From positions 1,098 through 30,577 of the IMG/VR virus record IMGVR_UViG_3300030102_003420: a DNA stretch of 29,480 nt; one strand, written 5' to 3'. Source of the stretch: a virus. Under the pieces are notes generated by a model. The model was not told the origin of the DNA. It saw only the letters and a list, made by a program, of their open reading frames with translations, and did no database searches. Shown here in pieces: positions 1 through 29,480 of the stretch. Within the stretch, counting starts at the first letter, position 1; the number at the start of each line of letters is the position of its first letter. Position numbers and translations under genes: made by a program.

Positions 1-492
1 CTGGCTGAATCCGGCGAGTACAAAACGCTGTGGGACGACGCGCAAACCACAATCTCCTCGCTAAAAGCAAGTTTGACCGAAAAAGAAGCCGAAGTCGAGC
101 AAATTAAGCAAGGGTATTCAAAAGAACAACTGCGCTCAAATATGCTCTCCCAGTTGTCATCGGCTGGTGCGCTTGCACCGGATCAGCTGTATCGTCTAGT
201 AGAGGATAATCTACGCAGCAAAGACGGTCAGCCTGTGGCTGTTGTCGGCGGTGTAGAGACTCCGGTGGCGGAATACGTCGCCAACCTGAAAAATCCCGGC
301 AGCGGTTACGAGCATCATTTTGCAGCTAGTAACACTGCCGGAATGGGTGTTACGGGCAGTGCCCGCGCCACCTCCCTTCCCGGCCAATCCAACCCGTGGT
401 TGAAAGACAGCTTTAACATCACCGAGCAAATGATGCTTCTCGCGAAGGATCCAGACAAAGCTCGAATTCTTAAAGCCGAAGCCGGGAAATAG
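1..492 (+). CDS. Scaffold-like protein, C-terminal part (partial)
   Basis: The reading frame is open from the first base, so the true start lies outside the window; the TTG at 73 is probably internal. The visible part begins with a charged helical stretch rich in Glu, Lys and Gln (likely coiled coil). It ends with a conserved-looking tail, NPWLKDSFNITEQ followed by a helix with KDPDKA. The stop is 44 bp before the major capsid start. A small helical protein directly before the capsid gene is the usual place of a scaffolding protein, which guides procapsid assembly and is then removed. That role is inferred from position and helix content; no catalytic motif is visible. It could also be a capsid decoration or protease-related protein. 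Confidence 0.6.
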   Translation: MAESGEYKTLWDDAQTTISSLKASLTEKEAEVEQIKQGYSKEQLRSNMLSQLSSAGALAPDQLYRLVEDNLRSKDGQPVAVVGGVETPVAEYVANLKNPGSGYEHHFAASNTAGMGVTGSARATSLPGQSNPWLKDSFNITEQMMLLAKDPDKARILKAEAGK

Positions 493-525
493 TCCTAGTG
501 GGACGCCTGCCGTAAACCCTTTTTT

Positions 526-530
526 AGGAG
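526..530 (+). promoter_or_regulatory. Ribosome binding site of the capsid gene
   Basis: AGGAG lies six bases before the ATG at 537. It is one of the clearest Shine-Dalgarno sequences in the left arm, which suits a very highly made protein. Confidence 0.8.
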
Positions 531-536
531 CCCATC

Positions 537-1646
537 ATGGCTGCCATCTCTGAAAACTATTCCGGCGGAACATTCCTGTCGGACCTCGTCTCACGCCCCG
601 AATTCCTTCAGTACACCGCTGAAGGTATTTTCGAGCAATCCAAGTGGGTGCAAAGTGGCATCATCCAGCGCAACGCTGCCCTGGACGCCCGTGCAGGCGG
701 TACTCGCGTGCGCGTGCCTTTCCACGATCCCATCAACCCAACTGAGGAACAGATCCTCAGCAACGCAACCTGGGGCACCGGTGGCGCAGGTTATCTGACT
801 CCTCAAGGCACCTCAGCCGACGAGCAGATCATGACTCTGCTGCACCGTGGCTTCAGCTATGCCGCTGATGACCTCAGCAAACTCGGTTCCGGAGCTGACC
901 CCCTCGCCCACGTGCGTAACCAGCTGTCTGCAGCCATCAACAAGCTTAAGACTTCCACCCTGAAGGCTCAACTGCTGGGTCTGTTCGGTGGTATTTCTGG
1001 CGCTGGCGTCCTTGGACCCAACCAGTTCGACGCTTCCATCGCTGGTACGACTGCCACCGAAGCCAACTACATCTCCGTTGGCAATGTTCTTGAAGCCAAG
1101 AACAAGCTGGGTGAGCGTGGTGAAGAGATCGACACCATCGCAATGCACTCCGCTGTTGCTTATTACCTGCAACAGATCGGAATGCTGACCTTCAGCACCT
1201 CAGCACTGTCCGCTTCCGGCGCAGTGACCTGGGGCGGTGGTGGCGTCGGCGTTGGTGACCCCCAAGTGGCTACCTTCGCCGGAATGCGTGTCGTCATCGA
1301 CGACCAGCTGAGCTACCTGACCGGCGGTACTGCAACCCACGTGGTGAAGTACCCCGTCTACATGTTCAAGTCTGGTGTTGTCTCCGAGGGCATCCAACAG
1401 GATCTGCGCCTCGCCGCCGACCGCAACATCCTGTCCATGCAGGACGTGCTGGCTGTGGATTACCACTACGGCTACCACATCACCGGCACCAAGTGGGCCG
1501 CTGCTGGCGACAACCCCACCAACGCCGCAACCTCCGGCAACCTGGCTAACACCAGCAGCTGGAACCTTGTGTTCGCGACCACCAAGATGGTGCCCATCGT
1601 GCGCCTGCTGGTCAACACCCCCTTTGACACCACCGCTTACGCCTGA
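537..1646 (+). CDS. Major capsid protein
   Basis: A 369-residue protein that forms the icosahedral shell. The call rests on length, position between a scaffold-like gene and head-tail connector genes, and a sequence typical of HK97-fold capsid proteins of the Gp13-like kind: an N-terminal segment with SDLVSRPEF, the G-rich TRVRVPFHDP strand near residue 60, helix-rich middle and a C-terminal PIVRLLVNTPFD strand. Codons end heavily in C (TTC, AAC, ATC, CTG), more than in the neighbouring connector genes, as expected for a very abundant product. A good AGGAG precedes the ATG, two stops in a row (TGATAA) close the gene, and a strong terminator follows 26 bp later. The fold assignment is from memory of the family. 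Confidence 0.85.
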   Translation: MAAISENYSGGTFLSDLVSRPEFLQYTAEGIFEQSKWVQSGIIQRNAALDARAGGTRVRVPFHDPINPTEEQILSNATWGTGGAGYLTPQGTSADEQIMTLLHRGFSYAADDLSKLGSGADPLAHVRNQLSAAINKLKTSTLKAQLLGLFGGISGAGVLGPNQFDASIAGTTATEANYISVGNVLEAKNKLGERGEEIDTIAMHSAVAYYLQQIGMLTFSTSALSASGAVTWGGGGVGVGDPQVATFAGMRVVIDDQLSYLTGGTATHVVKYPVYMFKSGVVSEGIQQDLRLAADRNILSMQDVLAVDYHYGYHITGTKWAAAGDNPTNAATSGNLANTSSWNLVFATTKMVPIVRLLVNTPFDTTAYA

Positions 1647-1672
1647 TAAGCTCAGTTTGGTCTTGGATTGCG

Positions 1673-1697
1673 AGCCCCCGAAAGGGGGCTTTTTATT
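1673..1697 (+). terminator. Intrinsic terminator after the capsid gene
   Basis: A perfect 7-bp stem AGCCCCC / GGGGGCT with a GAAA tetraloop is followed directly by a run of T. It acts on the + strand; on the - strand no T run follows the hairpin. Genes downstream on the + strand must rely on read-through or an internal promoter. Confidence 0.92.
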
Positions 1698-1700
1698 GCC

Positions 1701-2018
1701 TCAAGCGAGGCCCAGACGAATTTTTTCCTGCCGGTCAAACACCTCTTCACTACGCACGGTCATCTTGTAAGACCGCAGCACCACCTGATTCGCAACGACA
1801 TAGCTGACCTTCAGGTCACTTGCAATCTCTGGAACGGTTTTACCTTTCGTACGCAGCTTCTGAATTTCCTTGACGACGTCAGCAAATTTACGTGGCTTTT
1901 CCGCCTTCGGCTCTTCCACTTTCTTTACGCTAGTACCAGAGAATTCGCTTTTACGGACCGGCATGGATTTGATAAGGCTTTTCATTACCAAGGATAATAC
2001 AAAAAGATTTATCGACAT
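1701..2018 (-). CDS. Small helix-turn-helix-like protein, antisense in the late operon
   Basis: Up to 105 residues on the strand opposite to the structural genes. The C-terminal half reads as a helix-turn-helix: FADVVKEIQKLRTKGKTV then PEIASDLKVSYVVANQVV, resembling resolvase- or sigma-region-4-type DNA-binding segments. The N-terminus is low-complexity (EEPKAEKP). Three starts are possible: ATG at 2018 (GAGCAGG just upstream, very close), 1985, or 1964. The 1964 start gives an 87-residue protein and would avoid overlapping the divergent + gene. The gene converges on the capsid terminator. A DNA-binding role is inferred; the target is unknown. It looks like an inserted moron that may control local transcription. 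Confidence 0.6.
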   Translation of the reverse strand: MSINLFVLSLVMKSLIKSMPVRKSEFSGTSVKKVEEPKAEKPRKFADVVKEIQKLRTKGKTVPEIASDLKVSYVVANQVVLRSYKMTVRSEEVFDRQEKIRLGLA

Positions 2019-2145
2019 TCCTGCTCACGAAGTAAGCGAAACACAGGCACAAATCGAACTAAACGGTGGCACGGTTTACCACGCTTGCGTCCTACCTAAA
2101 CCAGCACGACGTACCAGAGCTAAACTCAGAAAAAGGTGGTATTAA
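1963..2145 (+). CDS. Small basic protein of unknown function
   Basis: A 60-residue protein starting MDLIRLFITKDNTKRF and ending in a very basic tail RRTRAKLRKRW. The same frame is open further upstream, to 1870, but there it is antisense to the helix-turn-helix gene, so the ATG at 1963 is the likelier start. The stop is only 3 bp before the start of the next head gene, and the protein has an ordinary composition and good charge distribution, which argues that it is real. No family is recognised; a head-associated accessory role is possible from position only. The ATG shares the bases CATG with a possible start of the antisense gene. Confidence 0.5.
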   Translation: MDLIRLFITKDNTKRFIDIPAHEVSETQAQIELNGGTVYHACVLPKPARRTRAKLRKRWY

Positions 2146-2148
2146 ACC

Positions 2149-2679
2149 GTGGCCGCAACAATCGACGCCACTCTCCAAGGAGCATCAGCCAACAGCTATG
2201 TGACGTTGGCGGATGCAAACGCATATTTTGAGACAACACCTGACGATTCGACGTGGGTAAATAAAACAGACGATCAAAAGAACCGTGCGCTTATTTCCGC
2301 GACTCGTTTTATTGACGATTTTGAGTTTTACGGGGACCGCTGCACTACCACCCAAGCACTCAAATGGCCCCGCAAGGAATACAAAGTTGACGGCGTCGAA
2401 CTCGCCTGCACATTTATCCCTGACGAAGTAAAGGTCGGCACTTTTGAACTGGCACGTGCGCTCGCCAATAACCCCACGGCTTTGACGGGGAGCAAAGGCA
2501 CTGACGGCACCTACGAAGAGGTCAAACTAGGCGACCTTGAAGTCAAGTACAACACCACGTCACAAAACCCCGGCATGGTGAACACCATTCTCGACGTATT
2601 TCCTTGGGTCGCCACATACATCGGTCCTTACACGAAATCCGGTGCTGCCAACCACGCAATAAGACTGGAGCGAAATTGA
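2149..2679 (+). CDS. Head-tail adaptor, DnaT_2-like family
   Basis: 176 residues. The N-terminus ANSYVTLADANAYFE, then KNRALISATRFID and ALKWPRKE, match the pattern I know from the phage family named DnaT-like ssDNA-binding (DnaT_2), which despite its name sits at the head-tail connector position and acts as an adaptor under the portal ring. The start is GTG, chosen because AAAGGTGG lies 10 bases upstream and the protein begins MAATIDATLQG from there. It is followed after one base by the stopper gene, so the connector genes form one tightly packed unit. Confidence 0.7.
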   Translation: MAATIDATLQGASANSYVTLADANAYFETTPDDSTWVNKTDDQKNRALISATRFIDDFEFYGDRCTTTQALKWPRKEYKVDGVELACTFIPDEVKVGTFELARALANNPTALTGSKGTDGTYEEVKLGDLEVKYNTTSQNPGMVNTILDVFPWVATYIGPYTKSGAANHAIRLERN

Positions 2680-2680
2680 T

Positions 2681-3058
2681 ATGGCGTTACTCGACGACGT
2701 ATTTGGCAGCATCCCAGCACAGCTAATGGCTGACTGGGGCAGCGACATCACCTACGTCAAAACCAGCACACCCCGCAATTACAACCCCACCACTGGGGCG
2801 GTCAACGGTGCCGACGTTGAAGTCACCGTCCGGGCTGTAATCAGCAGCATCTCCTCACGCGAACAGGAAGGTCTGTACCAAACCACCGACCTTTCTGTGT
2901 TGGTTGGCAACGAAGAGCTTGGAACGTACTTTCCAACAGAAGCCGATCGAATTCGCTATCCCCAAGCAGGCGTCACCCGCGAAGCCAAGATCATCAGAGT
3001 CAAAAGTTATCGGGGCGACACCCCCTTGTTCCACCAACTCATTGTGAGGCCGCAGTAA
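2681..3058 (+). CDS. Head-tail stopper / connector protein
   Basis: 125 residues, mostly beta-strand by composition, with the pattern of small head-closure proteins: an N-terminal helix (LLDDVFGSIPAQLMADWG), then strands ending KIIRVKSYRGDTPLFHQL. Stopper proteins close the portal channel after packaging and form the docking surface for the tail. The function is inferred from size, fold pattern and its place between the adaptor and the gp10-like gene. Its TAA overlaps the ATG of the next gene by one base, which suggests translational coupling. Confidence 0.6.
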   Translation: MALLDDVFGSIPAQLMADWGSDITYVKTSTPRNYNPTTGAVNGADVEVTVRAVISSISSREQEGLYQTTDLSVLVGNEELGTYFPTEADRIRYPQAGVTREAKIIRVKSYRGDTPLFHQLIVRPQ

Positions 3059-3633
3059 TGGCAAAGGATCTTGGGGCACTTGCAATCGCAATCGACGCTT
3101 TTGTAAACGGAATCCTGTCAACCGACATTCGCGAAGCAGCGGAGCAGATTGTTGATGACCTTCAACAAGCAGGCCCCAGCTGGACTGGTCAATTTTCAAA
3201 CTCCTGGGTGATTCAGACGTCAGGTGGAACGCGAGCAGGTGGCACTGGTGCGTCAGGCGAGCCCCAACGTGTAAACGGCCCACTTTTGACTGGCGCAGAA
3301 CTCTTCCGTAAGCCAGAAGTCAAGTACACGATCTATAACATTGCACAACACGCTGACGTTGCGATTGACCGCGCAGAGGACAACTTTTACAGAGTCACAA
3401 AAACACCGCAGACTGCACTGGGACGCCGCAAATGGGAAATTACAAACCCTCCTTCAGGCCGAGGCACGCCGTTTCTGAGGGGAAATTTGGCCGGTTCAAC
3501 TGGACGAGTTGATACAGGTGGTGCATCGCGGACTGCCCCATTGAACTGGTATCAGACGTACATCAACGGTGGGAAAATTGACCGCACAATTAAAGTGAGA
3601 ATGGACAGTGCGTTCCGTCAGTTCCCTAAATGA
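3058..3633 (+). CDS. HK97 gp10-like neck/tail protein
   Basis: 191 residues with an N-terminal helical part containing EAAEQIVDDLQQAGPSWTG followed by a SNSW motif, the usual signature of gp10-like minor tail or neck proteins, which come between stopper and tail terminator in siphovirus maps. The C-terminal part (APLNWYQTYINGG) also fits that family. The gene overlaps its upstream neighbour by one base and the downstream one by four (ATGA). The role is inferred from order and the N-terminal pattern; the exact place in the virion is not known from sequence alone. Confidence 0.6.
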   Translation: MAKDLGALAIAIDAFVNGILSTDIREAAEQIVDDLQQAGPSWTGQFSNSWVIQTSGGTRAGGTGASGEPQRVNGPLLTGAELFRKPEVKYTIYNIAQHADVAIDRAEDNFYRVTKTPQTALGRRKWEITNPPSGRGTPFLRGNLAGSTGRVDTGGASRTAPLNWYQTYINGGKIDRTIKVRMDSAFRQFPK

Positions 3634-4061
3634 ACTACCAAGCAATCCGCGCTGCTGTCGAAGGTCCAATCTTGACCGCTTTTAACGACCTCACACCTGA
3701 GGTGCCTGTTTACTTTGACAACATCACCGCCGTCCCACCCAACACAACAACGGAGTATGTCCGCGTCAACGTCACGTTCGGCCTGACAACAGAACCGACG
3801 TTGACAACAAGCCTCGACAGCGTGCGTGGATCGATTGTCGTTCGTATTTACACAGAGAAGGGACGGGGACCAGCCCGCAACCAAGAGCTGATTGGTACAG
3901 CAGTAACCACGCTCAAGACTATCCAAGACACCGGAAAAACTACATCAGGCGTCTTCTTTAGTATTGGACAAATAGACGGCCCATTCTTCTCGACGACAGA
4001 AGCTTCACCACACTTTGTCGGTCAAATTGAGACGGGCTATGTAGCAACAGACCTGTCATAA
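3630..4061 (+). CDS. Tail terminator protein (DUF4128-like)
   Basis: 143 residues. The pattern AIRAAVEGPILTAF, then VPVYFDN, EYVRVNV and GSIVVRIYTEKG fits the phage tail terminator family related to lambda gpU (DUF4128). This protein caps the tail tube and joins it to the head. It starts inside the ATGA overlap with the preceding gene and stands directly before the tail tube gene, the standard order. Confidence comes from order plus these motifs; an alternative is another connector protein of the same fold. Confidence 0.7.
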   Translation: MNYQAIRAAVEGPILTAFNDLTPEVPVYFDNITAVPPNTTTEYVRVNVTFGLTTEPTLTTSLDSVRGSIVVRIYTEKGRGPARNQELIGTAVTTLKTIQDTGKTTSGVFFSIGQIDGPFFSTTEASPHFVGQIETGYVATDLS

Positions 4062-4084
4062 ATAAGAGCTAACCTATAACTAAC

Positions 4085-4097
4085 CGGGCTGTGCCCG
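4085..4097 (+). other. Short hairpin before the tail tube gene
   Basis: CGGGC TGT GCCCG forms a 5-bp stem with a 3-base loop in the 64-bp gap between tail terminator and tail tube genes. No T run follows, so it is not an intrinsic terminator. It may be an mRNA processing or stabilising element for the abundant tail tube message, or chance. Confidence 0.3.
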
Positions 4098-4125
4098 TGT
4101 ACACCCGTCCTGACAGGTATTAACC

Positions 4126-4872
4126 ATGTCTACCGTTCTTTCGGGCACTTCCGGTGCTCTGTACTATTCCCCCGCTGGTACGTCAGTTACCACGCTTGCC
4201 GCCACCGCGTTTCCCTCCACCGGTTCTGACATTCAAGTCGGAACTTACCTGGGTTTCCGTGTCAACGATCCTGTGACACTCGCCTACCCCGGAGGCGCAA
4301 CCACCACTGGCGCGATTGCTGCAGGTGATTACTTCGTCCTCACCTATGCCGAAGCCACTGGCGTCATGACAGTCAGCTCCACCGTGGGCGGTTCTGCTGA
4401 AACTGCAAGTTCACAGCCCTCTGGGTTCGGCAGCGACTTCGCCAGCATCGAGTACACCGCACCGGAAGCCGTTGGGTCGGTTAGAGAATGGAGCTTTGAG
4501 ATCACACGTTCTGAGATCGATGTCACCACGATTGGTCAAACCACTGGGGGAACCGTACCTTTCCGTGCCTACATCTCTAGCTTTGCTGACGGTTCTGGTT
4601 CGGCAACGGTCTACACCACCGACGATGACAGTAATATCTCCAGCCGTCTGATCGAAGACGTTATCGAGACGTCTCAGTCTGGTGCGACGATGAAGCTCTA
4701 CATCGATCGCGTGTTGGTCAGTGGCACCGTGAACGACACCCAAAGCCGTTCCATCGAAGTTCCCGTCGTGCTGACTTCTGCCAGCCTGTCGGTCAACCCC
4801 GACGATGGTCAAAGTGTTGAGATCGCGTTCCGTCCCAGCGCTGCACCCACCTTCGACCTCAGCAAGTCCTGA
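4126..4872 (+). CDS. Major tail tube protein
   Basis: 248 residues forming the stacked rings of the tail tube. The C-terminal two thirds have the tail tube pattern: VREWSFEITRSEIDVTTIG, then GSGSATVYTTDD, a DRVLVSG segment and SIEVPVVLTSASLSV. The N-terminal third carries an extra beta domain (around residues 30-100). Codon use is strongly biased to C-ending codons, as in the capsid gene and unlike the adjacent tape measure gene, in line with high expression. The stop pair TGATAA is followed 25 bp later by a strong terminator. Two later genes, at 14240 and 14671, look like paralogues of it. Confidence 0.8.
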   Translation: MSTVLSGTSGALYYSPAGTSVTTLAATAFPSTGSDIQVGTYLGFRVNDPVTLAYPGGATTTGAIAAGDYFVLTYAEATGVMTVSSTVGGSAETASSQPSGFGSDFASIEYTAPEAVGSVREWSFEITRSEIDVTTIGQTTGGTVPFRAYISSFADGSGSATVYTTDDDSNISSRLIEDVIETSQSGATMKLYIDRVLVSGTVNDTQSRSIEVPVVLTSASLSVNPDDGQSVEIAFRPSAAPTFDLSKS

Positions 4873-4898
4873 TAAGATTGCTACTGAACAGCAGAGCG

Positions 4899-4926
4899 GC
4901 CCCGTTTCGACGGGGCTTTTTTTATT
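4899..4926 (+). terminator. Intrinsic terminator after the tail tube gene
   Basis: A perfect 7-bp stem GCCCCGT / ACGGGGC with a TTCG tetraloop, an exceptionally stable hairpin, is followed by seven T. It acts on the + strand and separates the tail tube gene from the chaperone and tape measure genes. Confidence 0.95.
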
Positions 4927-4963
4927 GTAAATCGCTACAGTAACGACAAACACAAGCAATTTA

Positions 4964-5317
4964 ATGCCTGCCGCCCTTCGCGCTATTGACCGTCTCCGCA
5001 AAGCCGCGAATCTGGAGCCCATCCGTAAAGAAGTTGAGCTTTCAGATGGCACCACATTTGAGTTGTGGATGACTCCGCTGACCATGGCAGAGCGCGAGCG
5101 TGCGCAACGCCTCGCAAAGTCCGACGACGCTGGTGCGTTTGCTCTGCAGCTTCTGATTGCCAAAGCACTCGACGAGAACGGCAAGAAGCTGTTCGCCCCT
5201 GGAGAGGTGGACATCTTGAAGAACGACGTTAAGGATAAAGACCTGCAGACGTTAATGCTCGCCATCCTGACCGACGAAGACGAGAGTGAAGTTGACATGA
5301 AAAGCTCTGCAGAGTGA
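4964..5317 (+). CDS. Tail assembly chaperone, G-type product
   Basis: 117 residues. The sequence (EVELSDGTTFELWMTPLTM, AERERAQRLAK, then an acidic end DEDESEVDMKSSAE) and its position between tail tube and tape measure genes fit the lambda gpG-like chaperone, which binds the tape measure protein during tail assembly and is absent from the virion. An ORF in another frame follows without its own good start and looks like the T extension, so a minority of ribosomes probably shift frame near 5300 to make a longer GT product. No clear Shine-Dalgarno precedes the ATG. Confidence 0.75.
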   Translation: MPAALRAIDRLRKAANLEPIRKEVELSDGTTFELWMTPLTMAERERAQRLAKSDDAGAFALQLLIAKALDENGKKLFAPGEVDILKNDVKDKDLQTLMLAILTDEDESEVDMKSSAE

Positions 5318-5495
5318 GATTAAGCGGGATCCCTCTCTGCAGTTTCAATTTTTTCTGGCCCTCGAACTGAAGATGACGCTTAGCGAACTTCAGTCACGTA
5401 TGACAGAGGATGAACTCATGGGCTGGAACGCTTACTACGCGCTTCGTGCTGAGGAGCAGGAAAAGGCGCACCGTGAAGCAAAACGCCGCCGCTAA
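5301..5495 (+). CDS. Tail assembly chaperone, frameshifted T-type extension
   Basis: This frame opens after a TGA at 5298 and runs to TAA at 5493-5495. It encodes KALQSEIKRDPSLQFQFFLAL, ELKMTLSELQSRMT and MGWNAYYALRAEEQEKA, which has the W-x-x-YY-x-L-R pattern of the T half of GT chaperones. It overlaps the end of the G frame by only 14 bases, so the shift must happen between about 5298 and 5314. The change from the G frame is +1 (or -2). AAAAGC at 5300-5305 lets a lysine tRNA re-pair perfectly after a +1 slip (AAA to AAA). An internal ATG at 5370 could also start a shorter product, but that would cut the domain. Confidence 0.65.
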   Translation, partial: KALQSEIKRDPSLQFQFFLALELKMTLSELQSRMTEDELMGWNAYYALRAEEQEKAHREAKRRR

Positions 5496-5522
5496 ACTTA
5501 GGGATATTGACGAGCGCAGGTC

Positions 5523-8500
5523 GTGACTTATAGAGCTGATATTCAAATCGGCGTCAAAGGCGCTAAACAGCTAGAGGATTTTAAGAAAAAGGTAGAAGAG
5601 CTGTCTAAAAAAATTGATAGAGTAAATAAACAAGAAATTCACGGTACAAAACAAGTAACAAGCATTAACGAATTTAATGCGGCACTTACAAAATCTATTG
5701 AAAACTTAAATAAAACACGTATGAGTTTAGATGCAGCGGGGAAAGCTACTGGAAACTACAAAAAGGCTATTGATCAATACGTTACAGCTCTAGGTAGATC
5801 AAACGAACGCCAAGCCCAGCAAAACAATCTTATACAAGAGGAAATCCGGCTGAGGCAGCAGGCTGCACGGGTAGCGAAGCTTCAAGCAGCAGGTATTAAG
5901 GAAGTTACTCAGTACGCGGGTCCTATTGGTCCTGGACCTGCGTCACCTACAGCACTTTCATCACCACTACCCCCAAGATCTAGGTTTTTTGGTGGTAAGC
6001 AATACTCCGGTCCTATTGGTCCTGGGCCTGTATCAGCTACAGCACTTTCATCACCACTACCCGCAAGATCTAGATTTTTCGGTGGTAAGCAATACTCCGG
6101 TCCTATTGGTCCTGGACCTGTATCACCCACGGCACTGTCATCACCGTTACCCGCTTTTATCGGCCCACGTCAAGCTACATCTTCGCAGCAGCAGGCTGCT
6201 ATTACGCAGGCAGCGAAGGAAATGAAGGATGTTTACGCATCCCTAGACAAAATACAAGAGAAACGACTTCGGCAACTTGCTGATGAGTCGCAGTTTTTGG
6301 GTGGTACTAGGACAAAGCTTCACGATATTAAAAAACTAACTGAAAAAATCGGCAAAGGCACACCTATAGCACCAAAGCGGATATTAGGTGAAACGCAGTT
6401 TGATAGGCCTATAGGGCCAGAAACAGCACAAAGAGCAGGATTGAAAAAAGGGCTCAGCCAGTTTGCGGACTTTGGTTTGGGCGCTGGCTTCCCGCTGTTG
6501 TTTGGCGGTGGTGCGGGTCAAGTTGCTGGCGGCGGCATCGGTACTGCACTCGGTAAATCACTGGGTCTTGCGTCCCAAGCTGTTTTCGGTTTGCAGATTG
6601 CCTTCTCTGCTGTTGGCGATCAAATCGAGCAAGCAATCCGTCGCATCGTCGAGATGCAGGGTGCGATTAAAAGCCTCGACATGGATCGCCTTGCGAAGAG
6701 CACGCTTTACGTCGATCAAAATCTTCGCGGTGCCGTAGACAGCCTTGTGAAGGCTGCTCAATACGCCGACGCCTACGCATTGGCTACCGCAGAGGCTGCA
6801 ATGCAGACTGGACTTATCGGCAGTCAACAAGAGAACATCGCTGGAACGGCTAACTACTTAGGTAATGCCTGGAACCGTCTAGTTACCTCCGGCTCCGCAT
6901 TTCTTTCGATTGTGGGCTCACCGCTTGCAGCCGCTTTAGGTGGCGTCGTTGATCTCATCGGTCTTTCAGTGAAGGGGATCAATATGCTGCTCTCCGGTTT
7001 TGGTGAGTTAATCACCCGAATTCCTGGTGTGAACCAGGGGTTAGACCTTATTAAGGAGGCTAATTATCAGATAACAGAAGAACAGGCAAAACAGCTCGCG
7101 CAGGCAGACCAACGAACAGGTTCACTTCTCAGGGAAGCAGCACTGGACCAACAGATTTTAGATCTTGAAAAACAGCGTGTGGGCGTTGTTGATTCTTCTA
7201 TCCCTGGAGCGCAGCTTCGCGCTGATTTAAAAGATGCAGAGATTGATCTAGGGATAAAGAACTTACAGATTGAGGACGACCTGATTAGTAAGAAAGAAGA
7301 TATAAACAAAAAGTATGCTGGTTTAATGAAATTAAGAGGTAATGATCTGAAGACGGCTAAAAGCTTGCGGGGTATAGAACTTAGTCTGGCTGAAGGTACA
7401 GCTAGACGTCGAAAAGAAGAAGCTCAAGTAAACAACGAACGAGCAGTAGGCAAGGCTGAGTTAGCCGAACAAAATAGGCTTAAGGACGAAGCAATTAAAC
7501 GGCAAAAGAAAATCCAAAAAATAAACGAGCAAATCAATGAAACTCACCAAGAACGAATCAAGTTAATGGAACAGGCGGCACGCAGTCAAATAGAAACATT
7601 GACAAACGCTTTGTCACTTGCAGAGGCACGTAACACCACCGAAAAACAACTTCTAAGCAATCAAATTAAGCAAGCTGAAATCCTAGGAAATACCAGTAAA
7701 GTTTATAGGCTGAAGAATGAGCTTGCCAAACTCGATTACAATATTTCAGTTCAAAGAATCAATACAGAAGTTCGTAAACTTCAAATCGCTAAACAAGTAG
7801 CCGAAGCCAAGCGATCCGAGCTGCAAGTCGCCTTGGCGCTTGTAGATGCAGAAAGTGAACAAGCAAAGAAATTAAGGCATGCCCTTGAATTGCAAGCTCA
7901 AGTCGTCAATCAAGCAAGAGTAAATCTAAGTGTCGGCAGGGAAATTGCGAAGGAGCAACTTAAAAATGCCCAAGCCATTAAAGAAGGCGCAATAGAAGCA
8001 AATAGACTTGCAAACCATATGGAACGAACGAATCAAAATATTGCAAATGCACGAAATAATGCGAGGGGACTAAAAGCTGAGCTTGCATCCGCATCAAGCA
8101 ATGCGGACGGAGTTAGTAGTTCAATGAGAAGTACTGGATCAAGCACCATAACAGTTAGTACTGGGCTGTATGGCATAACTAGAGAGCTTGAAAAACAAAA
8201 AGAAATAAGGGAAAGCGGTTTGTCCGCAGAGGCTTATGAGATGAGAGAGCTAATCAAAAAATATGATTACGACATTAGGTATAAAGCACTGAGAAACGAA
8301 CACGGACGAATAATGAACATTGGTATGATCAACATGCTTAGAAAAGGAAGGGCCCTTGCAGATGAGAGACTTAAGGAATTAATTCAAGAAAGTTTGACGC
8401 GAGAAAATGTTGAAGCCGCAATACGAAGTGAAAAGCAAGTATTTTCTGGAATGAATATAAGCCGTGCTGCACAAAGAGTTGGTATGCAAAGTTATTCAAC

Positions 8501-8849
8501 CTCTCAAAGCCAAGAGGGAGAAAGACAATTTGCCTTCAAATATGCTTCAGGCGGATACGTTTCCTCACCAACTAACGCTTTGGTTGGCGAAGGCGGCAGC
8601 GAATATCTCATTCCAAGTTCAAAAATGGCTGCTGCGATGGAACGTTATGCAGCCGGTAAGCGCGGCAACGAAGTCGTGCCGAACGGCAACGACACACAGG
8701 TGAACGTCAGCACCGGTCCTGTGATGCAAATGAACGGTCAAAATTATGTCACGCAATCTGATTTTGAGAAAGGCTTGCGGTCTACCGTGAATCAAGTGAT
8801 GACCACACTTCGTCGTTCACCTAACACTCGTGCTGCTGTAGGTATCTGA
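5523..8849 (+). CDS. Tape measure protein
   Basis: 1108 residues; sets tail length and is ejected during infection. Order of parts: N-terminal helices (VKGAKQLEDFKKKVEELSKK), a proline-glycine section with three near-identical 30-residue repeats at about residues 130-211 (core GPIGPGP), a hydrophobic glycine-rich stretch at about 312-505 that could cross the membrane, a long coiled coil at about 510-880, and a C-terminus with ASGGYVSSPTNALVGEGG and EYLIPSSKM, a frequent tape measure ending. The start is GTG with AGG just upstream. Base and codon use change sharply inside the gene: AT-rich with AGA, ATA and TTA codons in the first 900 bp and at about 7050-8540, but GC-richer at 6440-7000 and after 8570. 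The stop overlaps the next start (TGATG). Confidence 0.9.
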   Translation: MTYRADIQIGVKGAKQLEDFKKKVEELSKKIDRVNKQEIHGTKQVTSINEFNAALTKSIENLNKTRMSLDAAGKATGNYKKAIDQYVTALGRSNERQAQQNNLIQEEIRLRQQAARVAKLQAAGIKEVTQYAGPIGPGPASPTALSSPLPPRSRFFGGKQYSGPIGPGPVSATALSSPLPARSRFFGGKQYSGPIGPGPVSPTALSSPLPAFIGPRQATSSQQQAAITQAAKEMKDVYASLDKIQEKRLRQLADESQFLGGTRTKLHDIKKLTEKIGKGTPIAPKRILGETQFDRPIGPETAQRAGLKKGLSQFADFGLGAGFPLLFGGGAGQVAGGGIGTALGKSLGLASQAVFGLQIAFSAVGDQIEQAIRRIVEMQGAIKSLDMDRLAKSTLYVDQNLRGAVDSLVKAAQYADAYALATAEAAMQTGLIGSQQENIAGTANYLGNAWNRLVTSGSAFLSIVGSPLAAALGGVVDLIGLSVKGINMLLSGFGELITRIPGVNQGLDLIKEANYQITEEQAKQLAQADQRTGSLLREAALDQQILDLEKQRVGVVDSSIPGAQLRADLKDAEIDLGIKNLQIEDDLISKKEDINKKYAGLMKLRGNDLKTAKSLRGIELSLAEGTARRRKEEAQVNNERAVGKAELAEQNRLKDEAIKRQKKIQKINEQINETHQERIKLMEQAARSQIETLTNALSLAEARNTTEKQLLSNQIKQAEILGNTSKVYRLKNELAKLDYNISVQRINTEVRKLQIAKQVAEAKRSELQVALALVDAESEQAKKLRHALELQAQVVNQARVNLSVGREIAKEQLKNAQAIKEGAIEANRLANHMERTNQNIANARNNARGLKAELASASSNADGVSSSMRSTGSSTITVSTGLYGITRELEKQKEIRESGLSAEAYEMRELIKKYDYDIRYKALRNEHGRIMNIGMINMLRKGRALADERLKELIQESLTRENVEAAIRSEKQVFSGMNISRAAQRVGMQSYSTSQSQEGERQFAFKYASGGYVSSPTNALVGEGGSEYLIPSSKMAAAMERYAAGKRGNEVVPNGNDTQVNVSTGPVMQMNGQNYVTQSDFEKGLRSTVNQVMTTLRRSPNTRAAVGI
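5910..6155 (+). repeat. 90-bp tandem repeat in the tape measure gene
   Basis: Two full copies (5910-5999, 6000-6089) and a third partial copy (from 6090) of an exact 90-bp period, in frame, each encoding QY-GPIGPGP followed by TALSSPLP. Differences are mostly single synonymous or conservative changes, which points to recent duplication. Confidence 0.9.
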
Positions 8850-9295
8850 TGGCTACTGGAATCGCCACATTTTTGCGGGTCTATACCGGCATTACAGACA
8901 TCGTTAAGTATCAAAATTACGAAGTCAGTACGACGATTGATGGACACAGCTACCTTCCTTTTGACACAGGTTCTATCACGTTCAGTGCTGCAGGCGATCA
9001 AAACTCAATGCGGGTGCGATTCCCTTACACCAGCACATTGCGTGAACGGGTTGAGCAGATCATTACTTATGCGTGGCTCGTAGAAATTGAAATCTACAAG
9101 TTCACGCCTGATGCAACTGGCAGCATTCCAACGACAAAGACATTAGCGACAAAATTTATAGGCCAAGGTATTTCAGGAAGTTTGGGCCTTGGTGCGATTA
9201 CACTTGAGCTAGGTAGTAGTCTTTCGCCAATCGGCGCACAGATTCCGCCTGCTATTGCTACAACAACGTTGATTGGTGAGCCCTGCAAGGTATGA
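8849..9295 (+). CDS. Minor tail protein between tape measure and hub
   Basis: 148 residues, mostly beta. It starts MATGIATFLRVYTGI and contains TTIDGHSYLPFDTGSITFSA, a pattern seen in short tail-tip proteins of the lambda gpL / DUF1833 sort that join the tube end to the central hub. The gene overlaps the tape measure stop by one base and the hub start by four bases, so the three are translated as a unit. The exact family is uncertain; a distal tail role is inferred mainly from its place. No metal-binding cysteines are present apart from one near the C-terminus. Confidence 0.55.
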   Translation: MATGIATFLRVYTGITDIVKYQNYEVSTTIDGHSYLPFDTGSITFSAAGDQNSMRVRFPYTSTLRERVEQIITYAWLVEIEIYKFTPDATGSIPTTKTLATKFIGQGISGSLGLGAITLELGSSLSPIGAQIPPAIATTTLIGEPCKV

Positions 9296-12200
9296 GCTAT
9301 TCATCACTGCCGTCAGGCTCTGATCAACTGCAGTTCAAGCCGCAAGCTGTATTCAGTCAGACGGCTTTCAATGAAGCTGGCAAGCTGTCGCGCATCAATG
9401 GTTTGCTGCAGCCCAGTGGAAGCGGTTTAACACCACTCGCAACTGGCGAATCTATACCACTTGTTTTTTGCAAACGAACAGCAGATCCCACAGGCGGTGT
9501 ATTTCTGAGCCCAAGGGCTGCCAAGCTGAAATTTGTTGAGCAAGGTGGCGCCACTGGCGATGATGCTTTTTTTACAGACACGCAAGTGTTGCTGCCGATG
9601 GATGGCACCAACGGAAGCACAACAGTCAACGATCTGAGCGAGTTTGATTATACAATCACAGTTAATGGAAGCGGGCAATTATCAACAGCAGACAAAAAAT
9701 TTGGCACGGCAAGTTATTTGGCGGCAGCAACAAATGGTGCAGACAGCTTTAGTATTCCAGGATCAGCAACAATTCTTACTGATAAGTGGACTATTGAATT
9801 TTTTGTCAAAATTACGTCAGGCCACGGCAACTTTCAATACATATTTTACAGAAGAGAGTCCGGTTCCAACAGCTTTGACTTGTCTTATAGCAATAACAAT
9901 GGCTTTTTGCGACTTCGCAGGGACGGCAGTTCAAACATATCTAGCACCAACAATAGTTTTTCTTTAAATACTTGGTATCACGTAGCAGTTGTTAATGACG
10001 GCGTAAGCGTCAAGCTTTATCAGGACGGTGTACAACAGGGCAACGCGGTTGATGCTTACACAGCTGGTGATGGAACTTGGGATGATATACACTTTGGTGG
10101 ACGCGATTCTACCGGTTCTAACAATGGCCTTGGAGGATACATTGATGAACTAAGAATCACTGACGGCGTTGCACGATATTTAAAGAATTTCACACCACCA
10201 ACTAGCGCATTTCCAACACAAGGCGTTGGTGGTGGCGGACTGCCTGGAATTGAAAGAAATTACTGGTTAGTTCCAACATCAGGCCAACTTGATAACCCAA
10301 GCTTGACTCTTTTCTATGGGGACAAGATCTTGGGCTCTGGCACGTTGTATTACAACACCGCTTGCCCGTTCACCCCAGTCACGACAGTCACAAATGAAAC
10401 ATACGTTGAGACATTCCCGACAAGTGTTGGTGACACTAACGGCACCTTTGCGAATCTGAGCTGCATTGATTACAGCTACAACGACAACACTGCGACACTG
10501 ACACAGGCGCACGTCTACACAGATAAGGGCGTTGAGGTCACGCTGCTTTCAAGTATTGGAACAGGCGCAAGCAATCTGTTTTCAGACTTGATGAATTATT
10601 TGCTACAGGAAACTGTGCGCGTACCTGCAGACCTAATTGACACAACAGGACTAGGCACTGTCGGCCTTTTTCTGGAAAATTACAACCTATTTTTTGATGG
10701 TGCGATCCAAGCGTCAACAAATCTCAGGGAATTTTTGGAGAATGGCAGCCTTTATTTCTTGGTGTATGTAACACAAAATCAAGGCAAATGGGGTTTGACG
10801 CCAAGGCTGCCTGTCAATGGATCCAATCAACTCGACAGCAGCGCCATCACACCAAGCAAGACATTCACCGGTACGGACATTATTGCAGACACGTTTGAAC
10901 GACTGGAACGCAATGTTTCTGAGACTTTGCCATTTACGGCAGTGATGTCATACCGCAATGAACCTGGTAACGGGCCAAGTGAAGTCAAGAGTGTTGAAGT
11001 GGCCTATACGGGTGAAGCTGGAAACGGTCCATTTGAACGGTATGACTTAACAGACTTTTGCACGCGTTCTGATCATGCGGAACTGATCGGTAAATACATC
11101 ATCGCCATGCGGCGGTGGAGCACACACACTGTAAGGTTTTCATCAACGCAAGAGTCAGGTGATCTGAATGTTGGCGATATTTTCCGCGTTGACTTTGATG
11201 TTGAGTCAACTCTTGGCGGAACTGATCAGTACGACGAGATGTACCAGGTCATTTCGATCGAAGAATCACAGCAAGGCTTGGTGGTCATTGAAGGGCAGCA
11301 TTTCCCGTTGATGCCTGATGGCAGCAGCCGAATTGTTGACCAAATAACCAACAACTTTGTGCGTCCTGTTCAACCGTTGATCAAGCAATTCACGGTCGCT
11401 GTTGATGATTCAACGCCTGCAAACGGTCAAACAGTTACCTTCACCCCGACGATTGATTCAGATCTCACTGACTTGTCTTATCAGTGGACAACACCGACAG
11501 GTTCTACGCCTGGGCAAAGCGTAACAACCGAAATTCTATCATTCACCTACAACTCATTAACAGATGAAGGCCAATACACCCTGACTGTTAGCAGTCCATC
11601 AGCATTGGATTCACCACAATCGGCAAGCGATTTTATTGGGACGGGAATCGACAATGTACAGGTCGTGCCTAGCACTCAAAACTATGCAGAAACGCAAGTC
11701 ATCACGTTGACTGCAAGTTATAACGGCAATGCGACTGATGTTACATGGAGTTGGGCTGGTCCTTCTGGAACAAATGCACCCGTGGCGACTGAAACCAGCA
11801 ACATTCTTACTTGGACTGCAGGTGGTAGTGAAGACGCGGGTGTTTATACCGTCACGGCAACTTCTGTAACGTCATTTGATTCACCACAGCAAGCACAATC
11901 AACGCTGACTTATGACCCATACATTGTTGCAACAGGTGGCACCGTCACAACAGATGGCGACTACAGAATCCACACATTTACCGAGAATGATGAACTTGCT
12001 GTTACTTACGCACCGCCTGCAGGACGGCTTGAGTATTTGATTTGCGGTTCAGGTGGTGGCGCTAGTTCAAACACCGGCTACGGCGGTGGCGGCGGCGGCG
12101 GTGTTTTAATCGGAAACACAACACCTACAGCACAAACATACCCAGTCACTGTTGGTGTTGCTAGAGGTTGGAAAGCTACAGCTACAGGTTCACACCATTC

Positions 12201-13848
12201 TTCAGCGTTTGGATTAACCGCTTTGGCAGGTGGTCACGGTGGATTTTTATCAAACCCAAGCAAAATGGATGGCGGTTGCGGTGGTGGGGAAGGTCCGCAA
12301 ATACCGAATATTGGCACTGGATCGCAAGGTGGTGACGGTGGTGCCGGTCAAGACAATAGTTCGGGAACTGCCGGGGGTGGCGGCGGTGGAGCCAGTGGTG
12401 CGGATGGAAGCAGTGGTTTAGCAACTAGCGGCACGTCATACGGTGGTGACGGTGGCGAAGGTCTGACTAGTTCTATTTCTGGAACGTCCTATGTCTACGG
12501 CTCCGGTGGTGGTGGTTCATTGATTGGCACTTATCCGGTAGTGGGACAGGTTTCAGATGGCGGTACTGGCGCAGGTCAAGGCGGTTTTATTAGCACAAGT
12601 AGTGCAGGCGGTTTTATTTACAACGCTGGCACAGCAGCGACAAATTACGGTGCTGGTCAGTCTGCCTACAACGGCACAACAAGTGATGGAATGCCGGGGA
12701 TCGTGATCATGCGTTATCAGTATCAAGGAGTCGTTGTCCCCGTCATTGGCAACCTTACTTTGAACGCAAACAGCACTGATTTCCAAACAGGTAGCACAGT
12801 TACTTTGACAGCATCTTTCGACGGCAATATCAATGATCCGGTTTATGCATGGTCTGGCCCTTCTGGAACCACTGCACCTGTCTCAACGGAAACGAGTAAC
12901 GTACTGACCTGGACTGCTGCAGGAACTCAAGATTCCGGCGATTACACCGTCACCGTTACATCAGCAACTGCAGGTGATTCACCCCAGCAGGCAACTGTCA
13001 CTATTGCTTACAACATTTACATCTCAGCAACAGGCGGAACAATTACAACTGACGGCAACTTCAAGATTCATACCTTTACTTCATCTGATACTTTTGCTAT
13101 CTCATGGAACCCCAACAGCACATCGCTTGAATACTTGATCTGCGCTGGTGGTGGTGGTGGTGCTTCAAGTTTTACAGGTGGTGGCGGTGGAGGCGGCGGT
13201 GTTCTTACCGGAACAACTACGCAAAGTGTTGGGTCTTACCCACTGACAGTGGGCAATGGCGGCGGTAGCAGCAATCCTGGTGAAGATAGTTCTATTTTTA
13301 ACTTGACTGCTGAAGGTGGTGGTCAAGGTGGATCGTATTCAGGTTCCAATACTGATGGCGGTTGCGGTGGTGGTGGCGGTGGATTTAATGGTGCGGGCGG
13401 AAATGGTTCTCAAGGCGGTGATGGTGGAGACAGTCATGCGTACACAACTGCTGACGGCGCCGGTGGCGGTGGTGGCGGTGCAAGCGGCGCAAACGGCAGC
13501 AATGCCACTGGTTCAACTTCAACTTACTCAAACCGTTCTGGCGGCAACGGTGGCGCAGGTCTTCAAAGTTCAATTACAGGCACTGCAACTTATTACGGTT
13601 CAGGTGGTGGCGGTGGCGCTGAAAGTGGCTATCCATACACCGCATCAGGCGGAACTAGCAGCACTGGTGGTGGACAAGGTGGATATGAATACTCAACAAC
13701 TGGCCCAGGCGTACCAGCTCAATATGTCCGTGGGGGTGTTGTCCCACCAACCGTTTATGGCGGCGGTGGTGGTAGCGGTTACGTAACCTCAACTGCTGAC
13801 AGAGCAGGAAATTCTGGTGTTGTAATCATCCGCTATCGGTACCAGTAG
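9292..13848 (+). CDS. Central tail hub / receptor-binding protein with LamG, Ig-like and glycine-rich domains
   Basis: 1518 residues. Residues 1-95 and about 310-690 form a hub-like core, including FLSPRAAKLKFVEQG, then a late section with VEVAYTGEAGNGPFERYDL and LNVGDIFRVDFDVES, as in lambda J-type proteins. Inserted between them (about 98-305) is a LamG/concanavalin-like sugar-binding domain: LLPMDGTNGS, DKWTIEFFVK, NTWYHVAVVNDG, YIDELRITDGVARY. Three Ig-like domains follow (about 695-785, 788-875, 1150-1240; each ends DxGxYTxTxxS). Two glycine-rich domains, about 876-1145 and 1243-1518, both end in GxVIxRYxYQ. It probably forms the tail tip and binds the cell surface. The Ig-Gly pair is a tandem duplication. 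It overlaps the upstream gene by four bases. Confidence 0.8.
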   Translation: MSYSSLPSGSDQLQFKPQAVFSQTAFNEAGKLSRINGLLQPSGSGLTPLATGESIPLVFCKRTADPTGGVFLSPRAAKLKFVEQGGATGDDAFFTDTQVLLPMDGTNGSTTVNDLSEFDYTITVNGSGQLSTADKKFGTASYLAAATNGADSFSIPGSATILTDKWTIEFFVKITSGHGNFQYIFYRRESGSNSFDLSYSNNNGFLRLRRDGSSNISSTNNSFSLNTWYHVAVVNDGVSVKLYQDGVQQGNAVDAYTAGDGTWDDIHFGGRDSTGSNNGLGGYIDELRITDGVARYLKNFTPPTSAFPTQGVGGGGLPGIERNYWLVPTSGQLDNPSLTLFYGDKILGSGTLYYNTACPFTPVTTVTNETYVETFPTSVGDTNGTFANLSCIDYSYNDNTATLTQAHVYTDKGVEVTLLSSIGTGASNLFSDLMNYLLQETVRVPADLIDTTGLGTVGLFLENYNLFFDGAIQASTNLREFLENGSLYFLVYVTQNQGKWGLTPRLPVNGSNQLDSSAITPSKTFTGTDIIADTFERLERNVSETLPFTAVMSYRNEPGNGPSEVKSVEVAYTGEAGNGPFERYDLTDFCTRSDHAELIGKYIIAMRRWSTHTVRFSSTQESGDLNVGDIFRVDFDVESTLGGTDQYDEMYQVISIEESQQGLVVIEGQHFPLMPDGSSRIVDQITNNFVRPVQPLIKQFTVAVDDSTPANGQTVTFTPTIDSDLTDLSYQWTTPTGSTPGQSVTTEILSFTYNSLTDEGQYTLTVSSPSALDSPQSASDFIGTGIDNVQVVPSTQNYAETQVITLTASYNGNATDVTWSWAGPSGTNAPVATETSNILTWTAGGSEDAGVYTVTATSVTSFDSPQQAQSTLTYDPYIVATGGTVTTDGDYRIHTFTENDELAVTYAPPAGRLEYLICGSGGGASSNTGYGGGGGGGVLIGNTTPTAQTYPVTVGVARGWKATATGSHHSSAFGLTALAGGHGGFLSNPSKMDGGCGGGEGPQIPNIGTGSQGGDGGAGQDNSSGTAGGGGGGASGADGSSGLATSGTSYGGDGGEGLTSSISGTSYVYGSGGGGSLIGTYPVVGQVSDGGTGAGQGGFISTSSAGGFIYNAGTAATNYGAGQSAYNGTTSDGMPGIVIMRYQYQGVVVPVIGNLTLNANSTDFQTGSTVTLTASFDGNINDPVYAWSGPSGTTAPVSTETSNVLTWTAAGTQDSGDYTVTVTSATAGDSPQQATVTIAYNIYISATGGTITTDGNFKIHTFTSSDTFAISWNPNSTSLEYLICAGGGGGASSFTGGGGGGGGVLTGTTTQSVGSYPLTVGNGGGSSNPGEDSSIFNLTAEGGGQGGSYSGSNTDGGCGGGGGGFNGAGGNGSQGGDGGDSHAYTTADGAGGGGGGASGANGSNATGSTSTYSNRSGGNGGAGLQSSITGTATYYGSGGGGGAESGYPYTASGGTSSTGGGQGGYEYSTTGPGVPAQYVRGGVVPPTVYGGGGGSGYVTSTADRAGNSGVVIIRYRYQ
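11652..13848 (+). repeat. Duplicated Ig-like plus glycine-rich module
   Basis: Two diverged copies of about 1.1 kb each (about 11652-12740 and 12740-13848). Aligning landmarks: WSWAGPSGTNAPV with YAWSGPSGTTAPV, ATGGTVTTDG with ATGGTITTDG, LEYLICGSGGG with LEYLICAGGGG, and IVIMRYQYQ with VVIIRYRYQ. The similarity is visible at the protein level with many base changes, so the duplication is old. Confidence 0.8.
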
Positions 13849-13857
13849 AATTAAGAC

Positions 13858-14232
13858 ATGGCTTCTTTTCCTGCTCTAAGACCAAGCGGCAGATCTTGGA
13901 CACCTGGTGCGTTGTCGCAATCGTCATTCACGCACGTAGGCGGCAATGAAGTACGTATTTTGCTGAACAGCACGCGTACTGGTGATGTGCTGAGGTTGTC
14001 CTATGAAAATTTGCAAGAGACTGATGCAAATTTGATCATCAGTCATTATGTAGGCCAGCGCACAACGTTTGATGCGTTTGATCTGTCTACTGATGTTTAT
14101 GCAGGCATTTCAAATTATTCAGCAATCACTGTTTCTGGAAACAAATGGAGATACACAAAAGCACCTCAAGTACAGTATCTATCCCCCGATGTCCAGTCAG
14201 TATCTGTTGAACTGATCCAAGTGCTACCGTGA
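13858..14232 (+). CDS. Minor tail protein, lambda gpM-like
   Basis: 124 residues. The layout resembles gpM-type tail tip proteins: an early strand NEVRILLNSTRTGDVLRLSY, then ETDANLIISHYVGQRTTFDAF, and WRYTKAPQVQYLSPD before a last strand VSVELIQVL. These proteins sit at the tail tip. Here the gene stands after the hub gene rather than before it, which differs from lambda order. It starts 9 bp after the hub stop and is followed 7 bp later by the next gene. Confidence 0.5.
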   Translation: MASFPALRPSGRSWTPGALSQSSFTHVGGNEVRILLNSTRTGDVLRLSYENLQETDANLIISHYVGQRTTFDAFDLSTDVYAGISNYSAITVSGNKWRYTKAPQVQYLSPDVQSVSVELIQVLP

Positions 14233-14239
14233 CAAAATC

Positions 14240-14671
14240 ATGAGTTATTACGCAACTGGGTTATCTGGATCACTGACTGTTGACAGCATTGAGCTGCTCA
14301 AGATTCGTGAATGGAGCCTTAATGCTTCTGCAGAAGCATTGCCGACGACAAAGCTTGATGACAACGCGCCAACATATCGCTATGGCCGTCAATCTTATTC
14401 AGGAGGGTGCACAGCCTATTACTACCTAAATGATTTTTACGGTGCCAAAACGCTTGAAGCCGCAAGCCTGCTGCAAGATATTCTCAGGACTAATGCCATC
14501 CCAACCAACAATAATGTGGAGCTTAAGCTAACGGTTTGCGAAGGCAAGTCTTTCACTTGCAGTGCTTTGATCACAAGTGCTGAACTAGGCTCTGCAGCTG
14601 GCGCAGTCACGACAATTAGCTTAGGGTTTCAAGTAACTGGAAACCTTGCTGAAGTGTCAGGAGCAAGCTAA
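14240..14671 (+). CDS. Tail-tube-like protein (short paralogue)
   Basis: 143 residues. The segment IREWSLNASAEALPTTKLDD, then TAYYYLNDFYGAK and a last strand TTISLGFQVTGNL, follows the same order of elements as the tail tube protein at 4126 (VREWSFEITRSEIDVTTIG, SATVYTTDD, SLSV). I infer a tail-tube fold used at the tail tip or as a distal tail protein. The TAA overlaps the ATG of the next, longer relative by one base. No function beyond structure can be read. Confidence 0.5.
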   Translation: MSYYATGLSGSLTVDSIELLKIREWSLNASAEALPTTKLDDNAPTYRYGRQSYSGGCTAYYYLNDFYGAKTLEAASLLQDILRTNAIPTNNNVELKLTVCEGKSFTCSALITSAELGSAAGAVTTISLGFQVTGNLAEVSGAS

Positions 14672-15447
14672 TGAGTGTTTATTTAGGGTTATCAGGGCTG
14701 ATCAAGCTTAAGCGCAATTTTGACTATTCAGTCACTGAAACCATCACATCAGCCAAGGTAGATACCACAGCAGACCGCTTAACACTCGCCAGTGCAAACA
14801 CAGCATTTTGCACTGGCGATTACGTCCAGTTGACGCGATCAGGCGGGAACCTTGATTTTCTGACCGGAGCTGGAACGCAAGAATCGTACTACGTCAATGT
14901 TGATGCTGTTGGCGGCTTGCGATTTTTTACGTCTTGGCAAGCATCTATCAACAATGATGCTGGTACAGCCGTTGCATTGTTAACACCTGGATCGACCTAT
15001 GACATCACAATGCAGTCACTTGAACAGGCGCAGCGTCTTGTTGGTGACGTTACGAGCTATGAACTCTCAACTAGCCGTGATGCGATTGATGTCGCAAGCC
15101 TTGGTGAGGAATTTCAAAGCAGCGTTGCAGGTTTAATCAGCGGTAGCGGCACTATCAGTTGTCTTTGGAACTGGGGCGTAGAGGGCAGCAATGAAGAACA
15201 AGCCAACTATTTCCATCAGCTAATTTTGCAGCAAAAAACAGGAAGCAGTTTCACGGCTGATCTGTACCTGAAACCTGCAGCATCAAACCCAAGCGGTGCA
15301 GTGGATGAAGGCAAAGAACTGTACTACACCTTTGACGGTCAGATCAGCGGCGTATCGTTTGCCTTTGACGCACAAGACGCTGTTCGTTCACAAATTAGCT
15401 TTGTGACGCTAGGCGAGATTAAGCTGCGCTTTGACGATCCGACTTGA
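14671..15447 (+). CDS. Tail-tube-like protein (long paralogue)
   Basis: 258 residues, nearly the length of the main tail tube protein (248). The N-terminal third (LTLASANTAFCTGDYVQL, YYVNVDAVGGLRFF) corresponds to the extra N-terminal domain of the tail tube protein. The C-terminal part (VTSYELSTSRDAIDVASLG, GSGTISCLWN, FTADLYLKPA, YTFDGQISGVSF) corresponds to its tube domain. It is therefore probably a duplicated tail tube gene adapted to a tip role. It forms a coupled pair with the shorter relative upstream. A gap of 61 bp with an unusually strong Shine-Dalgarno follows. Confidence 0.6.
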   Translation: MSVYLGLSGLIKLKRNFDYSVTETITSAKVDTTADRLTLASANTAFCTGDYVQLTRSGGNLDFLTGAGTQESYYVNVDAVGGLRFFTSWQASINNDAGTAVALLTPGSTYDITMQSLEQAQRLVGDVTSYELSTSRDAIDVASLGEEFQSSVAGLISGSGTISCLWNWGVEGSNEEQANYFHQLILQQKTGSSFTADLYLKPAASNPSGAVDEGKELYYTFDGQISGVSFAFDAQDAVRSQISFVTLGEIKLRFDDPT

Positions 15448-15494
15448 TTGCTGCGCTGAAATTACTGTTGTGTCAGGACCGATAGAATAGTTTT

Positions 15495-15501
15495 AAGGAG
15501 G
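15495..15501 (+). promoter_or_regulatory. Very strong ribosome binding site
   Basis: AAGGAGG, a perfect Shine-Dalgarno core, lies seven bases before the ATG at 15509. Most late genes here have weak or overlapping starts, so this marks a new, efficiently translated unit that begins the fibre cluster. Confidence 0.85.
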
Positions 15502-15508
15502 ATACACC

Positions 15509-15847
15509 ATGGCCGTCCGACCTGGAACATACAACATACTTCTGCAGCGTCGGGCAGACTACGACGTGCAGCTTGTGTTCACCGACAGCAATGATGCGGC
15601 AATCGACTTGACTGGCTGGACCGTCACTGCACAAGCTTGGAATAAGGCACGCACCACCAAGTCCGCAGATTTTGGCATCACCTATACAAATCGGGCAGGC
15701 GGTGTTGTCAACATTAGTTTGACTGACACGCAAACAACGACATTTCCCGATGAACTGTATTACGACGTTTTGCTAGAAGACACATCAGGTCTAAAAGAGT
15801 ATTACTTAGAAGGCGTTATCTACGTTTCTGAGGGGTACACAGCATGA
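15509..15847 (+). CDS. BppU N-terminal-like baseplate/fibre adaptor
   Basis: 112 residues with the pattern common in small proteins next to phage fibres: RRADYDVQLVFTD, IDLTGWTVTAQAW, GVVNISLTDTQTTTFPDELY and YDVLLEDTSGLKEYYLEG. This is an Ig-like beta sandwich that in BppU-type proteins anchors receptor-binding parts to the tail tip. It has the best ribosome binding site of the late region and overlaps the next gene by four bases (ATGA). The role is inferred from family and place. Confidence 0.65.
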   Translation: MAVRPGTYNILLQRRADYDVQLVFTDSNDAAIDLTGWTVTAQAWNKARTTKSADFGITYTNRAGGVVNISLTDTQTTTFPDELYYDVLLEDTSGLKEYYLEGVIYVSEGYTA

Positions 15848-16086
15848 CTCAAGTCAACATTACAACGACGAAAAACACTGTCTCTGTAACAGACGATCCA
15901 ACGACGGTTGTCACCGTCAGCACTGTAGGTCCGCAGGGTCCACAGGGTGAATCTGGGTCTGGATTTACACTCGATTCAACAGCTAAAGTAGACAAGAGCG
16001 TCATCTATTACGACTCGGCTTCTGGCGAGTTCAAAGCAGACGCAACGTGGACAATCGACACGATCGTACTCGGAGGCAATTTTTAA
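15844..16086 (+). CDS. Short collagen-like fibre linker protein
   Basis: 80 residues: a beta-rich N-terminus (VNITTTKNTVSVTDDPTTVV), a short collagen-like stretch GPQGPQGESGSG near residues 29-40, and a C-terminus containing VIYYDSASGEFKADATW. Collagen-like triplets are common in trimeric phage fibres, and the YYDSASGEFKAD pattern recurs at fibre ends. It overlaps the gene before by four bases and ends 3 bp before the first large fibre gene. It may be a separate small fibre part or the base of the fibre that follows. Confidence 0.6.
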   Translation: MTQVNITTTKNTVSVTDDPTTVVTVSTVGPQGPQGESGSGFTLDSTAKVDKSVIYYDSASGEFKADATWTIDTIVLGGNF

Positions 16087-16089
16087 GCC

Positions 16090-17397
16090 ATGGCTAACAC
16101 CATCCGCCTGAAGAAACGTGCATCTGGTGGTGCGTCTGGCGCTCCGAGCAGCTTGGCTCCTTCTGAACCGGCATATTCAGAAGTTGACAATATCCTTTAT
16201 TACGGATTTGGCGACGCTGGTGGTGGTGCTGCCAGTTCCGTCATTGCGATTGCAGGATCTGGAGCATACTGCACGCTTAGCGGCAACCAAACTCTTTCAG
16301 GCAACAAGACTTTTACTGGCACAGTTGACCTGAGCGGTGCAACGCTTTCAGGTAACACAACTTTCAGCAATAACCTGACGATTACAGGTGATCTCACCGT
16401 TCAGGGCACGACTACAACGATTGACTCAACGACAATCGATGTTGCCGACAAAAACATCACGCTGGGCAATGTCACCACTCCAACCGACACGACTGCGGAC
16501 GGTGGTGGCATTAGTCTCAAAGGTGCAACCGACAAGCTGTTTCGGTGGCTGAGTGCAACTGACAGCTGGACAGCAAGTGAGCACATTGACCTTGCATCTG
16601 GCAAAGAATTCAAGATTGCTGGGACTTCAGTTCTTAGCGGTAGCACTCTTGGTTCTGGTGTTACTTCTTCCAGCCTGACTTCTGTTGGCACCATCGCCAC
16701 AGGTACTTGGAACGGCGACACTATCGGTCGTGCTTATGGTGGCACCGGTTTAACTGCTGCACCTGCGAACGGTCAGTTGTTGATTGGCAACGGCACTAGT
16801 TACACGCTTTCAACACTGACGGCTGGCAGCAATGTCACCATCACTGAAGGCAGCGGAACAATTACGATTGCTTCTAGTGGCGGCGCAAGTGTCGCTGCTG
16901 GCGATGGCATCGATGTTAACGGTTCCACGGTCAGCGTTGACCTAAAAGCCGATGGCGGTTTGGTTATTGAGTCAACTGAACTTGCAGTTGACCTTGGGGC
17001 GTCTTCAATCACTGGAACGCTTGCTGTTGCAGACGGCGGAACTGGCTCAACGTCTGCATCAGACGCCAGAACGGCATTAGGTGTAGCAATCGGCAGTGAT
17101 GTTCAGGCTTATGACGCTGATCTAGGCATTTTGTCTGGGATGCAGACAGGCGGTGCAACCGCACTTGCTGCGTTGACCTCTACTGAGATTGCAATTCTCG
17201 ACGGAGCGACAGTCACTACCAGTGAACTGAACATTATTGATGGTGGAACGTCAGCAACATCAACCACGCTTGCAGCTGCTGACCGCATGGTCATCAACGA
17301 TGCCGGAACGATGGTTCAAGTTGCGTTAAGTGATCTTGTGACCTTCCTGGAAGACGGAACTGCGAGTAGCTTTGAGCTTGACGGTGGCACGTTCTGA
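16090..17397 (+). CDS. Tail fibre protein with Mtd-like N-terminus
   Basis: 435 residues. The N-terminus MANTIRLKKRASGGASGAP, then LAPSEPAYSEVDNILYYG, matches the attachment domain seen at the start of Mtd-type fibres. The shaft has short repeats (LSGNQTLSGNKTF, DLSGATLSGNTTF), a segment TTIDSTTIDVADKNITLGN that I know from cyanophage fibres, and repeated AYGGTGLT / ADGGTGST turns typical of trimeric beta-helical shafts. The fibre lacks a visible chaperone or enzyme domain; it ends SFELDGGTF. Its stop overlaps the start of the second fibre by one base (TGATGG). Confidence 0.75.
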   Translation: MANTIRLKKRASGGASGAPSSLAPSEPAYSEVDNILYYGFGDAGGGAASSVIAIAGSGAYCTLSGNQTLSGNKTFTGTVDLSGATLSGNTTFSNNLTITGDLTVQGTTTTIDSTTIDVADKNITLGNVTTPTDTTADGGGISLKGATDKLFRWLSATDSWTASEHIDLASGKEFKIAGTSVLSGSTLGSGVTSSSLTSVGTIATGTWNGDTIGRAYGGTGLTAAPANGQLLIGNGTSYTLSTLTAGSNVTITEGSGTITIASSGGASVAAGDGIDVNGSTVSVDLKADGGLVIESTELAVDLGASSITGTLAVADGGTGSTSASDARTALGVAIGSDVQAYDADLGILSGMQTGGATALAALTSTEIAILDGATVTTSELNIIDGGTSATSTTLAAADRMVINDAGTMVQVALSDLVTFLEDGTASSFELDGGTF

Positions 17398-18605
17398 TGG
17401 CAAACACAATTAAGCAAAAGCGCGGCACCTCTGACCCTGGTGCTTCTGATCTTGTTGTAGGCGAACTCGCCATCAACACCACTGACGGTGGTGTCTTCAC
17501 TAAGACTGATGGTGGAACGGTTGTTGAAGTTGGATCAGGTGGTGGAGGCGGTGGGGCGTCTGCCATTGATGATCTTTCTGATGCCGTTACTTATGACAGT
17601 GGTTTAAGCATCGGCTTAGGCACTGGTGCGCTAGTCAGTGATGATGGCACTGATAATAACAACACAGCACTTGGTTATCAGGCTCTTAATGCAACAACTT
17701 CGGGGGCAGGAAACGTTGGTGTCGGTTATCAAACCCTAAAGGCAAATACTACTGGAATCGCAAATGTTGCGGTAGGAAACCAAGCATTAACGGCGAATAC
17801 TACCGGCAATCGAAATGTTGCTTTGGGCGATGGTGCCTTAGTGTCTTGCACTACAGGTGGTCTGAACTTTGCGGTTGGTGAGGCTGCCGGACAAAGCCTT
17901 ACAACAGGCACCGGCAACTTCTTCATGGGAAGACTTGCGGGTCGAAACATTACTGCTTCAGGCAATAATGTGTGCATTGGTTCTCAATCCGGTGATGGAA
18001 TTAGCGGCGCCTTTTCTAACTACAACGTTGCCGTCGGCTCTGACGCACTTTCGGCATCGTTAACAACGGGTTTAAGCACAGCAGTTGGCGGTTCTGCTCT
18101 CGTTAATAGCACTGGTCAAAGTAATACTGGCATTGGCTACAACGCAGGTAATACAACCACTTCCGGCACAAACGTAACTTGCATTGGTTATGACGCCGAG
18201 GCCAGTTCCGCAACAGCTTCAAACGAAATAACCCTCGGAGACGCGAACATTGCAACTCTTCGGTGTAACACTCAAACGATTAGCAGCCTGTCGGACGCAC
18301 GCGACAAAACTGATGTTCAAGAGCTGCCAGAGGGTTTGGACTTCATTAGCAAGCTCAATCCTGTCAAGTTCCAATGGCAGACCCGTGACGGCAACGGCAA
18401 AGATGGAACGTATGAGGCTGGCTTTATTGCACAAGAGTTGCAATCTGCACAACAGGACGCTGATGCTCATTACTTGGGTCTGGTGATGGATTCAAACCCT
18501 GATCGACTTGAGGCTTCATACGGAAAGCTTGTTCCGATGCTTGTCAAAGCTATTCAGGAGCTAAAGTCCGAAGTGGAACAGCTTAAAGCAAATGCCAACA
18601 GCTGA
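17397..18605 (+). CDS. Tail fibre with C-terminal S74 intramolecular chaperone
   Basis: 402 residues. The N-terminus MANTIKQKRGTSDPGASDL and GELAINTTDGGVFTK is the same kind of attachment domain as in the preceding fibre. Residues about 85-260 are repeats of the type NTALGYQALNATT / NVAVGNQALTANTTG, like head repeats of trimeric adhesins. The C-terminus, from SDARDKTDVQELPEGL to a terminal coiled coil (AIQELKSEVEQLKA), is a peptidase S74 domain, which folds the trimer and cuts itself off through a Ser-Lys pair; the S-D-x-R-x-K motif is present. It overlaps the next gene by 14 bases. Confidence 0.85.
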   Translation: MANTIKQKRGTSDPGASDLVVGELAINTTDGGVFTKTDGGTVVEVGSGGGGGGASAIDDLSDAVTYDSGLSIGLGTGALVSDDGTDNNNTALGYQALNATTSGAGNVGVGYQTLKANTTGIANVAVGNQALTANTTGNRNVALGDGALVSCTTGGLNFAVGEAAGQSLTTGTGNFFMGRLAGRNITASGNNVCIGSQSGDGISGAFSNYNVAVGSDALSASLTTGLSTAVGGSALVNSTGQSNTGIGYNAGNTTTSGTNVTCIGYDAEASSATASNEITLGDANIATLRCNTQTISSLSDARDKTDVQELPEGLDFISKLNPVKFQWQTRDGNGKDGTYEAGFIAQELQSAQQDADAHYLGLVMDSNPDRLEASYGKLVPMLVKAIQELKSEVEQLKANANS

Positions 18606-18804
18606 GCAGATCTCGAAGCACTACTCTGCGTGCTTGGACAGCGTGGATCTAATCAACGCTTTGATGGCTCAAGACAGCCGCACCACTGAAGAGCAGGACA
18701 CGGTCGACCGCAACGTTGATCATCTAGAAATCATGGTTGCCAAGGATTTTTGGACAACCGAGGACATGACCCCTCTCAACAACGCAATTACGGCTGGATC
18801 TTGA
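18592..18804 (+). CDS. Small acidic protein after the fibres
   Basis: 70 residues, acidic and helical (TTEEQDTVDRNVDHLEIMVAK then DFWTTEDMTPLN). It begins inside the end of the fibre gene, sharing 14 bases in another frame. I do not recognise a named family, although similar short proteins occur after fibre genes in cyanophages as far as I remember. A fibre assembly accessory is a guess from position. A fragment of a tail fibre chaperone-like gene lies just downstream. Confidence 0.6.
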   Translation: MPTAEQISKHYSACLDSVDLINALMAQDSRTTEEQDTVDRNVDHLEIMVAKDFWTTEDMTPLNNAITAGS

Positions 18805-18835
18805 TGCAACGCCCAGATCCGATGATCGCCGCTAA

Positions 18836-18913
18836 ACCTACAGACAGCAACTGCGCGACATTACAGCGCAAGAAGGTTTTCCCTTCACAGTGACTTGGCC
18901 TGCTGAACCGTAA
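18836..18913 (+). pseudogene. Remnant of a tail fibre assembly chaperone (Phage_tail_APC-like)
   Basis: A 25-codon frame ending in TAA encodes YRQQLRDITAQEGFPFTVTW followed by PAEP. This is very close to the C-terminal signature of small phage tail assembly chaperones (W-x-x-YRQALRD ... FP ... WP-x-P). The frame is closed just upstream by TAA at 18833 and has no ATG, so the N-terminal part is missing or frameshifted. Its place directly after the fibres is where this family normally lies. Confidence 0.55.
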
Positions 18914-18930
18914 ACAAAAACTTTCTGACA

Positions 18931-19062
18931 ATGGCTGTTAAATCACGCACTGTTCTTGGCAAAGAGTTCATCAAAGGCAAACCTAAAAAAAGTCGTCAAG
19001 GTGAAGGTAGAAATTCCGTGCCGCGACACAATAAGAAAAAGTATCGCGGCCAAGGAAAGTAA
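18931..19062 (+). CDS. Small basic protein
   Basis: 43 residues, very basic (MAVKSRTVLGKEFIKGKPKK, ending KKKYRGQGK). It resembles short lysine-rich proteins I remember from cyanophages, with no known function; nucleic acid binding is possible from charge. Its TAA overlaps the ATG of the next micro-gene by one base, so the two are probably translated together, which supports both being real. Confidence 0.65.
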   Translation: MAVKSRTVLGKEFIKGKPKKSRQGEGRNSVPRHNKKKYRGQGK

Positions 19063-19190
19063 TGGATCGTCACACCCTTGAGAATTGGAAAAAGATAAAG
19101 GAGTTGATGGAGCAGCAGGGCCGCACTGATACGTTCTTTTACAGGCGAGCACTCGCAATTATCGCCGGTAAGAAAGATCCACTTCAGTAA
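19062..19190 (+). CDS. Small helical protein
   Basis: 42 residues: MDRHTLENWKKIKELMEQQG then RTDTFFYRRALAIIAG and KKDPLQ. One amphipathic helix pair. Like its upstream partner it resembles a short conserved cyanophage protein from memory, function unknown. It starts within the TAATG overlap. The DNA between this gene and the next contains a 6-bp inverted repeat TGAACT / AGTTCA at 19193-19207. Confidence 0.65.
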   Translation: MDRHTLENWKKIKELMEQQGRTDTFFYRRALAIIAGKKDPLQ

Positions 19191-19220
19191 ACTGAACTGA
19201 GAGTTCACTGAGCTGCCGCC

Positions 19221-19466
19221 GTGAGAATCGAGATTGTGGCAGCCATGGTGGCAACCGGCTTTGGGCTAGGTGGCACGGCGTTATTTGCCCAAATAGAAGA
19301 AAGTCAAAGAGCAAAGGAAAGCATTGTCAGGCTTAGCACAGCAGCAGAAAACATAAATAAGCAGTTAGTCCACATGCGCGAAGAGATGAAAACCGACCGC
19401 AAAATGGTCATAGAAATGATGGTGGACCATAACGCACGCCTAAAGGTGCTTGAATCACGTCGATAA
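19221..19466 (+). CDS. Membrane-anchored coiled-coil protein, lysis candidate
   Basis: 81 residues. One membrane segment at about residues 4-22 (IVAAMVATGFGLGGTALFA) is followed by a charged coiled coil (REEMKTDRKMVIEMMVDHN) likely facing the periplasm or cytoplasm. The start is GTG. One N-terminal membrane anchor plus a coiled coil beside an endolysin suggests a holin- or spanin-like lysis helper, but no lipobox or proline-rich part is seen, so this is an inference from context. Confidence 0.55.
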   Translation: MRIEIVAAMVATGFGLGGTALFAQIEESQRAKESIVRLSTAAENINKQLVHMREEMKTDRKMVIEMMVDHNARLKVLESRR

Positions 19467-19502
19467 GTAGTATTAGACTGTTTGTAACCCGTTCCATAGC
19501 CA

Positions 19503-19640
19503 ATGGATCCCGCAACAACTGCAATGATTGCAATCGGCCTTGCCGCTGCATCCGAAATCATTGCACTCTCTCCACTGCGCTCCAACAGCATCATCCAAGT
19601 AGTGCTCGAAATTTTGACCCGCGTTTTCCCAAAGCGATAA
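19503..19640 (+). CDS. Small membrane protein, holin candidate
   Basis: 45 residues with two hydrophobic parts: MDPATTAMIAIGLAAASEII and IIQVVLEILTRVF, ending PKR. It resembles a short conserved cyanophage protein from memory. Its size, hydrophobic profile and place before the endolysin make it a holin or antiholin candidate. The last codons before its TAA contain CCCAAAG (19628-19634) in the phase C CCA AAG, a canonical -1 slippery pattern. A -1 shift there would join it to the start-less frame that follows. Confidence 0.6.
   Translation: MDPATTAMIAIGLAAASEIIALSPLRSNSIIQVVLEILTRVFPKR
19628..19634 (+). other. Possible -1 ribosomal slippery site CCCAAAG
   Basis: The heptamer has the X XXY YYZ form in the correct phase relative to the 45-residue ORF and lies one codon before its stop. 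A shift would continue into an open frame of about 90 codons that lacks an ATG. No stimulatory structure is obvious by eye. Confidence 0.35.
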
Positions 19641-19912
19641 GCGGCATTCCTACAGACGGCAAATGGCTGGTTCGTTTTGGTGATAAACACTGGACCGATC
19701 ACCTCAAAAAAGCCGCGCAGGACTTTAAGTTTCACGCAACCCTAAAACCTCGTCTCGGCAACGAGATTGACGATTGGCACGCCGCTCAACCTGGGGACAA
19801 ACCACGCACCGTCGTTACGCACCACCCTAGTACGGACACGACTGGCTTAGGTCCACCAATCAGCATTCGCTACGACTGGTCCGATGAGCATGACTCCAAT
19901 CCGCCTGCTTGA
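19640..19912 (+). CDS. ORF without start codon, endolysin-associated domain
   Basis: About 91 codons without a stop, protein-like throughout: GIPTDGKWLVRFGDKHWTDH, KKAAQDFKFHATLKPRLGN, IDDWHAAQPGDKPRTVV, TDTTGLGPPISIRYDW. No ATG, GTG or TTG is available near its beginning; only ATT at 19646 or an internal CTG. The end overlaps the endolysin start by 29 bases in another frame. It could be (a) the product of a -1 shift from the 45-residue ORF, (b) a separate gene with a rare start, or (c) the N-terminal domain of the endolysin separated by a frameshift mutation or sequencing error. The family is not recognised with certainty. Confidence 0.5.
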   Translation, partial: SGIPTDGKWLVRFGDKHWTDHLKKAAQDFKFHATLKPRLGNEIDDWHAAQPGDKPRTVVTHHPSTDTTGLGPPISIRYDWSDEHDSNPPA

Positions 19913-20618
19913 CCTGTTCAAGTATTACAAAAAGCTTGGGCACCAGACGGCTGGCCTGATGGAGCTGGAGGCGCAAATCTTGCGTGCCTGCCCCACTTGC
20001 TTCGACCGCAATCAGCAGTGGTATCAGACGTGGTCAAACGCCGTCGCGCCAAAAGAGGGCAAGTGGCTCGTCAGCCGCGAACAGGTTGCTGAAATCTCAG
20101 GCTGGAAACCAAACCAGTTTGACGACAAGTTTATGAGCGATCTCAACAAACTTATATACGCCACCGGCATGACCAGCGTGCAGCAGCGCCGTCATTTGGT
20201 TTCGCAAACAGCGCACGAAACTGGTCGTTACCGCTGGATGAAAGAACTCGGCGACGACGACTACTTCACCCGCATGTACGACAACCGCCCAGACCTCGGC
20301 AACGGACCAGGCGACGGCAAAGTATTTTTCGGTGGCGGCTGCATCCAATTAACTGGCCGCTACAACTACCAACGCTTCAGTCACTGGCTGGAACGTAACG
20401 GCATGGCCGACGACAAAGTAATGCAACAAGGTGCAAATTATGTAGCAGAGCAGTATCCATTCCTTTCTGCAATCTGCTGGATCGAAGAGAACAACTGGGC
20501 AGAAGTGTGTGAGGGCACCGATGTCTATCGTGTAACTCGTGTATTAAACGGCGGATACAACGGCATCGAAGATCGCCTTGCTCTGTATAAACGAGCCTGC
20601 GAAAGTATTAAGCAATAG
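19884..20618 (+). CDS. Endolysin, glycoside hydrolase family 19 type
   Basis: 244 residues. The catalytic part has QTAHETGRYRW at about 109-118, where Glu112 fits the catalytic acid of GH19, and GGGCIQLTGRYNYQRF at about 150-165, the conserved substrate-binding motif of GH19 chitinase/lysozymes. A later VTRVLNGGYNG also fits. It probably cuts the sugar backbone of host peptidoglycan to release phage. There is no signal peptide, so it needs a holin; two small membrane proteins lie upstream. Residues 1-60 form a helical N-terminal part. The start overlaps the preceding start-less ORF. ATG at 19884 or 19890 are both possible. Confidence 0.85.
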   Translation: MSMTPIRLLDLFKYYKKLGHQTAGLMELEAQILRACPTCFDRNQQWYQTWSNAVAPKEGKWLVSREQVAEISGWKPNQFDDKFMSDLNKLIYATGMTSVQQRRHLVSQTAHETGRYRWMKELGDDDYFTRMYDNRPDLGNGPGDGKVFFGGGCIQLTGRYNYQRFSHWLERNGMADDKVMQQGANYVAEQYPFLSAICWIEENNWAEVCEGTDVYRVTRVLNGGYNGIEDRLALYKRACESIKQ

Positions 20619-20681
20619 TTAAACCAGTTACACTCAAAACAGTCGGGACGTGAATCTTGCAGACCTTAAAAGGGCTACTGC

Positions 20682-20990
20682 ATGGATCACCAAATTGACG
20701 GTACTGAGTTAGTACCAAGGAAGCAGGCAAAGATACGCTTCCGAGACAGGATACTTCAAGAGTGGAACTACTGTTGCGCTTACTGCGCCGAACCACTCGG
20801 CAAAAATGCCACCCTCGATCACGTCATTCCAAAATGGAAAGGCGGCCTAACCGAACAGAAGAATCTGGTTGGCTGCTGTTTCTCCTGCAATAGTCATAAG
20901 TCAGGCCACGACTGGAAAACGTGGTTCTTGGGTCAAGAGTTTTGGACGGAGGCACGCGAGGCTCGCATTGCTGAGTGGCTCGAACAGTGA
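20682..20990 (+). CDS. HNH endonuclease
   Basis: 102 residues. The full HNH set is visible: CAYC at 32-35, the catalytic LDHVIPKWKGG at about 45-55 with Asp46-His47, Asn61, and CFSCNSHKSG at about 66-75. The cysteine pairs would bind a structural zinc. Free-standing HNH enzymes of this size are common in phages, either as homing nucleases or as helpers of the packaging terminase. The gene is the last + strand gene of the left arm, 63 bp after the endolysin. Its end overlaps a possible - strand gene. Confidence 0.85.
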   Translation: MDHQIDGTELVPRKQAKIRFRDRILQEWNYCCAYCAEPLGKNATLDHVIPKWKGGLTEQKNLVGCCFSCNSHKSGHDWKTWFLGQEFWTEAREARIAEWLEQ

Positions 20991-21118
20991 TGCAACGTTG
21001 CCCCGATGGAGTAGGCACGCAATTCACAAAAACTATCAACACACACCGCACCACTAGGGCTGCAGACTCGATACCAACCATCGGGCAACCGTTCTACCTG
21101 GAACGTTGAGTCATCCAT
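20933..21118 (-). CDS. Small hypothetical protein, antisense to the HNH end
   Basis: 61 residues. The first half (MDDSTFQVERLPDGWYRVCS, SGAVCVDSFCELRAYSI) looks like a genuine small phage protein; the GW-Y/T-x-V pattern also occurs in the protein at 22919-23107. The second half lies antisense to the HNH gene and is less convincing. It follows the zinc-ribbon gene by 16 bp on the same strand, so it could be the last gene of the regulatory cassette. The function is unknown. Confidence 0.45.
   Translation of the reverse strand: MDDSTFQVERLPDGWYRVCSPSGAVCVDSFCELRAYSIGATLHHCSSHSAMRASRASVQNS
20997..21089. repeat. Imperfect inverted repeat
   Basis: GTTGCCCCGATGG (20997-21009) and CCATCGGGCAAC (21078-21089) pair over 12 bases with one bulged C, across a 68-base loop. 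It lies where the rightward and leftward transcription units meet. No T run follows. It may be chance. Confidence 0.35.
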
Positions 21119-21134
21119 GCCCAGACATTAGGGA

Positions 21135-21398
21135 CTAAGACAACTCGTCAACAGGGACAATCTCGATTTGCTTACGGCTTTGTTTGTATGTGCCCCACCG
21201 TGGGATGCGGAGCGCATACTTAGCTGGATCAATACTGTGTTCCGGGTACTGGAGAGTGTTCCACTTCCACTCACAGTCGTCGCACATCCTGCTTCGAACA
21301 ATACGGCCATCTGTGGTGTAGTAGGTGTTTTTAACCCAACTGACTTTGTTGCCGCACCTTGGGCAGGCAGGCGAAGGGTAGTTAACTCGTGGGGGCAT
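21135..21398 (-). CDS. Zinc-ribbon protein, NrdR-like N-terminal type
   Basis: 87 residues. CPRCG at 12-16 and CDDC at 39-42 form a four-cysteine zinc ribbon, with the spacing and layout (TTDGRIVRSRMCDDC) of the N-terminal DNA-binding zinc ribbon of NrdR-type regulators. The ATP-cone half of NrdR is absent; instead there is a basic C-terminus. It probably binds DNA or RNA. The gene starts within the stop of the sigma factor gene (TGATG), so the two are translated together, which suggests joint control of transcription. The link to NrdR is structural resemblance only. Confidence 0.65.
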   Translation of the reverse strand: MPPRVNYPSPACPRCGNKVSWVKNTYYTTDGRIVRSRMCDDCEWKWNTLQYPEHSIDPAKYALRIPRWGTYKQSRKQIEIVPVDELS

Positions 21399-22249
21399 CA
21401 GATTCGATCAACAGTGCGGAAGTACACCCGCAACTTGCGGACAGAGCCATGGAAAATGTTGCGAGTGCGCTCCCGCGAAATTCCCAGCTCTTTAGAAATT
21501 GCCTGGAACGTCATCGGCGGTTGCGTACCAAGGCCAAGGGAGCACTCAACCACATACCTCTCCCTGGGCTCCAGCTTGCAGAGAATGCTCTCCACTTTTT
21601 CAAGATCAATACCCCACGAGACTTCGTCAAATACATCTACGTCAGAAGAAACGCTATCGATAAGCATCACGTCGTCATCTGTACTTTTGACACGGGCGTC
21701 AAGGCTTATGGCGTCGTTAGATCTATCCAAGTATTCTTGCAACCGCGACGGACTGATCTTGCAGTATTCAGCGCACTCTTCGATGGTGGGTTTGCGGTGG
21801 TGCGTATTCTCAAAAATCGGAGTCCAGTTGCGCAGCTTAGTCAAAAGCTCAACCGCGTGGGACGGCAACCGGATAACGCGATCATAGGTTGCCAAGTAAC
21901 GTGTAATACTTTGCCTAATCCACCAGTACACGTAAGTTGAAAGCGCATAACCACGCTCTGGATCAAACTTTTTAACGCCATGAGCGAGACCCATCGTGCC
22001 TTCCTGCACCAAATCAGAAAGCTCACTGCGCTTGCACTTATTTGTGTACCGCTTGGCAATGGAAACCACCAAGCGCAAATTACAGTTGACCAATTTCTGG
22101 TACGCTCGCTCCCCCCGCTTGATGATTCGCGGCGAGGGGTTTTCACCCTCGATCCAGTCTTTTACCTGACGCGCCAAGATGATTTCCTGGTCTTTGGTGA
22201 GCAGCGGATACCTACCGATGTCTCTTAAGTATGCGCTAAAAGTATCCAT
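21398..22249 (-). CDS. Phage-encoded sigma-70 factor
   Basis: 283 residues that would direct RNA polymerase to chosen promoters. Region 1.2 is DTFSAYLRDIGRYPLLT; region 2 runs from about residue 52 (NCNLRLVVSIAKRYT) through LVQEGTMGL and FDPERGYALSTYVYWWIRQS to about 135. WWIRQSITR (109-117) keeps the Gln and Thr that read the -10 box in primary sigma factors. Region 3 follows to about 190, and region 4 has a helix-turn-helix at 247-268 (FQAISKELGISRERTRNIF) that keeps RERxR. Region 1.1 is absent. The form is that of cyanobacterial group 1/2 factors. It is unlike extracytoplasmic-function factors, which lack region 3. The promoter targets are unknown. The gene sits between a 64-residue protein (1 bp gap) and the zinc-ribbon gene. 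Confidence 0.92.
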   Translation of the reverse strand: MDTFSAYLRDIGRYPLLTKDQEIILARQVKDWIEGENPSPRIIKRGERAYQKLVNCNLRLVVSIAKRYTNKCKRSELSDLVQEGTMGLAHGVKKFDPERGYALSTYVYWWIRQSITRYLATYDRVIRLPSHAVELLTKLRNWTPIFENTHHRKPTIEECAEYCKISPSRLQEYLDRSNDAISLDARVKSTDDDVMLIDSVSSDVDVFDEVSWGIDLEKVESILCKLEPRERYVVECSLGLGTQPPMTFQAISKELGISRERTRNIFHGSVRKLRVYFRTVDRI

Positions 22250-22250
22250 T

Positions 22251-22445
22251 TCAATTACTTACTTCGATCACTGAAGGTACTTGACCAATGCTTCCGCTAA
22301 CTGCTTGAGCCACAGCCAACGCTTTTTCAAGCGTGACGTAAGAGCAGGCATCTTCAGCATTTTTCGTGAGCATAATCCCGCTGCCAGTTGCCTCGTAGCA
22401 CGCAGCAAGAAACGTGTCGTTTTGAATCAAAAGAGCGTACCGCAT
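22251..22445 (-). CDS. Small hypothetical protein leading the sigma operon
   Basis: 64 residues: MRYALLIQNDTFLAACYEAT, then GIMLTKNAEDACSYVTLEKA and a last part VAQAVSGSIGQVPSVIEV. It has a small alpha-beta pattern and no recognised family. It ends one base before the sigma factor start and is preceded by a hairpin abutting its ATG and a possible promoter, so it appears to be the first gene of the regulatory cassette. A function in controlling the sigma factor (for example an anti-sigma role) is possible from position only. Confidence 0.6.
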   Translation of the reverse strand: MRYALLIQNDTFLAACYEATGSGIMLTKNAEDACSYVTLEKALAVAQAVSGSIGQVPSVIEVSN

Positions 22446-22464
22446 GGGGCGTCCTGACCGCCCC
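22446..22464 (-). promoter_or_regulatory. Hairpin touching the start codon, with the ribosome site in its loop
   Basis: On the - strand GGGGCG and CGCCCC pair around the 7-base loop GTCAGGA, and the ATG at 22445 follows the stem directly. The AGGA in the loop is the only Shine-Dalgarno-like sequence for this start. The hairpin could block or expose ribosome binding and so set the level of the sigma operon. Confidence 0.5.
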
Positions 22465-22467
22465 TGA

Positions 22468-22495
22468 AAAATATCACAATAGACAGTGTCTGCAA
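22468..22495 (-). promoter_or_regulatory. Possible sigma-70 promoter of the sigma operon
   Basis: On the - strand TTGCAG (22495-22490) and TATTTT (22473-22468) are spaced 16 bases apart, close to the consensus -35 and -10 boxes. It lies in the 56-bp gap upstream of the 64-residue gene. Confidence 0.4.
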
Positions 22496-22501
22496 CTGTT
22501 T

Positions 22502-22765
22502 TCAGGAGTCTTTGATTTCTTTTTTGAGTCTCGCCCTGCCCTCAACACGGCGCTGGATCGACTCGTCCCACACCTTCTTATCCGCCTCAAAAGCCTCCTT
22601 GTACTCATCTGCCGGAACACAAAGCTCCAACTGCTTGTAGACCATGTCTCGAATCCAAGCGGTGGGACGTACTTTCTGCGACTCAGCCAACTGCATCAAC
22701 AACTGAGCACGATTCGGATCCAGCAAAATCTGCAGGTACGTCTTATTGCCGTGCCGGATCGCCAT
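22502..22765 (-). CDS. Ribbon-helix-helix DNA-binding protein (candidate)
   Basis: 87 residues from the ATG at 22765; a TTG one codon earlier is also in frame. The N-terminal half has the order strand-helix-helix: KTYLQILLD, PNRAQLLMQLAESQ, then RPTAWIRDMVYKQLEL, as in Arc/CopG-type proteins, which dimerise and bind DNA through the strand. The rest is a charged helix (KKVWDESIQRRVEGRARLKK). It is likely a phage repressor or regulator. AAGG lies close before the start. It is the gene just upstream of the sigma cassette on the same strand. Confidence 0.6.
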   Translation of the reverse strand: MAIRHGNKTYLQILLDPNRAQLLMQLAESQKVRPTAWIRDMVYKQLELCVPADEYKEAFEADKKVWDESIQRRVEGRARLKKEIKDS

Positions 22766-22803
22766 CAACCTTACTCTTTAGTACAGCGCAGTCTAACAAT
22801 GTG

Positions 22804-22983
22804 CTACCAGTTAATTGAATCATCCACATGCTTCCGCCACCCCTGCGCCTGAGACTTACGAGACTCACGCCGTTGCTTAGTGCAACCTTCTCGTATGTGC
22901 CTGGCACCTTCTAAAAATTCAGCCGCACGTTGTAGATCCGCTGTGGTGGCACGTTTGATTTCGTGCTGCAGATACCGCAGCAT
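22804..22983 (-). CDS. Small basic helical protein
   Basis: 59 residues from ATG at 22983: MLRYLQHEIKRATTADLQRA, AEFLEGARHIREG, then a basic tail KQRRESRKSQAQGWRKH. This start is chosen over the longer frame (to 23019) because GGGAGGG lies at the right distance upstream, a strong Shine-Dalgarno. The family is not recognised; charge suggests nucleic acid binding. The start lies inside the 3' part of the preceding ORF in another frame. Confidence 0.6.
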   Translation of the reverse strand: MLRYLQHEIKRATTADLQRAAEFLEGARHIREGCTKQRRESRKSQAQGWRKHVDDSINW

Positions 22984-23107
22984 TATTTCCCTCCCCGTTA
23001 GTGGCCGCATAAGCCGCATCCATCACATCCCCAAGCGAAGTGTAGTAGCCCAGATTTTCTGAGCGCACCAAAGTCCAACCCTGGGGCGTGTGATGGATGC
23101 TGACCAT
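22919..23107 (-). CDS. Small hypothetical protein after the polymerase
   Basis: 62 residues from the ATG at 23107, one base after the polymerase stop. The first half, MVSIHHTPQGWTLVRSENLG then YYTSLGDVMDAAYAATNG, looks like a compact alpha-beta protein; the remainder overlaps the next gene in another frame and is rich in Ser, Thr and Asn. The GW-T-L-V pattern recalls the protein at 20933-21118. The function is unknown. The true end could be as given, since there is no earlier stop. Confidence 0.5.
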   Translation of the reverse strand: MVSIHHTPQGWTLVRSENLGYYTSLGDVMDAAYAATNGEGNNAAVSAARNQTCHHSGSTTCG

Positions 23108-23108
23108 G

Positions 23109-25037
23109 TCAGTGAATCTCCGACCAACGTTTACCGATAGACGGCTCAGCAAGCGGCGGAATATCGCCAAGCCACATTGCTTCCGCGTCCTCCATTATTC
23201 GTTTTAGCTTCGCAGCCCACTCCTCAGCCTTGTCTTCCTTGACGAGCAACAAAATCTCGTCATGAATACAGGCGGCAATCTTGGCCTGGACCTCACCAAC
23301 TTTCACCAGCTCAGTCCACAAGTTGCCCAACGCGCATTTCAGGATGGCTGCACCAGCACCCTGGATCGGTGTATTGCACCTCACCGTCAGCCGATTCATT
23401 TCACCCGGCAAAAACCGCCGCATGTTCGACTTAGGAATACGAATGTTCGCCCACTGATTGCCTTCAGTCGCTTCAGCAAGACGGCCATTTTCCTGCTGCC
23501 AAGCGGCAATGCCGTGGTACGTACCAAGCCACTGCTTACGGATTTCAGCCGCCTCCTCAACCGGCATAGTGACACCAACGCCAGCTGCATAGTTCCGCAA
23601 ACCCTTCGCACCACTGCCGTAAAGCAGGCCGAAGTTTGCTGACTTAGCAATCTGCCGACTGCAACCGATGGCTTCAGCTGTAACCGTGTGCAAATCTTCG
23701 CCGTCCTGGAACGCCTTGATCATGCGCTCGTCTTTCGCGACCGCAGCAGCCAATCGAAGTTCCATCTGACCAAAATCAGCATCCACAAGAAGCCAACCAT
23801 CAGGAGCCTCCACACACTGACGGAAAGCTTCGTCTCTGGGAATTTGCTGGTTGTTGGGTTTGATGCAGGACATTCGGCCACTTTCGGCTCCGAGCTGCAA
23901 ATAGCTGGCACGAACAAAACCATCGGGATCAAGTTTCTCAAAGATTGAATCCACCATTTGGCGGCGTTTCTCAGCTTTCTTCCAAGCCAAGTAAGTCTGA
24001 ACAACGTGGTGATCAGCGGCATAAGCCTGGAGCGCAACACGACTGGCGCTTGGTTTGCCGGTTTTTGCGTCGATTGGTTGCTCGCCAAGCAAGGCGGTGA
24101 ATTTCTCCAGAAGCTGTTTTGGCGAACTGATATTAAAACCCTTGTACTTTTTGGTTCCCAACCTAATGCTGCCTTCATCCTTGGGTCGTAAGTTAAATAC
24201 CGCTGGGGAAGTTTCAATATCTTCAAGTTCCTTGAACCACTTGTCTCTGAGTACGTCATCATTACCCATCTCCGTGAGTTTCTCTTTGAGATAAGCCACT
24301 CGACCATCTGTTTCTCTGGGCAACTTGTGTTCCGCCGGAAGGGCTTCGTCAAGTTCGTAGAGAAAGTCCTTAGAAAGTGCAGCAATGTCATGCTCGTAAT
24401 CCTTACGAAGTTGTTCAAGGCTGGAACGATTCCACGGCAAACCTGTGCGCCACATGTGGGCCATTGCCGGAAGAGCCTTGCATTCGAGCGAGTAAGCAGG
24501 ATCTAAACCTGCGGCAGCAATCCTTCCAGGAAGGATTGCGTCAAGCTCCAGCAAAATCTCAACGTCTTTAGCAGCATATTCGAGCTGTTCTTGACTAAGG
24601 ACTGGTGCGCCCCAATCAGACGCCTGCTGCTCTTTTGAGATGTCTTTGTCTAAATACCTCTTAGCCAAGTGGGCTAAACCGTGCTTCAGATTTGGGATGC
24701 CGTTGTTCAGCAGCTTGCTGGCAAGCATGGTGCAGTAAACGCGGCCATGCGGTTTGAAGCCGTTTTCCTGTAACCACGCCAAATCGAAAACGGCATTGTG
24801 CGCGATCCAGTGGCGATCACCGTTTTCAAATAAGTGATCCAGCTTGTGGTTTGCTGCTTCATCGCAATCGAATAGATCGATAACAACGATCGACTTAGTC
24901 GATTCAGCACCTAACTGAAGCAACCGAAGCTTCCCCACCTCTGGCTGCAGCTGGAGCGTTTCGGTATCGAACGCAATCGTGGTGGCATGAAAAATTTTGT
25001 CGAGATGCTCGACGCCGAAATAGGTTGTGTAGGTCAT
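23109..25037 (-). CDS. DNA polymerase, family A, with 3'-5' exonuclease
   Basis: 642 residues; replicates the phage genome with proofreading. The exonuclease motifs are intact: FDTET (Asp24, Glu26), NAVFD (Asp85) and YAAKD (Asp158). Polymerase motif A is LLVDADFGQMELR (catalytic Asp421). Motif B is RQIAKSANFGLLYG (461-474); the residue equal to E. coli Phe762 is Phe469. Motif C is IHDEI (591-595). There is no 5'-3' exonuclease domain. The loop before motif B is about nine residues shorter than in E. coli Pol I and similar to T7 polymerase. The ATG at 25037 lies 1 base from the stop of the upstream small gene; no strong Shine-Dalgarno is visible, so translation is probably coupled. Confidence 0.95.
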   Translation of the reverse strand: MTYTTYFGVEHLDKIFHATTIAFDTETLQLQPEVGKLRLLQLGAESTKSIVVIDLFDCDEAANHKLDHLFENGDRHWIAHNAVFDLAWLQENGFKPHGRVYCTMLASKLLNNGIPNLKHGLAHLAKRYLDKDISKEQQASDWGAPVLSQEQLEYAAKDVEILLELDAILPGRIAAAGLDPAYSLECKALPAMAHMWRTGLPWNRSSLEQLRKDYEHDIAALSKDFLYELDEALPAEHKLPRETDGRVAYLKEKLTEMGNDDVLRDKWFKELEDIETSPAVFNLRPKDEGSIRLGTKKYKGFNISSPKQLLEKFTALLGEQPIDAKTGKPSASRVALQAYAADHHVVQTYLAWKKAEKRRQMVDSIFEKLDPDGFVRASYLQLGAESGRMSCIKPNNQQIPRDEAFRQCVEAPDGWLLVDADFGQMELRLAAAVAKDERMIKAFQDGEDLHTVTAEAIGCSRQIAKSANFGLLYGSGAKGLRNYAAGVGVTMPVEEAAEIRKQWLGTYHGIAAWQQENGRLAEATEGNQWANIRIPKSNMRRFLPGEMNRLTVRCNTPIQGAGAAILKCALGNLWTELVKVGEVQAKIAACIHDEILLLVKEDKAEEWAAKLKRIMEDAEAMWLGDIPPLAEPSIGKRWSEIH

Positions 25038-25208
25038 TCAGAAAAGGTGCTCTTCAGGAAATACGCCTTGCCATTTGGACTCATGAGTCCCGTCTGGTGC
25101 GTACCAGCCAGAGTCATCGAGATACCAGTTAGCGTTGGTGCGTGCAAAAAAGATCTTTTTCTCGGTTGAGAGGTCTTCAAGCGAGTTGTCAAAAGGAAAG
25201 GCAGTCAT
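25038..25208 (-). CDS. Small hypothetical protein before the polymerase
   Basis: 56 residues: MTAFPFDNSLEDLSTEKKIF, FARTNANWYLDDSGWYAPDG, ending KWQGVFPEEHLF. It begins in an ATGA overlap with the DUF3310 gene and its TGA directly adjoins the polymerase ATG, so it is embedded in a coupled unit, which strongly supports it being real. It is rich in aromatic residues. The family is not recognised; a replication accessory role is possible from position. Confidence 0.65.
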   Translation of the reverse strand: MTAFPFDNSLEDLSTEKKIFFARTNANWYLDDSGWYAPDGTHESKWQGVFPEEHLF

Positions 25209-25516
25209 TGCAGCGGGTCATCAAAGGCAGGAGGGTTGTCTTCGAGGCGCTTGTACAACTCAGCCGCTTGCTCTGATTCCAAATGCTGGATCAGGCGGTT
25301 GAGATACCAACGAGCTTTTTTGGCGTCCTGGTGCGGACAAGCTTTAAACCAAACGCGAAGCAGATACTTCAACGTGTTCCCAAGCAACATACCGCTAATC
25401 GGGTCTGGTGCGTGGCGAATGACATCTTCTATTACATCAATCGCCTCAAACCGGCCCTGTGTGTAGTGGGCCGGTGAGTCGACTAGGTCATTTGTTGGTG
25501 AGGTGTTTGAGGGCAT
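25205..25516 (-). CDS. DUF3310-family protein
   Basis: 103 residues. The opening SPAHYTQGRFEAIDVIEDV, the middle GNTLKYLLRVWFK and the later DAKKARWYLNRLIQHLE are the hallmark of DUF3310, a short phage family also found as part of the T7 gp1.7 nucleotide kinase. A role in nucleotide metabolism or host takeover is suggested for the family, not shown here. It lies in the replication operon, overlapping the gene after it by four bases and the gene before it by 29. Confidence 0.85.
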   Translation of the reverse strand: MPSNTSPTNDLVDSPAHYTQGRFEAIDVIEDVIRHAPDPISGMLLGNTLKYLLRVWFKACPHQDAKKARWYLNRLIQHLESEQAAELYKRLEDNPPAFDDPLQ

Positions 25517-25790
25517 TTAAGAAGGAAAAATTATGGTCTCGTTCTAGGACGTAGCACTGGTTGACGACATACATGACGTCGTAGCACTCGCCCTCGCCGT
25601 ACTCAGCTTCGGCTTCACGGCACCAAATACCTTTACAAACACCATCATCGTCAAAGACGCCAACGTAATCAACGTCTTCTTCCATAGCCTCACGGATAGT
25701 GTGAATGAACTCAGGCGTACCAGAAACCGTACGCGACCAGCGAGTCGGTGCGAAAAACGGGCAATCGTTTTTGTAGGTGGAAATAATCAC
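25488..25790 (-). CDS. Hypothetical acidic protein
   Basis: 100 residues from a GTG start at 25790, chosen because GTGA overlaps the stop of the upstream gene; the frame is open further upstream but that part is antisense-like noise. The sequence includes DCPFFAPTRWSRTVSGTPEF, then acidic DYVGVFDDDGVCKGIW and EGECYDVMYVVNQCYVLE. It has the look of a small alpha-beta protein with several Cys, but no paired zinc motif. The family and function are not recognised. Its 3' end overlaps the DUF3310 start by 29 bases. Confidence 0.6.
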   Translation of the reverse strand: MIISTYKNDCPFFAPTRWSRTVSGTPEFIHTIREAMEEDVDYVGVFDDDGVCKGIWCREAEAEYGEGECYDVMYVVNQCYVLERDHNFSFLNALKHLTNK

Positions 25791-26035
25791 GATGCTTTGA
25801 GCGCTTGTTTGTCGGACGGATCGACCCAGATGTAGTCGTCGCTTGTGCAGTGAACTTGGCGGTAGAAATGAGGTGAACCAGGCTGGCACTTACGAATCTG
25901 TGCAAGACCTTTTTGGGCAGTAACCGCCGTCGTATGACTGCTTACAACGTTCCAGCGGCCTTCACGCCAAGCTTGTACCTGAAACGGAAACTGGTCGTAG
26001 CGCTTTTTGCGGCCCATGTAGCTGTTGTCGATCAT
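25787..26035 (-). CDS. Hypothetical small basic protein
   Basis: 82 residues: MIDNSYMGRKKRYDQFPFQV, QAWREGRWNVVSSHTTAV, ending DDYIWVDPSDKQALKAS. The aromatic WREGRWNVVSSH part suggests a short beta-sheet domain. The start may be Met1 (one-base overlap with the gene before, TGATG) or Met7. The protein is basic and probably cytoplasmic. No family is recognised. Overlapping starts and stops on both sides place it in the same translated series as the polymerase. Confidence 0.6.
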   Translation of the reverse strand: MIDNSYMGRKKRYDQFPFQVQAWREGRWNVVSSHTTAVTAQKGLAQIRKCQPGSPHFYRQVHCTSDDYIWVDPSDKQALKAS

Positions 26036-26295
26036 CAGTAGGTGTCTTCAATGGGTTGCCAGTCATCAACCTCTTGCGCGAGGTCAACAAAGTGTTGCTC
26101 AGTTTTAGGAAGTGGGGCGTCGTCACCGATGGGCATCGAGCCACGGCAAGTGGCACTGCCAAACTCCGGTGGGTCGTAGCGTGTTGCGGGTGACGTTTGG
26201 ATGACGTCAGCGATGGTGGCGACGAAGCGAGCGAAGTAACCGCAGGGGCCTTCAACAAGCTCGTAACTCTGAAGCTCAATCAAGGTGTCAGTCAT
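26035..26295 (-). CDS. Hypothetical small acidic protein
   Basis: 86 residues: MTDTLIELQSYELVEGPCGY, FARFVATIADVIQTSPATRY, ending VDLAQEVDDWQPIEDTY. The acidic C-terminus and lack of motifs give no function. The stop overlaps the next start by one base. The GPCGYFARFVAT segment may form a beta hairpin. It belongs to the leftward early operon by orientation and spacing. Confidence 0.55.
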   Translation of the reverse strand: MTDTLIELQSYELVEGPCGYFARFVATIADVIQTSPATRYDPPEFGSATCRGSMPIGDDAPLPKTEQHFVDLAQEVDDWQPIEDTY

Positions 26296-26330
26296 GCCTA
26301 GTTTGGCAGGGACTCATCAAATGTAGCACG

Positions 26331-26585
26331 TCAGAACGTGAGGTACGTGGAGATCACAGGAAATGTATCCGATTCGTATGAACTCATGATGGAAGTATCA
26401 ATACCGCCGACAAGCGCTTTCTCCACATCAGCCTCAAGCCTGCAAAACTCTTCTGGATCGTCTCCGTAAAAATCTTCGCAGACAGCTTCCGGCAGTCCGT
26501 CAGGGTTGTATGCGGTATATCGAACCACCGCAAGGAAGCCTTCGACCTCAGAAACCTGATAGTAGGTGATGGTCGTAAGCTCCAT
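26331..26585 (-). CDS. Hypothetical small protein, divergent to the NblA-like gene
   Basis: 84 residues from the ATG at 26585: MELTTITYYQVSEVEGFLAV, VRYTAYNPDGLPEAVCEDFY, then GDDPEEFCRLEADVEKALVG. The frame extends to a TTG at 26636, but the ATG start gives a more regular protein. Its 5' end faces the NblA-like gene across 77 bp, so promoters for both directions may lie there; I see no convincing consensus boxes. The family is not recognised. Confidence 0.55.
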   Translation of the reverse strand: MELTTITYYQVSEVEGFLAVVRYTAYNPDGLPEAVCEDFYGDDPEEFCRLEADVEKALVGGIDTSIMSSYESDTFPVISTYLTF

Positions 26586-26662
26586 TGGACGCCTCGGCCT
26601 GTTACCAGTGTGGCCGTTATTTATGGAACGAGACAAAATGTAGTAGTTATTGAGGTGGGACG

Positions 26663-26845
26663 ATGGAGATGCACCGAAGCTTTGAGCTCCAACGATTCCG
26701 CCGCAAGATTGAAGGTTGCACAGATATAAGCGAGCTGCAGCAAATGTCTGTGAAATTGATGCAGCTTTACTTACACCAGCAAGACACCATCAATCAGATG
26801 GTCAAGAAAGGTTGGCTACCTAGCGAGGCACAGGAAGGGCGCTAG
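26663..26845 (+). CDS. NblA-like phycobilisome degradation protein (candidate)
   Basis: 60 residues, the usual NblA length. The core FELQRFRRKI, a short turn, a long helix with MSVKLMQLYLHQQ, and INQMVKKGWLP can be laid along the Synechococcus elongatus NblA sequence as I remember it (FDLQKYRQQV ... MAHENIFKGMIRQG) with a one-residue insertion. NblA is a helical dimer that links phycobilisome proteins to the Clp protease so that the antenna is broken down; phage copies may feed amino acids or alter light use. GAGGTGGGAC lies seven bases before the ATG. It is the only + strand gene of the right arm, flanked by - strand genes, like an inserted moron. Alternative: another small helical cyanophage family. 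Confidence 0.55.
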   Translation: MEMHRSFELQRFRRKIEGCTDISELQQMSVKLMQLYLHQQDTINQMVKKGWLPSEAQEGR

Positions 26846-26852
26846 CGCCCTT
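26835..26852. terminator. 18-bp perfect palindrome holding two stop codons
   Basis: AAGGGCGCTAGCGCCCTT is identical on both strands. The central CTAG supplies the TAG stop of the + strand NblA-like gene and the TAG stop of the - strand gene. As RNA it folds into a 7-bp stem with a CUAG loop in either direction. There is no long T run, so it may be a weak bidirectional terminator or an RNA 3'-end stabiliser. Confidence 0.55.
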
Positions 26853-27129
26853 GACGTTCTTCACGGCGCTCACGGTACAGACGCCCCACTTCATCGAAAC
26901 ATGCCTTGCGCGTTTCGTACGGAATGCTCTTGAAAAGCTGGTCTAGACGAAACATCAAAAATTCGTCCCGCTCATCGACGACATCCATGAACTTGTGGAA
27001 GTTCTGCAAGCCGTTGCCCATGGCGCTGACCAGGAATATCTGGAACGAAGGTGAGTCCAGCAAGTCTTTGAGTGAGAGCCTTGCTGCTGAATCCAGAACT
27101 TGGTCAGGAATTGTAATGTCGTAAGCCAT
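26842..27129 (-). CDS. Hypothetical helical protein
   Basis: 95 residues, mainly helical: VLDSAARLSLKDLLDSPSF, FLVSAMGNGLQNFHKFMDVV, then RDEFLMFRLDQLFKS and a basic end YRERREERQGR. No family is recognised. The stop lies in the palindrome shared with the NblA-like gene. The start has no visible Shine-Dalgarno; upstream is a T-rich stretch belonging to a possible terminator of the preceding gene. Confidence 0.6.
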   Translation of the reverse strand: MAYDITIPDQVLDSAARLSLKDLLDSPSFQIFLVSAMGNGLQNFHKFMDVVDERDEFLMFRLDQLFKSIPYETRKACFDEVGRLYRERREERQGR

Positions 27130-27136
27130 TAAAGCT

Positions 27137-27168
27137 AAAAAATTGCATGAGCCAGATTGCTCTGGCCC
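27137..27168 (-). terminator. Possible terminator after the AT-rich gene
   Basis: Read on the - strand, GCCAGA / TCTGGC pair around GCAA, and a run of six T follows after eight bases. The gap before the T run is longer than usual, so strength is uncertain. Confidence 0.4.
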
Positions 27169-27180
27169 ATTTATGTTAAC

Positions 27181-27699
27181 TCAAAAAGGAAGAAGTTTTT
27201 CGTCTACCAAATCTTTAAATGCACGCCAAGGTTGTAGGCCCTGCTGTTTGCAATAAACTTCCCAGCTATCTTTCAATGTCTTTGGTACGTTTGTGATAAC
27301 TACTTTTGTTGTGGGTTCATCGTTATTAGAGATTTGTTTGCTAACAGGTGCAGCTGAAGCTTTTTGCTCAAAGGGTTTAGCCGGATTAGGGCAATAATTA
27401 GCCATGGCAGTTCCTTGATAAAAACTGGAAGGTTCGCACAGGTCAACCATAATTTTGTCGCCTTGACAAAAACTTTCAGGCGTGAAATAGGCAGGGCACG
27501 TTCCAGATTTAGAAATAATTGCTCTGGTTATATGAGCCGGTTTGTTGTCGCTTAGAAGGTTTACAAGACAAAGCGGCGAGGCATCATCTCTAATTTTCCA
27601 ATCTTCAATTACAGCCTCTACATTTTTAAAAACTTTATATCCTTTTCGTTGCAAATTGTCTGACGGCCAATCAATGTCAGTTTGATTTGTAAAAGGCAT
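27181..27699 (-). CDS. Hypothetical protein with ribbon-helix-helix-like C-terminus
   Basis: 172 residues. The N-terminal 100 residues (SDNLQRKGYKVFKNVEAVIE, PLCLVNLLSDNKPAHITRAI) are of unknown fold; a low-complexity linker follows (KASAAPVSKQISNNDE). The last 45 residues read strand-helix-helix: TKVVITNVPKTLKDSWEVY then QPWRAFKDLVDEKL, close to the RHH pattern. The gene is clearly more AT-rich than those around it, with TTT, AAA and ATT codons frequent, which suggests a separate origin. It is flanked by hairpins on both sides and so may be its own transcription unit. Confidence 0.6.
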   Translation of the reverse strand: MPFTNQTDIDWPSDNLQRKGYKVFKNVEAVIEDWKIRDDASPLCLVNLLSDNKPAHITRAIISKSGTCPAYFTPESFCQGDKIMVDLCEPSSFYQGTAMANYCPNPAKPFEQKASAAPVSKQISNNDEPTTKVVITNVPKTLKDSWEVYCKQQGLQPWRAFKDLVDEKLLPF

Positions 27700-27705
27700 A
27701 GAAAC

Positions 27706-27742
27706 AAGAAGAAGAAGAAGAAGCCAGGGTTGAACCTGGCTT
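27706..27742 (-). terminator. Terminator-like hairpin followed by CTT repeats
   Basis: On the - strand AAGCCAGG / CCTGGCTT form an 8-bp stem with a 6-base loop, 11 bp after the primase-helicase stop, then five further CTT triplets (six in all, counting the one that closes the stem). The pyrimidine run is not pure T, so this is an atypical terminator. It also forms the leader of the next gene, whose ATG is at 27699. Confidence 0.5.
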
Positions 27743-27753
27743 TGAAAGTAGCA

Positions 27754-29480
27754 CTAGGAAACTTGGCTATCCCACATACCCCAGCTTTGGTCACGGATTG
27801 CTTTCAACTCGTCAATGGTGCGCTCTTCGCTTTCGCCCCTCGCGCGGGGATATTGCTCAGAGCGTCCCATTTGGGTACTTCCGTTGGTATCACTGGATTC
27901 TGCAATGGGACTCGCACCAGAATTTTCAGAAGGTGTCCCATTTACCTCTGGCGAGCGAATATCCGTCCCAGGTGTATGGGACACTTCCGCTTTTTCAGTA
28001 GCACTGTCCCATTCCACATTCGTTCCAGCGGAAGGGGTTTGCTCCAGTGGGACACTCTCTCGCAAGGCCCCGCACGCGAGAACTGCTTTGTAGTGGTGCG
28101 TTGGTTTACCCCCGGATTTATTTGAGACAGCATTAACAACCTCAATCAACCCACGCTTTTCCAAGCGGTGGAGCGATTTGCGGATACCGGCGACGTTGCC
28201 ACCAACCACAGGATCAGCATTGAGATCACTCCGGGTAGCCGTTCGAGGGTGAATCACCCGCAATCGTTGAAGCACCCGGTCGGTGATGCTGCTTGGAGCG
28301 GTGTTGCTCGCGTCGATTTCCGGGGTGAAGTCGCTGATCGAGAAGCTGAGGTCAGCCTCCATCTGCATCATCAGAGAGGTGCCAGAGCGCCCAGAGCGGC
28401 TTTTCTCGATTGTGATGATTCGGGAGTGCATTGGAGCGTTTCCCTTCTCCACCTGCTCTTTCGAGGGCTTCTTAAGCGCCCAGGTCTCATCCACAGCGTC
28501 ACGGATGGCTGAGGTGCCCCTGAAGCCGCCCTGCTTGTTGGCGTGGTGAACGATGAGGATCGTGGTGGCCGGGAACAGTACGCCGTTGTTCCGGGTAAGC
28601 CAGTACAGCGGCGTGGCGAAGTCGCTCTTGTTCTCGTCAAAGGCACGTCCACCGCTACAGCCGATGAGCGAGTCAATGACCACCAGCTTCGGCTTGATGT
28701 CGTGCATCAACTTCACGAATTGCGCGTACCGCTGGAGCGCCCAGTCGGTCTGAATGAACGTTTCGCTGTCTGCCGGGTAGTCAACCTCCTGAAGCTGCTC
28801 TTTGAGCTGCACAAGCGGCTGATCGCCATTCAGCAGCAACACCGGACCCTTTTCAACTGGAACGGGCTTACCCCTGACGATGAAGGGAGAACCAGTCGCA
28901 ATGTGTTTGGCAATCGTCCAAGCCGACATGGACTTGCCATCGCCACCAGCGCCATAAATCAGGACCACTGACGGGTGCGGCAACACATCAGGAATCAAGT
29001 AGTTGCGTTCCTGATCGCTATCCATCAAATCCTGCGCCCCCATTAAGCCTTTTGCACCCTCAAATTGAATCTGGTCAACGATGAGTTTTTCAAGCGCGGC
29101 TTGGTCGCGATATCCAGCCTGAAGCGCAAGAGCATTAAGGCTGTAGTTCATCTCAGCTGGGTTATCCAGCTCCAGGTATTTCATAGCCCTTTCCATCACT
29201 TCAGAAAAAGGAAGAAGCGCTTGCCTAAAAGAGACAGGCATCTGGCTGATTTCTTCAATCACCTGCTTCGCAGCAGGGTCATTCACAAAGCGATTTCTAT
29301 CTGGGTCGTAGTGATCAGCCAGCTGAATCAAGCTGCCTAAACCCAAACCACCGCCTGACTTAAACCCTGACCCCCAGCGATCAGCGCATGGATCGTTCTT
29401 TTGCCAGTCTTCGGCGTACTCATCGTCACGCTGCGACCACTCACGCCACAGTTCAAGCCCTTCATCACCAGGCAGCTCAG
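27754..29480 (-). CDS. Primase-helicase / RepA-like AAA ATPase (partial, N-terminus outside window)
   Basis: At least 575 residues; the frame stays open to the window edge, so the TTG at 29346 is internal. Visible order: a region ELWREWSQRDDEYAEDW with WGSGFKSGGGLGLG, like the PriCT-2 linker of phage primases; a RecA-type ATPase with Walker A GAGGDGKS (28930-28953) and Walker B KLVVIDSL; HHANKQGGFRGTSAIRDAVD, typical of RepA-like hexameric helicases; a winged-helix part (TATRSDLNADPVVGG, SLHRLEKRGLIEVV); and a low-complexity acidic tail. It would unwind DNA and, if a primase domain lies upstream, make primers for the family A polymerase. An 8-bp hairpin follows the stop. Confidence 0.85.
   Translation of the reverse strand, partial: ELPGDEGLELWREWSQRDDEYAEDWQKNDPCADRWGSGFKSGGGLGLGSLIQLADHYDPDRNRFVNDPAAKQVIEEISQMPVSFRQALLPFSEVMERAMKYLELDNPAEMNYSLNALALQAGYRDQAALEKLIVDQIQFEGAKGLMGAQDLMDSDQERNYLIPDVLPHPSVVLIYGAGGDGKSMSAWTIAKHIATGSPFIVRGKPVPVEKGPVLLLNGDQPLVQLKEQLQEVDYPADSETFIQTDWALQRYAQFVKLMHDIKPKLVVIDSLIGCSGGRAFDENKSDFATPLYWLTRNNGVLFPATTILIVHHANKQGGFRGTSAIRDAVDETWALKKPSKEQVEKGNAPMHSRIITIEKSRSGRSGTSLMMQMEADLSFSISDFTPEIDASNTAPSSITDRVLQRLRVIHPRTATRSDLNADPVVGGNVAGIRKSLHRLEKRGLIEVVNAVSNKSGGKPTHHYKAVLACGALRESVPLEQTPSAGTNVEWDSATEKAEVSHTPGTDIRSPEVNGTPSENSGASPIAESSDTNGSTQMGRSEQYPRARGESEERTIDELKAIRDQSWGMWDSQVS

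Follow-up and report, generated by a model that had tools for sequence, protein, structure and literature searches.

The window, by which we mean the whole 29,480-nucleotide stretch analysed here (29.5 kb of a 30.6-kb viral record that is itself a fragment), encodes a group-2-like sigma-70 factor flanked by small genes on the same strand (Table 1). The sequence-only reading had placed a sigma gene over this interval and left out its strand; the ORF is real and complete, the plus-strand frame of the same interval contains internal stops, and the coding strand is minus. The claim that regions 1.2, 2, 3 and 4 are all present was borne out as well, since the four Pfam domains stand in this order and each scores above its cut-off (43.9, 69.9, 35 and 34.1 bits, respectively). 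T4 gp55 and the SPO1-type phage sigma factors are small and divergent with a reduced domain set, and assignment of the window protein to that type was ruled out by its full set of domains. The N terminus of the protein is region 1.2 and the region 1.1 extension is absent; the factor was therefore classed as group-2-like rather than as a primary (group 1) sigma. The best NCBIfam family was 'Sig70-cyanoRpoD' (TIGR02997, cyanobacterial RpoD/SigA), matched at 253.5 bits (E 2.5e-75), which is below the curated cut-off of 384.5 bits. SigA chains in the PDB, cyanobacterial and other, matched the protein with E values down to 2e-47, and sigma-A chains were also the best Foldseek matches of an AlphaFold model of moderate confidence (mean pLDDT 71.5) built on an alignment of the window protein and related viral loci only. 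Against four relatives of 92-93% identity, dN/dS was 0.04-0.10 (about 0.05), so that the gene is under purifying selection and its function is maintained in the virus.

Table 1 Sigma gene, neighbouring genes, capsid gene and candidate promoter elements in the window
Feature	Position	Strand	Remarks
Group-2-like sigma-70 factor, 283 aa, regions 1.2/2/3/4, without region 1.1	21398..22249	minus	ATG ORF, Pfam
87-aa protein, C-x2-C/C-x2-C zinc ribbon of NrdR type	21135..21398	minus	ATG overlaps sigma stop codon by one base
64-aa protein, no known family, directly upstream of sigma	22251..22445	minus	Present in 64/75 relatives
87-aa small basic protein, first cassette gene	22502..22765	minus	Present in 67/75 relatives
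Promoter-like element GGTAGCACATTGTTAGACT (TG-n-TAGACT, extended -10 type) ahead of cassette	22790..22808	minus	Conserved across loci
Late-arm -10-like CTAAACT	2120..2126	+	29 nt upstream of gene at 2149
Late-arm -10-like CTAAACT	5492..5498	+	31 nt upstream of tape-measure-like gene at 5523
Late-arm -10-like TAGAAT	15483..15488	+	26 nt upstream of gene at 15509
Major capsid protein	537-1646	+	Closest Marine virus AG-345-A17 (48%), cyanophage S-2L (42%)

Residues of the window protein were numbered as in E. coli sigma-70 and mapped through an enterobacterial RpoD. The mapping upheld the earlier claim that the promoter-reading residues (WWIRQSITR and RERxR) are kept, the exceptions being F427L and Q589N. 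Both WWIRQSITR and RERTR occur in the protein, which retains D403, Q406, E407, Y425, T429, Y430, W433, W434, Q437, T440, H455 and E458 and, in region 4.2, R584, E585, R586 and R588. Across 67 viral relatives the core-binding residues D403, Q406 and E407 were invariant, as were Y430, W433, W434, Q437, E458, R584, E585 and R588; T440, H455 and R586 varied in some of them. The listed region 2 contacts are those of E. coli sigma-70 apart from F427, which is replaced by L throughout the window clade. At position 589, Q is replaced by N, the commonest residue there among the sampled cellular factors, mostly cyanobacterial, and the idea that this substitution makes region 4.2 aberrant was dropped because N is frequent at this position in host group-2 factors. 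The order of its domains and the residues with which it would read promoters, including N at 589, are those of cyanobacterial group 2 sigma factors (TIGR02997); it is about 40% identical to them, about 30 residues shorter in the alignment and below the family cut-off.

The sigma gene sits in a conserved cassette of this uncultured virus group, newly described here, that runs from a small basic protein through a 64-aa protein and sigma to an NrdR-like zinc ribbon. The slot behind sigma holds a zinc ribbon, of differing types, in 57 of the 64 relatives with enough sequence; many of the relatives are closely akin to each other, so that neither this count nor those in Table 1 represent independent cases. 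The window ribbon scored 25.8 bits against PF22811, just below the cut-off of 27.2, and most of the relatives' ribbons tested fell in or near this family, several above the cut-off and one also near Ogr_Delta. The protein carries the same kind of four-cysteine ribbon as phage Ogr/Delta and cellular NrdR proteins; it differs from them in lacking an ATP-cone and in its second cysteine pair (C-x2-C). The ribbon (21135-21398, compared across loci L006-L078) was seen to be swapped for another type even at 88% sigma identity (e.g., L012), with the slot kept. Some ribbon versions (L019 and L022) have an extra C-terminal segment, which is HTH-like by Pfam in L019. In several relatives (L282-L304, records G406-G412) a ThyX-like thymidylate synthase gene lies behind the sigma/zinc-ribbon pair, a position at which the window has no ThyX.

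The 64-aa protein (64-70 aa across relatives) shows an EDACSYVT motif and has a predicted beta-beta-beta-alpha-beta fold (pLDDT 85). Its identification with a known fold, such as that of an anti-sigma factor, was rejected, as no PDB match fell below E 1. It had no match in the phage records searched, and none in the Synechococcus lacustris family (201 genomes, in a search that had no positive control). The small basic protein looks ribbon-helix-helix-like by eye only, Pfam giving no support for this fold.

The setting of the cassette was compared in 12 records (30-48 kb, that of the window included) picked for carrying the sigma gene. In all 12, the structural and lysis genes form an arm on one strand, and the replication genes (helicase/primase and DNA polymerase A) form a leftward arm on the other; in 12/12 longer relatives sigma occupies one syntenic place, in the distal replication arm, facing endolysin and HNH genes. 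The same arrangement was found in S-CBS1, S-CBS3, KBS-S-2A and S-LBS1. Neither a terminase nor a portal gene was identified within the window, and no further transcription machinery was seen among the examined ORFs and family matches. Because of the matches of the capsid protein, to the viruses named in Table 1 and, at about 30%, to Prochlorococcus/Synechococcus phages, the host is likely to be a cyanobacterium. Cyanophage S-2L is the phage with 2-aminoadenine DNA; of its own it carries no more than a short 'sigma 70' ORF.

Among cyanosiphoviruses a full-length sigma factor is not the rarity that the sequence-only reading expected it to be in phages: complete group-2 factors have been annotated in them since 2009, and the gene is of this known type. 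Sigma factors were counted in 65 of 153 cyanophage genomes in a review (PMC10452541). P-SS2 carries one group 2 and one group 3 sigma factor, and its type II sigma (ORF113) was predicted to read sigma-70 promoters (PMC2784084). An RpoD-like sigma was described in KBS2A (KBS-S-2A) (PMC3751600), and a divergent RpoD in S-LBS1, S-CBS1 and S-CBS3 (PMC6157547). In our tblastn search of phage records, the best annotated cyanophage matches were S-CBS3, S-CBS1, KBS-S-2A, S-LBS1 and Microcystis phage MaAM05. The RpsD4 proteins of S-CBS3 and S-CBS1, annotated 'group 2 RNA polymerase sigma factor', are likewise full-length and group-2-like, and their genes close the replication arm at its distal end and face endolysin; however, they are 37-38% identical to the window sigma and belong to another branch of the tree. 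The RpoD-like factors of KBS-S-2A and S-LBS1 are of the same type and are encoded in a similar place beside endolysin, but they are 36-41% identical, partly over partial length. Pattern searches found no cassette neighbours, the zinc ribbon and 64-aa protein among them, in any of these four phages. P-SS2 ORF113 and the RpoD of S-CBS2 are also phage-encoded group-2 factors, though very divergent, on long branches and from larger phages.

Relatives of the window sigma proved numerous among viral contigs. A first scan kept 80 loci, most of them 50-93% identical over the matched segment, and a wider alignment-based scan confirmed at least 261 relatives among 600 candidate stretches. The best cellular matches reached about 40% identity over the full length, and regions 2-4 were at most 44% identical to any of 400 genomes from the family of a Synechococcus lacustris genome. 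A tree of 77 rows grouped the window sigma with viral sequences only, in a set of 25 rows (SH-aLRT 100) that excluded every cellular cyanobacterial factor. When viral sequences of greater distance were added, the set around it had 20 rows, again all viral (SH-aLRT 90, unstarred), with the group 1/2 cellular factors mostly apart; the viral sigmas form several branches around the cellular ones, and support is weak along the long deep branches. A tree constrained to unite the window clade with picocyanobacterial group-2 factors was worse by 70 log-likelihood units (p-AU 0.0013), and recent capture of such a factor was rejected on this ground. The sequence-only reading had proposed capture from a cyanobacterium, with a phylogeny against the host sigma groups as the check and a phage-only clade as the contrary outcome; a virus-only clade is what the trees returned, and as a recent event the capture was not borne out. 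The factor is placed on an old branch made up of viral sequences alone and was not lately taken from the host; a far more ancient capture may lie behind it. The gene is a long-established and stable component of the viral genome, not one newly acquired from a host.

Two kinds of candidate promoter element were found. The element ahead of the cassette is unique in the window and had no chance match in shuffles, and a close pattern occurs in over 50 loci (some overlapping), generally at a fixed spacing ahead of sigma. The initial bases of the window element still belong to the small ORF that precedes it, which leaves CACAnTGnTAGACT, an extended -10 form, as the conserved noncoding part. In the late arm, TAGAAT was the most enriched gap hexamer (8 of 41 gaps versus 0.77 expected). 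The pattern CTA[AG]A[AC]T, found and counted post hoc on the same 12 genomes, occurred 11 times in 42 non-redundant late-arm gaps versus 0.7 in shuffles (maximum 6); it was absent from the antisense orientation and from early gaps, and its density in coding sequence was 0.04/kb. The start codon usually follows at a distance of 27-48 nt. Several late sites overlap stop codons; TAG is followed by AAT at 5 of 15 TAG stops before late gaps, compared with 6 of 61 over all ORFs. In the other loci the pattern was no commoner than in shuffles and mostly marked the site before the sigma cassette, and strict late specificity was for this reason not independently confirmed. No -35 element was enriched over shuffles before the late genes. 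A wide-window EM motif search returned coding-bias motifs only, except for one orthologous early element. Some early gaps contain TGnTACnnT instead, which is also host-like, and TAGAAT and TAGACT fit ordinary host sigma-70 -10 sequences as well.

What the analysis showed directly is the set of domains, the kept residues, the purifying selection, the placement among viruses alone, the synteny and the conservation of the cassette. In our main reading, to which we give a probability of roughly 60%, a group-2-type sigma of viral lineage would take the host core polymerase to phage promoters whose -10 element has the form TAnnnT, probably at middle-to-late times. The factor is predicted to bind the core RNA polymerase of the host, most likely a cyanobacterial one, and would direct it to these promoters. 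Its expression would come both from the leftward replication operon, of which it is a distal gene, and from a sub-operon promoter of its own, and with this placing it would probably act middle-to-late. It may then turn on the rightward structural/lysis arm, and possibly its own cassette, with the zinc-ribbon, 64-aa and small basic proteins as likely co-regulators. A more specific form of this scheme would make the cassette a self-controlled transcription switch, in which sigma drives both the TAGACT promoter of its cassette and the late CTA[AG]A[AC]T promoters, the latter lacking a -35 element, and the zinc ribbon or the 64-aa protein serves as co-activator or anti-sigma; this form we consider doubtful.

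Host genes might instead be the main target of the factor. It would then be the product of a captured cyanobacterial gene with an auxiliary regulatory role, and would reprogramme metabolism or stress responses for the phage. Its promoter-reading residues are host-like, and, as summarised in a review (PMC10452541), Sawa et al. 2019 expressed S-CBS2 RpoD and S-CBS3 RpsD4 in S. elongatus PCC 7942, which enhanced growth and raised acetyl-CoA. However, effects of over-expression do not reveal the role of a factor during infection, the AU test rejected recent capture, and all 12 longer relatives examined carry the gene at the same syntenic core position. We judge a role mainly on host genes to be unlikely.

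Timing could also differ from our main reading, with sigma serving early/middle transcription of the replication arm or entering the host holoenzyme pool, and the late arm being read by host sigma and other phage regulators. This would agree with the match of the late-arm elements to generic host -10 sequences, with the different, host-like TGnTACnnT of some early-arm gaps, and with the location of the cassette inside the leftward arm. Yet within that arm sigma is a distal gene, and CTA[AG]A[AC]T was enriched only in the late-arm gaps among the 12 genomes, which makes this arrangement quite improbable. That a picocyanobacterial group-2 sigma was recently captured by horizontal transfer is barely credible: the best NCBIfam family is cyanobacterial RpoD/SigA and host group-2 factors are collinear with the protein, but identity across the 400 genomes of the Synechococcus lacustris family is at most about 40-44%, and both the virus-only clade and the AU test oppose it.

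With the present gene, a well-sampled uncultured aquatic virus group joins the cyanosiphoviruses that carry a full sigma factor of their own, and the elements and cassette proteins in Table 1 offer candidate promoters and partners for how such phages, which have no polymerase of their own, time their transcription. A terminator-like hairpin with a T-run lies at about 4893-4925 on the plus strand, after the gene ending at 4872. Between this hairpin and position 4964 there is a TACAGT-type promoter-like sequence, and a similar arrangement occurs in relatives.

Follow-up and report, generated by a model that had tools for sequence, protein, structure and literature searches.

A candidate divergent NblA-like protein of a probable cyanosiphovirus retains the C-terminal motif of NblA

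Introduction

Does a small open reading frame found in viral DNA encode a relative of NblA, a protein by which the light-harvesting antenna is marked for breakdown, and what could such a protein do to the phycobilisome of an infected cell? This question is raised by a frame of 60 amino acids with an ATG start, located at 26663-26845 on the + strand of the window. By window, we mean the whole stretch of 29,480 nucleotides analysed here (positions 1,098 to 30,577 of IMG/VR record IMGVR_UViG_3300030102_003420), which represents most of a virus record of 30,577 bases. A sequence-only reading of this DNA had proposed that the frame is an NblA-like gene acquired from a host and that it would allow the phage to dismantle the antenna.

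NblA has been described as mimicking fragments of phycobiliproteins, serving as an adaptor for ClpC and assembling into four-helix bundles of dimers (PMC7966870). Among phages, nblA was predicted by HHpred in S-SCSM1 (PMC9602691), and the same source attributes to Nadel et al. the prediction of nblA in 14 cyanopodoviruses and in S-TIM5. It also mentions a loss of phycobilin in S. elongatus caused by nblA genes that come from marine viral metagenomes (PMC9602691). A description of the clade reported below was not found in a literature search whose reach did not extend to the key primary papers.

Results

The 60-residue protein has homologues at 18 distinct IMG/VR loci with identities of 72-97% (a first scan returned 13 loci and a second one the same 13 plus five more). 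In the window and at all of the 18 related loci, the frame lies between the same two neighbours, both encoded on the opposite strand. It is also under purifying selection, with a mean pN of 0.084 versus a mean pS of 0.480 (55 codons, 153 pairs, 18 sequences). This set includes the window and 17 relatives; L006, whose protein is identical to that of L005, was left out here as in all sets of the window clade, which comprise 18 sequences reduced to 14 non-redundant ones. Because the same neighbours are found at 18/18 loci and the frame evolves under purifying selection, 26663-26845 (+) is a real gene and more than a chance frame. The earlier reading was exact on its position, strand and length, and its remark that the gene is oriented against both neighbours holds for the whole lineage. 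The view that such a layout points to a host gene taken up by the phage is unsupported, since the gene is a stable syntenic member of a phage lineage and the palindrome at its end is complete in no relative. Recent acquisition as a moron was rejected given the synteny at 18/18 loci.

The left neighbour is divergent (26331-26585, -) and its start was placed at the ATG at 26585, which is kept in 18/18 aligned rows and was preferred over a TTG at 26636. The right neighbour is convergent and encodes 95 amino acids (26842-27129, -). Neither has a Pfam family at E values up to 0.01; the former has only weak PHROG matches and the latter a single weak one. A DUF3310 protein (PF11753; 25205-25516, -) is found among the small genes nearby.

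The ATG of the NblA-like gene is separated by 77 bases from the conserved ATG of its divergent neighbour. This intergenic space contains a putative promoter of its own (26634-26646, +), composed of a -10-like CAAAAT followed by GTAGTAG. Among 18 aligned rows, the -10-like site reads CATAAT in 14 and CAAAAT in four, and GTAGTAG is present in 17. With up to one mismatch allowed, the window contains the motif AATGTAGTAGT a single time, and a simple promoter scan recognised nothing, including no -35. The conserved promoter-like site CATAATGTAGTAG could be driven by the sigma factor of the phage (21398-22249). Four nucleotides before the ATG, an SD-like GAGGTGG (26652-26658, +) corresponds to the Shine-Dalgarno attributed to the gene by the earlier reading, and its AGGTGG part is kept in 11/18 rows. 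The palindrome reported at the gene end is also real in the window: 18 bases of perfect symmetry, AAGGGCGCTAGCGCCCTT (26835-26852), lie across the site where the stop codons of the two convergent genes overlap. No relative has the palindrome in full (0/18) and a 10-base core, GCGCTAGCGC, is present in three relatives (L003, L005 and L006). The palindrome has no T run and is therefore absent from the list of the terminator scan, and it folds no better than shuffled sequences (z -0.05). With no T run, this z value and no full form among relatives, a role as terminator is unsupported and was rejected.

The capsid protein of the phage is nearest to those of marine virus AG-345-A17 (47.9%) and cyanophage S-2L (41.7%), and then to those of Prochlorococcus and Synechococcus phages. 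Its sigma-70 family factor, which includes regions 1.2 to 4 (21398-22249, -), gives its best match with S-CBS3 (38.4%, 182 bits), the nearest one among annotated phages, followed by S-CBS1 (166 bits) and, close to it, an unannotated faecal phage record (165 bits). The phage also encodes an endolysin, an HNH nuclease, an AAA ATPase and a full-length, polymerase I-type DNA polymerase. The best reading of these similarities is that the phage is probably a cyanosiphovirus with a Synechococcus-like host. In 12 records (that of the window and 11 of the clade, all of which may be fragments), no match was obtained with the models PF00124 for psbA (E up to 0.001), PF00504 used for high-light-inducible proteins (E up to 0.01) and PF00589. 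An integrase-bearing marine nblA lineage was reportedly described by Flores-Uribe et al. in 2019. Identity with this lineage is unsupported, PF00589 being found in 0/12 records, though these may be fragments. Elsewhere in the window, a putative tape measure protein of 1108 amino acids (5523-8849, +), named from its size and place and with no PHROG match at E up to 0.001, contains at about codons 130-215 three similar proline/glycine-rich units (GPIGPGP..ALSSPLP.RSRFFGGKQY).

The sequence-only reading had put forward a search with the Pfam model of NblA (PF04485) as a check of its assignment and had counted a missing hit as evidence against it. Once run at E values up to 10, this search came out negative, returning none of the 14 non-redundant clade members, the window protein included. 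The model also matched nothing in seven IMG/VR records of the clade (0/7). The positive controls were recovered (Ma-LMM01, 1.9e-14; PaV-LD, 1.2e-12), and they were the only ones to pass the cut-off among sets of 10, 11 and 9 phage records; a sub-threshold match (E 0.08) was seen in S-B05, at another place. Of the other Pfam families, two have a match to a single clade member each (E 0.09 and 0.12). NCBIfam contains no family for the window protein, a search of PDB sequences with this protein gave no match, and a profile of the wider family returned from PDB sequences only weak unrelated matches and no NblA. A tblastn search of plasmids with a clade member had no match either. Finally, the profile of the window clade matches nothing in Ma-LMM01, P-SSP7, Syn5, S-RIP1, S-CBP42 and PaV-LD, nor in S-2L, AG-345-A17, MED4-117, KBS-S-2A, S-CBS3 and S-CBS1.

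Direct comparison of profiles gave another picture. The NblA set consisted of 19 non-redundant sequences (PDB 1ojh, 2q8v and 3cs5, Ma-LMM01, Nostoc and Chroococcidiopsis plasmids, and viral contigs). Aligned against it with hhalign, the window clade scores 27.1 (Prob 75.8) over 48 columns with one inserted residue, at a pair E of 2.3e-5; taking into account the 24,736 models of Pfam by multiplication would bring this value to about 0.6. The same register, with its single insertion, had been proposed from the sequence alone, and the residue match given there (FELQRFRRKI with FDLQKYRQQV and, as far as printed, INQMVKKG with IFKGMIRQ) fits the S. elongatus sequence (3cs5). As decoys, 150 column-permuted NblA profiles reach a mean of 10.2 (SD 2.2, maximum 18.0) and the reversed profile 10.7. 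We also scored every one of the 70 small-ORF clusters obtained from the retrieved loci, although some are surely spurious frames: one cluster, in which the window clade is mixed with marine relatives, scores 10.3, and the best of the 69 unrelated ones reaches 17.4. In a search of 4,400 unique ORFs with an HMM of the 19 NblAs, the 18 unique ORFs of the window clade are found at 15.1-17.1 bits (15.7 bits and E 0.003 for the window protein). The only ORFs ranked before them are 43 true NblAs, in many cases members from which the HMM was built, and they stand above the 'NblA' of S-SCSM2R (11.2 bits) and the best unrelated ORF (10.4 bits).

The hhalign signal depends on what is compared. Without residues 48 onwards, the score drops to 16.3, inside the decoy range, indicating that the signal leans on the C-terminus. 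Against only three NblAs of the Ma-LMM01 type or only three PDB sequences, the clade scores 13.7 in both cases, and its score with NblA is lowered by the addition to the clade of a podovirus pair (23.2) or of the whole marine set described below (14.3, or 10.3 in another build). Altogether, the profile tests support a relation of the clade to true NblA beyond chance. The opposite view, that two amphipathic helical hairpins resemble each other with no common descent, may draw on the shortness and helical nature of these proteins and on the negative Pfam and PDB sequence searches. We nevertheless hold it to be highly improbable, as the score of the clade is reached by 0/150 permuted profiles and 0/69 unrelated ORF families, and as the match is collinear over nearly the full length, with agreement of the loop register and of the C-terminal K..W.

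Among PHROGs, the window protein matches one family, phrog_27081 (E 1.5e-5, residues 4-46), which is also matched by three out of three further clade members (3.6e-6 to 1.3e-4) and by 7/7 IMG/VR clade records (8.6e-7 to 6.2e-6). This family also takes in proteins of S-TIM5 (4.6e-32), S-SCSM1 (4.1e-25), S-SKS1 (5e-23) and S-SCSM2R (1.3e-15), two of which were deposited with a name related to NblA: phycobilisome degradation protein (nblA) for S-SCSM1 (QFG06501) and NblA for S-SCSM2R (XQU50031). Its model gives weak matches in 7/14 control genomes at E up to 1, and none in nine records of the sort listed above for the clade profile (0/9 at E up to 1). Conversely, the clade profile finds S-SCSM1 at 2.5e-4, together with proteins of two uncultured marine autographivirid phages, MedDCM-OCT-S31-C1 (5.4e-7) and MedDCM-OCT-S38-C3 (1.1e-3). 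These last two, deposited as hypothetical, have no phrog_27081 match at E up to 1 and do not have the K..W end; that of S31-C1 is only 26% identical to the window protein.

For the marine set, we took 80 loci minus L086 and L087, in which the match starts at residue 3, and added two loci from archaeal MAGs and 11 named phages, the resulting 91 being reduced to 65. The two archaeal-MAG loci (L048 and L049) come from a scan of genome contigs with the marine motif, the only one on the host side, which found two phage-like contigs in MAGs of Euryarchaeota; they encode proteins of the marine NblA-like kind with 48-56% identity to S-TIM5 and are therefore probably misbinned cyanophage contigs. A tblastn search with the S-SKS1 member retrieved 25 phage records. 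In the deposited isolate genome of Synechococcus phage Sf-CH8, we noted an unannotated NblA-like ORF of the marine kind (PV340853.1 from 125055; L045 601-765). In S-SKS1, the NblA-like stretch forms the C-terminal half of a protein of 137 amino acids (AGH31732; L016 1722-2135), the N-terminal part of which matches phrog_3426 at 2.8e-10.

Like the proteins of S-SCSM1, S-TIM5, S-SKS1 and S-SCSM2R, the members of the clade have the F, the I-[ED] before the loop and LYxxQQ[ED]. Unlike them, they do not carry the N-terminal extension MDPxxIxL[ED] present in most marine proteins, which end soon after QQE and have no K..W. All 14 clade members start with M[ED]MHR and contain QLYL[HRQ]QQD, instead of the marine extension with its KLYxKQQE core. 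None of the 65 marine sequences has a W among its last 15 residues, and the I.L[ED] before helix 1 is mostly kept in this set. With hhalign, the clade, whose strongest named relative is phrog_27081, scores 55.7 with the marine family (E 5e-12), and the marine set scores 12.7 with NblA, inside the decoy range. Judged by these profiles, the marine cyanomyovirus set, part of which was deposited as 'NblA', is further from true NblA than the clade. Taken together, four of the marine sequences with a loop one residue shorter, as in NblA (L038, L042, L043 and L122), reach 21.5 with NblA and bridge the two groups.

The window protein might be a small helical protein of the phrog_27081 kind, for which the NblA label reflects only remote homology and the target is something other than the antenna (RNA polymerase or another Clp substrate, for instance). 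The strength of the marine match, the failure of the marine set to exceed decoys with NblA, its consistent lack of the W and the commonness of helical hairpins, which Foldseek could not separate here, would all suit this explanation. We consider it unlikely, though to be taken seriously, since the window clade, unlike the marine set, is well above decoys with NblA and shares its K..W, and since the four shorter-loop members connect the groups.

Structure prediction with AF2 gave for the window protein two main helices (residues 3-18 and 22-48) followed by a short third helix (54-58; pLDDT 82.3), and for a true NblA used as control helices at 17-32 and 35-63 (pLDDT 78.4). Helix lengths are thus 16 and 27 residues versus 16 and 29, in the same register as the sequence alignment. 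Foldseek/VIA-align returned only unrelated chains with the window model, and at E up to 10 no chain at all was retrieved with the model of the NblA control, so that this comparison lacks power. Among viral proteins, the best structural match is the MedDCM-OCT-S31-C1 protein (rmsd 1.1 over 45 columns, prob 0.96, E 0.25). When compared with NblA from cyanobacteria and from freshwater cyanophages (PF04485; PDB 1ojh, 2q8v, 2qdo and 3cs5; Ma-LMM01 and PaV-LD), the clade has a similar size of about 60 amino acids, a predicted helix of 16 residues, a short turn and a helix of 27-29 residues with the same hydrophobic pattern, and a C-terminal [LMFI][LVI]K..W. It differs from NblA by escaping PF04485, by one extra loop residue, by a basic helix 1 and by H-R in place of E10-Q11 (Anabaena numbering).

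The two ends of the protein behave differently. On the C-terminal side, the phycobiliprotein-side motif presumably consists of K53 and W56 in Anabaena numbering, L51 and K53 being important residues; Bienert et al. in 2006 are said to have addressed the roles of L51 and K53 individually. The K is present in 14/14 clade members versus 17/19 NblAs and the W in 14/14 versus 16/19. On the N-terminal side, the L.LEQ motif of NblA is replaced: the E-Q pair is found in all 19 NblAs and H-R at the aligned columns in all 14 clade members. The identification as NblA proposed from the sequence therefore stands as a relation, based on profile tests, helix lengths and register, and K..W, and fails as a family assignment, with PF04485 negative and L.LEQ replaced. 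As these tests showed a score below the cut-off of Pfam and no E-Q motif, the protein is not filed as a member of the NblA family.

In NblA, two motifs make the contacts, a conserved one close to the N-terminus for ClpC and another close to the C-terminus for phycobiliproteins (PMC4103541, in a passage that leaves the residues unnamed). With the protease-side motif lost, even the opposite effect, a protection of the antenna, is allowed: an antagonist would occupy the site of NblA and shield the antenna from host NblA/Clp during infection. The replacement of E-Q by H-R in 14/14 members that all keep K..W fits such a role, which we judge quite improbable given that ClpC binding could use other residues and that the phage NblAs with tests cited in PMC9602691 promote phycobilin loss. 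A related proposal seems improbable as well, namely an NblA with split motifs that keeps antenna binding and has lost the recruitment of the protease, thereby blocking host NblA or dismantling the phycobilisome without Clp, the phrog_27081 phages examined here showing the mirror-image loss at the opposite end.

Discussion

Our results make it reasonably probable that the gene at 26663-26845 encodes a divergent NblA-like, phycobilisome-binding protein that promotes disassembly or degradation of the antenna and is distinct from a standard NblA. That the protein works on the phycobilisome in one way or another, the antagonist being included, is likely. The protein would be made by a cyanosiphovirus from a small transcription unit of its own in the replication/regulation region. 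It would most likely bind phycobilisome subunits via the end of its C-terminal helix (M/L-V/I-K-K-G-W). Acting as an NblA-like adaptor, or loosening rods by mimicry, it may lead to disassembly or proteolysis of the antenna during infection, the protease being possibly recruited through some different contact in place of the usual E-Q motif at the N-terminus. Breakdown of the antenna could free amino acids and cut excitation pressure, with a possible effect on infection. Phage-driven bleaching, or antenna dismantling, is thus a plausible outcome at the level of the cell.

NblA-like genes are one of the few handles by which phages can act on the picocyanobacterial antenna. Those of the marine kind examined here escape the Pfam model of NblA and were named by remote homology, and the window clade may serve as a bridge for finding further unannotated members. 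The clade keeps the antenna-binding end and does not have the part to which protease recruitment is ascribed, which makes its effect on the antenna of particular interest. With one end kept and the other altered, it would be a natural case in which to ask whether recruitment of Clp is required for phage NblA.
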